The position numbers and the translations under genes were made by a program. From Actinomycetota bacterium (lineage in GTDB: Bacteria > Actinomycetota > Actinomycetes > Actinomycetales > Dermatophilaceae), in the NCBI GenBank assembly GCA_020161845.1, contig JAIUNK010000025.1, positions 1 to 63,419 of the forward strand: a stretch of 63,419 nucleotides of DNA. The letters are read 5' to 3'. Positions 1 through 63,419 of this stretch are shown one piece after another. A model generated the notes under the pieces. It searched no databases, was not told the origin of the DNA, and saw only the letters and a program-made list of their open reading frames with translations. Positions within the stretch are counted from its first letter, which is position 1. Each line of letters begins with the position of its first letter.

Positions 1-2
1 CC

Positions 3-50
3 AGCGCGAACCTGCTGATGCGGGCCCGTGCCGTCGCCCTGGCCGGGTGA
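3..50 (+). CDS. C-terminal tail of a gene cut by the window edge
   Basis: The reading frame from base 3 gives ...SANLLMRARAVALAG and ends at TGA 48-50, directly followed by a second in-frame TGA at 51-53. Codon use is GC-rich in third positions, as in a real actinobacterial gene. Too little is visible to name a family. Confidence 0.4.
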   Translation, partial: SANLLMRARAVALAG

Positions 51-53
51 TGA

Positions 54-911
54 CAGGGCGGTAGCCTGCCCGAAAACGGCCACAACGGCCCGAAAGAGCA
101 GATCAGAGGGGCCACCAGCAGCCTCATTGGCACCGGATCCGCCAACCCCGGCGCCGCACCCACGAATTGGCCGATAGATCAGCGCTTCCCTAGGGAGTCG
201 ACCAGCGCCCCCGCGGGGGGACCGGTCTTCGAGTACAAGGTCGTCATCGACTGTTCCGCGAACACCGTTGACGGCCCTGACGAGACCTTCTCCTGCCAAT
301 CCGCCATCGCCGCTTGCGAACGCTCGGGAGAAGGCCCAGGGCCACGCGCCACCATCTACACCCGCCCACCCGGGACGGACCGCTGGACCCCCTCCGGCAC
401 CACCTGCCACCCCACCGACTACCCCGCCGCGCCGGCCCCCGGCGTACTGACCCTCGCCGACATCCAACGGGCCTTCCACGAAACGCCCTTCGCCACCCCG
501 ATCGGAACGATCCAACCCCCCGGCGGGACCACCCTGGTCAACCTCCCCACCTACTTCGCCCTGACCTGGCCCGACACCGGCTACCGTCCCGGCCAGACCC
601 GCACCCTGACCCTCCTCGGCCGCCGAGTGGACCTGCACCTCAAACTCGTCCACCACACCTACGACTTCGCCGACGGCACCCACCAGGGCCCCACCACCAG
701 CCCCGGCGGCCCCTACCCCACCGGCGACATCACCCACACCTACCGCCACCCCACCACCCTGACCCCCACCGCCGACACCACCCTCACCGCCGACTTCCGC
801 ATCGACACCGGCCCCTGGCAACCGCTACCCGGCACCTCGGTCCAGACCACCGCCTTCCCCACCCTGAGCATCCGCACCGCCACCAACCGCCTCCACCCCG
901 ACCCGAGCTGA
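54..911 (+). pseudogene. Remnant of a secreted-protein gene lacking its start and signal peptide
   Basis: An uninterrupted 286-codon frame begins right after tandem stops at 48-53 and ends at TGA 909-911. It contains no in-frame ATG, GTG or TTG before GTG 627, which is far into the apparently conserved part. The translation looks like real protein: a segment with three cysteines (VIDCSA, TFSCQSAIAAC), then PTYFALTWPDTGYRPGQT, HHTYDFADGT, and GDITHTY near the end. This layout resembles actinobacterial hypothetical exported proteins that carry an N-terminal signal peptide; here that part is missing. The open frame may be a decayed gene, a gene with an upstream frameshift, or one that starts at an unusual codon (CTG 66 is the first candidate). 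No usual ribosome-binding site supports CTG 66. A short GTG-started product from 627 to 911 (94 codons) is possible but would lack most of the domain. Confidence 0.5.
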
Positions 912-927
912 ACACCACGAGGAGTGA

Positions 928-2043
<1,116 letters not shown>

Positions 2044-2073
2044 GTCCGGACCGGGCTCGACCCGGCAGTCGGC

Positions 2074-2109
2074 GAGGGCCGCCATCCGCACCACCGGATG
2101 GCGGCCCTC
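2074..2109. terminator. Bidirectional terminator hairpin after mdh
   Basis: Perfect 15-bp stem (GAGGGCCGCCATCCG paired with its complement) around a 6-nt loop CACCAC. It lies between the convergent mdh and DUF3017 genes. There is no U-run, as is common in high-GC actinobacteria. Confidence 0.8.
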
Positions 2110-2119
2110 ACCATCCCCG

Positions 2120-2169
2120 CCCGCTCGCCGCCACGCCCACCCGCTCGCCGCCACGCCAGCCCGCTCGCC
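2120..2169. repeat. 20-bp-period direct repeat, 2.5 copies
   Basis: The 18-nt unit CCCGCTCGCCGCCACGCC occurs at 2120-2137 and 2140-2157, with a partial third copy at 2160-2169, in the non-coding gap after mdh. No function is evident. Confidence 0.6.
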
Positions 2170-2202
2170 TCGCGGCGGCAACTCGCCGAGTCGTCGGCCG
2201 GG

Positions 2203-2484
2203 TCAGGGGCTGCCGGTCCAGTTCACCAGGACGAACGCGACCACGACGGCCACCGCCAGGCCGACCAACGCCACCAGATCCAGGACCTTGGTACGCACCA
2301 CAAGGCCCCCCGATCGGTCCTCCGGCAGCACCAGCCGCAGCACCGCCGCCAGCGCGAAGCCGGCGCCCATGACGATGCCGCCGATCAAGGCCCGGTCCCC
2401 GGCCACCACGATCAGGAACCCCACCGTCAGCACCACCGCCGGCGCCCACCAGACGCCGAGGACGTGCCGTCGGTCCTGGCTCAT
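2203..2484 (-). CDS. DUF3017 small membrane protein
   Basis: 93-aa membrane protein with about three hydrophobic segments: WWAPAVVLTVGFLIVVAG, IGGIVMGAGFALAAVLRLVL and LVALVGLAVAVVVAFVLV. It begins MSQDRRHVLGVWW. Size, topology and position just downstream of folD match the actinobacterial DUF3017 family, whose function is unknown. ATG at 2484. The gap to folD is about 165 bp and holds a small hairpin, so co-transcription with folD is likely but not certain. Confidence 0.8.
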   Translation of the reverse strand: MSQDRRHVLGVWWAPAVVLTVGFLIVVAGDRALIGGIVMGAGFALAAVLRLVLPEDRSGGLVVRTKVLDLVALVGLAVAVVVAFVLVNWTGSP

Positions 2485-2594
2485 GGTTCCCCCTGAACGT
2501 GCTGGTCGGCTCGGGGCTGTGGCTGAGGCGGTGGGTCTGCGGCGGCGAGGGCTGCGGCGGGTGGGTAGATCGCGGGTCGGACGGGTTGGCTCAG

Positions 2595-2618
2595 GCGGTA
2601 CGGCGTACGACGTACCGC
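2595..2618. other. Small hairpin between folD and DUF3017
   Basis: GCGGTAC at 2595-2601 pairs with GTACCGC at 2612-2618 around a loop that itself contains GTAC repeats. It lies downstream of folD and upstream of the DUF3017 gene on the minus strand, so it could be a weak terminator or a processing site. Confidence 0.45.
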
Positions 2619-2649
2619 ATGCCGGACACCCGAGCCGGCGGGACGCCCG

Positions 2650-3501
2650 TCAGCCGGTCCGAACCGGCCGCTCCGCCAGACGTACCGCATTGGTCAGCAG
2701 CATCCCCCGCGTCATCGGCCCGACCCCACCCGGGTTGGGCGCGATCCAGCCGGCCACGTCCGCAACGGCCGGGTCCACGTCCCCGGCGATCGCGCCGTCG
2801 CGGCGGGACACCCCCACGTCCAGGACGGCGGCGCCGGGCTTGACCAGGTCCGGGGGGATGATCCCGGGCACCCCGGCCGCCGCCACCACGATGTCGGCTC
2901 GCCGCACGTGCGCCGCCAGATCTCGGGTGCCGGTGTGGCACAGCGTGACCGTCGCGTTCTCCGATTTTCGGGTCAGCAGCAGACCCAACGGCCGGCCCAC
3001 CGTGAGCCCCCGGCCGACGACCACCACGTCGGCGCCGGCCAGGGGTACGTCGTAGCGGCGCAGCAACTCCACGATGCCGACCGGCGTGCACGGCAGCGGT
3101 GCGGACCGGCCCGAGACGAGGCAGCCCAGGTTGTAGGGATGCAGACCGTCGACGTCCTTGCCGGGGTCGACCCGGGACAGCAGCGCGAACTCGTCCAGCC
3201 CGGTCGGCTGTTGCACGATGAAACCGGTGCAGGCCGGGTCGGCGTTGAGTTCGTCGATCACCGCCTCGACCTCCGCCTGGGTGGCGGTGGCCGGCAGGTC
3301 GCGGCGGATGCTGGTGATCCCGATGTCCGCGCAGTCGGCATGCTTGGCCCCGACGTACCAGGCGCTGGCCGGGTCGTCCCCCACCAGGACGGTGCCCAGT
3401 CCGGGCACGATCCCCCGCTCGGCGAGCATCGTCACGCGAAGACGCAACTCGTCCTTGAGGGTGGCCAGGGTGGCTTTGCCGTCCAGGATCCGCGCCGTCA
3501 T
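2650..3501 (-). CDS. folD: Bifunctional methylenetetrahydrofolate dehydrogenase/cyclohydrolase
   Basis: FolD (283 aa) catalyses NADP-dependent oxidation of 5,10-methylene-THF to methenyl-THF and its hydrolysis to 10-formyl-THF, the one-carbon donor for the PurN and PurH reactions encoded nearby. The catalytic YxxxK is seen at Tyr49-Lys53 ([10 protein letters not shown]). The usual folate-site VQLPLP motif is replaced by [14 protein letters not shown], the NADP loop [14 protein letters not shown] and the C-terminal GGVGPMT motif are present. The frame is open well upstream, but ATG 3501 gives the canonical start [16 protein letters not shown]. The gene lies 26 bp downstream of the second histidine kinase gene on the same strand. 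Confidence 0.96.
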
Positions 3502-3527
3502 ACCCCGATCCTGCCACCCCCGACCGG

Positions 3528-5591
3528 TCACACAGCAACGGCCGCGCGGGCCTCGGGCAGCGTGAAGGTGATGGTCGTGCCGCCCCACTGATTGCCGGCG
3601 GCGGTGATGGTTCCCCCGTGCCGCGTGACGATCGCGTGGCACAGCGCCAGCCCCATCCCGACGCCGCCGCGGCCGGAGGCCTGGTCGCGGGCGCTGCGCG
3701 AGAACGGTTCGAAGACGCGGTCGCGCTCGGCGGGCGCGATCCCCAGGCCGCGGTCCACGACGTCCACCCGGATCCACCCGGGGACGGCGTCGGCGCGACC
3801 CGTGATGTGGATCCGCGCGGGCTGGTCCGCGCGACGATATTTGACGCTGTTCGCCACGAGATTGGAGAGCAGCTGGCGCACCAGCGCCGGATCGGCATGC
3901 ACCGTCTGCGGGGCGTCGATGCTCAGGCGCACGGCGTCCCCCTCGGCGGCGTACAGCCGAGCCACGTCCGCGGCCAGCGTGCCCAGCTCGAGGGTCGCGG
4001 GTCGCAGGGTGCCCTCCCTGGTGACCGTGTACGCCAGGTAGTCGTCGATGAGATCCCGCATCCGCAGCCCGACCTCACGAGCCTCGTGCAGGGCCGCCCG
4101 GCCACCTTCGACGTCGAACTCGGCCTCCACGTCGGCGAGATCCATCCAGAGCGCCAGCGACGCCAGGGGGTTCTTCAGGTCGTGCGCCACGGCACCCGCA
4201 AAGGTCTCCAACTGGGAGTGTCGGTCGTGTTCGGCCGAGACGTCCGAGATCACCACGATCGTCAGGGGCGGCTGGCGCCGACCCAGGGGGTGGGCGCTGA
4301 CCGAATAGACGCGCTGTCGGCCCTGCGTGGTCGGCGATCGCAGCACCACCGGCACCGCGCCCGCACCGGGCTCCATCAGCAGGTCGCGCAGTCTCTCCCG
4401 ACTCAGCAGGGCGCCGGTCGCATCGCGCAGCCCGTCGGGTGCGGCCCATACGGTGCCGACCCGCGCCTTGCCGGAGCCCAGGAACCGGCGCGCGGCCGGA
4501 TTCGACATGACGATGCGGCCGCCCGGGTCGACCAGCAACACCCCATCGTCGATGGTCTCGATCACGGTGTTGAGCAGCCCGTTCTGCGCCGCCTCCGCCT
4601 CCGCGCCGGCGAGATTCCCCATCGCCACCCGCGCGGTGTTCTCGCGCAGAACGACGATGACATAGGCCATCACGATCGAGATCGCCAGCAGAAACTCCAT
4701 GACCAGCTGCGCGGGCAGGCGGGTGGCCGCCCCGAACTGCGCCAGGGACGACCGGGAGATGATGGCCGGGGCGATGGGGATGGCGATCGCCGCCACCCCC
4801 AAGCCGCGCGGCGTCAGCGTCAACCCGGCCCAGACGGCCGGGACGAACACGACCCAGGCGATCGGGTATTGGGGATAGACATAGGGAATCGTCAGGCATC
4901 CGACGCTGAGCGGGACCAGCAGCGGGAGCAGCGGGGTGACCCGCGCGGCGGCGTGCTGCGGCCGAGGCGGATGCCACAACGACACGATGGCCAGCACGGC
5001 GAAGATGCAGCCGACCTGATATCGCACGAACCAGGCCATGTCGAGCGGCCACGACCCCGTTCCGCCGAGACCGGCGGCCGGGACGCCACCCAACGCGATC
5101 GAGGCCGCTCCGGCCAGGCCCGTCGTCGACGCGAGCAAGGGAACGTCGCTGAGCCGGTGCGGGAACCACGAGCCCGACCCCAGCACCCGATAGGCGGCCA
5201 ACCCCGCGGTCACCGCCGCGGTCGTGGCCGCCCCCAGACGCAGTCCGGTCAGCGCGTCCAGACCAGGCACCAGCGCCGCGACCACGGCCGGAGTCACCAC
5301 CAGCACGCCCAGGCAGGCGACAAAACGGCGCCACCCCGTGCCTCGGCTCGCAGCCCGGCCCGCACCCCGGCCCGCACCCCGGCCCGGCCAGGCGAACATG
5401 AGCGCTCCGGCGCCGAGCGCCGGCCAGGACCAGGACTCGGCCAGCCGGTCCGCCGGGTGATAGGACGCCAGCCCGAGCGCACAGAGGACGACGTACATCA
5501 GCAGATGCGCCGCGATCATCACCGTGCCGCGATCTCGCGTCATGGCTGGGCCGCGACGCCTCGTCGCGGCTGGGCCGCTAAACCGCGTCAT
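3528..5591 (-). CDS. Membrane sensor histidine kinase with PAS domain (second of a tandem pair)
   Basis: 687-aa sensor kinase. Residues about 20-315 are a polytopic MASE1-like membrane region of several hydrophobic segments. About 335-455 is a PAS domain ([21 protein letters not shown]). The dimerisation/phosphoacceptor helix follows with His470 in [15 protein letters not shown]. The ATPase domain has the N box [19 protein letters not shown] and G box [12 protein letters not shown], and ends [12 protein letters not shown]. The start ATG 5591 overlaps the stop of the upstream kinase (ATGA), so the two are translationally coupled; a later ATG 51 nt downstream is an alternative. The two proteins are clear paralogues. 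No response regulator gene lies beside them. The ligand is unknown. Confidence 0.9.
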
Positions 5592-7630
5592 GGCTGAGCC
5601 GCCTCGACCGTGGGCATGGTGAACCGGAACGTCGCGCCGCCCCAGTCGTTGTTCTCCGCCCAGATTCGACCGCCGTGCCGGGTCACGATCGAGTGGCACA
5701 GGGCCAACCCGAGCCCGATCCCGGCGACCGATCCGGCGTCCCTGGTGCCGCGACTGAACTCGGCGAAGATGCGCTCCTCGTCGCCGGGTTCCAGGCCCCG
5801 CCCGGCGTCGGCCACCTGCACCTGCGCCCACCCCGGCGCGTCGTCGACGCTGCGGATCCGCAGGTAGGCGGCCTCGCCGTCGCGGGCGTACTTGACCCCG
5901 TTGCCGATGATGTTGGCCATCAGCTGCCGGGTCAGGGCGGCGTCGGCGTGCAGCACGTGCGGGACGTCCACCTCGAAGGAGGTGGCCGATTGTTCCCCGT
6001 CTCCGGCGTACACGTCGACGATCTCCGCGACCACCAGGGCGAGCGGCACCTCGGTGAGGGTGAGCACGCCCCCGCGGGTGACGGCGTAGGCGAGGTAGTC
6101 GTCGATGAGCGCCTGCATCCGAAAGACCGCTTCCCGAGCGCGCTCCAGCATGTCCTGCCCGCTCGCCGCCGCACCGGTCTCGAACTCGTCGTCGGCGGCC
6201 TCCATCCACGCGACCATCGCGGTCAGCGGCCCCTTCAGGTCGTGCGCGACCGTGCCGGCGAAGGTCTCGAGTTCCTGTTGCCGCTGATGGGCGGCGGTGA
6301 TGTCGCGGAACAGGATCAGGCTCAGCCGATCGGCCCCGATGGTCAGCATCTGACTGGTCAGGCTCACCCGGCGGGTCGCGGTGCTCGGTGAGTCGACGAC
6401 GACCTCGCCGCGGAAGCGCTGCTGGGGCCGGGGTTTGAGGACAGCTTCCCAGGACGGTGTGTCCAACACCCGCATCACGTCGGCGGCCTGCAGGTGAGCC
6501 GACCGGGCCCACTGGGACGACACCCGGTCGGGGATCGCCGTGCCCACCAGCCGTTCGGCGGCGTCGTTGGAGATGGTGACCCGGCCCTCGGGATCGGCGA
6601 GCAGCAACCCATGACTAATCGACTGGATCACCCCGTCGAGGAGCTCGTGCCGGGCCCGCTCGGTCCGGGCCCGGTCCGCGGCCTCGACGCGCAGGCACAT
6701 CAGGTTTTCCCGGAAGACGGCGATCGTCAGCGCGATGTTGCTGAGGAAGCCGTGCATGCAGTCGGCGAGGATCTCCGGGCTGATGGTGGCGTCCTGGATC
6801 GGGCCGGGGAACCGCTGATAGGGCAGCATCACGAAGATCATCACCAGGGCGAACCCGGCGAGCGCGGCGGCGCGCACCGGGAAGAGGAGTCCGGCCAGGG
6901 CGGCGGGGACGATGAAGAGCCAGGCCAGCGGGAGCTCGGGCAGCAGCCGAGGCACCGTGACGGCCCCCGAGGCGACGACCAGGAACACGGGGATGAACCA
7001 CCACCGGGTGCGGCTCCCCGCGGGGCGCCACGTCGAGCGGAAGAAGAACGGGATCACGACGTTGGCCGTGACCGCCAGGGCGCTGAACTGGCGGGCCAGC
7101 CCCCACAGGTCGGTGTGCAGGTCCCCGGATCCCCCCAGCCCCGTCGCCGGATAGGCACCCAGGGCCATGCCGACCATCGGGGCGGGCAGGATCACGAGCA
7201 TGAGCCGGAACGCCTCCTCGGCGTTGCGGGGGATGAACGACCCGGCGGGCCGGCCGCGCTGGCTCAGGACGACGTAGCACAGCCCCGCGGCCGCATTGCC
7301 TGGGATCCGCAGGATCAACCAGTCCAGTCCCGCACCCGCCACCGAGCCTCCGACGAGGAAGCCCGCCGCGGCACCCACGCCATAGCAGAGCAGTCCTCGC
7401 CAGCGCCGGCCCGGGCCTTGCGCCCAGCCGAGCGCGGCCGCGACGAGAAAGATCCCGTCGACCCCCCAGCAGTCGGACAGTCCCTCGTTGCTCGGGTCGA
7501 TGAGCAGGACGCCGGCCCAGCCGAAGAGCGCCGCGCCGACCGTCACCACGGCCATCGCCAGGCGAGGGGGCAAGGAGGGTACGGCGAGGCGCGCAGCGCT
7601 GGTCGCTGCCGCTGCTGATGGCCACGCCAC
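5588..7630 (-). CDS. Membrane sensor histidine kinase with PAS domain (first of a tandem pair)
   Basis: 680-aa sensor kinase with the same architecture as its downstream neighbour: an N-terminal MASE1-like membrane region (about 25-305), a PAS domain (about 330-440, LLLADPEGRVTISNDAAERLVG), phosphoacceptor His463 in AGTVAHDLKGPLTAMV, and an ATPase domain with NIIGNGVKYA, DAGRGLEPGDEERIF and GIGLGLALCHSIVTRHGG. The GTG start at 7630 is preceded by a strong GGGGGGAGG about 7 nt upstream. The end overlaps the next kinase by 4 nt. The pair probably arose by duplication, and one member may modulate the other by heterodimer formation. Cognate regulator and signal are not encoded nearby. Confidence 0.9.
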   Translation of the reverse strand: MAWPSAAAATSAARLAVPSLPPRLAMAVVTVGAALFGWAGVLLIDPSNEGLSDCWGVDGIFLVAAALGWAQGPGRRWRGLLCYGVGAAAGFLVGGSVAGAGLDWLILRIPGNAAAGLCYVVLSQRGRPAGSFIPRNAEEAFRLMLVILPAPMVGMALGAYPATGLGGSGDLHTDLWGLARQFSALAVTANVVIPFFFRSTWRPAGSRTRWWFIPVFLVVASGAVTVPRLLPELPLAWLFIVPAALAGLLFPVRAAALAGFALVMIFVMLPYQRFPGPIQDATISPEILADCMHGFLSNIALTIAVFRENLMCLRVEAADRARTERARHELLDGVIQSISHGLLLADPEGRVTISNDAAERLVGTAIPDRVSSQWARSAHLQAADVMRVLDTPSWEAVLKPRPQQRFRGEVVVDSPSTATRRVSLTSQMLTIGADRLSLILFRDITAAHQRQQELETFAGTVAHDLKGPLTAMVAWMEAADDEFETGAAASGQDMLERAREAVFRMQALIDDYLAYAVTRGGVLTLTEVPLALVVAEIVDVYAGDGEQSATSFEVDVPHVLHADAALTRQLMANIIGNGVKYARDGEAAYLRIRSVDDAPGWAQVQVADAGRGLEPGDEERIFAEFSRGTRDAGSVAGIGLGLALCHSIVTRHGGRIWAENNDWGGATFRFTMPTVEAAQP

Positions 7631-7720
7631 GGCAGACCTCCCCCCCCCTGGACGTTCAGTCTGCTCATCGGCCGGGCCGGGCCCGACCTGTGCGCTCGCC
7701 CCCGGCCGCCCCGGCCGGGT

Positions 7721-8662
7721 TCAGGCGCGCCGGGACGCCAGGCCGGCGCCCATCGCCGCGACCAGGGTCACCAGCACCCCGAGCACCGTGGTCGTCGTGA
7801 CGGAGGGACGGGTGAGCGGGTTGGCCAGGTCCAGCACCAGCGCCCCGCCGAGTTGACCGGCGACGCCCAGCAACATGACCAGGAGCACCCCCACCCGGCG
7901 TACCGCCACGGCGTTGATCCCGACGTACACCAACCCGAGCACGCCCCCGGTCCAGGCCCACCAGGGGGCGTCGTACGCATGCGGCAGCACCGCCTGCCCG
8001 GCGAGCGCGCGGACCAGCCAGGCCAGCACCACCACGCACAGCCCCCAGGTGAAGTTGATCCACGTCGTGACCAGCGGATTCCCTCCCACGACGTTGACCC
8101 GGCCGTTGGTCGCCGTCTGCACCGCGAGCAGCGTCCCGACGCCGAGGGCGGCCAGCGCCGGCAGGATCAGGTGGCTGCCATCGGCGCCGACCCGGGGCCC
8201 GACGGCGATCAGGACGCCGACCAGCGTGAGGGCGGCCGCGGCGACCCGGGCGCGGCTGACCGGCTTCGCCCCGCCCGGCGAGATCCCCGAGCGGTCCACG
8301 CCCAGGGCGCTGCCGGTCTGCCCGGCGACCAGGCAGACCAGCACCAGCGCCACCCCGGCCAGCGGCACGGCGTAGCCCTGCATGGTCACCAGCAGGCCTC
8401 CCGCCAGTCCGCCGAGGAACATCCAGCCGGGCAGGACGCGGGTCCGGTACGCCGTGCGCAGCACACCCAGCACCCGACGGGGCCCGCGCCAGGCGAAGGC
8501 GGGCAGCAGCACCAGCCATCCGGAGCCGATGCTCCAGATCCCGGTCAGGACGGGGTCGCCCAGCACCGGGGCGAGCGAACCGTTGGCGCGCGACTGGGCG
8601 GCCATGAGCACCCCGCCGACGAAGACGGCAACGGCCGCGAGCAGCGTCGGGCGGCGGATCAC
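7721..8662 (-). CDS. DMT-superfamily permease of the YdcZ/DUF606 type
   Basis: 313-aa integral membrane protein with about ten hydrophobic segments arranged as two similar five-segment halves. It begins MIRRPTLLAAVAVFVGGVLMA and has the NGSLAPVLGDPVLTGIWS region and the later partner TNGRVNVVGGNPLVTTWIN. The duplicated N-G...G-(D/N)P motif is typical of the YdcZ (DUF606) branch of drug/metabolite transporters. The substrate is unknown. GTG start at 8662 lies one base after the purH stop on the minus strand, so it is translated by coupling as the last gene of the purN-purH unit. Confidence 0.85.
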   Translation of the reverse strand: MIRRPTLLAAVAVFVGGVLMAAQSRANGSLAPVLGDPVLTGIWSIGSGWLVLLPAFAWRGPRRVLGVLRTAYRTRVLPGWMFLGGLAGGLLVTMQGYAVPLAGVALVLVCLVAGQTGSALGVDRSGISPGGAKPVSRARVAAAALTLVGVLIAVGPRVGADGSHLILPALAALGVGTLLAVQTATNGRVNVVGGNPLVTTWINFTWGLCVVVLAWLVRALAGQAVLPHAYDAPWWAWTGGVLGLVYVGINAVAVRRVGVLLVMLLGVAGQLGGALVLDLANPLTRPSVTTTTVLGVLVTLVAAMGAGLASRRA

Positions 8663-8663
8663 C

Positions 8664-10280
<1,617 letters not shown>

Positions 10281-10320
10281 GGAAGACACTCCCGGGGGTT
10301 GCAGCTGGCCTGACCAGAGC

Positions 10321-11016
10321 CTATCCCGCCCGGGACGCCGGCCCGGGCGCTGTGTGCCCGAGCAGCACCCGGCGGCCGACGACCGCATAGCCCTCCCGCG
10401 CCATGCGACCCACGCACTCCACGAGCATCGACCGCTCGACCGTCTTGATCCGCTCGTGCAGGCTGTCCTCGGTGTCGTCATCGCGCACCTCGACGGCCCG
10501 CTGGGCGATGATCGGGCCGGTGTCCACCCCGGCGTCGACGAGATGGCAGGTGCAGCCGGTGACCCGGACGCCGTACGCCATCGCGTCCCGAACCCCATGC
10601 GCCCCCGGGAAGCTCGGCAGCAGCGCCGGGTGCGTGTTGACGACCCGACCGCCGAACCTCGCCAGAAAAACCGGACCCAGGATCTTCATGAATCCGGCGC
10701 CCACCACGAGCTCCGGGTCGTACGCCGCGACCTGCGCGGTCATCGCCGCGTCCCAGGCCGCGCGGTCGGGGTGGTCGCCGACCCGGCACACGAACGTCGC
10801 GACCCCGGCCCGCTGCGCCCTGGCCAGCCCCTCGATACCGTCCCGGTCTGCGCCGACGGCGACGACGCGGACGCCGTACGCCGGGTCGGCCGCCGCGTCC
10901 AGCAGCGCCTGCAGGTTGGTGCCCGACCCGGACACCAGGACGACGATCGGTACGCCGTGGGGTTCGCCATGCCGTACGCCGACAGGGGCGCCGAACTGGC
11001 CCGCGGGAAGGCTCAC
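10321..11016 (-). CDS. purN: Phosphoribosylglycinamide formyltransferase
   Basis: PurN (231 aa) transfers a formyl group from 10-formyl-THF to GAR in de novo purine synthesis. It shows the P-loop-like [17 protein letters not shown] start, AGFMKILGP, the catalytic Asn and His in [17 protein letters not shown], and the catalytic Asp region [12 protein letters not shown]. The N-terminal stretch of about 20 residues before VLVSGSG is longer than usual, so a start further in is possible. It sits between perM (9 bp upstream) and purH, the usual actinobacterial operon order. Confidence 0.96.
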
Positions 11017-11025
11017 CCGGTCAAC

Positions 11026-12435
11026 CTAGTGCCGCTTGGACGGATGCTCCGGCCGCGTCCGCCCCGGGCGGAGCACCCGGCCAATACCGTGGCCGTGGTC
11101 GTGGCCGTGGCCCTGACCGGAGGGCCGGGTCCCCGCGCGTCCCGACCGGCCGGGCGCATCGGGACCGGCACCGGCCGGCCCGGCGGCAGTGGCCTCCGGG
11201 TGGCCCAGCAGGGAGCCGCGCAGCCCCCGCACCCCCAGCGAGAGCGCCGCACCCAGCACCAACTCGCCGCCCAGCATGGCGCCGAGCAGCACCGCGGGTG
11301 CACCCACGGCGGAGAGCCGAGCCGAGCCGAGCGAGCCGCCCGCCATCGCGGCCAGCAGGGCGGTCAGGACCCCCGCCACCAAGGCCCCGGCGGCCGCGGC
11401 CAACGCGCGGTCCAGCGGGTCCGAGCCCACCCCGCGCCCGGCGCGCCGCTCCAGGTAGACCCCCGCCAGCACGGGGACGAGCAGGGCGATCCTGGTGACC
11501 GCGGGCAGCGGCCCCGGCTCCGGCAGCGCCCCCAGCAGCGGGATCAACGGCATGAGTCCGGGCTCGGCGGTGGTCAGGGTGATCGAGGAGTCGGCGCCGA
11601 TCCCGAACCCGGGGCCGGCCATCCAGCTCACCCCCCAGACGGCGAGATTCGGCAGGTACAGCACCTGCACCCCGGTCAGCACGGCACCCCCGAGCAGGCC
11701 CGGGCTCAAGACGTCGTACAGGCCCGCGATGCGGTCGAAACGCACAACGACGACCAGAACCACCAGCAGCAGGCCGGCGAGCAGCAACCAGCCGACGGTG
11801 CGGGTGCCGGCCGCCCAGCCGGCCCGCGCCCACGGGGGCAGCCGGTCGGTGGGGTTGGCCTCCGGGGCCACCTGCCGCAGATCGGCCCGGAACTCCGTCT
11901 TCAGGCCCACGACGTAGCCGACCAGGGCGACGACGAAGACCGCCACCACCGTGCGGAAGGGCGCCGGGGCGACGTCGGCATTGCGGGCCAGCAGCGCGGC
12001 CAGCAGGCCGATCGCGGTGTAGGTCCCGACGAACACCCCGCCCTCGACGGCCACGTCCCGGCGCAGCCCCCAGGCCCAGGCCAACCGGGCCGGTGGGGTC
12101 CGGGCCAGCCCGGCCGCCAGGCGCGATGCGGACCAGCTGGCGGTGCCGACGGCCAGGGCGGTGAACAACAACGGCACCAGGGACAACGATCCGATCCGCA
12201 CCGTGAGCGGCCCGCCGTGGCCCAGGCCCCAACCCGCGAGCCCCAGCTGCACGGCGTGCCAGCCGCCCACCGTGCTGCTCGGTCTGGCCAGCCAGACCAG
12301 GAACACCGGAAGCACGACGAAGACCACCGACAGGAAGGCCGATTCCCCCGCGGCGAGGGCAGCCCGCACCGACCCGGGGGCGTCGTCGAGAGCTCCCCCG
12401 ATGGCGTGGGTGAGGCGAACGGATCGTCTGGCCAT
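11026..12435 (-). CDS. perM: PerM-like cell-division membrane protein (DUF6350)
   Basis: 469-aa polytopic membrane protein with about ten hydrophobic helices, such as AFLSVVFVVLPVFLVWLA, LLLAGLLLVVLVVVV and VLYLPNLAVWGVSWM. The C terminus is soluble and glycine/arginine/histidine-rich. Position directly upstream of purN and the topology match the DUF6350 family, whose M. tuberculosis member PerM (Rv0955, beside purN Rv0956) is known to be needed for persistence and to act with FtsB in division. Function here is by synteny and family resemblance. ATG start MARRSVRLTHAIGG at 12435. The HGHDHGHG tail may bind metal or be neutral. Confidence 0.82.
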   Translation of the reverse strand: MARRSVRLTHAIGGALDDAPGSVRAALAAGESAFLSVVFVVLPVFLVWLARPSSTVGGWHAVQLGLAGWGLGHGGPLTVRIGSLSLVPLLFTALAVGTASWSASRLAAGLARTPPARLAWAWGLRRDVAVEGGVFVGTYTAIGLLAALLARNADVAPAPFRTVVAVFVVALVGYVVGLKTEFRADLRQVAPEANPTDRLPPWARAGWAAGTRTVGWLLLAGLLLVVLVVVVRFDRIAGLYDVLSPGLLGGAVLTGVQVLYLPNLAVWGVSWMAGPGFGIGADSSITLTTAEPGLMPLIPLLGALPEPGPLPAVTRIALLVPVLAGVYLERRAGRGVGSDPLDRALAAAAGALVAGVLTALLAAMAGGSLGSARLSAVGAPAVLLGAMLGGELVLGAALSLGVRGLRGSLLGHPEATAAGPAGAGPDAPGRSGRAGTRPSGQGHGHDHGHGIGRVLRPGRTRPEHPSKRH

Positions 12436-12511
12436 GACGCCCTTATCGTCTCCCGCCGCACCCCGCTGCCCAAACCCCCACGCCGGACCACGCGGCGGTG
12501 ATCATGGGGGG

Positions 12512-13198
12512 ATGGAGGCCCCCACCTGGCCGCTGCTGGCGGCGGCGGTGATCGCGAGCGGGTACGCCGCGGTCGCCGGACATGTGGTGCGCGCCTGGCT
12601 GGCCGCCGGTCGGCACCGACGCTACGCCGACGAATGGGCCCGCCCCGCGCCCACGTACCGGGCCCTGCCGGCCGGGTGCGCGGCGGTCGCCGCGATCCTG
12701 GTGATCCGCCTGGGCCCCGGCGGCGCCGTCCCCGCGGCGGCGTACGTCGGGCTGGTCCCGCTGTACGGCGCCCTGGCGGCCGTGGATCTCGATGTCCACC
12801 GGCTGCCGGATGTGTTGACCCTCCCGGCGTACCCGCTGGTCGGAGCGCTCCTTGCCGCCGCCTGGCTGGCCACCCCGGCGGGCGGGGGCGCCGCGCGCCG
12901 GGCCGCCCTCGCCGGCCTGGGCACGCTGGTCCTGTTCGGCGCCCTGCACCTGCTGTCGGGACGTCGCCTCGGCCTCGGCGACGTGAAACTGTCGGGGCCA
13001 TTGGGGGCGTTGCTCGGCTGGCAGTCCCTCGATCACGTCCTGCTCGGCGTCTATGCGATGTTCCTGTGCGGCGGGGCGGCGGCGCTGTGGCTGCTGATCC
13101 GGCGCCGGGCCAGCCGCACGACGCGCCTGGCGTTCGGGCCGGCGATGGTCGCCGGAGCGGTGCTCGCGCTGGCCATCGGCGGCGCTGCGCCGGCCTGA
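12512..13198 (+). CDS. A24-family prepilin peptidase-like membrane protease
   Basis: 228-aa membrane protein of about six helices. It carries the two aspartates expected of type IV prepilin peptidases: the first in AAVDLDVHRLPD (Asp92 or Asp94) and the second in RLGLGDVKLSG (Asp157, GxGD). The methylase domain of full-length PilD is absent, as in short actinobacterial A24/TadV-like enzymes. Such enzymes cleave leader peptides of pilins or pseudopilins at the inner membrane face. No pilin, ATPase or platform gene is visible in the window, so its substrates are elsewhere. ATG 12512 overlaps a GGGGGGATGGAG context. Divergent from perM across 76 bp. Confidence 0.82.
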   Translation: MEAPTWPLLAAAVIASGYAAVAGHVVRAWLAAGRHRRYADEWARPAPTYRALPAGCAAVAAILVIRLGPGGAVPAAAYVGLVPLYGALAAVDLDVHRLPDVLTLPAYPLVGALLAAAWLATPAGGGAARRAALAGLGTLVLFGALHLLSGRRLGLGDVKLSGPLGALLGWQSLDHVLLGVYAMFLCGGAAALWLLIRRRASRTTRLAFGPAMVAGAVLALAIGGAAPA

Positions 13199-13542
13199 GC
13201 CCGCGGCCGTCTCGCGATCTGGACGATTGGTTGAAATGTGGTCCGGATCGCAACCGAGCCGGGCGGCCAGGCGTATTCCTTCGAGAGATCCGCGCCGCGA
13301 CCGCGGCTTAAGCAGTTGGGGGACCCTGGGTGAGCACGGTGGGCGTGCCGGGACGTGTGGCAATTTCCCCTCCCCGCGCCCGTTTCGGCCGTGGCCCGGC
13401 GCTGGGGCGAGCCGTTGGTCTGCCCGTTTCGCACGGCTCCCGCCGCGCTCCGCTGGCCCGCCCCGCGTCACTTCGGCCTAGGCTGACCTGGTCAGGGGTG
13501 ACACCGCAGGACGTGCGCGCGGAGAGGGGGTCCGAGGGCTGC
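13199..13542. other. Intergenic region before the ECF sigma gene
   Basis: 344 bp with no convincing gene. The first third is relatively AT-rich (GACGATTGGTTGAAATG near 13222), and the rest is very GC-rich. A frame open from 13330 into the sigma gene exists, but its translation is arginine/proline-rich shadow. Promoters for the sigma gene probably lie here; no clear box was identified. Confidence 0.5.
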
Positions 13543-14034
13543 ATGGACGTCGCCGAGTTCGACGAGCTCTACTCGGCGTATGCGCGTCGGCTCGTCGGAC
13601 AGATGTACGCCGTGTGCGGCAACCTCGCCGAGGCCCAGGACGTCGTCCAAGAGGCGTTCACCCGCGCCTGGGAACGCCGCGACCAGCTCTCCCTGGTCGA
13701 CTCCCCGGAGGCCTGGCTGCGGACCGTCGCCTATCGGCTGGCCGTGTCCCGGTGGCGCAAGGCCAAGAACGCGGCCGTGGCCTGGACCCGGCGCGGCGAT
13801 TCGGACGCCGTCGTGTCGATCTCGCCCGACCATGTCCTGCTGGTGACCGCGCTGCGGGAACTCCCCGAGGCGCAGCGGCACACCATCGTTCTGCATCACC
13901 TGTGCGACCTGCCCGTCGAAGAGGTCGCCGCCCTCACCGGGGTGCCACCAGGCACGGTGAAGGCCCGCCTGTCCAGGGGCCGCGCCGCACTCGCCGCGGT
14001 CCTGTCCGACGCCAAGGAGTCCGGCCGTGGCTGA
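13543..14034 (+). CDS. ECF RNA polymerase sigma factor, SigE family
   Basis: 163-aa extracytoplasmic-function sigma factor. Region 2 (about 5-75) includes FDELYSAYARRLVGQMYAV, the core-binding AEAQDVVQEAFTRAWERRD and the W-LRTVAYRLAVSRWRKAK segment. Region 4 (about 100-150) has LPEAQRHTIVLHHLCDLPV and the helix-turn-helix EEVAALTGVPPGTVKARLSRGRAAL. ATG 13543 is preceded by GGAGAGGGGG about 14-23 nt upstream, and the product start MDVAEFDELYSAY fits the SigE family. The stop overlaps the start of the next gene by 8 nt, indicating a coupled sigma/partner pair. The regulon is unknown; adjacency to the polysaccharide locus makes a link possible. Confidence 0.92.
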   Translation: MDVAEFDELYSAYARRLVGQMYAVCGNLAEAQDVVQEAFTRAWERRDQLSLVDSPEAWLRTVAYRLAVSRWRKAKNAAVAWTRRGDSDAVVSISPDHVLLVTALRELPEAQRHTIVLHHLCDLPVEEVAALTGVPPGTVKARLSRGRAALAAVLSDAKESGRG

Positions 14035-15436
14035 CCTCGATGTCGATTCGCTGCTGCGCGATCTCGCCCGGGATGCGGGCCGCCGCTCGCGGCTCGCGGC
14101 TCCGACCGAGCTGCGCCGCTCTGCCGACCAGCGCCGCCTCGCCAAGGGGATCGGGGTGGGGGCCGGCTTGGTCATCCTCACGACGGGCACGTTCGGTCTG
14201 ATGAATGGCGCCATGGGCAGCGCCATCGTCGCGGCCCAGTCGGATGCGGCCAGCGGCGCCACGGCGCCGCCGCGCACCTCGGACCGCGCGGCCCGGGTCT
14301 CCCCCAGCGACGTCGTCCTGCCGCCCGTGCCGACGTGGGCCCCCACGCCGCCGACGCTGCCCCTGCCGACGACGGCGACCGTGGCCGTCCCGGCGCCGGC
14401 GCCCCCGGCCGCCCCCCCGCGCACCGAGACCACCGGCCCGAGCCCGTCGAGCAGCACGCCGACGGCGACGGGCAGCACGCCGACGGCGACGGGCAGCACG
14501 CCGACGGCGACGGGCAGCACGCCGACGGCGACGGGCACACCCTCGACCGGCCCGAGCGCCCAGCCGACCCCGTCGGGGACGCCGAGCGGGTCTGGCACGA
14601 CCGGCACCACCGGCGGCGGGACGCCGACGACGGGGAGCCCCGCGGCACCGACGAACTCGCCGACCGCTCCCATCCCGACCCCGTCGAGCACCGCACCGGC
14701 GCCAGCGGTTCTGGCGACATACCAGGTCAGCCTCTACAACGCGGTGGTCGGCGGCCGGATCGGCGAGCGCGTCGGCGACCCCGAGGCCTTCTCGAACCCC
14801 AGCGGAACGCTGCCCTATCCCCATCGACTCGCCACGATCGTGGTCGGCGGCGTCTCGGCACCGCCGGACAAGCCCGTCGCGGTCGCCGTCGGTGTCGATC
14901 GCGACGGTGGGGCCCATCTGACGTTCTTCACCGACGGCAAGGTCAGCGGCGATCAGCCCGTTGCCCTCCCGCTCGGCGATGCGGCTGGCCTGGTCGCCGT
15001 CGGCAACCCGACGACGCGCGAGCTGACCCTGCTCGTGTTTGGCGCCGGCGGCACCGTGAGTCGGGTGGTCATCGGCGAGGTGGGGCTCGGCCGGACCCCG
15101 ACCCTCGGGGCGCCGGTCCCGGTGGCGAGCGGACTGTCCGGGACGACGGCGGCCACGCTGGCCGAACGCTCCGCGAACGGCTCGATCACGGCGTACGTCG
15201 TGGCGGGCGACACGCTGCGCCTGGTGACGGTGCCGGCGAGCGGGGCCGCCAGCGTCCTGACCGTCGTGCCCAACGGACTGGCCGGCACGACGATGCTGGG
15301 CCGGGTCAGCGCCGGCGGGGCGGGCGGGCGTGGCGTGGTGGCCTGGTCCACCGACGGCAGCGGCAGCCTGTATTACAGCGCCGATCCCGCGGGGGCCCTG
15401 GCCCTCATTGGTCCGGCGACGCCGCTGCCCCGCTGA
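14027..15436 (+). CDS. Single-pass membrane protein coupled to the ECF sigma factor, probable anti-sigma-like partner
   Basis: 469 aa starting at GTG 14027 (MADLDVDSLLRDLARDAG), overlapping the sigma gene by 8 nt. The layout is a short cytoplasmic N terminus (1-42, basic and charged), a transmembrane helix (GIGVGAGLVILTTGTFGLM, about 45-63), a long Pro/Thr/Ser-rich linker (about 90-225) containing four exact STPTATG heptads, and a C-terminal extracytoplasmic domain (about 225-469) of short beta-like strands (VAVGVDRDGGAHLTFFTDGK). Position and topology suggest a membrane anti-sigma factor or sensor, but no zinc HxxxCxxC motif is present, so the assignment rests on context. The outer domain is not recognised. 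Confidence 0.7.
   Translation: MADLDVDSLLRDLARDAGRRSRLAAPTELRRSADQRRLAKGIGVGAGLVILTTGTFGLMNGAMGSAIVAAQSDAASGATAPPRTSDRAARVSPSDVVLPPVPTWAPTPPTLPLPTTATVAVPAPAPPAAPPRTETTGPSPSSSTPTATGSTPTATGSTPTATGSTPTATGTPSTGPSAQPTPSGTPSGSGTTGTTGGGTPTTGSPAAPTNSPTAPIPTPSSTAPAPAVLATYQVSLYNAVVGGRIGERVGDPEAFSNPSGTLPYPHRLATIVVGGVSAPPDKPVAVAVGVDRDGGAHLTFFTDGKVSGDQPVALPLGDAAGLVAVGNPTTRELTLLVFGAGGTVSRVVIGEVGLGRTPTLGAPVPVASGLSGTTAATLAERSANGSITAYVVAGDTLRLVTVPASGAASVLTVVPNGLAGTTMLGRVSAGGAGGRGVVAWSTDGSGSLYYSADPAGALALIGPATPLPR
14453..14536 (+). repeat. Four exact 21-bp coding repeats
   Basis: Units start at 14453, 14474, 14495 and 14516 and each encodes STPTATG in the linker of the membrane protein. The exact DNA identity points to recent slippage or expansion, so copy number may vary between strains. 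Confidence 0.9.
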
Positions 15437-15900
15437 GTCGCCGGGCGCGACGTTCGCCGCCCGAGGTCTGGCGGCAGACATCACCTGCCGATCTGACCAA
15501 TGCCGGAATTGTCCATGATGTGAGACTTGCGCTGCCGCGCGCGGCCACCCGCCCCGATCGCGCCCGAGATCGTCACCACCCCCGCGGTCACCAGCGACGA
15601 CACCCGGATTCGCCGCGCCCCGCGGCACCGGCGGAGGCCCCCGACACCGTGCGAGGAGTCGCCTCGGCGGCACAACGACCCGCCACTTCGCGACCTGGTC
15701 ATTCGACCGATACACTCGACCATGTCGCACTGAGGAGCGCAGCGAAACTCGCTCGCATTACGGCGATTTCGCGCAGACTCGGGCGACGGACATCGGGCGA
15801 AGCCGCTGAGCACTCCACGGCAGCCGGCCCAGCTGGGGGCCGTCCGTCGACCGCGCCTCACACCGCTGCGACCTGGGAACGACAGGGGGCGGGTCACACA
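15437..15900. other. 464-bp intergenic region upstream of the polysaccharide locus
   Basis: No convincing gene. It holds a probable promoter at 15687-15716. A 41-codon minus-strand frame near 15481-15610 (VSSLVTAGVVTISGAIGAGG...) has hydrophobic character but no ribosome-binding site and is left as non-coding. Confidence 0.5.
15687..15716 (+). promoter_or_regulatory. Probable promoter of the first glycosyltransferase gene
   Basis: TTCGCG at 15687-15692, an 18-nt spacer, then TACACT at 15711-15716, which fits the TAnnnT -10 of the actinobacterial principal sigma factor. It lies about 185 bp upstream of the ATG at 15901, leaving a long leader. Confidence 0.45.
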
Positions 15901-17241
15901 ATGCAGGCACCGGCAGTTTCGAGGATTCACCGCGTCGCCATCGTGAGTGCGGTGAATCCCTATCCCGTTGCCTCGGGCAAGGACGTCGTCCTGTCCGGGA
16001 TCGTCGACTACTGGGCTGACCAGCTGGGACCAGACGCGGTGCACTACGTGTTGATCCGCCCGGAGCACGAGCCGGCCCCGGCGCTCTTCCCGGTGCACCT
16101 GACGCGGCTGCCGGCGGTCTCGACGCGGCACAAGCTGACCTCGATCGTGAGCCGGGCAGTTCCGGGACGGTCCAGCCTGCAGGAGGCGATGCTGTTCTCG
16201 GCACCCCTGGGACGGCGGCTCGCGCGGGTCATCGACAGCCTCGACGTCGATCTCGTCCTGTTCGACACCGTGCGACTGGGCCAATACATGGGCTTCCTGA
16301 CCCCGCGCCCGGGACGCCAGCACGTGGTCTACCTCGACGATCTGTTCAGCCTGCGCTACACCGCGATGCTGCGCACCCTGGCCGAGCACGACGACGTCGA
16401 GGTCGACGCGCTCGGGCAGTTCCGGGCGTTCGTCCCCGGGGCCCTGCACAAGTTGGTCGGCGCCCGGTCGGCGCAGGCCGCATTGCTGCGCTGGGAGCGC
16501 CGGGCCATCGCCCGGGCGGAGCGGACCAGCGTTTCCCGATTCGACCAGGTCCTGCTCATCAACGCCCTGGAGGCGGCGCAGCTGACCGAGGAGACCGGGG
16601 CGGCGAACGTGCGCTGCCTGCCGCCGCTGCTGCCGCTCCAGGCCACATATCGGCCGCCGTATGAGGGCCGACCGGAGTTCGTCTTCCTCGGCCAGCTCTC
16701 GATCCCGCATAACGACGACGGCATCAACTGGTTCCTCAACTGCGCGATGGAGCCGCTGCTGGAGCTGCTGCCCGAGGCCCGCCTGCGCATTATCGGCCGC
16801 GACCCCCGCCCGGGGCTGGTCGCGAACGCCGGCCGGTTCGGGGAGCACGTCAGCCTGGAGGGCTACGTCGAGGACCTGGATCGGGCCCTGAGCCCGGCGG
16901 CGGCAATGCTCTCGCCGCTCCGCTTCGGTTCCGGGGTCAAGATCAAGCTGGTGGAGGCGCTGGCTCGCGCGTTGCCCTCCGTCACGACGACGATCGGCGC
17001 GCACGGCGTGGTCAGCGACGCCCGCTCGGGCGTGGTGGTCGAGGACGACATCACCGCCTATCCCCGGATCCTCGCGGCGCTGACGGACCCCACCCGCAAT
17101 CGCGTCGTGTCCGCGCAGGCTCGACGCCACTTCGACGAGGTCTTCGCGCACGATGCCGTGCTGCGTGCCTACGACGAGATCTTCCACGCCCCGGCTGGGT
17201 CGCCGCGATCGGCCCGCCGACCGATGCACAGCGTCGCCTGA
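15901..17241 (+). CDS. Glycosyltransferase family 4
   Basis: 446-aa GT-B glycosyltransferase. The N-terminal acceptor half starts VAIVSAVNPYPVASGKDVVLSGIVDYW. A conserved linker (VRCLPPLLPLQ) leads to the donor half with FVFLGQLSIPHNDDGINWFL, LRIIGRDPRPGL, and the signature SPLRFGSGVKIKLVEALA followed by PSVTTTIGAHG, typical of GT4 enzymes that use nucleotide sugars. It is probably cytoplasmic or membrane-associated and adds a sugar to the lipid-linked repeat unit of the exopolysaccharide. ATG 15901 with AGGGGGCGGG about 12 nt upstream. It closely resembles the GT4 at 32718 in the donor half (FLG-L--P-N---L-WF), so both may be related. The sugar is unknown. Confidence 0.88.
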   Translation: MQAPAVSRIHRVAIVSAVNPYPVASGKDVVLSGIVDYWADQLGPDAVHYVLIRPEHEPAPALFPVHLTRLPAVSTRHKLTSIVSRAVPGRSSLQEAMLFSAPLGRRLARVIDSLDVDLVLFDTVRLGQYMGFLTPRPGRQHVVYLDDLFSLRYTAMLRTLAEHDDVEVDALGQFRAFVPGALHKLVGARSAQAALLRWERRAIARAERTSVSRFDQVLLINALEAAQLTEETGAANVRCLPPLLPLQATYRPPYEGRPEFVFLGQLSIPHNDDGINWFLNCAMEPLLELLPEARLRIIGRDPRPGLVANAGRFGEHVSLEGYVEDLDRALSPAAAMLSPLRFGSGVKIKLVEALARALPSVTTTIGAHGVVSDARSGVVVEDDITAYPRILAALTDPTRNRVVSAQARRHFDEVFAHDAVLRAYDEIFHAPAGSPRSARRPMHSVA

Positions 17242-17261
17242 CTCACGCCGTACAACTCACG

Positions 17262-17326
17262 CTGCCGTCGCGGCCCCAACCCGCGCCGCACCACTCTGCC
17301 GTCGCGGCCCCAACCTACGCCGCACC
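17262..17326. repeat. Two copies of a 31-nt sequence, 34-nt period
   Basis: CTGCCGTCGCGGCCCCAAC followed by a GCCGCACC end occurs at 17262-17292 and again at 17296-17326 with two or so mismatches in the middle. Non-coding; possibly a slippage product. Confidence 0.7.
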
Positions 17327-17510
17327 CTGTGACCGTCGCTGCCTGAGCCGCGCTGACCCCCGCTCGCCCGTCCGCTGGCCCGCGCCCTACGTCACCCCAG
17401 GGGCCGGCTGCGGCTGCCGACGCCGATCCCGGCTCGGCTCGAAAAGTCTTTTGTCATAACGGATTTATCGCCGTGCCCCGCTAAGAATCTCCGCGCGGGG
17501 GGTCGATCAG

Positions 17511-17528
17511 AGGGGAACCGGTTCCCCT
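17511..17528. promoter_or_regulatory. 18-nt perfect palindrome, candidate operator
   Basis: AGGGGAACCGGTTCCCCT is a perfect dyad 38 bp upstream of the start codon at 17567 and just downstream of an AT-rich promoter-like stretch. This is where a repressor or a transcript-end hairpin would act. The binding protein is unknown. Confidence 0.45.
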
Positions 17529-17566
17529 TCCCCGGTCCCCTACCCCCCCTGATGGAGATCTTCACC

Positions 17567-19840
17567 ATGCCCCTGACCTTCTCTCGGCGTGCCCTGATTC
17601 CGTGTGCCGGCCTCGCCGCATCGGCCATCCTCGGGAGCGCCATCGTGGCCGTACCCTCCTCCGCCGCCCAGGCCGCCGAGGGTTTCACCCGGCGCGTCTC
17701 GGTGGAACCCGCGGGCTTCACCGATGCCCAAGGCGTCGCGTGGGAGGCCCGCACCGGCTTCGACGGCGGCCGCTACTGGAACCCGGGTGCGTTCGACGTC
17801 GCCGGCACCACCAACGATCAGCTCTATCGCAGCGAGTTCTGGGGGATCACCGGCTGGCACACCGCCGTACCCTCGGCCGGTGACTACGACGTGACCCTGC
17901 ACCTGCGCGAGGCCTGGTTCAGCAAGGCCGGCGACCGCGTCTTCGACGTGACCGCGGAGGGCCAACCCGCCGTGACCGGCGTCGACATCCTCAAGGCGGT
18001 CGGCGCGCGCACGGCGTACACCAAGACCTTCCGCGTGAAGGTCACCGATGGCCGGCTGGACCTGGGCTTCAAGGGCTCCGCCGACCTGCCGCAGGTGTCC
18101 GCGATCTCCGTGACCGCCGCCGGTACGGCGACCGCAGCCGCCGCGTCCGTGACCGCGACGCAGAGCGGCAGCTCCGCCACCCTCGCCTGGACCGCCGATG
18201 CGAGCCCCGCCAAGGGCTGGTACGTCGAGCGGGACGGCTCCGACTCCACCGGATACGGCGCCTGGGGCAGCACGGTCTCGGGTGCCTCGCGCAGCCAGAC
18301 CTTCACCGCCATGGTGACCGGCCGCACTTACCACCTCTCGGTGACCAACCTGGACACCGGCCAGAAGCGCACGGTCGCCGTCACGATCGGCAGCAACCCC
18401 GCCACCCCGACCCCGACGGCCACGACGGCGCCGACCTCCCCGAGCCCGACCACGGCGCCGACCTCCCCAACGACCGCACCGACGACGGCACCGCCCACGA
18501 CCACCACGACCCCGGCCGGGCTCACCGTGACGGCCAGCGCCGTCGGCGCCACCGCCACGCTCACGTGGACGTCCACCAGCACCCCAGGCAAGGGATGGAC
18601 CGTGGGTCGCGACGGCACGGACTCGACCGGTTACGGGGCATGGAGCACGACTGTTGGCGGCGGCACCCGCAGCCAGACCTTCACCAGTCTTGCTCCCGGT
18701 CGCACCTACACCCTGACCGTCCGCAACGCCGACACCGGCGCCACGGCCTCGAAGACCGTGACGGTAGGCAGCACGGCGACGTTCACTCCGTCGCCGGTGC
18801 CGACGACCACGACGAGCCCGGCGCCGAGCCCGGTGCCGACGACGCCGAGCCCGGTGCCAACGACTCCGGCACCGACGCCCACCACGACCGCACCCGCACC
18901 CGGCGGGACCGGCAGTGCCACCGCGCGAATCTTCGGCACGCCCCGGTCGGGCAAGCCCTGGTTCTCCGGCGCCTGGCGCGCCGCACCCTTCACTCCGGCG
19001 TCGGTGGATGCCATCGGCGCCTGGCGTGGGTCTCCGATGGACGCGGTGACCACCTATTCCAACAAGGAGAACCCCGGCGCCATCGCCGACAGCCTGTGGA
19101 ATATCAGCACCTTCAACGGGTTCGGCGGCATCCTGTCCTACAACCTGACCCTCGTGCCCGGCGACCGCTCGGTCAACCTGGCCGGCGTGGCCCGTGGTGA
19201 TCTGGACTGGGTGTGGAAGCAGAACGCGCAACTGCTGCGCGCCAACGGTCGGGCCAACTCCCTGGTCAACATTGGTTGGGAGATGAACGGCGACTGGTGG
19301 GCCTGGAGCGCGACCAGCGCGACGGCGAGCCAATTCCGGGCCGCCTTCAACCGCGTGGCGGCGGTGATGAAGGCCGAGACGCCCGGCCTCAAGTTCGGCT
19401 TCATCCTGGCCTGCGGCCGCGGCATCAACGGCCAGTCGAACCGTCTCGACGCGATCACCCAGCTGTACCCCGGCGACCAGTACGTCGACGTCGTGGGCTG
19501 CAACACCTACGACTGGTGGGGCGACAAGGCTCGCAATGACGCCGAGTGGGCCCACCACATCCGCCCGAGCGGCGGCGTCGGCATCGCCGACATGGCGGAC
19601 TTCGCACGGCAGCACGGCAAAGGCATGGCGATCCCGGAGTGGGGCCCGGCAGCCACCTCGGTGCAGGGCTCGGGCGATAACCCCTTCTTCATCCAGAAGA
19701 TGTATGACTGGCTGATGGCCAACAAGGACGTGGTGGTTTTGGAGAACTACTTCATGGAGGCGGCTTCTAACGTCGCCAACTCGCTGGTGAACCCGACTCA
19801 GATGCCCCAGTCGGCCGCCCTCTACCAGAAGCTCTGGTAG
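17567..19840 (+). CDS. Secreted multidomain GH26-like glycoside hydrolase
   Basis: 757 aa. A signal peptide at 1-36 (SRRALIPCAGLAASAILGS... SAAQAAE) is followed by a malectin-like carbohydrate-binding domain (about 37-185: RVSVEPAGFTDAQGVAWEA, VTLHLREAWFSKAGDRVFDV). Then come two related modules of about 80 residues, each with GKGW-V-RDG-DSTGYGAW, separated by Pro/Thr linkers, and a C-terminal TIM-barrel-like catalytic domain (about 455-757). The candidate acid/base is Glu572 (NIGWEMNGDWW) and the nucleophile Glu691 (IPEWGPAA), the GH26 arrangement. ATG 17567 has GGAG 9 nt upstream and is preferred to ATG 17552. It probably cuts the locus polysaccharide outside the cell. Paralogue: the lipoprotein at 24627. 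Closed by a terminator at 19894-19931. Confidence 0.85.
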   Translation: MPLTFSRRALIPCAGLAASAILGSAIVAVPSSAAQAAEGFTRRVSVEPAGFTDAQGVAWEARTGFDGGRYWNPGAFDVAGTTNDQLYRSEFWGITGWHTAVPSAGDYDVTLHLREAWFSKAGDRVFDVTAEGQPAVTGVDILKAVGARTAYTKTFRVKVTDGRLDLGFKGSADLPQVSAISVTAAGTATAAAASVTATQSGSSATLAWTADASPAKGWYVERDGSDSTGYGAWGSTVSGASRSQTFTAMVTGRTYHLSVTNLDTGQKRTVAVTIGSNPATPTPTATTAPTSPSPTTAPTSPTTAPTTAPPTTTTTPAGLTVTASAVGATATLTWTSTSTPGKGWTVGRDGTDSTGYGAWSTTVGGGTRSQTFTSLAPGRTYTLTVRNADTGATASKTVTVGSTATFTPSPVPTTTTSPAPSPVPTTPSPVPTTPAPTPTTTAPAPGGTGSATARIFGTPRSGKPWFSGAWRAAPFTPASVDAIGAWRGSPMDAVTTYSNKENPGAIADSLWNISTFNGFGGILSYNLTLVPGDRSVNLAGVARGDLDWVWKQNAQLLRANGRANSLVNIGWEMNGDWWAWSATSATASQFRAAFNRVAAVMKAETPGLKFGFILACGRGINGQSNRLDAITQLYPGDQYVDVVGCNTYDWWGDKARNDAEWAHHIRPSGGVGIADMADFARQHGKGMAIPEWGPAATSVQGSGDNPFFIQKMYDWLMANKDVVVLENYFMEAASNVANSLVNPTQMPQSAALYQKLW

Positions 19841-20206
19841 CCAGGGCTGCACCGACCAAGGCAGCCACCGGCCACTCAGTAACCGGCCACAGCGCCATCG
19901 GCCCCGCATCGCACGGTGCGGGGCCGATGGCCTTCCATCCGCCCGTTCCGGCTCTGACGACACCCCAGGGCCACATCACCTGACACCGCATCATCCCGAC
20001 CGCCGTCGGCGAATGCTGCCGTGTTTCGAACGAATTAGCGTGCCGAGAAATGACCGCAAGGTCGACGCCAAGAATTCTCGACGGGATTTGCCGCCTTCCC
20101 GCTGGGCGGGCGTGAAAGTGCGCTGAGCAGCACTCGGCCTATGACATACTGATCGGTGGGTCGGTGCGGTCCAGCGTCGGTCGACAGGCAACTGGGGGGA
20201 AGACAG
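19841..20206. other. Intergenic region between the GH26-like gene and the Wzz-like gene
   Basis: 366 bp. The first part carries the terminator at 19894-19931. The later part is less GC-rich and contains CCTATGACATACTGATC near 20137-20153, a possible -10 region for the wzz-wzy unit. No gene seen. Confidence 0.5.
19894..19931 (+). terminator. Terminator hairpin after the GH26-like gene
   Basis: Perfect 15-bp stem, GCCATCGGCCCCGCA and its complement, around an 8-nt loop. It starts 53 bp after the stop codon at 19840. Confidence 0.8.
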
Positions 20207-21331
20207 TTGACAGCATCTAGCACGCGTCCGGTGGAGCACTCGCCGAGCCTGTGGCTCGACGCGCTGCGCCGATGGTGGCTCGTCCCGTTGACGGCGGCGC
20301 TGTTCGGAAGCGTGGCCGGCCTTCTCGCATCTGCCGGTGCGCTGCCGACCGCCACGGCCACCCTCGCCCTGCAAATCGACAGCGCCGACTCCTCGGTGGT
20401 GGCCCGACAGACTCAAGCGGCGTTGGCGCAGGCACAGCGATCCGAGGTCTACGAGCGCGCGGCGACCAAGTCGGGGATGACGGAGGCCGATGTGCGCCAC
20501 ATGACCACCCTGGCTGCCGGCGACGATGGGCTGAGTCTCCAGGTGCGCGCCAGGGACGCCGATGAGCAGCGGGCCGCGGCGGTTGCCAACAACCTCGCCA
20601 CTGCGGTGGTCGAGGCCAGTCAGGCGGAGGTCCAGGCTCAGCTCAAGGAGCTGGAAACGGCGACGACGAAACTCATCCTGACCCCAGCGATCACCGACGC
20701 AGCAGCGGAGCGAGCCCGTATCACGCGACTTGGCGAGGGGCTGGCCGACAATCAGTCCCGCGTGGTGGCCAAGTCCAACAACGTACGTATCCTGCAATTG
20801 ACCGACAAGGACGAGGTCATCCCGCCGACCAGTCGCACCGCCGGGATTTCTGGCCTCTTCGCCGGCCTGCTGCTGGGCCTGCTCGGGGTCATCCTGTGGG
20901 GTGCGCGGCGCGGGCGAGTTCATCGCCTGGATGAGCTCCAGCGCCTTTACCCCTCCGCGGTCATCATCACTCCGTCCGAAATCGGTGATCTCGTCGCGGC
21001 GGACGACCGCGCCTCCCGTCGCGTGCTGGTGGCCAGCGAGAACCCGGAGGCAGCGGTAGCCCGGGTGCGCGATGCCCTGAGTCGGCGACTCGGTCAGTTG
21101 CGCGCCGACCAGATTCCGATGAGCGCATGCCGCCCCGGCGGCCTGGCCTATCTCAACGGGATGCATGATCCCGACACGATCGTGATCACCCCGGTTCGCC
21201 TGGGCAAGACGAAGATCCCCGCCCTGGACCGTCAGTTCCGCGCCTGGACCGGTGGCGTCCTCCTCGTTCTCACCGACTCCGAGGCAGGCACTCCGCGCTT
21301 GGCGCAATCGCCAAATGCCGCCCATGCGTGA
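20207..21331 (+). CDS. Wzz/chain-length-determinant-like membrane protein
   Basis: 374 aa with the two-helix topology of polysaccharide co-polymerases: helix 1 at about 22-45 (WWLVPLTAALFGSVAGLLAS) and helix 2 at about 210-232 (SGLFAGLLLGLLGVILWG). The alanine/glutamine-rich periplasmic-side region between them is predicted to coil (QTQAALAQAQRSEVYERAA, VVEASQAEVQAQLKELE). A cytoplasmic domain of about 140 residues follows, lacking Walker motifs, so no tyrosine kinase is fused. The TTG start at 20207 is chosen because GGGGGGAAG lies 8 nt upstream and the product begins MTASSTRPVEHSPSLW. It overlaps the polymerase gene by 17 nt. It probably sets polymer length with the Wzy-like protein. Confidence 0.8.
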   Translation: MTASSTRPVEHSPSLWLDALRRWWLVPLTAALFGSVAGLLASAGALPTATATLALQIDSADSSVVARQTQAALAQAQRSEVYERAATKSGMTEADVRHMTTLAAGDDGLSLQVRARDADEQRAAAVANNLATAVVEASQAEVQAQLKELETATTKLILTPAITDAAAERARITRLGEGLADNQSRVVAKSNNVRILQLTDKDEVIPPTSRTAGISGLFAGLLLGLLGVILWGARRGRVHRLDELQRLYPSAVIITPSEIGDLVAADDRASRRVLVASENPEAAVARVRDALSRRLGQLRADQIPMSACRPGGLAYLNGMHDPDTIVITPVRLGKTKIPALDRQFRAWTGGVLLVLTDSEAGTPRLAQSPNAAHA

Positions 21332-22616
21332 ACGCACCAGTGCTCCCACTGGTGCGGCCGAGCGGCCCCGGCTCAGACGTGACGATCCGGTCTATTGGCT
21401 GACGACCCTCTTCGTCATCAGTATCGTGCTGATGAGGTTCGCCGCGCTGCCGAATGCGCCGATCACTCTGACCACTGCGCTCATTTTCGTATTCTGCTAT
21501 TTTGCATACCGCCAACACATTCTCACGATCGAGCCAGGTCGTTTCCAACTATGGCTGGCGGCGGCGGGGCTCTCTGCTGTCCTACCCCTCGTCCAGCTGC
21601 CCCTGGTCCCGACCGTCAACTTCAGTTTTTCCAGTTGGGCGTTGTGGCATGTCCTCTGGCTGCCCGCGGTCTTCCGGATCACCGACCCCAGCCCGAGTGC
21701 CTACCTGCGCACCTGCCGGAGTGTCAGCTGGGCGGGCTTCGGCTTCGCGTTGTTGTCGCTGACCTTCCTCGGCAGCCAGGCGGCCGGCATCCCCTATCGC
21801 GACTACTTCGCCGACTTCGTTCCCCGTCCCCTGCAAGTGATCGGCTTCGCAACCACGGTCCCCATCACGTGGGGCAACCCGATCCACAAGTCGAATGCCT
21901 GGGTGGCCCTGGAGCCGTCCTTCGTCTCGTTCATCCTCGGCGCCACCCTGCTGGCAGCCCTCATCAGCGGTCAGCGATGGTGGGTCTCGGTCACGATCAT
22001 TGCCGGACTGCTCTCCTCATTCGCCGGCTCGGGGCTGGCGCTGCTGGCACTCGCGGCGGTCATCATGCTGCTCAGCGGCCAGCTCCTGCGCTACAGCCGG
22101 GCCCTACTAGCGGGCGCGGTGATCTTCGCGCTGTCCTACTTCACCCCCGTCGGCACCGTGGTCTTCAGCCGGGTCGACGAGGTGAGTCAGGATCAAAGTT
22201 CCACCGCGCTGCGGGCCACCTTGCCCTACGAAGTGCTGGTCCCCGAATACCTCCAGAGCCTGCCGGGCATGATCTTCGGCTATGGCGCGGGTTCCTCCCG
22301 ACAGGTCGTCGATGGCATGGCGATCCCGGGGCTGCTCGTGCCGAACCCGGCGAAACTGATTTTCGACTACGGACTCTTGGTTGGCGCCCTGCTGATTCTG
22401 GTCGTGGTCGCGATTCACCTTCAGTCGCCCGCGCCGGCGATCGCCCTGCCAATCCTGGCGTCGTTCCTCTTCTTGCAGGCCGCCACCCAGCCGATGATCA
22501 CCGTCCTGCTCGTGCTGGCCACGTGGTGGGCCCCCTCGGCGTTCCAGATCCCCCGGGACGAGGGGAGGCTGACGGAGGCCGCCGACTGGAAGCCGCCCTA
22601 TGCCGCGTCGCGCTGA
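21315..22616 (+). CDS. Wzy/O-antigen-ligase-like polysaccharide polymerase
   Basis: 433-aa integral membrane protein with about ten or eleven hydrophobic helices, for example YWLTTLFVISIVLMRFAAL, ALIFVFCYFAY and LLAGAVIFALSYF. The long extracytoplasmic loop after the middle helices (EVSQDQSSTALRATLPYEVLV) ends in GYGAGSS, the arrangement of Wzy polymerases and WaaL-type ligases. With a Wzz-like gene upstream and a flippase facing it downstream, polymerase is the best reading. ATG 21315 (MPPMRERTSAP) lies within the end of the Wzz-like gene; a second ATG 9 nt later is possible. It ends 7 bp from the convergent flippase gene. Confidence 0.8.
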   Translation: MPPMRERTSAPTGAAERPRLRRDDPVYWLTTLFVISIVLMRFAALPNAPITLTTALIFVFCYFAYRQHILTIEPGRFQLWLAAAGLSAVLPLVQLPLVPTVNFSFSSWALWHVLWLPAVFRITDPSPSAYLRTCRSVSWAGFGFALLSLTFLGSQAAGIPYRDYFADFVPRPLQVIGFATTVPITWGNPIHKSNAWVALEPSFVSFILGATLLAALISGQRWWVSVTIIAGLLSSFAGSGLALLALAAVIMLLSGQLLRYSRALLAGAVIFALSYFTPVGTVVFSRVDEVSQDQSSTALRATLPYEVLVPEYLQSLPGMIFGYGAGSSRQVVDGMAIPGLLVPNPAKLIFDYGLLVGALLILVVVAIHLQSPAPAIALPILASFLFLQAATQPMITVLLVLATWWAPSAFQIPRDEGRLTEAADWKPPYAASR

Positions 22617-22623
22617 CGCGGGA

Positions 22624-24012
22624 TCACCGCTTCCGGTGCCGGCCCCGGGACGGGTCTGGTCCCGCGGGGCCGCTGAACTCTGCGGCTTGATCCAACTCGC
22701 CACCGGGCAACATGGCGCTGGCTTCGGACATCGCCGGATCGACCGAAACCGAAGATGACTCGTCGCCCTCTGCGGACTGCGACTCGTCAACGGTTGCCAA
22801 AACCCGCATCATGGCGGCGATCCACGCCGGCAGCATCAGCGCCTCGGTGATGGCCAGCGTCCACGCGGCACCCAAGGCCCCGAACTTCACGCTCCCGACC
22901 ACGATTCCCGCCAGGAGCATCGGAGCCTTGGCGGCATGAAGCCAGAACGTCAGCCGAGCCTTGCCCAGCGAATAGAGAATCACCGCCGGGCCGCTGCCCA
23001 AGGTGGAGAAGAACGCCGCGATGGCCATCGGGACCAGGACGTGGCGCGCGCCGACCCAGGTCTCACCGAACACCCGCTGTCCGTAGTCGTCCGGGACCAG
23101 CACCAGAATGCCGACGTAGACCGGCACGACGGCACACAAGGCTCCTGAGAGCAGAGTCGCCATGCGCGCTCGATACCGAGCGCTGAGATGGGCCCGCTTG
23201 GAGATCTCCGGAATGGCGAACTGGAAGGCCGCCGTCGCCAGGATGCCCAACGGCCCGAGGATAACCTGAGCCCCCCGCAGGGAACCCACCTCGGTGGCGG
23301 TCGTCAGCGCGCCGGCCAGCAGAATGGCGAGCTGGGCGGCCCCTAGTCCGATCACATATTCCCCGAGGAGATAGGCCCACAGGTCGGACTGGTCGCGCAG
23401 CCAACGCAGGGCGCCGAACGGGGTCGCCATGACGCCCAGGCGACGCCACGCGATGAGCACCCCCACCGCGGCGGACCCGCCCCACGCCAAGGTGAGGGAG
23501 AACAGGGACGCGGTGGAGGTGAGAATCAACGCCGCCAGGGCTACGGCGAGCAGGAGATTCCACGATAAATCTAGGAGCGCGGCGCCCTTGGCGTCGGTCC
23601 GGGCGTAGCACGCCATTCGACCGGCGTCATGCAGCAGCAGGATCGGCATCGTCAGCGCAAGCGCGACCATGGATGGCCCCAGCACGTCCTGACCGACCTG
23701 CCAGACCGTGAGGCACACCGCGGAACCCACCAGGCCGATCAGGACCGCGGTGCCCATCGCGCCCCGAAGCGCTGATCGGAACACCTCGTCGGTGGAGCCG
23801 CTGAGCTTGATCTGCAGCGGCTGCCCGACGATGGCGCGTTCGACGGCGACCGCGATCGAAAAGATCAGGAAGGCTGTCGCGTAGGCGCCGAAGCGTTCCC
23901 GGTCGAGCAGGCGCGCCAGGATGATCGACACCACGAGGTTCGAGAGGGCATACATGCCCTGATCGGTGATGGCCCAACCCGCCTTCCGGGCAAGCCGAAG
24001 GAACCTCACCAC
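22624..24012 (-). CDS. Wzx-like polysaccharide flippase
   Basis: 462-aa membrane protein with about 12-14 helices and the MOP/oligosaccharide-flippase pattern: N-terminal AGWAITDQGMYALSNLVVSIILARLLDRERFGAYATAF, a repeated G-L--A--Q-AI--A pattern and GSLRGAQVILGPLG. The C-terminal tail (about 425-462) is acidic and Ser/Pro-rich. It would move lipid-linked repeat units across the membrane to the Wzy-like polymerase. The first of two adjacent GTG codons (24012) is chosen as start because GGGAGAGGG lies about 10 nt upstream; the frame is open further but without a ribosome site. It is the only minus-strand gene inside the locus, divergent from the GH26-like lipoprotein gene. Confidence 0.85.
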   Translation of the reverse strand: MVRFLRLARKAGWAITDQGMYALSNLVVSIILARLLDRERFGAYATAFLIFSIAVAVERAIVGQPLQIKLSGSTDEVFRSALRGAMGTAVLIGLVGSAVCLTVWQVGQDVLGPSMVALALTMPILLLHDAGRMACYARTDAKGAALLDLSWNLLLAVALAALILTSTASLFSLTLAWGGSAAVGVLIAWRRLGVMATPFGALRWLRDQSDLWAYLLGEYVIGLGAAQLAILLAGALTTATEVGSLRGAQVILGPLGILATAAFQFAIPEISKRAHLSARYRARMATLLSGALCAVVPVYVGILVLVPDDYGQRVFGETWVGARHVLVPMAIAAFFSTLGSGPAVILYSLGKARLTFWLHAAKAPMLLAGIVVGSVKFGALGAAWTLAITEALMLPAWIAAMMRVLATVDESQSAEGDESSSVSVDPAMSEASAMLPGGELDQAAEFSGPAGPDPSRGRHRKR

Positions 24013-24471
24013 TGAATCGTTTCCCTCTCCCGCTGGGGGACAAGACGTTGGGCCACTTCCGCACTTCTGGGGCGGACCCGTAAGCACCGAGGTTGCACAA
24101 GAATGTTGCGCCAAAATAGCGACCTAGCAACCATCGGCTGAGCACGGCCAGCAGGCCTCCTGCTAGCCCGCAGCCAGGACAGGTTAACACTTGCCTTCCC
24201 CGATGGCAGCATGCCTGCGCACCGACCGCGCCCGATCACCGGGACCAGCGGTGGGAGGCCGACACCGCACTCGGCAGGGCCGTCCACGCGCGATCGGGCG
24301 TGCCATTCTCGCCGATCAGCTACGATACAATCGTCCAAGACCTGGGCCTATGCGCTATGTGCGCGTCGCCAGCGAACCGCGGACGCCGATGGGGGAAGCA
24401 TCCGGGTTCGTCACGTCGTGTCGGGCCCGACGAGTCCGTGACAGCACGACACGGGAAGCCGCGTTGCGACT
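24013..24471. promoter_or_regulatory. Divergent control region between wzx-like and the GH26-like lipoprotein genes
   Basis: About 460 bp, less GC-rich than the surrounding genes, with no good gene. A TACAAT -10-like box at 24326-24331 inside CGATACAATCG points rightward. The left half (GGTTGCACAAGAATGTTGCGCC near 24093) may serve the flippase gene on the other strand. No clear -35 was found for the rightward box. Confidence 0.45.
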
Positions 24472-24498
24472 ATGAGTTCATTTCGGGGGGAACGTTTG

Positions 24499-24627
24499 AT
24501 GTGCAGTGCCGATCGCAGTCTTGGCGGCAAGAAGCGCGAGATCCGGCCAGCCGGGGCTGAGCTGGGATCCATCTCGTCCGGTCACGCCCGGGCGCATCGA
24601 GTGGCCGTCGACGAAACGGCGGCCTGA
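24499..24627 (+). CDS. 42-codon leader ORF coupled to the GH26-like lipoprotein gene
   Basis: ATG 24499 follows an excellent GGGGGGAACG ribosome site about 6 nt upstream. It opens a 42-residue frame MCSADRSLGGKKREI... ending ...AVDETAA. Its TGA (24625-24627) shares the A with the ATG of the lipoprotein gene (TGATG). The lipoprotein start itself has only a weak GGCGG upstream, so coupling through this small ORF is the likely route of translation. An in-frame ATG at 24472 would add nine residues. The peptide is hydrophilic and unlike known families; it may matter only as a translated leader. Confidence 0.5.
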   Translation: MCSADRSLGGKKREIRPAGAELGSISSGHARAHRVAVDETAA

Positions 24628-25733
24628 TGGCCTACCCGAAGGGTCGCCGCCGGAACCGCCGCGGCATGGCCGCCGGACTCGCCCTCGTCGCGGCGCTGTC
24701 GGCCTGCGGAACCGCGCCGCAGGAGCCGGCGCCGACGCAGGAGCCGTCCAGCCGCGCCGATCAATCGACCTTGCTTCCCGTCGCGGAATACTCGGCGACC
24801 GGCCCGTTGGACCTGCGGCGCTATACGGCCGCCAAGACCAAGTATCTGTCCGGAGTGTGGGTCGGGGGCCAGCCGTACGCCGATGCGTGGCACGGGTTCG
24901 GCCAATACCGCGGCGCGCCCGTGGACGCAGTGCTGGGCTACAGCGACAACAAGTCCTGGGACGCGATCAAGCACTCCGGCAACATCTCGCTGTTCGCCAA
25001 GTTCCCGGGAACCTTCGTCTACGGCCTCGGCTTGCTACCCACCCGCGGCGGCGGCGCCGGATCGCTGCGCGATGTCGCCGACGGCAAGCACGATGATGTA
25101 TGGCGGGCCGTCGGCGCAGGCCTGGTGAAATACAACCGCAAGCGGTCCATCGTGCGCATCGGATTCGAGGCCAACGGAACCTGGTTCTCGTGGGGTGCCA
25201 CCGCGGAGACCGCTGAGGACTTCAAGGCGGCCTTCCGCCGAGTCGCGGGCATTCTGCGGGAAAGCGGCGCGGAACCCGTCATCGACTTCGACATCGGCTG
25301 CGGCGTGGGCCTCACCGGCGACTCTGACCACATGGCGCCCTTGACCAAGCTCTACCCCGGTGACGATGTCGTCGACGTGATGGGCTGCGACACCTATGAC
25401 GACAAGGGCACCGGGGCGGGCAACCCGGCCGCCCTGGGCAAGACGGGCAACGGGCCGTCGCTGAAGGAGACCCTGGACTTCGCGAAGGAGCGCGGGAAGC
25501 TTCTCGTCGTCCCGGAATGGGGACTCGATCACACCTACGGGCCGGGCGATCACGCGGACTACATCACGACGATGTACAAGTTCTTCGATGAGAACGCGGA
25601 CCACATAGCCCTGGAGATCTACTTCAACGAAGGCACCACGGACATCAAGTCCTCCCTGTGGCAGCCGGACCAGAACCCCGAGTCCGCCAAGGAATACGCC
25701 CGGATCTGGCAGAGCCGACCGAGCGCTCAGTGA
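24627..25733 (+). CDS. GH26-like lipoprotein glycoside hydrolase
   Basis: 368 aa. A basic N terminus and hydrophobic stretch lead to a lipobox (LVAALSACGT, Cys at about 30), so the protein is anchored outside the membrane. A short Pro/Glu/Ser linker precedes one catalytic domain (about 60-368) clearly related to the C-terminal domain of the hydrolase at 17567: shared FSG/LSGVWVGG, GAPVDAVLGYSDNKSWDAI, Glu181 in RIGFEANGTWFSW (acid/base), D-GCGVGLTGDSD, LYPGDDVVDVMGCDTYD, and Glu297 in VVPEWGLDH (nucleophile). GH26 enzymes cleave beta-mannans and some related glycans; here the locus polymer is the likely substrate. Its stop overlaps a GTG of the next gene's frame. Confidence 0.83.
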   Translation: MAYPKGRRRNRRGMAAGLALVAALSACGTAPQEPAPTQEPSSRADQSTLLPVAEYSATGPLDLRRYTAAKTKYLSGVWVGGQPYADAWHGFGQYRGAPVDAVLGYSDNKSWDAIKHSGNISLFAKFPGTFVYGLGLLPTRGGGAGSLRDVADGKHDDVWRAVGAGLVKYNRKRSIVRIGFEANGTWFSWGATAETAEDFKAAFRRVAGILRESGAEPVIDFDIGCGVGLTGDSDHMAPLTKLYPGDDVVDVMGCDTYDDKGTGAGNPAALGKTGNGPSLKETLDFAKERGKLLVVPEWGLDHTYGPGDHADYITTMYKFFDENADHIALEIYFNEGTTDIKSSLWQPDQNPESAKEYARIWQSRPSAQ

Positions 25734-25762
25734 GCTCCGCGAACGGAAGGGCACGACGCGTC

Positions 25763-26767
25763 ATGGGCCAATCGACCCCACCCCGCGACACGCCGGAGAT
25801 CGGCATCGTCCTGGTCAACTATCGGAGCAAGCACCACATCGCCGAGTTGCTGGCGATGTGGGGTGCGGCATTTCCGGTGACGGTGGTTGACAATTCCGCC
25901 AACTCGGACGGCATCAAAGAGCTCCTGGCCGCGACGCCGGTCGGCCATTATGTCGACGGTGGCGGGCAGGGGTTCGCGCGAGCTGCGAACATCGGCGCCC
26001 TGGCGTCGGCGACCCCCTTCGTCGTCTTCGTCAACCCCGACTCCCGGCCGACCGTGGACCACATCACGGCTCTGGTCGAGGGCCTCCGCCACGACCCGCA
26101 GGCTCTCTCGCACGCCGCCACCATGATGCGCGCCGACGGCGAGACCGAGATGGGCGTGGGCGGCTGGGAGCCGACCCTCCGTCGCGTTCTGGTCTACAGT
26201 CTCGTGCTCCACAAGTGGTTCCCGGAGGCCGGATTCTTCGCCCGACCAACTCCGGGGCACAGCGTCACTGTCGACTGGACGACGGGGGCCTGCATGGCGG
26301 TGGACATGGCGAAATTCCGCTCGATCGGCGGATTCGACGAAATGTTCTATGTCTACGCCGAAGACATGTCCCTCGGCCGGCGAGCGCGGCTGGCGGGTCT
26401 GCGGCAGGTGCTGCGGGCCGACGTAAGGGTGCCGCATGGAGCAGGCAACTCGGGGGCGCCCGCCAAGGAGATGCTGCAATTGCGCGGGGCCTCATTCGCC
26501 AATTACATGCTCTCCTACCACCCCCCACTGCGAGCCCACGGCGTGCTCCTGACGATGAGCGCCGGCTATCTCGCCCGCGGAATCGCCGGCGCCCGGCGCG
26601 AGAAGGGGTCGCTGCAGCGGCATCTCGCCTTCGTGCGGGGCACGACCACCCGTCGGGCCAGGGTGGGCGGCGTCGAGGTGGCCCACGCAAGGCTCGTCGA
26701 GGTCAGCGCCGGCCTCCCGCACCGCAAGAGCGTGCGCGGCCTGCTCAGTCTCGGCCGGGCAGCGTAG
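25763..26767 (+). CDS. Glycosyltransferase family 2
   Basis: 334 aa, GT-A fold. N-terminal IGIVLVNYRSKHHIAELL, then TVVDNSANSDG and GQGFARAANIGA, a DxD-like FVNPDSRPTVD, and the acceptor-side motif WTTGACMAVDMAKFRSIGGFDEMFYVYAEDMSLGRRAR (in part), typical of rhamnosyl- or related GT2 enzymes. ATG 25763 is chosen, with GGAAGG about 14 nt upstream. GTG 25730 in the same frame overlaps the previous stop and could be the true, coupled start, adding 11 residues. It probably extends the polysaccharide repeat unit in the cytoplasm. The sugar is not predictable. Confidence 0.88.
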   Translation: MGQSTPPRDTPEIGIVLVNYRSKHHIAELLAMWGAAFPVTVVDNSANSDGIKELLAATPVGHYVDGGGQGFARAANIGALASATPFVVFVNPDSRPTVDHITALVEGLRHDPQALSHAATMMRADGETEMGVGGWEPTLRRVLVYSLVLHKWFPEAGFFARPTPGHSVTVDWTTGACMAVDMAKFRSIGGFDEMFYVYAEDMSLGRRARLAGLRQVLRADVRVPHGAGNSGAPAKEMLQLRGASFANYMLSYHPPLRAHGVLLTMSAGYLARGIAGARREKGSLQRHLAFVRGTTTRRARVGGVEVAHARLVEVSAGLPHRKSVRGLLSLGRAA

Positions 26768-26805
26768 AACCGTCGGCCTCGATACCCGCGACCGAGCCAG
26801 AGTCT

Positions 26806-26834
26806 TTGGTAGTAAGACATTCGTCCAGTACACT
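26806..26834 (+). promoter_or_regulatory. Probable promoter of the GT4/ATP-grasp/decarboxylase genes
   Basis: TTGGTA at 26806-26811, a 17-nt spacer, then TACACT at 26829-26834, a good match to a housekeeping actinobacterial promoter. The ATG of the glycosyltransferase gene is 123 bp downstream, so the leader is about 115 nt. Confidence 0.6.
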
Positions 26835-26956
26835 GACAAGGAATTCGTCGTCGCGGTAGGGGACCGCACACCTGGAGCACGCCAAGCCGCCACCCTCCTG
26901 GCGGGTGTCCGCAGTCAAGCTCCGGCGGCGATTCACCAAGTCAAGGGGGGCCTTGG

Positions 26957-28156
26957 ATGCATCATCACGACCGGCGCACCTGGCGCGGGGGGGCACGACC
27001 GACCATCGTGTTCGTCCAGGATGCTCTGTACGAAAGTGGCGGCACCCGCTTCACCCATCGAGTGATCGAGGCATTTCGGGAGTCCGGAGCCGATGCTCGG
27101 CTCGTCGTCCTCATGGATCCCGCCGACGACGTCCGACGCTTCCTCCCCCATCCTGACGTTCCGGTCATCTTTGCCTGCCCTGATCGGCTCCGGCTGCGCC
27201 GCGCACTGCCCCGGGCCATCCGCAGCTTTGCCGGCATCATGCGATCGGCGGACCTCGTGATCAGTAGCAGCGAGGTCGGCTACGCGATGGTTGCCGGTGC
27301 CGCGCTTTCGCGAGCGCTCGGCACGCCGCTCGTGAGCCTGGTCCAGTCGCCGCTGGAGGAGTCGGTCCGCGCGTGGCGTCCCGCCCGGCTTCGGCCGTTG
27401 GTCCGCTGGGCCAACCGCCACGTGGACCTCGCCGCCTGTGTGTCGGAGGGCGTTCGCCAGACCGTGATCAGCAACGGACTGCCCGCCGAGCGAACGACGA
27501 CGCTGAGGGTCGGCGCGGACACCCTCGCCGTACGAGCCGCCGGCACGCCGGCCATCACGCGCTCCCCCGGGACTCCCCCGCGACTCGTCGCGATGGGACG
27601 CCTACAACCGGTGAAGGGATTCCACATCCTGATCCAAGCCTCGGCCCTGCTCAAAGAGCGCGGTCGCGACCACCGCATTCTCATCGTCGGCGAGGGGGAT
27701 CAGCGCGCCTACCTCGAAGAACTCATCGCGCGGCAGGGTGTCAGCGAGGAAGTCACCCTGACCGGCTTCGAGCCGAACCCGCAGCCGCTCCTCGCCGGCG
27801 CAGACGCCTTCATCCTCTCCTCGCTCTTCGAGGGCAGCGGCGGAACGGTGCTGTTCGAGGCGCTGACCCATGCCGTCCCGGTGATCGCCACGGACTGCGT
27901 CACGGGACCGCGGATGGTTCTCGCCGACGGCAAATACGGCGACTTGGTGAACGTCGAGGATCCGGCCGCTCTGGCCGACGCCATCGAGGCCTTCCTCATC
28001 GATCCGGGGCCCTTGCGCGCCAAGGCGGCGCTCGGTCCGGACCGCGCCGCAGAGTACGACCAGGGCGAGGCGGGTCAGGAGCTGCTTGCACAGCTCCGGG
28101 CTCGCTTTCTCCAGGATGCCTGGACGTTCGCCGCCGCAACGCCACGGGGAGCCTAA
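26957..28156 (+). CDS. Glycosyltransferase family 4
   Basis: 399 aa, GT-B fold. N-terminal PTIVFVQDALYESGGTRFTHRVIEAF, a linker with VSEGVRQTVISNGLP, and a donor half with LVAMGRLQPVKGFHILIQASALLKERG, ILIVGEGDQRAYLEEL, VTLTGFEPNPQPLLAGADAFILSSLFEGSGGTVLFEAL (in part) and PVIATDCVTGPRMVL, the E-x7-E pattern of GT4. The start MHHHDRRTW has a strong AAGGGGGGCC site upstream. It is first in a run of three same-strand genes with the ATP-grasp and decarboxylase genes. Probably adds one sugar of the repeat unit. Confidence 0.9.
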   Translation: MHHHDRRTWRGGARPTIVFVQDALYESGGTRFTHRVIEAFRESGADARLVVLMDPADDVRRFLPHPDVPVIFACPDRLRLRRALPRAIRSFAGIMRSADLVISSSEVGYAMVAGAALSRALGTPLVSLVQSPLEESVRAWRPARLRPLVRWANRHVDLAACVSEGVRQTVISNGLPAERTTTLRVGADTLAVRAAGTPAITRSPGTPPRLVAMGRLQPVKGFHILIQASALLKERGRDHRILIVGEGDQRAYLEELIARQGVSEEVTLTGFEPNPQPLLAGADAFILSSLFEGSGGTVLFEALTHAVPVIATDCVTGPRMVLADGKYGDLVNVEDPAALADAIEAFLIDPGPLRAKAALGPDRAAEYDQGEAGQELLAQLRARFLQDAWTFAAATPRGA

Positions 28157-28183
28157 ACCGCAACACAGGGGGATAAGAACACC

Positions 28184-29404
28184 ATGAACGACGAAACGAC
28201 ACCGGATCGGCACGTCTTCCAGCCGCACGCGGTGCGCCACGGCGAGGCACCGTTGGTCATCTTCATCGACAACGGGTTCGCCGGCTTCGAGCAGATGGCG
28301 TGCGCGCTGCGCCGGATGGGGGTGCGGGTGGCGGCCGTGGCCTACGGCTGGACCGACAAGCAGACCCGCGTGCGGCTGCATCTCACCTACGGGAGGGTGC
28401 GCTTCGCCGAGACCCCAGACCAGCTGCAACGACACCTGCGTGAGTGGACGCACGACGGGGTGGCCGACGTGATCTGCTCGGAGGGCCTCATCTGTGCAGT
28501 TCATGACGCCGCTGTCGGGGCGGAATACCCGGGCGAGGTCGTTGAGCGACTCGCCTGGCGACGGGGCTGGGCAGACAAGCTGGCTGCGTCGCGCCGGTTC
28601 GCGGCGGCAGGCATCCCCGTCCCCGCCGTGGTTCCCGTCTCCTCCGCCGAGGACGGTGCGGCCGTGGACGGGCTCGCCGGCATGGAGTGGCCGCGGGTGG
28701 TCAAGGCCGGCCTGGGCGCCGGTGGCGACGGCGTACGGGTTGCCTTCGAGCCCACCGAGTACGGCGAGGCGGTGCGCGAACTCGCCCAACTCGACGGCTC
28801 CCTCTTCGTGGAACAGTTCATTGAGGGCCGGAACATCTGCTATTGCGTGGCCTACGATCCGGAGCACGTCTATCAGGAAGGCGTCTACGTCTCCCAGCGT
28901 CTCGACGACTCCTCCACCGCTCCCTCGCGAGCCCTGGAGTCGATTCATCACGAGGCGGCGCTGCGCCTCGGACGCGCTGTCCTCGGCGTCATCGGGGGCC
29001 GGGGACTGGCCAACATCGAGATGATCGAGGATCACCAAGGGCGCCTGTTCGTCATCGACCTCAACACCCGGCCCTGGGGAAGCATCGAGCTGCTTCGCGG
29101 CAGCGGGACCGCGTTCGATGAGGGGTATCTGGCTGCGCTCGGCCTGGGACCCGCGCCACGCCGCACCGTCATGGCCGACGGCTTCCACGCCGACGTCTTC
29201 CCGATCGCGTCCGTCGACCGGATTCCGCTCGGGCATCGGCTCGCAGCGCGCCATTACGCGTCCACGCTGCCTACTCAGCTGCGCACGGTAGGCCCCCGCT
29301 ACGCCGCTGCCGCGTCGTTGGATATGGGGGCCCGGCTCGTCCGCTCCGTCCTGACGCAAGCGGCGCCGAGTCGGGTGCGTCAGAGGCACCTGTCGCACGC
29401 ATAA
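28184..29404 (+). CDS. ATP-grasp ligase of unknown substrate
   Basis: 406 aa. The N-terminal Rossmann-like half includes LVIFIDNGFAGFEQMACAL. The ATP-grasp fold follows with WADKLAASRRFAAAGIPVPAVVPV, the ATP-lysine region RVVKAGLGAGGDGVRVAF, the hinge LFVEQFIEGRNICYCVAY, and the metal-binding IDLNTRPWGSIELLRGSG with its conserved Asn and Arg. Such enzymes join a carboxylate (as acyl phosphate) to an amine or thiol. Placed immediately before a fold-III PLP decarboxylase, it may attach an amino acid to a carrier or sugar. The best-known functional analogy is BtrJ/BtrK of butirosin synthesis, where an ATP-grasp enzyme loads glutamate and a PLP enzyme decarboxylates it. That parallel is inference only. 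Confidence 0.8.
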   Translation: MNDETTPDRHVFQPHAVRHGEAPLVIFIDNGFAGFEQMACALRRMGVRVAAVAYGWTDKQTRVRLHLTYGRVRFAETPDQLQRHLREWTHDGVADVICSEGLICAVHDAAVGAEYPGEVVERLAWRRGWADKLAASRRFAAAGIPVPAVVPVSSAEDGAAVDGLAGMEWPRVVKAGLGAGGDGVRVAFEPTEYGEAVRELAQLDGSLFVEQFIEGRNICYCVAYDPEHVYQEGVYVSQRLDDSSTAPSRALESIHHEAALRLGRAVLGVIGGRGLANIEMIEDHQGRLFVIDLNTRPWGSIELLRGSGTAFDEGYLAALGLGPAPRRTVMADGFHADVFPIASVDRIPLGHRLAARHYASTLPTQLRTVGPRYAAAASLDMGARLVRSVLTQAAPSRVRQRHLSHA

Positions 29405-29579
29405 CCCGACCGCGACCCGCTCACCGAGTTCCAGCCCGGCCACGTCGGCGGGGATGGGCGCGGGAACGGGGGGGTGGAACACCAGCACATCACGCCGGGG
29501 GAAGGCACCTCGGAATACCCCTCGACCTCAGTTGACCGAGGCATCACCGCCGATGCCGCACGAAAGGGAGTGCTCTGAT

Positions 29580-31010
29580 ATGTCGCGTCTGGTCCCACAG
29601 CCGGTCCGAGGCTGGCTGAAGGAAGGCGTACGTCGTCAAGCGCGGCGGCGGCAGCGACCCCATCTGGCCCTGGACCCTGGGTATTGGGACCTCGCCGAGA
29701 CGGAGTCCGGGTTGACGATGCAAGGGATGTCGCTGAGCGATCTGGCCGAGGAGTTCGGCACGCCGATGCACTTCTTCTCCCCGCACCGACTCCGGGCGAT
29801 CGCCCAGGACTTTCTCACGGTGCCGCCGGAGGCGCAGCAGCCTCATCGGGTGTTCTTCTCCTACAAGACCGCTCCGGTGCCGGCCGTTCTTCGCGAGTTG
29901 CACGCCCTCGGAGTCGGCGCCGAGGTCATCTCCGAGCAGGAGCTGGAGCTGGCCCATCGCCTTGACGTGCCGGGGTCACAGCTCATCTACAACGGCCCGG
30001 TGAAGTCGGATGCCTCGTTGGCCTGCGCCATCCGCAACGACGCCTTCCTGATCAACATCAACCATCGCGAAGAGATCCGGCGTGTCAACGCCGCCGCGCA
30101 GGGGGTCGGCAAGCGAGCGCAGGTAGGCCTGCGCATCGGTGTGGGCATCGGCTGGGCGAGTCAGTTCGGTGAGCAGGCTCCGGAGCCGGCCCTCGCGGCC
30201 TGCCGGGAAATCGTCGCCGCCAGCCACCTGGACCTGGTCGGGCTGCACGTGCATCTGGGCTTTCTCAACTCGCCCGACCAGCTGCACCACCTGGTGAGCA
30301 CGAGCGCCGACTTCGCGGCACTGTTGTCCCGGGAGTTGGGCGTCGAGATCCAGTATCTGGACATCGGCGGCGGCCTGTGGACGCCGAGCGTGCGCCACCT
30401 GACGGGCGGAGAATTGCGCCGCAACGAGGTCCTCGAGTGGGACCTGGTCCGGCCGGACCCGACCACCCGCTATTCCGTACCGCAGTATGTCGCCGATGCG
30501 CACCGCTTCGTGCGGGATTGCTTCGCCACCCACGGGTTGCCGGCTCCGCAGATCCTCATGGAGCCCGGACGCGCGATGTGCAGCCCGGCCCAGCTCCTCG
30601 TGACTCAGGTGGTGGGGACCAAGGCGGCGGGAGACCGCGACTACCTCGTGCTCGACGCCGGCATCAACATCGCCGACGCGCTGCAGGGTGAGTTTCACGA
30701 GATCTTTGCCGTCAGGGCACCCCGCGCACCCCGCGAGCACAAGTACAAGCTGGTAGGCCCCATCTGCGTGCCCTCGGATTGCATCCGAAGCACCTGGTAT
30801 GGACCGCGCGTCGCGGTAGGCGATTATCTGGCGATCATGGACACCGGCGCCTACTTCGTCCCCTGGTCCAACTCGTTCTCCTTCCCGCGGCCAGGCATCG
30901 TCGCGGTCGAGAACGGTCGGGCGAGGGTGGTCCGCAAGGCTGAGTGCCTGGACTACCTCACCGCCCTCGACGTACCGTCGCCCGCGCGACGCCGGGGCCC
31001 GCAGACCTGA
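29580..31010 (+). CDS. Fold-III PLP-dependent decarboxylase (LysA/ornithine-decarboxylase-like)
   Basis: 476 aa, alanine racemase-type barrel plus C-terminal sheet domain. The PLP Schiff-base lysine is Lys96 in FFSYKTAPVPAVLREL. Further pocket motifs are EVISEQELELA, IYNGPVKSD, the phosphate-binding GLHVHLGF and DIGGGLWTP, EPGRAMCSPA, and the C-terminal catalytic GPICVPSDCI and MDTGAYF. All key residues expected in diaminopimelate decarboxylase-type enzymes are present. It is about 50 residues longer at the N terminus than LysA. It is unlikely to be the housekeeping LysA, because it sits inside a polysaccharide locus after an ATP-grasp gene. The start ATG 29580 has AAGGGAG 9 nt upstream; ATG 29553 is in frame. 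The product may be an amine or amino-acid decoration. Confidence 0.82.
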   Translation: MSRLVPQPVRGWLKEGVRRQARRRQRPHLALDPGYWDLAETESGLTMQGMSLSDLAEEFGTPMHFFSPHRLRAIAQDFLTVPPEAQQPHRVFFSYKTAPVPAVLRELHALGVGAEVISEQELELAHRLDVPGSQLIYNGPVKSDASLACAIRNDAFLININHREEIRRVNAAAQGVGKRAQVGLRIGVGIGWASQFGEQAPEPALAACREIVAASHLDLVGLHVHLGFLNSPDQLHHLVSTSADFAALLSRELGVEIQYLDIGGGLWTPSVRHLTGGELRRNEVLEWDLVRPDPTTRYSVPQYVADAHRFVRDCFATHGLPAPQILMEPGRAMCSPAQLLVTQVVGTKAAGDRDYLVLDAGINIADALQGEFHEIFAVRAPRAPREHKYKLVGPICVPSDCIRSTWYGPRVAVGDYLAIMDTGAYFVPWSNSFSFPRPGIVAVENGRARVVRKAECLDYLTALDVPSPARRRGPQT

Positions 31011-31054
31011 CGTCGGCCGCGCCGCGGGAATCCCGACCGTACCGGATCAGCGGT

Positions 31055-31082
31055 TTCACCAAGTCGGACGGTCGACTAAGAT
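31055..31082 (+). promoter_or_regulatory. Probable promoter of the second glycosyltransferase run
   Basis: TTCACC at 31055-31060, a 16-nt spacer, then TAAGAT at 31077-31082, about 105 bp upstream of the GT2 start at 31188. It has the same layout as the promoter at 26806-26834. Confidence 0.5.
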
Positions 31083-31187
31083 GCCGGTTGTGGCCGTCTG
31101 AGCCTTCGGACAGATTGGTGAACTGCGTCGTACCGCGAGCGGGGGCTCGAACAACGGCAGCGGCGCGGCAGGAACGGGGGGATTCGT

Positions 31188-32126
31188 ATGTTGACTGTGG
31201 GACAGGTGCGCCAGCTGCGCGCCGTCGATGGTGCGCAAATCGTCAAGACCAGGAGCCGGGAGACGGCCCGACAGCTCTTCCGCGCCGACGGTGTGCCCGT
31301 GGTGATCGCCGCGCGCAACGAGCAAGACGATCTGCCGGCGACCCTCCTGTCGCTGGCCGCGTCGAGCGTTCCGGTGCAGACGTGGGTCGTGGTGAACGGC
31401 ACGACGGATGACACCGCCGCGCGAGCAGCCGCGATGGGTGCTCGGGTCCTGGAATGCCCGGTCCCGAGCAAGATGGCTTCGCTGCAGTACGCCGTACGCG
31501 AGATCACCGCCGACGCCGCGCGAGGACCCATCCTCTTCACGGACGCCGACACGCTCGTCGGACCGCGCTGGGCGGCGAAACTGGCCGCCGCGGCCCGCTC
31601 GCCGCGGGTGCCGGTGGTCGCGCTGGGAAACGCCTTCTTCACCCACGGCGACAGCTGCCTGGCCGACGCGCTGCGCAACATCCGCAAAGCGATCGTCTCG
31701 CACCGATGCGCGCGTCGGGACGAGCGCATCATCGCGCAGGGGGCCAACCTGGCCATCGACTTCGGCGGATCGCGGGCGGCGCTGGACTCTTACCTGAGCA
31801 TCGACACCCGTCGGTTCATCGGTGAGGAGGAGGAGATCGTGCACCGCATGATCGCTGCGGGCGGCATGTGCCGCAACGTCCTGCACCGCGACGTGGCCGT
31901 GATCACCCGCGGAGATCGCTTCGCGCTGGCCGATCTGTGGCGGTTGCGGAATGACCGCAGCTACAGCCAGCGGTGCGCCCGCTACCAGGAGTACGGCGAC
32001 GTGCGCCCGTACGACGCCAGCGCGGTGGTCCTCGAGGCGCCGGTGGTCCTTCCTCGTCCTGCGGCGCCCGCGCCCTTGCGGGCGCGACCCCTCGTCCCCG
32101 AGACCGTGGGCCCCCGATCACGATGA
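31188..32126 (+). CDS. Glycosyltransferase family 2
   Basis: 312 aa. A GT-A nucleotide-binding start follows a 40-residue lead: VPVVIAARNEQDDLPATLLSLAAS, then VVVNGTTDDTAARAAAMGARVLE, SKMASLQYAVREI, the DxD motif in ILFTDADTLVGPRWAAKL, and a distal IGEEEEIVHRMIAAGG with the acidic ED/EE catalytic-base region. The C-terminal tail is Pro/Arg-rich. ATG 31188 has GGGGGG about 7 nt upstream. The end overlaps the acyltransferase start (ATGA), so the next two genes are coupled to it. Probably a cytoplasmic transferase of the polysaccharide pathway. Confidence 0.86.
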   Translation: MLTVGQVRQLRAVDGAQIVKTRSRETARQLFRADGVPVVIAARNEQDDLPATLLSLAASSVPVQTWVVVNGTTDDTAARAAAMGARVLECPVPSKMASLQYAVREITADAARGPILFTDADTLVGPRWAAKLAAAARSPRVPVVALGNAFFTHGDSCLADALRNIRKAIVSHRCARRDERIIAQGANLAIDFGGSRAALDSYLSIDTRRFIGEEEEIVHRMIAAGGMCRNVLHRDVAVITRGDRFALADLWRLRNDRSYSQRCARYQEYGDVRPYDASAVVLEAPVVLPRPAAPAPLRARPLVPETVGPRSR

Positions 32127-32725
32127 ACCGCGCCACCCGGCAGCGCGCCGCGGGAACGTCGACCCAGCCGGCGGCGGGCCAGCCCTGGCGCTCGGCCATC
32201 GCGGCGGACTTTGCCGCGATGAGCGAGGGCCGCTCCATCTCCGCCGCGCAGATCGCCGTGCGCCTCCTGGTGCACCAGCGATATCGCACGATCGTGCGAT
32301 GGCGTCTCGCCCAGCGGTGCATGGGTTCCCGGTGGACCAAGCCCGTAGCCCTGTGGCTGACCTCGCGCACCCTGTCGGCCAGTGGCGCCGAGCTCCAACC
32401 CACGGCACGGGTCGCCCCCGGGATGGTCCTGAAACACACGACGGGCCTGGTCGTGGGCGGGGACGTGGTGGCCGGCCGCGGCCTCGTGCTGCATCAGAAC
32501 GTCACCTTGGGTGATCGACGACCGTTCGGCGGCCAGCCACGATTGGGCGATCACGTCACGGTGGGGGCCGGGGCCTGCGTGCTCGGACCGATCACGATCG
32601 GCGATCATGCCATGGTGGCGGCAAACAGCGTGGTCCTCGATGACGTTCCCGCCGGCGCGATTGTCGCCGGCAGCCCCGCACGGGTGGTCGCCCGTGCCGA
32701 CCAGACAGGTTCGCAGGATGCCTGA
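32123..32725 (+). CDS. Left-handed beta-helix acyltransferase (serine-acetyltransferase-like)
   Basis: 200 aa. A helical N-terminal third (AADFAAMSEGRSISAAQIAVRLLVH) is followed by hexapeptide repeats making a left-handed beta helix: ARVAPGMVLKHTTGLVVGG, GRGLVLHQNVTLGDRR, PRLGDHVTVGAGACVLGPITIGDHAMVAANSVVLDDVPAGAIVAG (in part), and PARVV. This is the CysE/colanic-acid-acetyltransferase architecture. In a polysaccharide locus, O- or N-acetylation of a sugar from acetyl-CoA is the likely role; a housekeeping serine acetyltransferase is less likely by context. Overlaps both neighbours (4 nt and 8 nt). Confidence 0.82.
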   Translation: MNRATRQRAAGTSTQPAAGQPWRSAIAADFAAMSEGRSISAAQIAVRLLVHQRYRTIVRWRLAQRCMGSRWTKPVALWLTSRTLSASGAELQPTARVAPGMVLKHTTGLVVGGDVVAGRGLVLHQNVTLGDRRPFGGQPRLGDHVTVGAGACVLGPITIGDHAMVAANSVVLDDVPAGAIVAGSPARVVARADQTGSQDA

Positions 32726-33959
32726 CCGCACGTCGTCATCACAGCGTTGGATCGTGGTGGCGGACTCCCCGTTCATCCCGGCGCACTGCGGGGGTGATCT
32801 GGAAAACCTCGGATTCGTGCGCGCCGCACACGATGCGGGGATGCTCGCGGCGCTCGTGGTCCCCAGTGACGCGGATCCGACCACGAAGGGTCGCCAGGAC
32901 GATCTGGCGGCGATCCGCCGGCTGGTGGACCCGGTCCCGGTCTATTTCACCCCGCGCCGCAGGTCGCTGCTGGCCGCGGTGCAGGGCCGGCGGCCCTATC
33001 CGGTGGCTTCCCGCCCGACGCCTGCCGGACTGGCGCGGGACATCCGCGCAGCGGCGCCCGAGGCGACCGGTGTGGTCGCCTTCTCTTATCGCTCGCACCA
33101 GCTGGCGGGTGAGCTGGCGCGGGCCCTCGGGCTGCCGGGGGTCGTGCGCCTGCACAACATGGAGGGCCGCTATTTCCACGCCTTGGCGGCGGCCCGACGG
33201 CCGCCGACGCGATGGGCCGTGCATGCCGAGGCCGTCCGCATCGACGGGGACGAGCGCCGGCTCGAACGCGCCCCGTGGGTCACGGGAATCGCCGACATCT
33301 CCCGCGTCGACGCCCAGGAGCGGCAGCTGCGGACGCCCACGCCGGTGCGCCACGTGCCCACGTTCGTCCTCGGCGGCAGCCAGTTGGATCTGGACCGGCC
33401 GTGGCAGCCCGATCCGCAGCCGAGTGTGCTCTTCTTGGGGGCGCTCGACGTGCCGACCAATCATGAGGCGCTGACCTGGTTCTGTCGCGAGGTGTGGCCG
33501 AGCGTGCACGCGGCGTGCCCCGAGGCCACGCTGCGGATCGTGGGCCGCCATCCGACGGCGCCGGTGCCAAACCTGGTCGCGACGACGCCCGCCGCCGAGT
33601 TGCACGCGGATGTGCCCGACCCGGGGGTCTACATGCGCCATAGCAGCGTCGCGGTGAACCCTGCGGTGTCCGGGTCGGGGGTCAACATCAAGCTCGTCGA
33701 ATACCTGGCCAGCGGCGTCCCCGTGGTGTCCACATCGCTCGGCGTCCAGGGACTGAGCCTGCGCGCCGACGAGCAGGTCCTGGTCCGCGACGACCCGGCG
33801 TCCTTCGCCGCGGCGGTCGGGGCGTGCCTGACCGATCCGGCACTCGCACTGCGCCTGTCGACCGGGGGCCGGGAGGCGGCCCGCGAACTCAGCGACACCA
33901 CCCGGGGTCTGCAGCTGATGGCCGAACTGTTCGCCGGGTCCCCCGCGACGCCGCGCTGA
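32718..33959 (+). CDS. Glycosyltransferase family 4
   Basis: 413 aa, GT-B fold. It starts at ATG 32718 inside the end of the acyltransferase gene: MPDRTSSSQRWIVVADSPFIPAHCGGDLENLGFVRA (in part). The donor half has SVLFLGALDVPTNHEALTWF, LRIVGRHPTAPVPN, and SAVNP-type motif VAVNPAVSGSGVNIKLVEYLASGVPVVSTSLGVQG (in part). Similar in layout to the GT4 at 15901, including the FLG-L-P-N--AL-WF motif. It is the last of the plus-strand glycosyltransferase genes and probably completes the repeat unit. Confidence 0.87.
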   Translation: MPDRTSSSQRWIVVADSPFIPAHCGGDLENLGFVRAAHDAGMLAALVVPSDADPTTKGRQDDLAAIRRLVDPVPVYFTPRRRSLLAAVQGRRPYPVASRPTPAGLARDIRAAAPEATGVVAFSYRSHQLAGELARALGLPGVVRLHNMEGRYFHALAAARRPPTRWAVHAEAVRIDGDERRLERAPWVTGIADISRVDAQERQLRTPTPVRHVPTFVLGGSQLDLDRPWQPDPQPSVLFLGALDVPTNHEALTWFCREVWPSVHAACPEATLRIVGRHPTAPVPNLVATTPAAELHADVPDPGVYMRHSSVAVNPAVSGSGVNIKLVEYLASGVPVVSTSLGVQGLSLRADEQVLVRDDPASFAAAVGACLTDPALALRLSTGGREAARELSDTTRGLQLMAELFAGSPATPR

Positions 33960-33996
33960 GCGGATCAGCCGCGATCATGCGCTGCGGCGGTAACGC

Positions 33997-34836
33997 TCAG
34001 CTCAACGAACGCGACCCCGGCGCCAGGCGCCAATACCGCTCCACGGCCGGCATACCGCCGGACTCGAAGTCGGCTCCGCCGATCAGCTGGTGCCGCTGAC
34101 TGACGTAACAGCCCAGTCGGCGCAACTTGGCGTCCGTGTCGATCGCGACGTCACGGTGTTCGAGCTCGGCCCGGGTGCGCGTGGCCACCTCCCCGGCCGC
34201 CCCGTCGCCCCGTCGAGCCAGCAGGTAGGGCACCTCTTCATAGAGCAGGACCGTCGCCGGCCCGCCGACGAGATGGTCGACGAGGGTGTCCCGAACCCAC
34301 ACGTGATCCTCGCTGACCGTGGCGCCGGTCAGGCGCGGATTGCCCCGCTGCCGCCACCGTCGCAGGTGCTGCATGAGCCGATCGCCGGCGAAGCGGCGGA
34401 CGATTCTCCCGAGCCGGCCGAGCCGGAGCCCCGCGCCGACCGGAACCACGACGACCGGCGGTCGGTCCTGGGCCGCCAGCCACTCATCCACCCAGGTCGT
34501 CAGGGCGACGGCGTCGTGCCGCTGGCGGGGGCCGGCCAGATATTGCTTGTCCCGCAACGGGAGGCGATGCAGCCGGTGCGGGGTGCCCTCGAACGCGGCA
34601 TCGTCTTCGCGGATGCGCGCATCCATCGCGGCATCGGAGTCGGTGAACCCACAGAACTCATCCCACGAATACCGCCCGGGTTCGTCGGGTCGTCCCGCCA
34701 GCACCGTGACGACGTCGAGGGGCTCGGCTCGACCGATCAAGGCCTCGCACGACAACGCGGCGTCGTCCAGGTGGGGAGAGACAACCAGGAGGGCGGCTCC
34801 GGCTCCCAGCTGTTCGGCGCTCCACCAGTGGCTCAC
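33997..34836 (-). CDS. PIG-L family deacetylase
   Basis: 279 aa from GTG 34836 (MSHWWSAEQLG). The zinc-binding N-terminal motif SPHLDDAALSC and the later DDAAFEGTPHRLHRLPLRDKQ are those of PIG-L/LmbE amidohydrolases, which remove acetyl groups from N-acetylglucosaminyl substrates. The second histidine-containing metal motif is less clear (SEDHVWVRD is a candidate). A longer GTG start at 34881 is in frame but abuts the hairpin at 34882-34925, so the shorter form is preferred. It faces the last GT4 gene tail-to-tail (37 bp). It may deacetylate a sugar of the polymer or its lipid-linked precursor; small-thiol pathways are an alternative. Confidence 0.78.
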   Translation of the reverse strand: MSHWWSAEQLGAGAALLVVSPHLDDAALSCEALIGRAEPLDVVTVLAGRPDEPGRYSWDEFCGFTDSDAAMDARIREDDAAFEGTPHRLHRLPLRDKQYLAGPRQRHDAVALTTWVDEWLAAQDRPPVVVVPVGAGLRLGRLGRIVRRFAGDRLMQHLRRWRQRGNPRLTGATVSEDHVWVRDTLVDHLVGGPATVLLYEEVPYLLARRGDGAAGEVATRTRAELEHRDVAIDTDAKLRRLGCYVSQRHQLIGGADFESGGMPAVERYWRLAPGSRSLS

Positions 34837-34881
34837 CGTGCCGAGTGTAGAGGAGGGGCCGCTCGGCGCTCCGCCCGACAC

Positions 34882-34925
34882 GACAACGACCGAGGTCCGG
34901 GCGGTGCCGGAGCTCGGTCGCTGTC
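34882..34925 (-). terminator. Long hairpin after the dicarboxylate symporter gene
   Basis: GACAACGACCGAG at 34882-34894 pairs with CTCGGTCGCTGTC at 34913-34925 with one mismatch. It extends through TCCGG/CCGGA (96-100 with 107-111) to a 6-nt loop. It starts 40 bp beyond the symporter stop (34965) on the minus strand and separates it from the PIG-L gene. Confidence 0.75.
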
Positions 34926-34964
34926 GTCGATGGTTGCGATCCGATGGCCGGATCGTTGTCCGGG

Positions 34965-36419
34965 TCAGGAGCGGCTGTCACCGCCGTGCGCGCCGGAGGG
35001 GACGACCGGGTACGGCGTGGGCTGCAGCCGGTCGGCCGGGTTGACGACCCCGTGCCCGATATCGGCGAGATCCTGGGGCTCATCGAGCCCGTGGTCGCCG
35101 AGGGTCGAGTAGTCAAACGGGTCCTTGCCCGAGAGCACGTAGCGCACCCGATCGAGGTCGACGGTGTTGGTCCAGCGGCCGACGAGGATGGTGGCCACGG
35201 CGTTGCCGGTGAAGTTGGTCAGTGCCCGAGCCTCGGACATGAACCGATCGACGCCGACGACGATGCCGACCCCGTCGAGCAGCTCGGGACGGTGACTCTG
35301 GATGCCGCCGGCGAGGACGGCCAGGCCGGCGCCGGCCACGCCCGCCGCGCCCTTGGACGCCACGATCATGAACAGCAGCAGCGCCAGCTGCTCGCCCATG
35401 TTCATGGGCTTGCCCATCGCGTTGGCGACGAAGATCGAGGCCATTGTCAGATAGATCGCGGTGCCGTCGAGGTTGAACGAGTAGCCGGTCGGCACGACGA
35501 TGCCGACGGTCGACTTGTGCACGCCGGCGTGCTCCATCTTGGCGAGCAGGTTCGGCAGCGCCGACTCCGAGGACGACGTGGAGACGATCAGCAGATACTC
35601 GCGGCCGAGGTAGGCCAGCAGCCGGACGATGCTGACGCGCGCGACGAGGAAGAGCAGCGTGCCGAGCACCCCGAGGATGAAGATGACGCAGGTGACGTAG
35701 AAACCCACCATGAGGATGCCGAGCTGCTTGAGGGCATCGACACCCGTGGACCCGACGACGTTGGCGATCGCGCCGAAGGCGCCGATCGGGGCGGTCCACA
35801 GGACCATGAGCAGCACCCGGAAGACCAACTTTTGCAGGTGCCCGATGCCGCGCAGCAGCGGCTCGCCGGCCTTGCCCATCCGCTGGATCGCGAACCCCAC
35901 GAGCAACGCCACGAACAGGGTCTGCAGCACCGAACTCGTCGTGACAGAGGAGAAGAGAGTGGTCGGGATGATCGACAGGACGAAGTCGTTGCTGTTCGCC
36001 GTCTCGGCCTGCTTCGCGTATTGATCCGCGGAATGCGCGACGACCTTGAGGCCACCACCCGGGTGCAGGAAGTTGCCGACGAGGAGGCCGATCCCCAGGG
36101 CGAACGTCGACATCGTGAGGAAGTAGCCCAGCGCGATCCCGCCCGCCTTACCGACGCTGGAGGCGGCCGCGACCGAGCCGATGCCGAGCACGATCGTGCA
36201 GAAGATCACCGGGCTGATCATCATCCGGATCAGGGCGATGAAGTAGGTCCCGAGGATGCCGAAGCTCTTCGCGAGCGTCGGATTCACCAGGCCGACGACG
36301 ACACCGAGGATCACGGCGATGATGACCATGATGTAGAGCCAGTGGGTCTTGTCCTTACGTGGCTCCTTGGGCTCCACGATGCGTGGGCCATCCTGATAGA
36401 GATCGGCCACCCGGACCAC
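34965..36419 (-). CDS. Dicarboxylate/amino-acid:cation symporter (DctA/GltP family)
   Basis: 484-aa sodium- or proton-coupled transporter of the DAACS (SDF) family. It shows about eight membrane helices and the two re-entrant hairpins, with the serine-rich tip STSSSESALPNLL and the TNMDGT-equivalent PTGYSFNLDGTAIYLTMASIF. The substrate/cation region VDRFMSEARALTNFTGNAVATILV holds the conserved Asp-Arg and Asn-x-x-Gly-Asn. These residues fit C4-dicarboxylate or glutamate/aspartate transport into the cell. GTG 36419 is preceded by AGGAAGG. Neighbouring sucCD and mdh make a TCA-cycle substrate plausible. It is probably monocistronic, flanked by hairpins on the far side and by a promoter region. 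Confidence 0.92.
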   Translation of the reverse strand: MVRVADLYQDGPRIVEPKEPRKDKTHWLYIMVIIAVILGVVVGLVNPTLAKSFGILGTYFIALIRMMISPVIFCTIVLGIGSVAAASSVGKAGGIALGYFLTMSTFALGIGLLVGNFLHPGGGLKVVAHSADQYAKQAETANSNDFVLSIIPTTLFSSVTTSSVLQTLFVALLVGFAIQRMGKAGEPLLRGIGHLQKLVFRVLLMVLWTAPIGAFGAIANVVGSTGVDALKQLGILMVGFYVTCVIFILGVLGTLLFLVARVSIVRLLAYLGREYLLIVSTSSSESALPNLLAKMEHAGVHKSTVGIVVPTGYSFNLDGTAIYLTMASIFVANAMGKPMNMGEQLALLLFMIVASKGAAGVAGAGLAVLAGGIQSHRPELLDGVGIVVGVDRFMSEARALTNFTGNAVATILVGRWTNTVDLDRVRYVLSGKDPFDYSTLGDHGLDEPQDLADIGHGVVNPADRLQPTPYPVVPSGAHGGDSRS

Positions 36420-36641
36420 CTACCTTCCTGCGCCTTTGCACGAGGTTTTCCGTCTATGTGGCGGACACACTTACGTCCCGACTGGCCCGCCGGTCACCCC
36501 CGCTGGCCTGGACCAAAGGTCCCAGCGCGCCCGACGGTCGCGTGTCGCGCCGGGCGGATATTGTTGAACTACCGTGCGGTAAATTTTGCAAGCACCCGGA
36601 AACGGCCAGGAAAAATACGGCGATGCCGCGGTGCAACGCAT
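36420..36641. promoter_or_regulatory. Promoter region of the symporter gene with a 12-nt dyad
   Basis: About 220 bp without a gene. The AT-rich core (36555-36595) contains TACCGTGCGGTA at 36570-36581, an inverted TACCG/CGGTA pair, beside AAATTTTGCAA. On the minus strand this reads TTGCAAAATTTACCG..., so promoter and operator for the symporter gene probably lie here, with a leader of about 130 nt. Confidence 0.45.
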
Positions 36642-36679
36642 CGGCGCCGGTCACCTTCGGGGGAAGGTGACCGGCGCCG
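36642..36679 (-). terminator. Terminator hairpin after sucCD
   Basis: Perfect 16-bp stem (CGGCGCCGGTCACCTT and complement) around a 6-nt loop, 48 bp beyond the sucD stop on the minus strand. Confidence 0.85.
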
Positions 36680-36726
36680 ACGTACGCCGTACTGGTCGCG
36701 GGACCGAGCCGCCCGCGACCGGCGAC

Positions 36727-37614
36727 TCACATGTTCTTGATGATCTCTCGCATCAGGTTCGCCGTCTCTGAAGGAGTCTTGCCGACCTTGACGCCGGCCG
36801 CCTCGAGGGCGATCTTCTTGGCATCCGCGGTGCCCGCGCCGCCGGAGACGATCGCGCCGGCGTGCCCCATCGTCTTGCCCTCGGGAGCCATGAATCCGGC
36901 CACGTAACCGACGACCGGCTTGGTGACGTGGGCCTTGATGTAGTCGGCCGCGCGCTCCTCGGCGTCGCCGCCGATTTCACCGATCATGACGATGCCGACC
37001 GTGTCGGGGTCGTTCTCGAACGCCTCGAGCGCGTCGATGTGCGTGGTGCCGATGATCGGGTCGCCGCCGATGCCGAGGCCGGTGGTGAAGCCGATGTCAC
37101 GCAACTCGTACATCATCTGGTAGGTCAGCGTCCCCGACTTGGAGACCAGACCGAGCTTGCCGGGCCCGGAGACGTCGGCCGGGGTGATGCCGGCGTTGGA
37201 CTGTCCGGGGCTGATGATGCCGGGGCAGTTGGGGCCGATGATGCGCGTGGTGCCCTTGGCCTTGCCGTAGTTGAAGAACTCCGCGGTGTCACGCACCGCG
37301 ATGCCCTCGGTGATGACGACGAGCAGCGGGATCTCGGCGTCGATGGCCTCGACGACCGCGGCCTTGGCGAAGGCCGGCGGCACGAAAACCACGGAGACGT
37401 TTGCGCCGGTGGCGTCCATCGCCTCCTTGACCGTGCCGAACACGGGCACCTTCACGCCCCCGTCGAACTCGACCTCGGTGCCGGCCTTCTTGGGGTTGAC
37501 ACCGCCGACGATCTTGCTGCCGCAGGCGAGCATGCGCTGGGTGTGCTTCATGCCCTCCGAGCCGGTCATGCCCTGGACGATGATCTTGCTGTCGCTGTTG
37601 AGGAAGATAGCCAT
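36727..37614 (-). CDS. sucD: Succinyl-CoA synthetase alpha subunit
   Basis: SucD (295 aa) forms with SucC the ADP/GDP-forming succinate-CoA ligase of the TCA cycle. It begins [21 protein letters not shown], with the CoA-binding Rossmann loop. It has [52 protein letters not shown], and [15 protein letters not shown]. The phosphorylated histidine is in [20 protein letters not shown]. Separated from sucC by 11 bp on the same strand; followed by the terminator at 36642-36679. Confidence 0.97.
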
Positions 37615-37625
37615 TGTCTCGTCCC

Positions 37626-38807
37626 TTACTTCGCGGCCTGGATGGCGACGTCCTTGGCGGCACCGTCCATGGTTTCGTCGATGGTCACCAGCGGGTGGTT
37701 GAACTCGGCCAGGATGCGACGGCCCTCCTCGACGTTGTTGCCGTCCAGGCGGACGACCAGCGGCTTGTTGGCCTCGTCGCCGAGGGTCTTGAGGGCCCCG
37801 ACGATGCCGTTGGCGACGGCATCGCAGGCGGTGATGCCGCCGAACACGTTCACAAACACGGCCTTGACCTGGGGGTCGTTGAGGATGACGTCGAGTCCGT
37901 TGGCCATCACCTCGGCCGACGCGCCACCGCCGATGTCGAGGAAGTTGGCGGGCTTGCTGACCCCGCCGGTGTGGTCCTCGCCGGCGTAGGCGACGACGTC
38001 GAGGGTGCTCATCACCAGCCCGGCACCGTTGCCGATGATGCCCACATTGCCATCGAGCTTGACGTAGTTGAGATCCATCGCCTTGGCCTTGGCCTCCAGC
38101 GGGTCCTCGGCGGCCTCGTCGACCAGGTCGGCGTGGTCGGGGTGGCGGAAGTCGGCGTTGCCATCCAGGGTGACCTTGCCGTCCAGGGCGACGATCTCAC
38201 CGCTGGCGACCTTGACCAGCGGGTTCACCTCGACGAGGGTCGCGTCCTCCTGGTGGTAGACCTCCCACAGCTTCTCCAGGACCGGGGCGACCTTGGCGGC
38301 CGTCTCGGGGTCGAACCGAGCCGCCTCGACGATCTCCTTGGCCTTGGCCGCGTCGATGCCCACGTTGGGGTCGACGGCGATCCGGGCGAGGGCCTCGGGC
38401 CGCTCGACGGCGAGCTGCTCGATCTCCATCCCACCCTCCTTGCTGCACATCGCAAGGTAGTTGCGGTTGGCTCGGTCAAGCAGGATCGAGAAGTAGTATT
38501 CCTCCTCGATCTGGGCGCCCTGCGCGATCATCACCACGCGCACCTTGTGACCCTTGATGTCCATGCCGAGGATCTGGCTCGCGTGCTGCTCGGCCTCGTC
38601 TGCGGACTTGGCGACCTTGACGCCGCCGGCCTTGCCGCGACCGCCGGTCTTGACCTGGGCCTTGACGACCGTCACCCCACCGCTCTTGGCGCCGATCTCC
38701 TCGGCCGCGGCCTTCGCCTCTGCTGGCGTTTCGGCGATCCTGCCGGCGAGCACGGGTACGCCGTGCTTTTCGAAGATGTCCCGAGCTTGGTACTCAAAAA
38801 GATCCAC
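37626..38807 (-). CDS. sucC: Succinyl-CoA synthetase beta subunit
   Basis: SucC (393 aa), the nucleotide- and succinate-binding subunit. ATP-grasp fold beginning [39 protein letters not shown] carries the nucleotide-binding lysine region, [20 protein letters not shown] supplies metal ligands, and the C-terminal domain has [30 protein letters not shown] and [17 protein letters not shown], all typical. It is the first gene of sucCD. A TAGGAT -10-like box lies about 40 bp upstream at 38845-38850 (minus strand). Confidence 0.97.
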
Positions 38808-39048
38808 GGCAGCTTCCCTCGTCTTCGATGGTCAGATCCGGGCTGATCCTATCCAACCGCATGGTCGGAATAGGCTCCTGAGCAGCCGTTCCTTGGACGG
38901 AGCCGACGACGGCTTCGCGTGAGGTCTGTCACGTGCCGCAGCGCCCTGCCCGCAGACTGGTCGGGACGAGCGGGAAGTCCTCAGGTAGGCCCTCCCCGCG
39001 CCGATGAGGCGGACACGTGGAGTCCCCCCTCTCTCAGGAAGCCTCGTC

Positions 39049-40248
39049 ATGACCCTCCTGCGCCACTGCCCCCGGCGGATCGCGGCCGTTGCCGCCGGGC
39101 TGATGCTGCCCGTGTCCGGGCTGGGCATGGCCGCCGCAGCGGAACCGACGACGGCCCCACCGCGCGACGTACCCGGGTCGGCCTGGGGAACCCCGAGTCT
39201 TCCGCCGCCTGGTGCCGCGACAGAGATCGCCCCCCCGAACGAACCCCCCAGCATTTCCCCCGAGATCGCGACGTCGGATGAGCAGGCCCCGTTCGCGCAG
39301 CCACCGGAGGTCGCGGAGCCGAGCCCCGCGGACCTGCCGGCTCCCCTGCCCACCACCGCCCCCGACGCTCCCGCCGCCCCCGACGCTCCGGCAGCCCCCG
39401 ACGCTCCGGCCACTCCGACGAGCGCCGCGACGCCGCCGGCCGAGGACGCGACGGATGCGCCCGACCCGAACTCCCCGACGACCTCCGCGCCGGAGCCGCT
39501 GACTCCAGCTCCCACCGAGGCGCCCCTCGTCCCGGTTCCCGACAGCGTCACGCTCAGCGCCGAGCCGGCACCCGAGGTGCTGCCCGCCGAGCCGCTGACT
39601 CCGACCCAGAGCCCGTCCACCGATGCCCCGTCTCAGTCCGCGTCGATTCCGGTTTCCCCGGAGCCGTCGGCGACCGGGCCGGGCCCGACGCTCGGGCCGG
39701 TCGTCCCGCCAGCCCCGGCACCCGCTCCGACGAACGTATCGGTGCCTACGGCGCAGCCTGCCCCGACGACGGTATCGGTGCCCACGGCGCAGCCTGCCCC
39801 CATCAACCCGGCGCCGCCCGTTCCGATGAACCCGGCGCCGACGACGTCCCGCACCACCACGACCGCGCCGTTCACGCCGCAGCCCGAACTCGAGGCTCCC
39901 ATTGCGGTCCCGCCCCCTGCGACGGAACCGCCGAGCGAGGCGACACCGATCCCCCAGCCCGAGAACCCGAGCCCGTCAACCACCTCCACCCCGATCGAAC
40001 GCGCTCCCGATCCGGCCGTTGTCGGCGACCCGATCCCAGCCGGGGATGCCTCAACCGGGAGCACCGCTCCCGACGGAGCGCCGGTCGAGGCCTCCGCCAG
40101 CCAGGCGGCATCCCGAGCGGAGGAGTACTCGCACGCATCGGGCCGGCTGCCCATGACCGGGCAAGAACTCGCGGCCATGGTCCTGTACGGCGGGCTGCTG
40201 CTCGGCGGTGGAACCACGCTGATCCGCGTGTCCCGACGCCGGACCTGA
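39049..40248 (+). CDS. LPMTG-anchored Pro/Thr/Ala-rich surface protein
   Basis: 399 aa. A signal peptide (MTLLRHCPRRIAAVAAGLML..., to about residue 28) leads to a long low-complexity stretch built of P, T, A, S and E, including repeated PDAPAA units, APTNVSVPTAQPAPTTVSVP, and NPAPP-type segments. It ends with a sorting signal: LPMTG at 367-371, a hydrophobic helix (ELAAMVLYGGLLLGGGTTLI) and a basic tail VSRRRT. Sortase would link it to peptidoglycan. No folded domain is seen, so it is probably a stalk or mucin-like spacer. No sortase gene is in the window. ATG 39049 has AGGAAG 8 nt upstream. Ends at a pair of hairpins. Confidence 0.82.
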   Translation: MTLLRHCPRRIAAVAAGLMLPVSGLGMAAAAEPTTAPPRDVPGSAWGTPSLPPPGAATEIAPPNEPPSISPEIATSDEQAPFAQPPEVAEPSPADLPAPLPTTAPDAPAAPDAPAAPDAPATPTSAATPPAEDATDAPDPNSPTTSAPEPLTPAPTEAPLVPVPDSVTLSAEPAPEVLPAEPLTPTQSPSTDAPSQSASIPVSPEPSATGPGPTLGPVVPPAPAPAPTNVSVPTAQPAPTTVSVPTAQPAPINPAPPVPMNPAPTTSRTTTTAPFTPQPELEAPIAVPPPATEPPSEATPIPQPENPSPSTTSTPIERAPDPAVVGDPIPAGDASTGSTAPDGAPVEASASQAASRAEEYSHASGRLPMTGQELAAMVLYGGLLLGGGTTLIRVSRRRT

Positions 40249-40318
40249 TCTCCGCACGAAGGGGGACCCCGTCCGATCCATCGGGCGGGTCCCCATGACT
40301 CACCAGGAGCAGGCCCCG

Positions 40319-40358
40319 ACGCCTCGGGGCGGCACCACACGGTGCCGCCCCGAGGCGT
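40319..40358. terminator. Bidirectional terminator between the LPMTG gene and the B12-binding gene
   Basis: Perfect 18-bp stem (ACGCCTCGGGGCGGCACC and complement) with a 4-nt loop ACAC. A weaker GGGGACC...GGTCCCC hairpin precedes it at about 40262-40293. The stem lies between two convergent genes. Confidence 0.85.
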
Positions 40359-40373
40359 GTTGGGCGTCCGACG

Positions 40374-40775
40374 TCAGGCGGTGGGCACTGCGCCCTTGAC
40401 CCAATCGACGATCTCGGTGGTCGTGGCGCCGGGAGTGAACACCTTGGCGACGCCCAAAGCCTCCAGTTGTGGGATGTCGTCCTCGGGGATGATCCCGCCG
40501 CCGAAGACCACGATGTCGCTCGCGTCGCGCTCCTTGAGCAGCTCGATCGTGCGCGCGAACAGCGTCATGTGCGCCCCGGAGAGCACCGACAGACCCACGC
40601 CGTCGGCGTCCTCCTGAATAGCGGCTTCCACGATCTGCTCGGGAGTCTGGTGGAGGCCGGTGTAGACGACCTCCATCCCCGCGTCTCGCAGGGCCCGGGC
40701 GATGACCTTGGCGCCGCGGTCGTGCCCGTCGAGTCCGGGCTTGGCCACCACGATGCGCAACGGAGATTCACTCAT
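40374..40775 (-). CDS. Stand-alone cobalamin-binding protein (methylmalonyl-CoA mutase C-terminal-like)
   Basis: 133 aa consisting of a single B12-binding domain. The cobalamin-ligand motif DGHDRG (DxHxxG) is at about 16-21. It is followed by the fold motifs [44 protein letters not shown] and [19 protein letters not shown]. This is the C-terminal domain of methylmalonyl-CoA mutase or the small subunit of two-part mutases. No catalytic mutase subunit or MeaB chaperone is adjacent, so the partner is elsewhere. ATG 40775 fits family length; the ribosome site is weak. Confidence 0.88.
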
Positions 40776-41287
40776 GGGAGTCAGCGTATCGGCAGGGCCG
40801 CCCCTGAGGGTCCGGTGCGAATTGCGGGTCCGCGAGCGTGGACTTTGGTCCCGGACTCCGTCCCGGGCGCGATTCCGGGATGCACCGCTATCCCGCAATG
40901 CGACCGAGATCACAGGTTTGACCTCCCGGCGAGGCGACGCACCGGTCGGCGAGCCACCCCCTCGTCGGCCCCGGACGTGTCGCCACAAGGGGATTCCGTG
41001 CTCAGCGAAGGTCACGAAACGACATCCGAGTCCCGCGACATGCCCGAATCCGCCATCGCGCGCTGACCTGGCGCGCTCTCACCAGCACATCCAGGGCTAG
41101 TGCACTGACCTGCCTTTGTGTCATAACTGGTTGAACGGGATGCTTATGTCACTCGTCCGACTATCACCAATTGCGCGAGAAGTCATCGACCGCCGCGGCC
41201 GCAGTGAGATAACGTTCTGGTCGCAACTTGATAAAGGAACCGTCAGTCGCTACCCCTGGCGACCCATCGAGCAGTCGAGGACCTTTC
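40776..41287. other. 512-bp intergenic region upstream of the M23 peptidase gene
   Basis: No convincing gene. The stretch 41115-41235 is markedly less GC-rich (TGTCATAACTGGTTGAACG, GATAACGTTCTGG) and probably carries the promoter. A possible -10 is TAACGT near 41210. I looked for a c-di-AMP riboswitch, which often precedes wall hydrolase genes, and did not find its conserved core. Confidence 0.5.
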
Positions 41288-42091
41288 GTGCCTACTCCCC
41301 TTCACGGCCGCCCCTACAGCGGCCGGCACCGTGCCGCGCCCGGTCAACCCAGCCACAGTTCGCGGCAGGGCGCCGGGCGGACCGCCCGAAGGGTCTTCCG
41401 CCCGTTGTCGGTGTCGGCGGTCAGCTTGGGGCTGACCTTCGCCGTGGTCCAGACGGCAACCAGCCTCGACGACATGACTGCGGCGCAGGCCGCGCCGCCG
41501 GCGGTCATGCCGACCACCCAGTCGTCCCCGACGGCCACCGCAGACCGGAGCAGTGGCCCCGAGTCCGTGGTCAGACTGCCCGCGGCTCTGGAGTCCTCGA
41601 CCACGGTGCGCGACACGCTCAGCGTCGCGATCGAGCGCGCATCGCGGCCCCGCCCCAGCACACCCCCGGCGCCACCCACCCCGACCGTCGATCCGATGCA
41701 GGTCTGGGTGGCTCCGGTGGCGAAGGCCCAGCTCAGCTCGCCGTACGGACCTCGGTGGGGCACCATCCACCGGGGCATCGACCTCGCGGCCCCGCTCGGC
41801 ACACCGCTGCTGGCCATGAGCGGTGGAGTGGTGACCTTCGCCGGCCAGCAGAGCGGCTACGGCAACATCGTGCAGATCAAGTATTGGGACGGCACGGTCT
41901 CCTACTACGGTCACATGAACTCGATGGCCGTGAAGCAGGGCGACGCGGTCAAGCCGGGCCAGCTGGTCGGCCAGCTCGGCAACACCGGACAGAGCACCGG
42001 ACCGCACCTCCACCTGGAGATTCACCCAGGCGGCGGGGCGGACATCGATCCGGCCCCATGGCTGAAGTCCCACGGTCTGGTGGTTGCCTGA
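41288..42091 (+). CDS. Secreted M23 (LytM-type) peptidoglycan endopeptidase
   Basis: 267 aa. A basic, Pro/Ser-rich N terminus of about 35 residues precedes a signal/anchor helix (PLSVSAVSLGLTFAVVQTA), then a Pro/Thr linker, then the LytM domain (about 145-265). Zinc ligands are His161 and Asp165 (HRGIDLAAP) and the HxH of PHLHLEIH (His240, His242). The fold motif SSPYGPRWGTIHRG and DGTVSYYGHMNSMAVKQGD are typical. It hydrolyses cross-links in the wall. GTG 41288 is chosen because GAGGA lies 8 nt upstream; the frame is open from TTG 41228. Divergence from pcrA next door matches Rv0950c beside uvrD1 in mycobacteria. Confidence 0.9.
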   Translation: MPTPLHGRPYSGRHRAAPGQPSHSSRQGAGRTARRVFRPLSVSAVSLGLTFAVVQTATSLDDMTAAQAAPPAVMPTTQSSPTATADRSSGPESVVRLPAALESSTTVRDTLSVAIERASRPRPSTPPAPPTPTVDPMQVWVAPVAKAQLSSPYGPRWGTIHRGIDLAAPLGTPLLAMSGGVVTFAGQQSGYGNIVQIKYWDGTVSYYGHMNSMAVKQGDAVKPGQLVGQLGNTGQSTGPHLHLEIHPGGGADIDPAPWLKSHGLVVA

Positions 42092-42131
42092 CCGCACACC
42101 GCACCGCCAATGGCCAGCGACTGGCGGGCTG

Positions 42132-42154
42132 ACGGGCGGGATTCGCCCGCCCGT
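42132..42154. terminator. Bidirectional terminator between the M23 gene and pcrA
   Basis: ACGGGCGGG (42132-42140) pairs with CCCGCCCGT (42146-42154) around ATTCG. It lies between convergent genes and touches the pcrA stop codon. Confidence 0.8.
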
Positions 42155-44685
42155 TAGAGTTTCTCCAGCGGCGCGTAGCGCAACAGTAGGCGCTTGATCT
42201 GCGCACCACCGAAGTCGACGTGCGCCATCGATCGATCCCCCTCACCTTCGACCCGCACCACCGTGCCCAGGCCGAAGGAGTCGTGGCTGACGCGGTCGCC
42301 CTCCTTCAACGCGGGCACGGGCCGGGTCCCGGGTGAGCGCACCCCGGGACGGCCGGCCAGGGTCGCGACGGCCGGCTCACGACGACTGGTGCTCACCCCA
42401 CCCCCGCCGTACGACGTCGGTTGGGTCCGCTCCCAGTCGATGAGGTCCGCCGGAATCTCGCCGAGGAAACGAGAGGCCGGGTTGTATTGCGGCTGGCCCC
42501 ACGCGGAGCGCACCGCGGCCCGCGAGATGTGCAGCCGTTCTCGAGCCCGGGTGATGCCGACATAGGCGAGTCGGCGCTCTTCTTCCAGTTCCTTGGGATC
42601 CCCCAGGCTGCGTAGGTGCGGGAACATCCCGTCCTCCATCCCGACCAGGAACACCACGGGGAACTCCAGGCCCTTGGCCGTGTGCAGCGTCATCAAAGTG
42701 ACGACACCGCGGGCCTCGGCCTCCTCGTCGGGGATCTCGTCGGCATCGGCGACCAGGGAGACCTGCTCCAGGAAATCGTTGAGGGCGGCGGCGGGGTCGA
42801 GGCTCAGTCCGGGACCGTCGGCCCCGGACTGACCCTCTGCCCCGGACTGGTCCTGGGCGCCGGCCTCCCACGCCTCGGCGCGGGCGTCGTCGTACTGCTT
42901 GGCGACGGCCACGAGTTCGGCGAGGTTCTCGATCCGCGTCTCGTCCTGCGGGTCGTGGGAGGCCCGGAGTTCGTCGAGGTACCCGGTCTGGACGACCACC
43001 GCCTCGAGCAGTTCGGCGATGCCGCCGCCGGCCTCGTGGACGGTCCGCAGGGCCTCCAGGAGTTCGGTAAACCGCCGTATCGCCGCGACCGAACGGGCGG
43101 CGATCCCGGGGGCGTCCTCGGGCATCGCCAAGGCCTGGACGAAACCGATCCGCTCCCGCTCGGCGAGTTGGGCGATGCATGCCTCGGCGCGTTCCCCGAT
43201 GCCACGCTTGGGAACGTTGAGGATGCGCCGCAGGTTGACGGTGTCCGCCGGGTTGGCGATCACGCGCAGATAGGCCAGCGCGTCCTTGACCTCGCGACGC
43301 TCGTAGAAGCGCGTGCCGCCGACGACCTTGTAGGGGAGGCCGACCCGGACCAGCACCTCTTCGAGGGCTCGGGACATCGCGTTGGTGCGATAGAAGATGG
43401 CGACGTCGCCGGGTCGTACGCCGTGCTGGTCGGACAGGTCGTCGATCTGTCGGGCCACGAACGCGGCCTCGTCGTGCTCACTGTCCGCGACGTACCCGAT
43501 GATCTTGGCCCCGCCGCCGGAGTCGGTCCACAGGTTCTTGGGGCGGCGTTCGCTGTTCTTGGCGATGACGGCGTTGGCCGCCTGCAGGATCGTCTGGGTG
43601 GACCGGTAGTTCTGCTCCAGCAGGATCGTGGTGGCGTCCGGGTAATCCGCCTCGAACTCCACGATGTTGCGGATCGTGGCGCCCCGGAAGGCGTAGATGG
43701 ACTGGTCGGCGTCGCCGACCACGCACAGCTCGGCGGGCGGTACGACGGGCTCGCCGGGCTTCGCGATCCCGGTGCCGACCAGCTCCTTGACCAGCACGTA
43801 TTGGGCGTGGTTGGTGTCCTGATATTCGTCGACCAGCACGTGCCGGAAGCGGCGCCGGTAGTGCTCGGCCACGTCGGGGAAGGCCTGCAGGATGTTGACC
43901 GTCGTCATGATCAGGTCGTCGAAATCGAGGGCGTTGGCCTGGCGCAGGCGACGCTGATAGGCGGTGTAGGCCTGGGCCAGCATGCGCTCGGCGTGGTTTC
44001 CCTCGGCGACCCGGGACGCAAAGGTCTCCTCGTCGACGAGTTCGTTCTTGAGATTGGAGACCTGCGCAGAGAAGCTGCGTGGCGGGTAGCGCTTGGGGTC
44101 GAGGTCCGCCTCCCGCAGGACCATGCCCATGAGTCGCTGAGAATCGGCGGCATCGTAGATCGAGAAGCTGGACTTCAGCCCGACATGGGTGGCCTCGCGG
44201 CGCAGGATCCGCACGCAGGCGGAGTGGAAGGTGCTCACCCACATGGCCTTGGCCCGCGGGCCGACCAGCGCCTCGACCCGCTCGCGCATCTCGGCGGCGG
44301 CCTTGTTGGTGAAGGTGATGGCGAGCACCTGGCCGGGCTGCACATTGCGGGCTGCCAACAGGTAGGCGATGCGGTGGGTCAGCACGCGGGTCTTGCCCGA
44401 GCCGGCGCCGGCCACGATGAGCAGCGGCCCGCCCTGATGCACGACGGCCTGGCGCTGCTGCGGGTTCAACCCGACGAGCAGGGCGTCCGGGTCGGCGCTG
44501 GCGACGCGGGGTCGCGAAGGTCGGTCCTCCCCCCAACCCGGCGTCCGGGCCTGGGCGCCGCCCGGCTCGGCGGCGCTGTCGCCGAGGGCCCAGGCCGGTA
44601 CGCCGCGCGCGTCCACCGCCCCGCTGGCCTGCGCCGATGACAGGCCGGGGAGCGGTACGTCGTTGTCGAGATCGAAGAGGCTCAT
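42154..44685 (-). CDS. pcrA: PcrA/UvrD-type superfamily 1 DNA helicase
   Basis: 843-aa 3'-5' helicase for excision repair and replication-fork/recombination maintenance. After a 60-residue acidic, Pro-rich lead come Q motif LNPQQRQAV, Walker A VAGAGSGKTRVLTHRIAYLL (motif I), AITFTNKAAAEMRERV (Ia), VLVDEYQDTN (II), VVGDADQSIYAFRGA (III), LEQNYRST (IV), VTLMTLHTAKGLEFPVVFLVG (V, in part), and YVGITRARERLHI (VI). The C-terminal Tudor-like tail (EGDRVSHDSFGLGTVV) is that of PcrA, which contacts RNA polymerase. ATG 44685 (MSLFDLDNDVPLPG) is chosen over GTG 44718. Orthologue by position of mycobacterial uvrD1. Confidence 0.95.
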   Translation of the reverse strand: MSLFDLDNDVPLPGLSSAQASGAVDARGVPAWALGDSAAEPGGAQARTPGWGEDRPSRPRVASADPDALLVGLNPQQRQAVVHQGGPLLIVAGAGSGKTRVLTHRIAYLLAARNVQPGQVLAITFTNKAAAEMRERVEALVGPRAKAMWVSTFHSACVRILRREATHVGLKSSFSIYDAADSQRLMGMVLREADLDPKRYPPRSFSAQVSNLKNELVDEETFASRVAEGNHAERMLAQAYTAYQRRLRQANALDFDDLIMTTVNILQAFPDVAEHYRRRFRHVLVDEYQDTNHAQYVLVKELVGTGIAKPGEPVVPPAELCVVGDADQSIYAFRGATIRNIVEFEADYPDATTILLEQNYRSTQTILQAANAVIAKNSERRPKNLWTDSGGGAKIIGYVADSEHDEAAFVARQIDDLSDQHGVRPGDVAIFYRTNAMSRALEEVLVRVGLPYKVVGGTRFYERREVKDALAYLRVIANPADTVNLRRILNVPKRGIGERAEACIAQLAERERIGFVQALAMPEDAPGIAARSVAAIRRFTELLEALRTVHEAGGGIAELLEAVVVQTGYLDELRASHDPQDETRIENLAELVAVAKQYDDARAEAWEAGAQDQSGAEGQSGADGPGLSLDPAAALNDFLEQVSLVADADEIPDEEAEARGVVTLMTLHTAKGLEFPVVFLVGMEDGMFPHLRSLGDPKELEEERRLAYVGITRARERLHISRAAVRSAWGQPQYNPASRFLGEIPADLIDWERTQPTSYGGGGVSTSRREPAVATLAGRPGVRSPGTRPVPALKEGDRVSHDSFGLGTVVRVEGEGDRSMAHVDFGGAQIKRLLLRYAPLEKL

Positions 44686-44750
44686 CGCGCGGACCATCCT
44701 AGGCCGCGCGACCGACAAGGCATCCGAGGGCCATGCCGGCCGGCACCAGC

Positions 44751-44781
44751 GCTGGGCCCTAGGAGTCAGCTAGGGCCCAGC
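44751..44781. other. 12-bp-stem hairpin not associated with a gene end
   Basis: GCTGGGCCCTAG (44751-44762) and CTAGGGCCCAGC (44770-44781) form a perfect stem with loop GAGTCAG. It lies between two divergent genes, where no transcript is expected to end, so a terminator role is not obvious. Confidence 0.7.
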
Positions 44782-44782
44782 C

Positions 44783-44812
44783 CAGATCCCCGCTCGCGCG
44801 GGGAGGACGTCC
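44783..44812 (-). repeat. Solitary hairpin resembling a type I-E CRISPR repeat
   Basis: On the minus strand it reads GTCCTCCCCGC, GCGA, GCGGGGAT and then diverges. The CCCCGC/GCGGGG stem and tetraloop spacing are the same as in the array repeat (loop ACAC), and the core is even closer to the common actinobacterial I-E repeat GTGCTCCCCGC...GCGGGGATGATCC. The 3' half beyond GGGGAT does not match. Chance formation in GC-rich DNA cannot be excluded. Confidence 0.4.
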
Positions 44813-44980
44813 CCGGGTCGCACTGCTTGCCAACGAGACACGGGTCATCTCCGCAGGTGCAGAGCGTTGTCAGACCATGGTTGCACCCTTCAGGCATGGA
44901 CCATGAAGCCGCTCGTGTCCGACGGATGAGTCACTCGATGACATGTGGTAACTTGTTCCAACTAGACAATTCAAATTGGA

Positions 44981-45502
44981 ATGCTCATGCATCTCTTCGT
45001 GGACGAGTCCAAGGCTGGCGCGTACCTGCTCGTCGCGGCATGCGTGGAGGCGAGCACTATCGCAACTGCCAGGCATCGCCTCGATGCCTTACTGCTTCCG
45101 GGTCAGAAGAGAATCCATATGAAGACCGAGCGAAAGGAGCGCCGCGATCTGATCGCGAAGTCAGTGACGTCGATGGGGCAGCAGTGCTGTGTCCTCGACG
45201 CTGGCCGCTGCTTCCCCACCGAGCGCCAAGCGCGTGCCGCATGCCTGGAGATGCTCATTGGCCGGTATCCGAGGGCCACCACACTCAACCTCGAACGCGA
45301 CGAGTCGTTGGTCGACTTCGATCGGACCGTCCTGTTCAGGGCGACGAGGGGTCTCAGCACTCGCCCGATCTACACCCACGCCAGCGCCGCGGACGAACCG
45401 CTGCTGTCGCTGCCGGACATCGTCGCGTGGTGCTGGGCCCGTGGTGGGTCGTGGCGAGACCGGATTCGCCCGGTGGCGCAACGGATCGGTGTTGAGCCGT
45501 GA
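44981..45502 (+). CDS. DUF3800-like protein, putative RNase H-fold nuclease
   Basis: 173 aa. The N terminus MLMHLFVDESKAGAYLLVAACV carries the DES(K) acidic start of DUF3800 proteins (Asp8, Glu9). A basic middle RIHMKTERKERRDLI and a C-terminal acid Asp146 in LLSLPDIVAWCWARGGSWRDR follow, consistent with an RNase H-like active site. The family's biochemical role is not established, but members are common near defence genes and mobile elements, and conserved RNA structures have been described beside them. ATG 44987 is an alternative start two codons in. It precedes cas3 by 178 bp on the same strand. GC content dips at its promoter. Confidence 0.65.
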   Translation: MLMHLFVDESKAGAYLLVAACVEASTIATARHRLDALLLPGQKRIHMKTERKERRDLIAKSVTSMGQQCCVLDAGRCFPTERQARAACLEMLIGRYPRATTLNLERDESLVDFDRTVLFRATRGLSTRPIYTHASAADEPLLSLPDIVAWCWARGGSWRDRIRPVAQRIGVEP

Positions 45503-45524
45503 GTTGCGGCCAGGGACAGCGCAA

Positions 45525-45608
45525 AGCCCGAGCGCCACAGTCGTCCGGCCGGGTCTCGGGCTCACTTCCTATCCCCTACGGGGGATGGCCTCTCCAGTCT
45601 AAGAGGCC
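45525..45608 (+). ncRNA. Three-hairpin structured element between the DUF3800-like gene and cas3
   Basis: Three consecutive stems in 84 nt. (A) AGCCCGAG 45525-45532 with CTCGGGCT 45555-45562. (B) ATCCCC 45571-45576 with GGGGAT 45581-45586, loop TACG. (C) GGCCTCT 45587-45593 with AGAGGCC 45602-45608, loop CCAGTCTA. It follows the DUF3800-like stop by 22 nt and ends 72 nt before the cas3 ATG. Comparative studies (Weinberg and colleagues) have reported several conserved RNA motifs tied to DUF3800 genes, with unknown function; I cannot say whether this is one of them. It could also be a terminator or cas leader structure. Confidence 0.5.
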
Positions 45609-45680
45609 GCCAGGACCACTTGTCAATGGCTCGAGCCCACGACGCAGTACAGCTCGGAAGCTCTCGAGGGGAGAACAGGG

Positions 45681-48557
45681 ATGACGGAGCACAACTGGCG
45701 GACACCGCTTGTCGTGCTCTGGGGAAAGACAGGGGACGGCGACACGTGGCTGCCGCTGTGGCAGCACTTGGAGGACGCAGCCGCCGTCGCCGGGCTGCTC
45801 TGGGACCATTGGCTGCCCGACTCGGCGAAGGACCACATCGCCGCAGCGCTGCCCGGTGGCCACGACGACGGCCGCATCCTGCTCACCTGGCTCGCCGGAG
45901 TGCATGACATCGGCAAAGCTACCCCCGCCTTCCAAATCAAGGCCGACCGCACCTCCAGACACCTGTCCGATCGCGTGCGAGACGCGGGATTCGACCTGAA
46001 CGTGCCGCTATCCGAGGCGCACCGAGCCCCGCACGGCGCCCTGAGCCACGTCCTTCTCGTGCACTGGCTCACCATCCGCTTCGGCCTCTCCGGCCGCCTC
46101 CCCCGCCGCGCCGCGCGCGCTCTCGCGGCCCTGGTCGGCGCCCACCACGGCGTCCTGCCGAGCGTCACCGACCGCCAACGCCTGGAGAACGCCACGTCCT
46201 ATCGGGGTCGCTCGCCGCTGTGGGAGGTCGCCCGCCGTGAGCTGCTTGATGGGATGGCCGAGGCCACCGGTGCGGCCAGCCGACTTCCGAGCTGGCTCGA
46301 GCGGCCGTTGCCCCCGACGGTGCAGTCCTTGCTCGCCGCCGCCGTGGTCGTGGCCGATTGGCTGGCCAGCGACGCGGCCCGTTTCCCCTATGTTGACCGC
46401 CCGTCCGGGCCACCCACCTGGGATCAGCTCGGGCTGCCCCGCCCCTGGCGGGCCTCGCAACCGCCACGCGACGCGGCGGCACTCCTGCGCGAGCGATTCC
46501 CGACCCTCGCCGGGCTGCCCGGTTATGCCCCCACCCCGATCCAACGTACGGCGGTCGAGGCGGCGTGGGCCGCGGACCGTCCACCGCTGATCCTGCTCGA
46601 AGCAGAGATGGGCAGCGGCAAGACTGAAGCGGGTCTGGCCACCGCGCAGGTCTTGGCGCACCGCTTCGGCCAGGGCGGGGTCTTCATAGCGCTACCCACG
46701 ATGGCCACCTCAGACGCCATGTTTGCCCGGGTCCGCTCGTGGATCGACCAGCTACCGGCCACCGGCGAGCACGCGGACCTCGCCCTCTTCCTCGCGCACG
46801 GCAAAGCGGGACTGAACGACGACTATCGCGGTCTCCCGCAGGACGACCAGGTCGCCGAGGTGTACGACGACGCGGCCGGTCACCGTAATGACAAGGCGCT
46901 GCGTCACGCCGTCGCGGTGGTCAACAGCTGGACGCGCGGGCGCCGTCGCGGGCTGTTGGCCCCATTCGTGGTGGGCACCATCGACCAGGTCCTCTTCGGT
47001 GCTTTGCGCAGCAAGCACCTACCGCTGCGGCATCTGGCGATCGCGGGCAAGGTGGTCGTCATCGACGAGGTCCACTCCGCCGACACCTACATGCGCGAGT
47101 ACCTGCGCTCGATCCTGGCGTGGTTGGGGGCCTATGGGACCCCGGTCGTGCTCATGTCGGCAACCCTTCCGCCCGCCCAGCGCGCTGAGCTGCTGAACGC
47201 TTATGCGCAGGGCGCGGCCCAGTGCCCCACGCCCGGGCCCACGCTGTCGACGTACGAGCTGATCGAACCCAGCGGATACCCGCGCACGATGCTGCTCGAC
47301 TCCACGCTGCGGGAGATCCCGACCGAGCAGACCTCACAGCGGCCGCGACAGGTGACCATCGAGGAACACCCCGATGAGCTGCACGACCTCGCCGCGCGGC
47401 TGCGCGAGGACCTGGTGGACGGGGGGTGCGTCGCGATCATCCGGAACACGGTGGCTCGGGCTCAGGAGACGTGGCGAGCGCTGCGGGAGGCGCTGCCCGA
47501 GGTCGAGGTAGTGCTGGCCCACAGCCGGTTCCTCGCCGTCGACCGGGCCCGGCGGGAGGCGGACCTGCGGACCCGTCTCGGGCGAACGAGCAGCGTGAGC
47601 ATCGGCACCCGTCCTCATCGGCTGATCGTCGTGGGCACGCAGGTGTTGGAGCAGTCCCTGGACATCGACGTGGACCTCATGGTGAGCGACCTGTGCCCGG
47701 TCGATCTTCTGCTGCAACGGATGGGCCGGCTGCATCGCCACCCGCGCGGGGCTGGCGAGAGTGACCGGCCGCCGCGGCTGCGCGCACCGCGGCTGCTGCT
47801 CACCGGAGCGGAGTGGAGCTCTACACCGGTCGTCGCGGTGTCCGGCTCACGGAAGGTGTATGGCGAGGCCGCGCTGCTGGCCGCAGCGGCGACCCTGCGC
47901 AGGCACGGTCTCTCGATCCGGCTGCCGGAGGACATCGCGCCGCTGGTCGACGCCGCCTACGACTCAGAGTTCACCCCTCCGACGGGATGGGACCAACGCT
48001 GGGCGGCGGCCGAAGCGGCCCAAAGCCAGCGCGATCTGCGTGCGCAGAGTCGCGCCAAGGACTTCCGCCTGAGCGGTTTCGGAGCGAGTGAACCACTCCT
48101 CAAGGGGGGTGGGCTCCTTGCCGACTGCGGCTTCTTCGACCCGGGAGATCCAGACGACAGCAACGGGGGCCGCAGCCAGGTCCGCGACAGCGAAGACAGC
48201 CTGGAGGTCATCGTCGTACGGCGCCTCGGCACGGCGATCCGGCCGATGCCCGGCGTTGGACTGCCCGACGACCTGGATCTCAACCCCAATTTCCCGCCCG
48301 AGCCGCGAATCGCCCGGGCCCTCGCCGGCTGCACCGTGCGGCTCCCGGCCTGGACCACGGTGGCCAACCTGGATGCCGTCATCGCAGCCCTCGAAGACGA
48401 CGCTGGTTTCGCGGGATGGCAACAGGACTGCCCGTGGCTGCAGGGCCAGCTCGTGCTCGCGCTCGACGAGGACGGCCATGCCCGCGTCGCCGACCTCGAC
48501 CTGTCCTATGACCCCGACGTCGGGCTCACCGTCACCACCCACCGGGAGGAATCATGA
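45681..48557 (+). CDS. cas3: CRISPR-associated helicase-nuclease Cas3 (type I-E)
   Basis: 958 aa. The N-terminal HD nuclease has His29, the His75-Asp76 pair in AGVHDIGKATPAFQ, a further GAHHGVL (155-157) and ADWLASD, all expected metal ligands. The SF2 helicase has Walker A GSGKT at 311-315, DEVH at 462-465, MSATLPPAQRAELL, LAHSRFLAVDR, and motif VI QVLEQSLDIDVDLMVSDLCPVDLLLQRMGRLHRH (in part). A C-terminal accessory domain follows. Recruited by DNA-bound Cascade, it nicks and degrades the target. ATG 45681 has GGGGAGAACAGGG upstream; it overlaps cas8e by 4 nt. It opens the cas operon. Confidence 0.95.
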   Translation: MTEHNWRTPLVVLWGKTGDGDTWLPLWQHLEDAAAVAGLLWDHWLPDSAKDHIAAALPGGHDDGRILLTWLAGVHDIGKATPAFQIKADRTSRHLSDRVRDAGFDLNVPLSEAHRAPHGALSHVLLVHWLTIRFGLSGRLPRRAARALAALVGAHHGVLPSVTDRQRLENATSYRGRSPLWEVARRELLDGMAEATGAASRLPSWLERPLPPTVQSLLAAAVVVADWLASDAARFPYVDRPSGPPTWDQLGLPRPWRASQPPRDAAALLRERFPTLAGLPGYAPTPIQRTAVEAAWAADRPPLILLEAEMGSGKTEAGLATAQVLAHRFGQGGVFIALPTMATSDAMFARVRSWIDQLPATGEHADLALFLAHGKAGLNDDYRGLPQDDQVAEVYDDAAGHRNDKALRHAVAVVNSWTRGRRRGLLAPFVVGTIDQVLFGALRSKHLPLRHLAIAGKVVVIDEVHSADTYMREYLRSILAWLGAYGTPVVLMSATLPPAQRAELLNAYAQGAAQCPTPGPTLSTYELIEPSGYPRTMLLDSTLREIPTEQTSQRPRQVTIEEHPDELHDLAARLREDLVDGGCVAIIRNTVARAQETWRALREALPEVEVVLAHSRFLAVDRARREADLRTRLGRTSSVSIGTRPHRLIVVGTQVLEQSLDIDVDLMVSDLCPVDLLLQRMGRLHRHPRGAGESDRPPRLRAPRLLLTGAEWSSTPVVAVSGSRKVYGEAALLAAAATLRRHGLSIRLPEDIAPLVDAAYDSEFTPPTGWDQRWAAAEAAQSQRDLRAQSRAKDFRLSGFGASEPLLKGGGLLADCGFFDPGDPDDSNGGRSQVRDSEDSLEVIVVRRLGTAIRPMPGVGLPDDLDLNPNFPPEPRIARALAGCTVRLPAWTTVANLDAVIAALEDDAGFAGWQQDCPWLQGQLVLALDEDGHARVADLDLSYDPDVGLTVTTHREES

Positions 48558-50278
48558 TCACGAGAACACCGAGTCGCTCCCCCGCCCCCGCGGACGAGGG
48601 ACCGCCGCGGACGTCGTACGACCTCCTCACCCAACCGTGGCTGCTGCTCCGTGACCCGGGCGCCGACTCAGGGGTCCGGGAGGTCGGGCTGCTGGAAGCG
48701 TTCGAGCGGGCCCATGAGGTCACCGGTTTGGCCGGTGAGATCCCCACCCAGGAGGCCGCCTGCCTGCGGCTGATGCTGGCGGTGCTCTATCGGGCACTCG
48801 ATGGGCCCGGGGACGCGGTGGCGGCGTGGGACCAGCTCTGGCAGGCGGGTCGGCTGCCGATCGAACGGATCCGGGACTACCTGACGCCGTACGCCGATCG
48901 CTTCGACCTGCTTCACCCGCAGACCCCGTTCTTCCAGGTCGCCGACCTGCGCACGGCCAGCGATGGCAGCTCCGGTATCCACAAACTGATCGCCGACTAT
49001 CCAGGTCGCCAGGGACGTCGCCACTTCACCACTCGTGACCTCACCAGGGATACGAGAATCTCGTTTGGGGAGGCGGCACGCTGGCTGGTCCATGCCCATG
49101 CCTACGACACCTCAGGAACCAAAACCGGTGTTGTTGGTGGGGGGCGGGATCGCGGAGGTCCAATCAGTGCCAAGGGCACAGGCTTTGCGGGAGCTTTGGG
49201 GCTGCTGCTCGCTGAAGGCGACAATCTGGCTGCGACGCTTCTGCTGAATCTAGTTCTCACCATGGACACTACGACTGACCGTGGTCCGTGGGAGCATGAA
49301 CACCCTGGCCCTGCCGTGGACCCCCGTCGAACTCAGCCTTTGGGACCAGCCGACGCCGCTACTTGGCAAGCGCGAAGGATACGGATAATCCACGACGGGC
49401 TCACCGCAGTTGACGCGATCTTGTCCAGCGGCGACGCTGTCGACCCCCAAAACTGCCGCTCTGTGGAGCCGAACTCCTCGTGGCGCTATAGCGAGCTCCA
49501 GAGCAAGAAGCTCGCTGGAACGTCGTACATGCCCCTGAAGCACTCCCCGACACGCTCGTTGTGGCGAGGGCTCTCCGCGACACTGGGAGAAGGCTCGACA
49601 CCGGCCGCAACGAAGCACGGTGTGAGCGCCTTTAGGGTCGCCGAGCTGTTGGAGTGGCTGACGAAGCTCCGCCAGGAAGGTGTACTCCACCCAGCTCGGC
49701 CGGTTCGATTGCGAGCCATTGGCATGAGTTACGGCCCGAAGGGCAGTGGCCAGTCTTCCATTGTGGAGGAGCTGATCAACGACCGCATGGCTATCCCACT
49801 GGCTGTACTGACAGAGCCTGAGGTGAAGCGATGCGCCACAGCGGCTGTCGAGCGGGCCGACGCCGCGGTGCGGGAGCTGGGTCGCCTTGCGGCGAATCTC
49901 TCCGATGCCGCGGGCCGACATCTGCTGCCCGGGATGGACGACGGGGCCCGCGAGGAAGCCGTCAGGACGGCCTTCGCCCAGCTGGATCGCCACTACCGAC
50001 GCTGGGTCCGCACGCTGTCCGACCCGAGCGTGATCGACGCCCACGACATGGCCTGGCAGCAGACCCTCCGGCAGGAGCTGACCGAGCTCGCCTCCGATCT
50101 GGTGGTCGCGGCGGGCCTGCCGGCGCAAGTGGGCCGTGAGGTCGGCGGCCGCTACCTCAACGCGCCCATCGCGGAGAACTACTTCCACGCGGCGCTGCGC
50201 AAGACCCTCCCCAGGGCCTACCCCGACCATTCCGCCATCCCCGAACGGCAGCCCGACCAGCACCAGGAGGACCAGTGA
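48554..50278 (+). CDS. cas8e: Cascade large subunit Cas8e (Cse1/CasA)
   Basis: 574 aa. It recognises the PAM and recruits Cas3 in type I-E Cascade. The family-typical start is SYDLLTQPWLLLRDPG..., followed by VGLLEAFERAHEV, then PFFQVADLRTAS, the glycine-rich loop KTGVVGGGRDRGGPI, and a helical C-terminal bundle (VERADAAVRELGRLAANLSD onward). The longer N-terminal lead (SRSPAPADEGPPRT) is unstructured. The segment encoding about residues 190-290 has noticeably weaker GC bias at third positions. ATG 48554 overlaps the cas3 stop (ATGA), and the end overlaps cse2 (GTGA). Confidence 0.93.
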   Translation: MITRTPSRSPAPADEGPPRTSYDLLTQPWLLLRDPGADSGVREVGLLEAFERAHEVTGLAGEIPTQEAACLRLMLAVLYRALDGPGDAVAAWDQLWQAGRLPIERIRDYLTPYADRFDLLHPQTPFFQVADLRTASDGSSGIHKLIADYPGRQGRRHFTTRDLTRDTRISFGEAARWLVHAHAYDTSGTKTGVVGGGRDRGGPISAKGTGFAGALGLLLAEGDNLAATLLLNLVLTMDTTTDRGPWEHEHPGPAVDPRRTQPLGPADAATWQARRIRIIHDGLTAVDAILSSGDAVDPQNCRSVEPNSSWRYSELQSKKLAGTSYMPLKHSPTRSLWRGLSATLGEGSTPAATKHGVSAFRVAELLEWLTKLRQEGVLHPARPVRLRAIGMSYGPKGSGQSSIVEELINDRMAIPLAVLTEPEVKRCATAAVERADAAVRELGRLAANLSDAAGRHLLPGMDDGAREEAVRTAFAQLDRHYRRWVRTLSDPSVIDAHDMAWQQTLRQELTELASDLVVAAGLPAQVGREVGGRYLNAPIAENYFHAALRKTLPRAYPDHSAIPERQPDQHQEDQ

Positions 50279-51072
50279 GCACCGTCCCTGACATCAGCGG
50301 CGGCACCAAGACCACCGAACCGTCCGGAACCAGCAGCACCACCGGCACCAGCGGCTCGAGCGAGGCTTCGGCCCGGCCGAAGGACCTCATGGCGCGAACC
50401 TTGCACCGCCTGCAGCGCGAATATGCGCTCGAAGGGTCGCAGCCCACCCCGTGGGCCGCCGCCACCATGGCCGCCCTCCGCACGGCCGGTCCGGGTCAGG
50501 TCGACGCGCACCCAGCGACGTGGCCGGTTCTCTACGGGACCTTCCCCCAGGGCTATGGCTATGGGCAGGAGGAGGTGAGCTCGCGAGAGCGCGCGGCGCA
50601 CGCCACGCTCGTGCTCTACGCCGTGCATCAGGCCTCGCAGCCCAAGGGCATGTATGTCCCAGGAATCTCCCTGGGCCGAGCGCTCGGCCGACTCCCCGAT
50701 GCCAAGGAGGCCAAGAGCCCGGTGCTGCGGCGGTTTACCTCCCTGATCAGCGCCACGACCTTCGAGTCGACGATGCAACACCTCCGGGGCCTGGTGACCC
50801 TGCTGCGCCGCGAACACCTCCCGGTGGATTATGTCAGCCTCTACGCGGATCTCATCGGGCTTCAGGACGCTAAGCAGGCCCCTGCCGTACGCCGGCGTTG
50901 GGGCCGGGACTATTTCGGCAGCCGCACCCCGGAGCGGGAGAAGGCAGCGGCCGCGAGACCCGATGCGGCCCCCAGCGACAGCACCGCCGGCGCAACGGGC
51001 AACACCAACGGCAGCGGCGGCCTTGGCGCGGACCAGCACTCCACCTCAACCACATTTGACCTGCAGCACTGA
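50275..51072 (+). CDS. cse2: Cascade small subunit Cse2 (CasB/Cas11e)
   Basis: 265 aa, longer than the 160-200 usual for the family. The folded helical core (about 40-210) starts KDLMARTLHRLQREYALEG and includes AAHATLVLYAVHQAS, SLGRALGRLPDAKEAKSPVLRRFTSLISA (in part), LRGLVTLLRREHLPVDYVSLYADL, and VRRRWGRDYF. Both ends carry low-complexity Ser/Thr/Gly/Ala tails (1-38 and about 215-265). Cse2 lies along the belly of Cascade and stabilises crRNA and the displaced strand. GTG start 50275 overlaps cas8e by 4 nt; the gap to cas7e is 18 bp. Confidence 0.92.
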   Translation: MSTVPDISGGTKTTEPSGTSSTTGTSGSSEASARPKDLMARTLHRLQREYALEGSQPTPWAAATMAALRTAGPGQVDAHPATWPVLYGTFPQGYGYGQEEVSSRERAAHATLVLYAVHQASQPKGMYVPGISLGRALGRLPDAKEAKSPVLRRFTSLISATTFESTMQHLRGLVTLLRREHLPVDYVSLYADLIGLQDAKQAPAVRRRWGRDYFGSRTPEREKAAAARPDAAPSDSTAGATGNTNGSGGLGADQHSTSTTFDLQH

Positions 51073-51090
51073 CCGACAGGAGAGACCATC

Positions 51091-52233
51091 ATGGCTTCGA
51101 CGTACATCGACATCCACGTCCTGCAGTCCGTCCCCCCGAGCAACCTCAACCGCGACGACACCGGCACGCCGAAGACGGCGTTCTACGGCGGGGTGGAGCG
51201 GGCCCGGGTGAGCAGCCAGGCGTGGAAGCGCGCCACCCGGCGTCACTTCGCCGAGCAGGTCGAGGCGCGCCAGCTCACCGCCGACCAGCTCGCGGTGCGC
51301 ACCAAGCGCGCCGTGGCCCAGGTCGCGGAGCGACTGGTCGCGACGTACGGCATGGAGAAGGCCGCCGCCAGCGACCGCGCCGTCGCGGCGCTCAAGGCCC
51401 TCGGCTTCAAGCTCGAGTCGGGGCGCGCCAAGAAGGACGAGGAGGGCTCTGCGGAGGCCAACCTGACCGAGTACCTGACCTTCTTCAGCAACAGCCAGCT
51501 CGATGAGTTCGCGCGGATCGCCGCGGCGGCGGGCGAGGGCGCGTCGCTGGACAAGAAGTCCCTCATGGACGCGGCGCAGGCCCATCACGGCATCGAAGTC
51601 GCCCTCTTCGGCCGAATGGTCGCCGACGACAAGCAGCTCAACGTCGACGCCGCCTGCCAGGTCGCGCACGCGATCTCGACCCACCAGGCCACTGCTGCGC
51701 AGGACTACTACACAGCGGTGGACGACAAGTCGCCCGCAGACAACGCAGGCGCCGGGATGCTCGGCACGATCGAATACACCTCGGCCACCTTCTACCGCTA
51801 CGCCACGGTTGGATTCGCCCAGCTCACCGACAATCTCGGCTCCCGAGAGGCGGCCCTGGCGGCGACCAAGGCCTTCATCGACGCGTTTGTGCGCAGCATG
51901 CCCACCGGCAAGCAGAACACGTTCGCCAACCGCACTCCCGTAGACGCGGTGGTCGTGCAGGTCCGCACGGCGCCGGTCAACCTCGTGGGTGCGTTCGAGG
52001 AGGCCGTCACGTCCGACAGCGGATACGTCGAGAAGTCCGCATCCGCCCTGGCGGATTACGCCCACAATGTCGCCGACACGTACGCCGATACGCCGCTGGC
52101 GTCGTACGTCGTGCGGGTCTCCCCCAAGGCCGCCTCGCTGGACCGACTCGGCGTCGCGACCACCCTGGCCGAGCTGCCCGACGCCGTCGTGGCCGCGATC
52201 CCGGACCCGGCGCAGACCGGTGACGCCTCATGA
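51091..52233 (+). CDS. cas7e: Cascade backbone subunit Cas7e (Cse4/CasC)
   Basis: 380 aa. The RAMP protein that polymerises along the crRNA spacer. The family start is YIDIHVLQSVPPSNLNRDDTG, followed by KTAFYGGVERARVSSQAWKRATRRHF (in part), both near the crRNA-binding face. GIEVALFGRMVADDKQLNVDAACQVAHAISTH (in part) and the C-terminal RTAPVNLVGAFEEAV are typical. ATG 51091 has GGAGAG 9-14 nt upstream. It overlaps cas5e by 4 nt. Confidence 0.95.
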   Translation: MASTYIDIHVLQSVPPSNLNRDDTGTPKTAFYGGVERARVSSQAWKRATRRHFAEQVEARQLTADQLAVRTKRAVAQVAERLVATYGMEKAAASDRAVAALKALGFKLESGRAKKDEEGSAEANLTEYLTFFSNSQLDEFARIAAAAGEGASLDKKSLMDAAQAHHGIEVALFGRMVADDKQLNVDAACQVAHAISTHQATAAQDYYTAVDDKSPADNAGAGMLGTIEYTSATFYRYATVGFAQLTDNLGSREAALAATKAFIDAFVRSMPTGKQNTFANRTPVDAVVVQVRTAPVNLVGAFEEAVTSDSGYVEKSASALADYAHNVADTYADTPLASYVVRVSPKAASLDRLGVATTLAELPDAVVAAIPDPAQTGDAS

Positions 52234-52958
52234 CGGTACTGGCGCTGCGGCTCGCCGGGCCGCTCCAGTCGTGGGGTGACGCGAGCCGCTTCACGCGGCG
52301 CCTGACCCGCAGCGAACCGACCAAGAGCGGGGTGTTGGGCCTGCTCGCGGCGGCCCAGGGCCGGCGTCGTACCGAGCCCATCGAGGATCTGGCGGGCCTG
52401 TGCTTCGGCGTCCGGGTCGACCAGCCCGGCCGGCTCACCCGCGACTTTCACACGGCGATCCGCTGGCAGGAGAAGAACCGCGCAGGTGAGTCGCCGTCGA
52501 TGCCGCTGTCCTACCGTTACTACCTGGCGGACGCCGTTTTCGTGGCGGGAGTCGAGGGGGATCGGGCGCTGCTCGAGGGCCTCGTCGACTCGCTCAAGGA
52601 GCCGCGTTTCCCGCTCTATCTCGGGCGCCGGTCCTGCCCCGTGACGGGAAAACTCAGCCTGGGCCTTCACGAGGGGAAGCTCGAGGACGTCTTGCGGCGA
52701 CTGCCGTGGGAGGCGTCCGCCTGGCATCAGCGGCAACAGGGCCGCACGGTGGACCTGCCGCTCTTTCTGGACGCGGCGGCAGCCACACCGTCACCGGACG
52801 CGGTGGCCGAGCTCGTGCGGGACGCGCCGGTGTCCTTCAACCCGGTACGGCGGGAGTACGGCTGGCGCGACGTTGTCCGCGCGACGCCGGTGACAGTCGA
52901 CAACCCTGACGGTCGGGCGGACGTGATGGATTTCCTGGCCGCGCTCGGAGGTGCCTGA
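52230..52958 (+). CDS. cas5e: Cascade subunit Cas5e (CasD)
   Basis: 242 aa RAMP protein that caps the crRNA 5' handle. Typical start VLALRLAGPLQSWGDASRFTRRLTRSEPTKSGVLGLLAAAQG (in part), then VRVDQPGRLTRDFHTAIRW, LSYRYYLADAVFVAGVEGD and LYLGRRSCPVTGKLSLGLHEG. The C-terminal VSFNPVRREYGWRDVVR is usual for the I-E form. ATG 52230 overlaps the cas7e stop by 4 nt, and its TGA shares one base with the cas6e ATG. Confidence 0.95.
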   Translation: MTVLALRLAGPLQSWGDASRFTRRLTRSEPTKSGVLGLLAAAQGRRRTEPIEDLAGLCFGVRVDQPGRLTRDFHTAIRWQEKNRAGESPSMPLSYRYYLADAVFVAGVEGDRALLEGLVDSLKEPRFPLYLGRRSCPVTGKLSLGLHEGKLEDVLRRLPWEASAWHQRQQGRTVDLPLFLDAAAATPSPDAVAELVRDAPVSFNPVRREYGWRDVVRATPVTVDNPDGRADVMDFLAALGGA

Positions 52959-53614
52959 TGTTTCTGACGCGCTTTCAGATCAACACCACTCGCCGGGGGG
53001 CCCGCTTCCTCCTGGCCTCCCAGCAGCGGATGCACGCCGCGGTCCTGGCCGGCTTCCCCTCGGGCGATGACCGGGGGCGGACTCTGTGGCGGGTTGATCA
53101 GGGTTCGCCCCGCACGGACCTCTTCATCGTCAGCCCTGATCGGCCCGACCTGACCCACCTGGTGGAGCAAGCCGGCTGGCCGACGACTGCGACCTGGGAC
53201 ACTGCGGACTACCAACCCTTGCTGGACCGGTTGGAGCAGGGGCAGCGGTGGGCGTTTCGGCTGACGGCCAACCCTGTGCGCAGCCTGCCGGCAGGCCCCG
53301 GTCAGCGGGGGCAGGTGAAGGCTCACGTGTCGGTCGCGCAGCAGCAGGATTGGCTGATGAGGCGGGCGGAACGGTGTGGCTTCACGATCCCGGACGGCCC
53401 GCACGGCGGTCCGCAGGTCGTCGTGAAGGAACGCCGTACGGCGCGCTTCCAACGCTCCCACGCGGAGCGAGGCCGGGAGGTGACGGTGGTGATGGCGACG
53501 TACGACGGAGTCCTGGAGGTCACCGACCCGGCGGCCTTGCGAGCGGTGCTGACCGGAGGGGTCGGCCGCGCCAAGGCCTACGGGTGCGGACTCTTGACGT
53601 TGGCGCGCGTGTGA
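52958..53614 (+). CDS. cas6e: CRISPR RNA endoribonuclease Cas6e (Cse3/CasE)
   Basis: 218 aa. It cleaves the array transcript at the base of each repeat hairpin and stays bound to the 3' stem. The expected start is FLTRFQINTTRRGARFLLASQQRMHAAVLAGFP (in part), with the catalytic histidine His26. The C-terminal glycine-rich loop GGVGRAKAYGCGLLTLAR is characteristic of RAMP nucleases. The substrate stem would be CCCCGC/GCGGGG of the repeat, cut to leave an ATGATCC-type 5' handle. Overlaps cas5e by one base; 12 bp to cas1. Confidence 0.95.
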   Translation: MFLTRFQINTTRRGARFLLASQQRMHAAVLAGFPSGDDRGRTLWRVDQGSPRTDLFIVSPDRPDLTHLVEQAGWPTTATWDTADYQPLLDRLEQGQRWAFRLTANPVRSLPAGPGQRGQVKAHVSVAQQQDWLMRRAERCGFTIPDGPHGGPQVVVKERRTARFQRSHAERGREVTVVMATYDGVLEVTDPAALRAVLTGGVGRAKAYGCGLLTLARV

Positions 53615-53626
53615 GCGGGGTGGCGG

Positions 53627-54583
53627 ATGAAGCCCATCCCTGGCATGCCTCCGCCCGAGTTGAGGCAACTGGTGCGAGCTCAAGATCGGGTGAGCTTCAT
53701 CTATGTGGAGCGTTGCACGGTCCACCGTGACGGCAACGCCATCACCGCCACGGACGAACGAGGCGTGGTGCACATCCCCTCGGCCACGCTGGGGGCACTG
53801 CTTCTCGGCCCCGGCACACGAGTGACGCATCAGGCGATGATGCTGCTGGCGGAGAGCGGCTCGACGTCGGTGTGGGTCGGCGAACGGGGCGTGCGTTATT
53901 ACGCACACGGCCGCTCGCTGGCGCATTCCTCACGGCTGCTGGAGGCGCAGGCCATCGCCGTCACGAACCAGTCGTCCCGCCTGCGGGTCGCCCGCGCCAT
54001 GTATGCCCTGCGCTTCCCCGGCGAGGACGTCTCCGGCCTGACCATGCAGCAGTTGCGCGGCCGGGAGGGCGCGCGGGTGCGGCGCACCTATCGGGAGGCG
54101 GCGGCGGCGTACGGCGTCGAGTGGAACCGGCGCGACTATCGGCCGGACGACTTCGACGCCTCCGACACCGTCAACAAGGCGCTCTCGGCGGCGACGACCT
54201 GCCTCTACGGGATCACGCACGCCGTGATCGTGGCGTTGGGCTGCTCGCCGGGTCTGGGGTTCGTGCACACCGGGCACGATCGTTCCTTCGTCTACGACAT
54301 CGCCGACCTCTACAAGGCCGAGGTGGCCATCCCGGTCGCATTCGAGGTGGCGTCGCGTGAGCCGGAGGACGTCGCGGGAGACACGCGGCGGGCGGTGCGG
54401 GATGCGGTCTACGACGGCAAGATCCTGCAACGCTGCTCCCGCGATATTCGGGTGCTGCTCCTTCCCGACGAACCTGAGGACGTCGAGACGAGCTGGGACG
54501 TCGTGCAGCTCTGGGACGGCGGGGACCGCAAGGTGGCCGGCGGGACGTCGTACGGCGACGACGACTGGGACGTGCCGTGGTAG
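53627..54583 (+). CDS. cas1e: CRISPR integrase Cas1 (type I-E)
   Basis: 318 aa. Integrase subunit that inserts new spacers at the leader end. Metal-binding residues of the family are present: Glu147 ([10 protein letters not shown]), His214 (GFVHTGHDRS) and Asp224/Asp227 (FVYDIADLYK), matching E. coli Glu141, His208 and Asp218/221. The N-terminal beta domain ends before SRLLEAQAIAV. The C-terminal tail DDDWDVPW is acidic. ATG 53627 with GGGG upstream. Intact, so adaptation is probably active. Overlaps cas2 by 7 nt. Confidence 0.96.
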   Translation: MKPIPGMPPPELRQLVRAQDRVSFIYVERCTVHRDGNAITATDERGVVHIPSATLGALLLGPGTRVTHQAMMLLAESGSTSVWVGERGVRYYAHGRSLAHSSRLLEAQAIAVTNQSSRLRVARAMYALRFPGEDVSGLTMQQLRGREGARVRRTYREAAAAYGVEWNRRDYRPDDFDASDTVNKALSAATTCLYGITHAVIVALGCSPGLGFVHTGHDRSFVYDIADLYKAEVAIPVAFEVASREPEDVAGDTRRAVRDAVYDGKILQRCSRDIRVLLLPDEPEDVETSWDVVQLWDGGDRKVAGGTSYGDDDWDVPW

Positions 54584-54942
54584 TGCTCGTCCTGACGGCC
54601 TGCCCCGCCGGGCTGCGTGGCTACCTCACCAGGTGGTTGGTGGAGATCAGCCCCGGGGTCTTCGTCGGCTACGTGACGTCGAGGGTGCGCGACCTGCTGT
54701 GGCAGGAGGTGGTCGACCTCGCCAAGGACGGCCGGGCGCTGCTGGTGTACGGCGCGCGTAGCGAGCAACGCCTGGCCTTCCGCGTGCATCGTCACGATTG
54801 GGTGCCGACAGACTTCGACGGGGTTCAACTGATGCTGCGCCCGACCGAGTCCACCGACGGGGCAGGTGGGATGCGGCATGGATGGAGCAAGGCCAGTCGG
54901 TACCGGCGCGCTCAGCGATCAAAACCGAAGCCAATGACGTAA
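54577..54942 (+). CDS. cas2e: CRISPR adaptation protein Cas2 (type I-E)
   Basis: 121 aa, structural partner of Cas1. Start GTG 54577: MVVLVLTACPAGLRGYLTRWLVEISPGVFVG (in part), then the usual I-E motifs VRDLLWQEVVDLAKDGRALLVY, LAFRVHRHDWVPTDFDGVQLM. It carries a basic C-terminal extension (about 90-121, GWSKASRYRRAQRSKPKPMT). The extension's last codons lie in DNA that also looks like array leader (AATGACGTAAAGTCACG). It ends only 30 bp before the first repeat, so the leader and this gene end probably overlap. Confidence 0.94.
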   Translation: MVVLVLTACPAGLRGYLTRWLVEISPGVFVGYVTSRVRDLLWQEVVDLAKDGRALLVYGARSEQRLAFRVHRHDWVPTDFDGVQLMLRPTESTDGAGGMRHGWSKASRYRRAQRSKPKPMT

Positions 54943-54972
54943 AGTCACGTGCGTCACTGCAGGTCAGCAAGT
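54943..54972 (+). promoter_or_regulatory. CRISPR leader (short, abutting cas2)
   Basis: 30 bp from the cas2 stop to the first repeat, ending GCAGGTCAGCAAGT. With the AT-rich end of cas2 it forms TGACGTAAAGTCACGTGCGTCA (54934-54955, given in part), holding an inverted TGACG/CGTCA pair and a CACGTG palindrome. The repeat orientation (GGGGATGATCC end rightward) makes this the leader side. The promoter must lie in the cas2 coding end or transcription must read through from cas2. Confidence 0.65.
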
Positions 54973-56280
54973 GCATTCCCCGCACACGCGGGGATGATCC
55001 AGAAGCGGGCAGCGCTGGCGGCATTCACCGCGCATTCCCCGCACACGCGGGGATGATCCGGCCGCCAAGGATGCGGCGACCGAGGCCGTGGCGCATTCCC
55101 CGCACACGCGGGGATGATCCCTCCTCGAACGCGGGCGTGGCGGCGGTGTCGCAGCATTCCCCGCACACGCGGGGATGATCCGGACTCCTCTCTAGTCCGC
55201 TGGAGTACGGCACGGCATTCCCCGCACACGCGGGGATGATCCCTGCGCCTGCAATCCCTCGATATTGAACGCGTAGCATTCCCCGCACACGCGGGGATGA
55301 TCCGCCCAGCGTATGAAGCGGATCGAAAGCGAGCGTGCATTCCCCGCACACGCGGGGATGATCCCGGCCTGGCTGTAGACGCGTTCCGCTTCGCACCGCA
55401 TTCCCCGCACACGCGGGGATGATCCGTCCGAGATGCTCGACGTCATGGGCAAGACCGAGCATTCCCCGCACACGCGGGGATGATCCGAAGGCGCCGGTCC
55501 AGCGGGTCGCGTGCGGTAGGCATTCCCCGCACACGCGGGGATGATCCACCGGGCCAGGAACCCCTTCAGCCGCTCCAGCGAGCATTCCCCGCACACGCGG
55601 GGATGATCCTCCGAGCACGAGGGCACCGATCGCGCCCGTCGCGCATTCCCCGCACACGCGGGGATGATCCCCGGCACGGCCGGCGCCTCCGCCGTGCTCG
55701 TCGGCATTCCCCGCACACGCGGGGATGATCCCCCGGCATACCGAGACCGAGCCGGCTTCCGAGAGCATTCCCCGCACACGCGGGGATGATCCTTATCCCC
55801 TTGTCGGGTGCGTCGTGGCTGGCTTGCATTCCCCGCACACGCGGGGATGATCCCGGTCGTGGCGGCATGAGCGGGACCGGCATCAGGCATTCCCCGCACA
55901 CGCGGGGATGATCCGGCGAGGCGGGGGATGGCGGGGCTTGGGCTGGCGCATTCCCCGCACACGCGGGGATGATCCCGCGAGTTCCGCGACCACTGGGGGG
56001 CGTGATGAGCATTCCCCGCACACGCGGGGATGATCCCCTGTCATCGATCTTCGCCAGGCGGCACCGCAAGCATTCCCCGCACACGCGGGGATGATCCGTT
56101 GCTGCCCGGTCGTGCCCCAGCTCGGCGATCGCATTCCCCGCACACGCGGGGATGATCCCGCGGCGAGGACGACGACGTGGGCGAGGCCGTAGCATTCCCC
56201 GCACACGCGGGGATGATCCCTCAGAGCGCTCGCGCTGCGCGTGCTCGAACAGGCATTCCCCGCACACGCGGGGATGATCC

Positions 56281-56313
56281 GTGTTGCGTCACGTTCACGG
56301 CGACCCGGGCGTC
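56281..56313 (+). repeat. Spacer 22, identical to spacer 107 (61466-61498)
   Basis: The 33-nt spacer beginning GTGTTGCGTCACG and ending GACCCGGGCGTC recurs exactly 85 spacers later. Flanking spacers differ, so no multi-unit block was duplicated. Confidence 0.95.
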
Positions 56314-57989
56314 GCATTCCCCGCACACGCGGGGATGATCCCTACGTGCCCATCGAGACCGACCCAGCGACTGGGCATTCCCCGCACACGCGGGGATGAT
56401 CCGGCGGCGGCGCCCATGCTGATCCGCTGACCGGAGCATTCCCCGCACACGCGGGGATGATCCGTCGAACGGGGTGATGTCGCTTGGCACTGGTAGGCAT
56501 TCCCCGCACACGCGGGGATGATCCCTGGTGGGCGCGTCGCTCGCGGGGACGACGACGGCATTCCCCGCACACGCGGGGATGATCCCGCCGTGCGCGAGGG
56601 CGGTACGGCATGACCAACGCATTCCCCGCACACGCGGGGATGATCCGACTTCCTTCACGCCGTCGTCGGAGAAGTAGCCGCATTCCCCGCACACGCGGGG
56701 ATGATCCGGCCGGTTCGACCAGAGCGTCTCGACGCGGGATGCATTCCCCGCACACGCGGGGATGATCCCGTCTCGACGATGACGTCGAGCAGGTTCTTCA
56801 AGCATTCCCCGCACACGCGGGGATGATCCGATGTTTTGCAGCGCCTGCGTGGGGGTGAAGCCGCATTCCCCGCACACGCGGGGATGATCCCTCGACGAAC
56901 GACCTCACCACCCGGCAGGCGTCAGCATTCCCCGCACACGCGGGGATGATCCCCGAGTTCGTCGCCGTAGAGGATCGCCGCAGCGGCATTCCCCGCACAC
57001 GCGGGGATGATCCGTCCAGGTAATCGTGCACTTCATAGGTGTCGTCGCATTCCCCGCACACGCGGGGATGATCCGTGCCCGATCAGCATGGTCCGCGTCT
57101 TGCCGTCGCATTCCCCGCACACGCGGGGATGATCCCGAGAGCCCGGGGGTTTTCGCGGCCCCGGCGAAGCATTCCCCGCACACGCGGGGATGATCCCTGG
57201 TAGAGCACCACGTCGGCGACCGGATCCGGGCATTCCCCGCACACGCGGGGATGATCCCGGGCGCAACGCCGGGCGCGGCGGTCATGTCTCGCATTCCCCG
57301 CACACGCGGGGATGATCCGACCGGCCTCGACGGCGACCAGATCATCGTCCGGCATTCCCCGCACACGCGGGGATGATCCGTTCACATCCGGGGCAGCGGT
57401 AGTCCCGGATGAGCATTCCCCGCACACGCGGGGATGATCCGCCTGTGCCTCGGCGAGGTTCAGCTCGTCGACCGCATTCCCCGCACACGCGGGGATGATC
57501 CCGGCGTCAGGACCGTCTCACCCGGGTTGCTCCAGCATTCCCCGCACACGCGGGGATGATCCGCCGCCGATGGTGAGGGATTGCGGGTCGGCGTTGCATT
57601 CCCCGCACACGCGGGGATGATCCGACCGCGGCCCGTGACGACAACTGGGGTATCGCGCATTCCCCGCACACGCGGGGATGATCCGGGCCTCGGGTTCCCG
57701 GACTTCCTGCGGTACACCCATTCCCCGCACACGCGGGGATGATCCGACCTCCACGTTGATCGGCTTCGTCTCGATCAAGCATTCCCCGCACACGCGGGGA
57801 TGATCCCGGGCCGACCATCTGCATGCCGTCCTTGGCGAGGCATTCCCCGCACACGCGGGGATGATCCCACCGGGGCGTACTCCTCGGCGTACGACTCGGC
57901 GCATTCCCCGCACACGCGGGGATGATCCGGTCGGGTAAGCGACTATTGCCGCCCTGCTGGCGCATTCCCCGCACACGCGGGGATGATCC

Positions 57990-58022
57990 GGCGGTCGGGT
58001 TCGATGACCTGCTGGACCGCCT
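57990..58022 (+). repeat. Spacer 50, identical to spacer 72 (59332-59364)
   Basis: The 33-nt spacer beginning GGCGGTCGGGTTCG and ending GCTGGACCGCCT recurs exactly 22 spacers later, again with different neighbours. Confidence 0.95.
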
Positions 58023-61000
58023 GCATTCCCCGCACACGCGGGGATGATCCGTCGATCAAGGACGAATGGACCGACGAGGACGCGCATTCCCCGCACACGC
58101 GGGGATGATCCGCACGCCCTGTCGGTCACGATCAACATGCACAAGCATTCCCCGCACACGCGGGGATGATCCGACGATCGCCTCGGGGACGGTCGGCACG
58201 TTCGCGCATTCCCCGCACACGCGGGGATGATCCCCAGTCCCAGTCGCACGACACGCGCGTGATTGAGCATTCCCCGCACACGCGGGGATGATCCCGGTAC
58301 GTCGCCGAGGCGTGCGGGATCCCCATCGCATTCCCCGCACACGCGGGGATGATCCGGACCCCCTCACGCCACCCATCAGCGCACCATGGCATTCCCCGCA
58401 CACGCGGGGATGATCCCGCGACGCACCCGCCTGATCGGTCACCGTGAGGGCATTCCCCGCACACGCGGGGATGATCCCGGGGCTCCCATGACGGGCAGGT
58501 TATCTCGACGGCATTCCCCGCACACGCGGGGATGATCCCACCACCCCGGTGTCGTTGTTCATCGCGGAGGCGCATTCCCCGCACACGCGGGGATGATCCC
58601 ACGGTGCGGCCCGCGTTCCGGGTGATCATGAGCATTCCCCGCACACGCGGGGATGATCCGTTCACGCAGAATGATGCTGGCGAATGGTATGCGCATTCCC
58701 CGCACACGCGGGGATGATCCGGACCCCACCGACCCCGCCGCCGCCTTGACGCCGCATTCCCCGCACACGCGGGGATGATCCATCTGGCGGGCTGGCGGGG
58801 GGCAGCCGGGGACCGCATTCCCCGCACACGCGGGGATGATCCATCATCCTGCCCAACCCGATAGGGCTGGGGTCCGCATTCCCCGCACACGCGGGGATGA
58901 TCCCGTGGTGGTCTCGCCGGTGGCCGCTGAGGTGTCGCATTCCCCGCACACGCGGGGATGATCCGTGTCAGCGGTCGCCGCCGACGTGCTGACCGCCGCA
59001 TTCCCCGCACACGCGGGGATGATCCCTGGGCCGTGCAGATGCAGCGCGCGGCGACCGAGCATTCCCCGCACACGCGGGGATGATCCTCGGGGTACACGCT
59101 CAAAGGCACCGGCTTCGGCGGCATTCCCCGCACACGCGGGGATGATCCGACATCGACACCACCACCCCGGCCGGGCGGTGGGCATTCCCCGCACACGCGG
59201 GGATGATCCGCAGCCCACCGACGTTGCCAAGCGCCGCGACAGGCATTCCCCGCACACGCGGGGATGATCCGAACTGCGCCTCATGGACCGTGACCGGCCG
59301 ACGGCATTCCCCGCACACGCGGGGATGATCCGGCGGTCGGGTTCGATGACCTGCTGGACCGCCTGCATTCCCCGCACACGCGGGGATGATCCACGGTCTC
59401 GCCGGACCCGCGATCCACCCTGGGGCATTCCCCGCACACGCGGGGATGATCCCCTGAACTCGGCCCACCAGAGCCGCGACCCCATGCATTCCCCGCACAC
59501 GCGGGGATGATCCCCGGCGACCGGGTTGGGGACGCCGCTCCACCAGGCATTCCCCGCACACGCGGGGATGATCCGGACTATATTCGACCCCTTCAATTCT
59601 CCGCACGGCATTCCCCGCACACGCGGGGATGATCCCGATCAAGAGCGAGCTGGACCGGATCGTGGAAGGCATTCCCCGCACACGCGGGGATGATCCGCAG
59701 GACGGATCCTGGGCGATCAACCTCGGCGGGCATTCCCCGCACACGCGGGGATGATCCCGTCACCAGCACGATCGCCGCCAACCTGTTCAAGCATTCCCCG
59801 CACACGCGGGGATGATCCGGCCGTGACGGACCCGGATCCGGGCGAGGTCGTGCATTCCCCGCACACGCGGGGATGATCCCTTTGCCGTGGACAGCTCGCT
59901 TCGTTGGCGGGAGCATTCCCCGCACACGCGGGGATGATCCCTGGTCGACGAGTGGGCCGACCGCCTTCAGTACGCATTCCCCGCACACGCGGGGATGATC
60001 CGTCGAGACGCTGGCGAAACTCAAGCAGCTCATTGCATTCCCCGCACACGCGGGGATGATCCGGTCGTCGAAGGCCCTTCACCGAAGGGCCTCGCGCATT
60101 CCCCGCACACGCGGGGATGATCCGAATAGTGCGCTGTCGGCGCCAGTTTTCGTCATGCATTCCCCGCACACGCGGGGATGATCCGGTGTGCCGATCTTGG
60201 AGGGTCCGCTATGGGGCGCATTCCCCGCACACGCGGGGGTGATCCCCCGACACAGCCCAGGCCCATCGCCAGCGGAGCGCATTCCCCGCACACGCGGGGA
60301 TGATCCGACCTGGATCGCCCTAGAGGCCGTACGGCAGGCGCATTCCCCGCACACGCGGGGATGATCCGGAACGTTGAGCGTCGTGGACGTCATGCTGGCG
60401 GCATTCCCCGCACACGCGGGGATGATCCCGTGCTGCGGGAGCGGGGCGAACTGGCGTGGCAGCATTCCCCGCACACGCGGGGATGATCCCCGACCCGGCA
60501 TCGACTGCGGCGATCCAGTCGGGCATTCCCCGCACACGCGGGGATGATCCCAACCCCGGTGCCCGCAATCAGGATGCTCATGCGCATTCCCCGCACACGC
60601 GGGGATGATCCCAGGCCACCGGGCTACACGCGAACGAGAAGGCCGCATTCCCCGCACACGCGGGGATGATCCGTGCCACCCGTTGGCCTCGTATGCGCGG
60701 ATCACGCATTCCCCGCACACGCGGGGATGATCCGCTGTCGATCTGCTCGTCCTCCAGGCCCTTCACGCATTCCCCGCACACGCGGGGATGATCCTGGCCT
60801 GGTAGTACGCCTCGTAGCTGTCGGACAGCATTCCCCGCACACGCGGGGATGATCCCGTCTCGAACGACAAGCTCAACCAGGCGAACACGCATTCCCCGCA
60901 CACGCGGGGATGATCCGACTTTGCCTGGGCGATGGCCCAGGGCATCGCCGCATTCCCCGCACACGCGGGGATGATCCCGTCCGCGTCGGCTGTCGGTTAC

Positions 61001-63419
61001 GCGGTCTACTGCATTCCCCGCACACGCGGGGATGATCCTCGGCGTGATATCACTCACCGCAGCCTTGCGGGGCATTCCCCGCACACGCGGGGATGATCCT
61101 GAGGCGCTGCCGCAGGGTGCCATCGTCAACAGGCATTCCCCGCACACGCGGGGATGATCCGCGCAAGGGCACCGCCGACCCGGGCCGCTGGTGGCATTCC
61201 CCGCACACGCGGGGATGATCCTACGTCGCTGACCACCCCGACGCCATCGAGCACGCATTCCCCGCACACGCGGGGATGATCCGTCCTCGCCGGGACGGTC
61301 GCTGACACGCGGAAGGCATTCCCCGCACACGCGGGGATGATCCCTCACGACGTCGCCTCGTCGATGAGGTCCGCCAGCATTCCCCGCACACGCGGGGATG
61401 ATCCGGCGGCGCCTCCGTGGCGAATCCCGACCCCGCCGCATTCCCCGCACACGCGGGGATGATCCGTGTTGCGTCACGTTCACGGCGACCCGGGCGTCGC
61501 ATTCCCCGCACACGCGGGGATGATCCGCCCGAAGCGCCGCACCGACAGCCGATGCCGCAGCATTCCCCGCACACGCGGGGATGATCCCTGCTTGAACGCC
61601 GACTGAGCGGTCGTCAAACCGCATTCCCCGCACACGCGGGGATGATCCCGTGTACTCGGCGTCGTTGCGCAGGAACGTGAACGCATTCCCCGCACACGCG
61701 GGGATGATCCCAGCACGTCATCAACCCGACCATCGGCAGCGAGGCATTCCCCGCACACGCGGGGATGATCCCCGTGGGTGGTCCTCAGGTCCGGGTGCAC
61801 GCTCGCATTCCCCGCACACGCGGGGATGATCCCTTCGCAGGGTCGCCGACATTCTTCAGCGCATCGCATTCCCCGCACACGCGGGGATGATCCCGGCCAC
61901 GACAACCCCGTATCGGGAATCCGGTGGCATTCCCCGCACACGCGGGGATGATCCGACGACGGTGCCGGCCGCGACGACTGGCGGCGGGCATTCCCCGCAC
62001 ACGCGGGGATGATCCGATCTCCGAACCTGGCAACGGTGACAATGTGTTCGCATTCCCCGCACACGCGGGGATGATCCTGTGACGGCACCCTCGCGGTCCC
62101 GACCGGCGTCGCATTCCCCGCACACGCGGGGATGATCCGCCCTCGCCGAAGCGGTCGGCGAACCCGACACGGCATTCCCCGCACACGCGGGGATGATCCC
62201 GGCGTGTCGTCGCTCACGTTCGCGGTGGACAAGCATTCCCCGCACACGCGGGGATGATCCGGTGACCAGGGTCTTGGCCGGCGGGCAGGGCGAGCATTCC
62301 CCGCACACGCGGGGATGATCCGCACCTGGATCAGCGGCGTCGCCGCCTGGATGAGCATTCCCCGCACACGCGGGGATGATCCGTCCCGCATCTCGGACGT
62401 CACATCCGACGAGATGCATTCCCCGCACACGCGGGGATGATCCCTTCGATGGGGCGAGCCTCGGAAGGGCCTGGCTGCATTCCCCGCACACGCGGGGATG
62501 ATCCGGCCCGCACGCTGGCGGGCCTGAGAGTTCGGGGGCATTCCCCGCACACGCGGGGATGATCCCGTTGGAGGAGTTGCCTCGGGCGTACGCGGTCAGC
62601 ATTCCCCGCACACGCGGGGATGATCCCTCGGTCATCGCGCCATCTCCCAATCGTCTTCGGCATTCCCCGCACACGCGGGGATGATCCGGACACGGCGTTC
62701 GGTGCTCCGGGCGTCAACGCGCATTCCCCGCACACGCGGGGATGATCCGTTCCTACCGAGTTCAGACATGGCCCGGGCGTTGCATTCCCCGCACACGCGG
62801 GGATGATCCCGGGCAGACGTCGTCGTCGATGGCTTTGGTCATGCATTCCCCGCACACGCGGGGATGATCCGGACGCCGACGCGATCGACGATCCGGGCGC
62901 CAGGCATTCCCCGCACACGCGGGGATGATCCCCCGGAACGCCACGTCGATGGCATACGCAGCCCGCATTCCCCGCACACGCGGGGATGATCCGGCCGAGG
63001 CCGCACGGTTCTACCTCGAAGAGCCGCATTCCCCGCACACGCGGGGATGATCCTCAGCAGACGAAGGGTGATTCCGCGGCCGGATGGCATTCCCCGCACA
63101 CGCGGGGATGATCCCTGGCGAGAACCGGCTCGAAGCCATCCGTCAGGCGCATTCCCCGCACACGCGGGGATGATCCGGTCGCCGGCTGATGTCTGGCGCG
63201 GTCAAGCTTGCATTCCCCGCACACGCGGGGATGATCCTATGAACATGAGTCAGAACTCTCGCATGCCAGTGCATTCCCCGCACACGCGGGGATGATCCCA
63301 CAGCCCCCGCATGGATTCCGTTGCTGTGGGTCGCATTCCCCGCACACGCGGGGATGATCCGTGCAAGGGGCAACCGTGACCGCCCGCAGGATTGCATTCC
63401 CCGCACACGCGGGGATGAT

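Follow-up and report, generated by a model that had tools for sequence, protein, structure and literature searches.

The cas operon, leader and array

The window (the whole stretch of DNA analysed, 63419 bp) is an entire contig, C6, of a 4.39-Mb draft genome in 82 contigs. Eight cas genes lie on its forward strand in the standard order of type I-E systems, each matching its own Pfam family and devoid of internal stop codons. The first, cas3 (45681–48557), encodes an HD nuclease-helicase of 958 aa that carries a Cas3_HD domain (5e-51) and the Cas3 C-terminal domains and matches PDB 4q2c over residues 5–952. It is followed by cse1/cas8e (48554–50278, 574 aa; PF09481, 8e-97), cse2/cas11 (50275–51072, 265 aa; PF09485, 1e-30), cas7e (51091–52233, 380 aa; PF09344, 6e-115), cas5e (52230–52958, 242 aa; PF09704, 8e-47) and cas6e (52958–53614, 218 aa; PF08798, 1e-67), the last of which encodes a crRNA endoribonuclease matching PDB 1wj9 over residues 1–216. 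The operon ends with the integrase gene cas1 (53627–54583, 318 aa; PF01867; PDB 8hi1, 7e-110 over residues 8–311) and a cas2 of the CT1978 type (54577–54942, 121 aa; PF09707, 3e-30), whose stop codon lies 30 bp ahead of the first repeat. Cas1, Cas3 and Cas6e match their solved relatives across nearly their full length. A frame of 173 aa without any Pfam match (44981–45502) separates a PcrA-type helicase gene from cas3; among 80 related loci, it recurs only in the same-genus locus L043.

A box of 13 bases, CAGGTCAGCAAGT, directly abuts repeat 1 (54960–54972, forward strand). Related boxes precede the repeat in 35 of 63 cas2-linked arrays (the window counted), compared with 1/63 in control stretches taken 300 nt further upstream at the same loci. 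A second, distal box, sought with a loose pattern about 50 bp upstream, was found in 36/63 loci and 1/63 controls. These patterns were drawn up after the sequences had been viewed, and the scan took a repeat other than the first in a few loci. In the window, the candidate for this distal leader element is a weak match to a AAAGTGAA-like box (54921–54930, forward strand) inside the 3' end of cas2; such a leader-like box can fall within cas2. The proximal box at 54960–54972 is leader-like and can be regarded as a putative leader element adjoining the first repeat.

The CRISPR array (54973–63419, forward strand, leader end on the left) begins with 138 full repeats of 28 bp, GCATTCCCCGCACACGCGGGGATGATCC, that extend from 54973 to 63360 at a spacing of about 61 bp. 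All but two of them (136) are exact, and the two variants each carry a single change, one at the first base (57718–57745) and the other an A to G at repeat position 22 (60218–60245), both on the forward strand. The contig stops inside repeat 139 (63394–63419, forward strand), of which 26 of the 28 bases are present. Of the 138 spacers, 137 lie between full repeats and one ahead of the cut repeat; 127 of these 137 are 33 nt long and the remainder 31, 32 or 34. This format fits type I-E, which combines palindromic repeats of 28–29 bp with spacers of about 32–33 bp. With up to 7 mismatches allowed, the opposite strand of the window gave no copy of the repeat. A chance model is unneeded for 136 identical 28-mers spaced about 61 bp apart. 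Many long open frames within 54647–63038 resemble translations of the repeat (PRVRGM, HPRVCGEC, IIPACAGNA) and should stay unannotated as proteins.

The first-pass annotation had described 139 repeats, 138 spacers and two variant repeats in an array that runs off the window, downstream of a complete type I-E cas operon. The counts are exact (138 full repeats and one of 26/28 bases), the window ends where contig C6 ends, and the operon consists of eight intact, Pfam-matched frames in order. Judged from its sequence, this is a canonical CRISPR-Cas system of type I-E in an actinobacterium resembling Austwickia.

Probable continuation of the array on a second contig

A search of the whole assembly for the repeat (up to 3 mismatches) returned 138 forward and 5 reverse copies. 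The forward copies are those of C6 and the reverse ones all lie on another contig, C50, so that the genome-wide count is fully explained by these two contigs. Read in the direction of the array, C50 consists of about 127 bases of a multi-copy element, then GGGATGATCC, five spacers and five repeats, and then other genes. Four of these five old-end repeats have the same sequence as on C6, and the last one is altered at its 3' end, which reads GATGAGCC. The element end, which reads ...CCCCTG directly ahead of GGGATGATCC, has 7 matches in the genome, including copies on C49 (100% over bases 1–127), C59 (96%) and C73 (89%). The 8 bases that follow it on C50 are identical to the last 8 bases of C6, i.e. 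to the end of the truncated repeat 139.

Insertion of elements of the ISAs1 family duplicates 8–10 bp of the target. The 8 bp shared by the end of C6 and the C50 junction are what such a target duplication would leave. Read inward, the single element end seen is CAGGGGCAGTTC and starts with CAGGG. According to the part of PMC11946415 consulted, the inverted repeats of ISAs1 also start with CAGGG, and its direct repeat is 10 bp; the 8 bp seen here fit this value only if the present copy made 8 or if C6 ends 2 bp short. The copy on C73 includes a piece matching the DDE_Tnp_1-associated domain (PF13808, 3e-6, below the Pfam cut-off) and a second piece at 0.14, both being fragments only; in this copy (L132, 179–545), the similarity to the transposase N-terminus is spread across two reading frames. 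No opposite end of the element was recognised at up to 3 mismatches; there is one distant match on C32, and no duplication was found around it. When plasmids were searched with the C50 end, all matches were of 60–80% identity and did not identify the element. Taken together, we infer that the gap between C6 and C50 is an ISAs1-like insertion that splits a repeat. If the gap holds this element alone, the total array would comprise 144 repeats and 143 spacers. No contig bridges the gap and C6 contains no bases of the element; extra units within the gap are possible.

The organisation of a relative bears on the same junction. The closest locus among the 80 related loci kept is that of Austwickia sp. 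TVS 96-490-7B (NZ_JAHPZL010000003.1), whose Cas1 is 83% identical; it was taken as the locus of genome G002 (G002:C24). All parts of the locus are found there on a single contig, where genes with counterparts at 36.7–44.8 kb of C6 are followed by the cas genes, then by the 100-repeat array and finally by genes with counterparts on C50, in descending order from 163 to 151 kb. A first, smaller synteny test had matched 1 of 6 C50 proteins to this genome; in the wider test, 22 of 197 frames of at least 150 aa were matched, some of them being overlapping frames of one gene. For about 8 kb of the relative past its first matching gene beyond the array, no partner was found. The two loci share collinear flanks, 28-bp repeats at 61-bp spacing, a near-identical leader box and arrays of at least 100 repeats, but the repeat of the relative differs at 4 of 28 bases and its array is unsplit. 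No spacer in common was found between the two arrays. Two of the three same-genus genomes (G001 and G003) gave no match at up to 3 mismatches to the present repeat, which was the only repeat sought.

The five repeats of C50 could also belong to a separate second array, the array of C6 then going on for an unknown and possibly much greater length. Such an arrangement would agree with the unbridged gap and with the I-E repeats that flank cas1 on both sides in several of the 80 related loci. It is nevertheless quite improbable, as both sides are collinear with the single locus of the relative, C6 and C50 explain the whole genome-wide repeat count, the last repeat on C50 is altered, the eight Cas proteins have no match in the 35 kb of C50 tested and the two contig ends have in common 8 bp such as an insertion would leave. 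The collinearity with Austwickia sp. TVS 96-490-7B and the lack of Cas matches in these 35 kb make it very probable that C6 and C50 belong to one locus, with C50 as its far flank. It had been proposed from the window alone that the true size of the array is larger: the array does exceed the window, but the gain would be just the five spacers of C50, so that it would end only a few units beyond the window, an outcome that the first-pass annotation itself had named as refuting its reading, provided that the gap is an insertion only. A draft contig boundary can thus make a nearly complete array appear open-ended. In the same way, draft genomes of Xanthomonas citri (PMC6889575, in the part consulted) have an array split into contigs by an insertion sequence within a repeat, although the element belongs to the IS21 family and the arrays are much shorter than here.

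Taken as a whole, the locus is with high probability a canonical type I-E locus whose array continues past C6, where an ISAs1-like insertion interrupts one of its repeats, and gains five further spacers on C50 before it ends there in an altered repeat. In type I-E systems, Cas1-Cas2 acquires spacers at the leader end, Cas6e cuts the transcript of the array and Cascade together with Cas3 degrades matching DNA. In the present array, Cas1-Cas2 would likewise insert new spacers next to the leader, each time duplicating the first repeat, and this copying would keep the repeats uniform; Cas6e would cut the transcript, and Cascade with Cas3 would degrade the DNA that matches the spacers. The five oldest spacers, which lie beyond the insertion, may yield little transcript or none.

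Array size and uniformity of the repeats

The first-pass annotation had called the array very large, type I-E arrays being commonly tens of units long; that it is exceptional is not supported. In an order-wide draw of 198 genomes, most had no match to the I-E-type repeat; 44 matched the pattern and 23 had at least 10 repeats. Among the 22 of these other than the present genome, 7 have at least 100 repeats, with a maximum of 160, compared with 143 here; these counts are per genome, use one fixed I-E-type pattern that misses repeats outside it and rest on repeats without reference to cas genes. Arrays close to the cas1 genes of 80 related loci have a median of 25.5 repeats, 7 of 80 have at least 100, one exceeds the present window and 8 have none; 19 of the 82 rows of this count (window and L130 included) touch the edge of the fetched stretch, and for Austwickia sp. 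TVS 96-490-7B the counter recovered 97 of 100 repeats, which implies a slight undercount. Passages of two papers (PMC7145573, PMC8047081) put the typical bacterial array below 50 spacers and the longest at 587; this longest one, in Haliangium ochraceum DSM 14365, is likewise a single long array, about four times the present one. The present array therefore belongs to the upper tail for I-E carriers of its order and is no outlier. It adds one more well-resolved large I-E array to an order in which such lengths recur, and is no anomaly.

A misbuilt assembly, in which the array would have been collapsed or inflated, is conceivable in a draft of 82 contigs. It is barely credible here, given that the order of the units is fixed by the 139 of 143 spacers that occur only once and that the relative independently holds its 100-repeat array within a contig of 728 kb. 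The array is real, large and probably active; despite its length, it is of an ordinary kind.

The near-perfect repeats had also been read as an argument for recent growth or homogenisation. Other arrays of the panel are about as uniform, with identical repeats in 69/69 cases in L075, 50/50 in L108 and 115/118 in L103, versus 136/138 here (wider count). Each acquisition copies the leader-proximal repeat, which by itself predicts uniform repeats. Since leader-proximal copying predicts the uniformity and other arrays match it, the near-identity of the repeats does not point specifically to recent growth or to homogenisation, and that argument is not supported. Some observations do fit recent rapid growth or recombinational homogenisation rather than plain copying: 136 of 138 repeats are identical, two pairs of identical spacers indicate that duplication or re-acquisition occurs, and a block duplication is visible in the array of Austwickia sp. 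TVS 96-490-7B. This explanation is unlikely, as the comparable uniformity of the other arrays stands against it, the single change in each of the two variant repeats stands alone and has not spread, and the array of the relative has the pattern predicted by copying at the leader, its 68 leader-most repeats being of one form and most of its older repeats of another. Besides this change of repeat form, that array contains a block in which spacers are duplicated, as well as one spacer of 64 nt whose two halves are nearly identical (L130, 10200–10900).

Spacers, their candidate targets and a codon-phase signal

The 143 spacers represent 141 different sequences. Spacer 22 (56281–56313) is identical to spacer 107 (61466–61498), and spacer 50 (57990–58022) to spacer 72 (59332–59364), all on the forward strand. 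The members of each pair are distant and have unlike neighbours. Because of these unlike neighbours, the pairs could possibly result from re-acquisition or from a duplicated block whose remainder was lost.

The first-pass annotation had proposed searching the spacers against phages, plasmids and the rest of this genome. A phage search with the 138 C6 spacers, over the whole array and with E values up to 1, returned few matches, all of them weak: spacer 33 matched RecT-like genes, spacer 96 a helicase gene and spacer 35 a hypothetical gene, each at 29/33 with E of 0.03–0.4 and without a shuffled control. Spacers 20 and 123 were dropped as phage matches (7 and 12 mismatches over their full length). 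Phage records matching in many repeated pieces, plus MT838183, were discounted, with no check of each one, because they probably match the repeat; four records (JX006077, MT835722, MT521991 and ON392164) match the array in several pieces, which may point to CRISPR-like repeats in phages. Seven spacer sequences (33, 22=107, 50=72, 96, 35, 34 and 5), with four free positions each, matched no place in viral contigs. Against plasmids, 32 of the 143 spacers gave three weak records. Against 119 genomes of the family, 37 of the 143 gave only weak matches beyond their own array (best E 1.5e-4, three candidates being scored per genome). Nothing convincing was found for self-targeting in the fetched stretches of this genome.

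The composition of the spacers carries a signal of its own. Over the 141 distinct spacers, every third position counted from the first (1, 4, 7...) has a G+C content of 0.78, versus 0.61 and 0.65 in the other two phases; with position 1 left out, the contrast was reached by none of 5000 random-phase controls. Each third of the array shows this 3-bp rhythm, which is weaker in the array of Austwickia sp. TVS 96-490-7B (p 0.01). It keeps a fixed register with the repeat (54973–63419 and L031, 15700–16020). The rhythm suggests that most spacers derive from coding DNA. When about 70 kb of this genome, genes and non-genes alike, were sampled after each dinucleotide, the correlation with the profile of the 33–34 nt spacers exceeded 0.8 only after AT, TT, AA and TA. 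As an A/T-only dinucleotide ahead of the protospacer best reproduces the phase pattern, these data suggest a protospacer-adjacent motif (PAM) in which two A/T bases precede a G or C. Known I-E motifs include AAG and ATG, with which such a motif is compatible. Among the four flanks available at the 29/33 phage matches, one (AA, before the target of spacer 35) fits the A/T dinucleotide and three do not.

A search of the literature on PAM inference from codon phase retrieved nothing evidently on the topic, as judged from titles and the start of abstracts, which does not in itself show newness. The proposal that, in a G+C-rich host, the spacers of a long array preserve the motif by which they were acquired, in a form that could be read without any matching phage, is put forward tentatively, its chances being a little short of even. 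If it proved to be general, the PAMs of uncharacterised systems would be inferable from their arrays alone.
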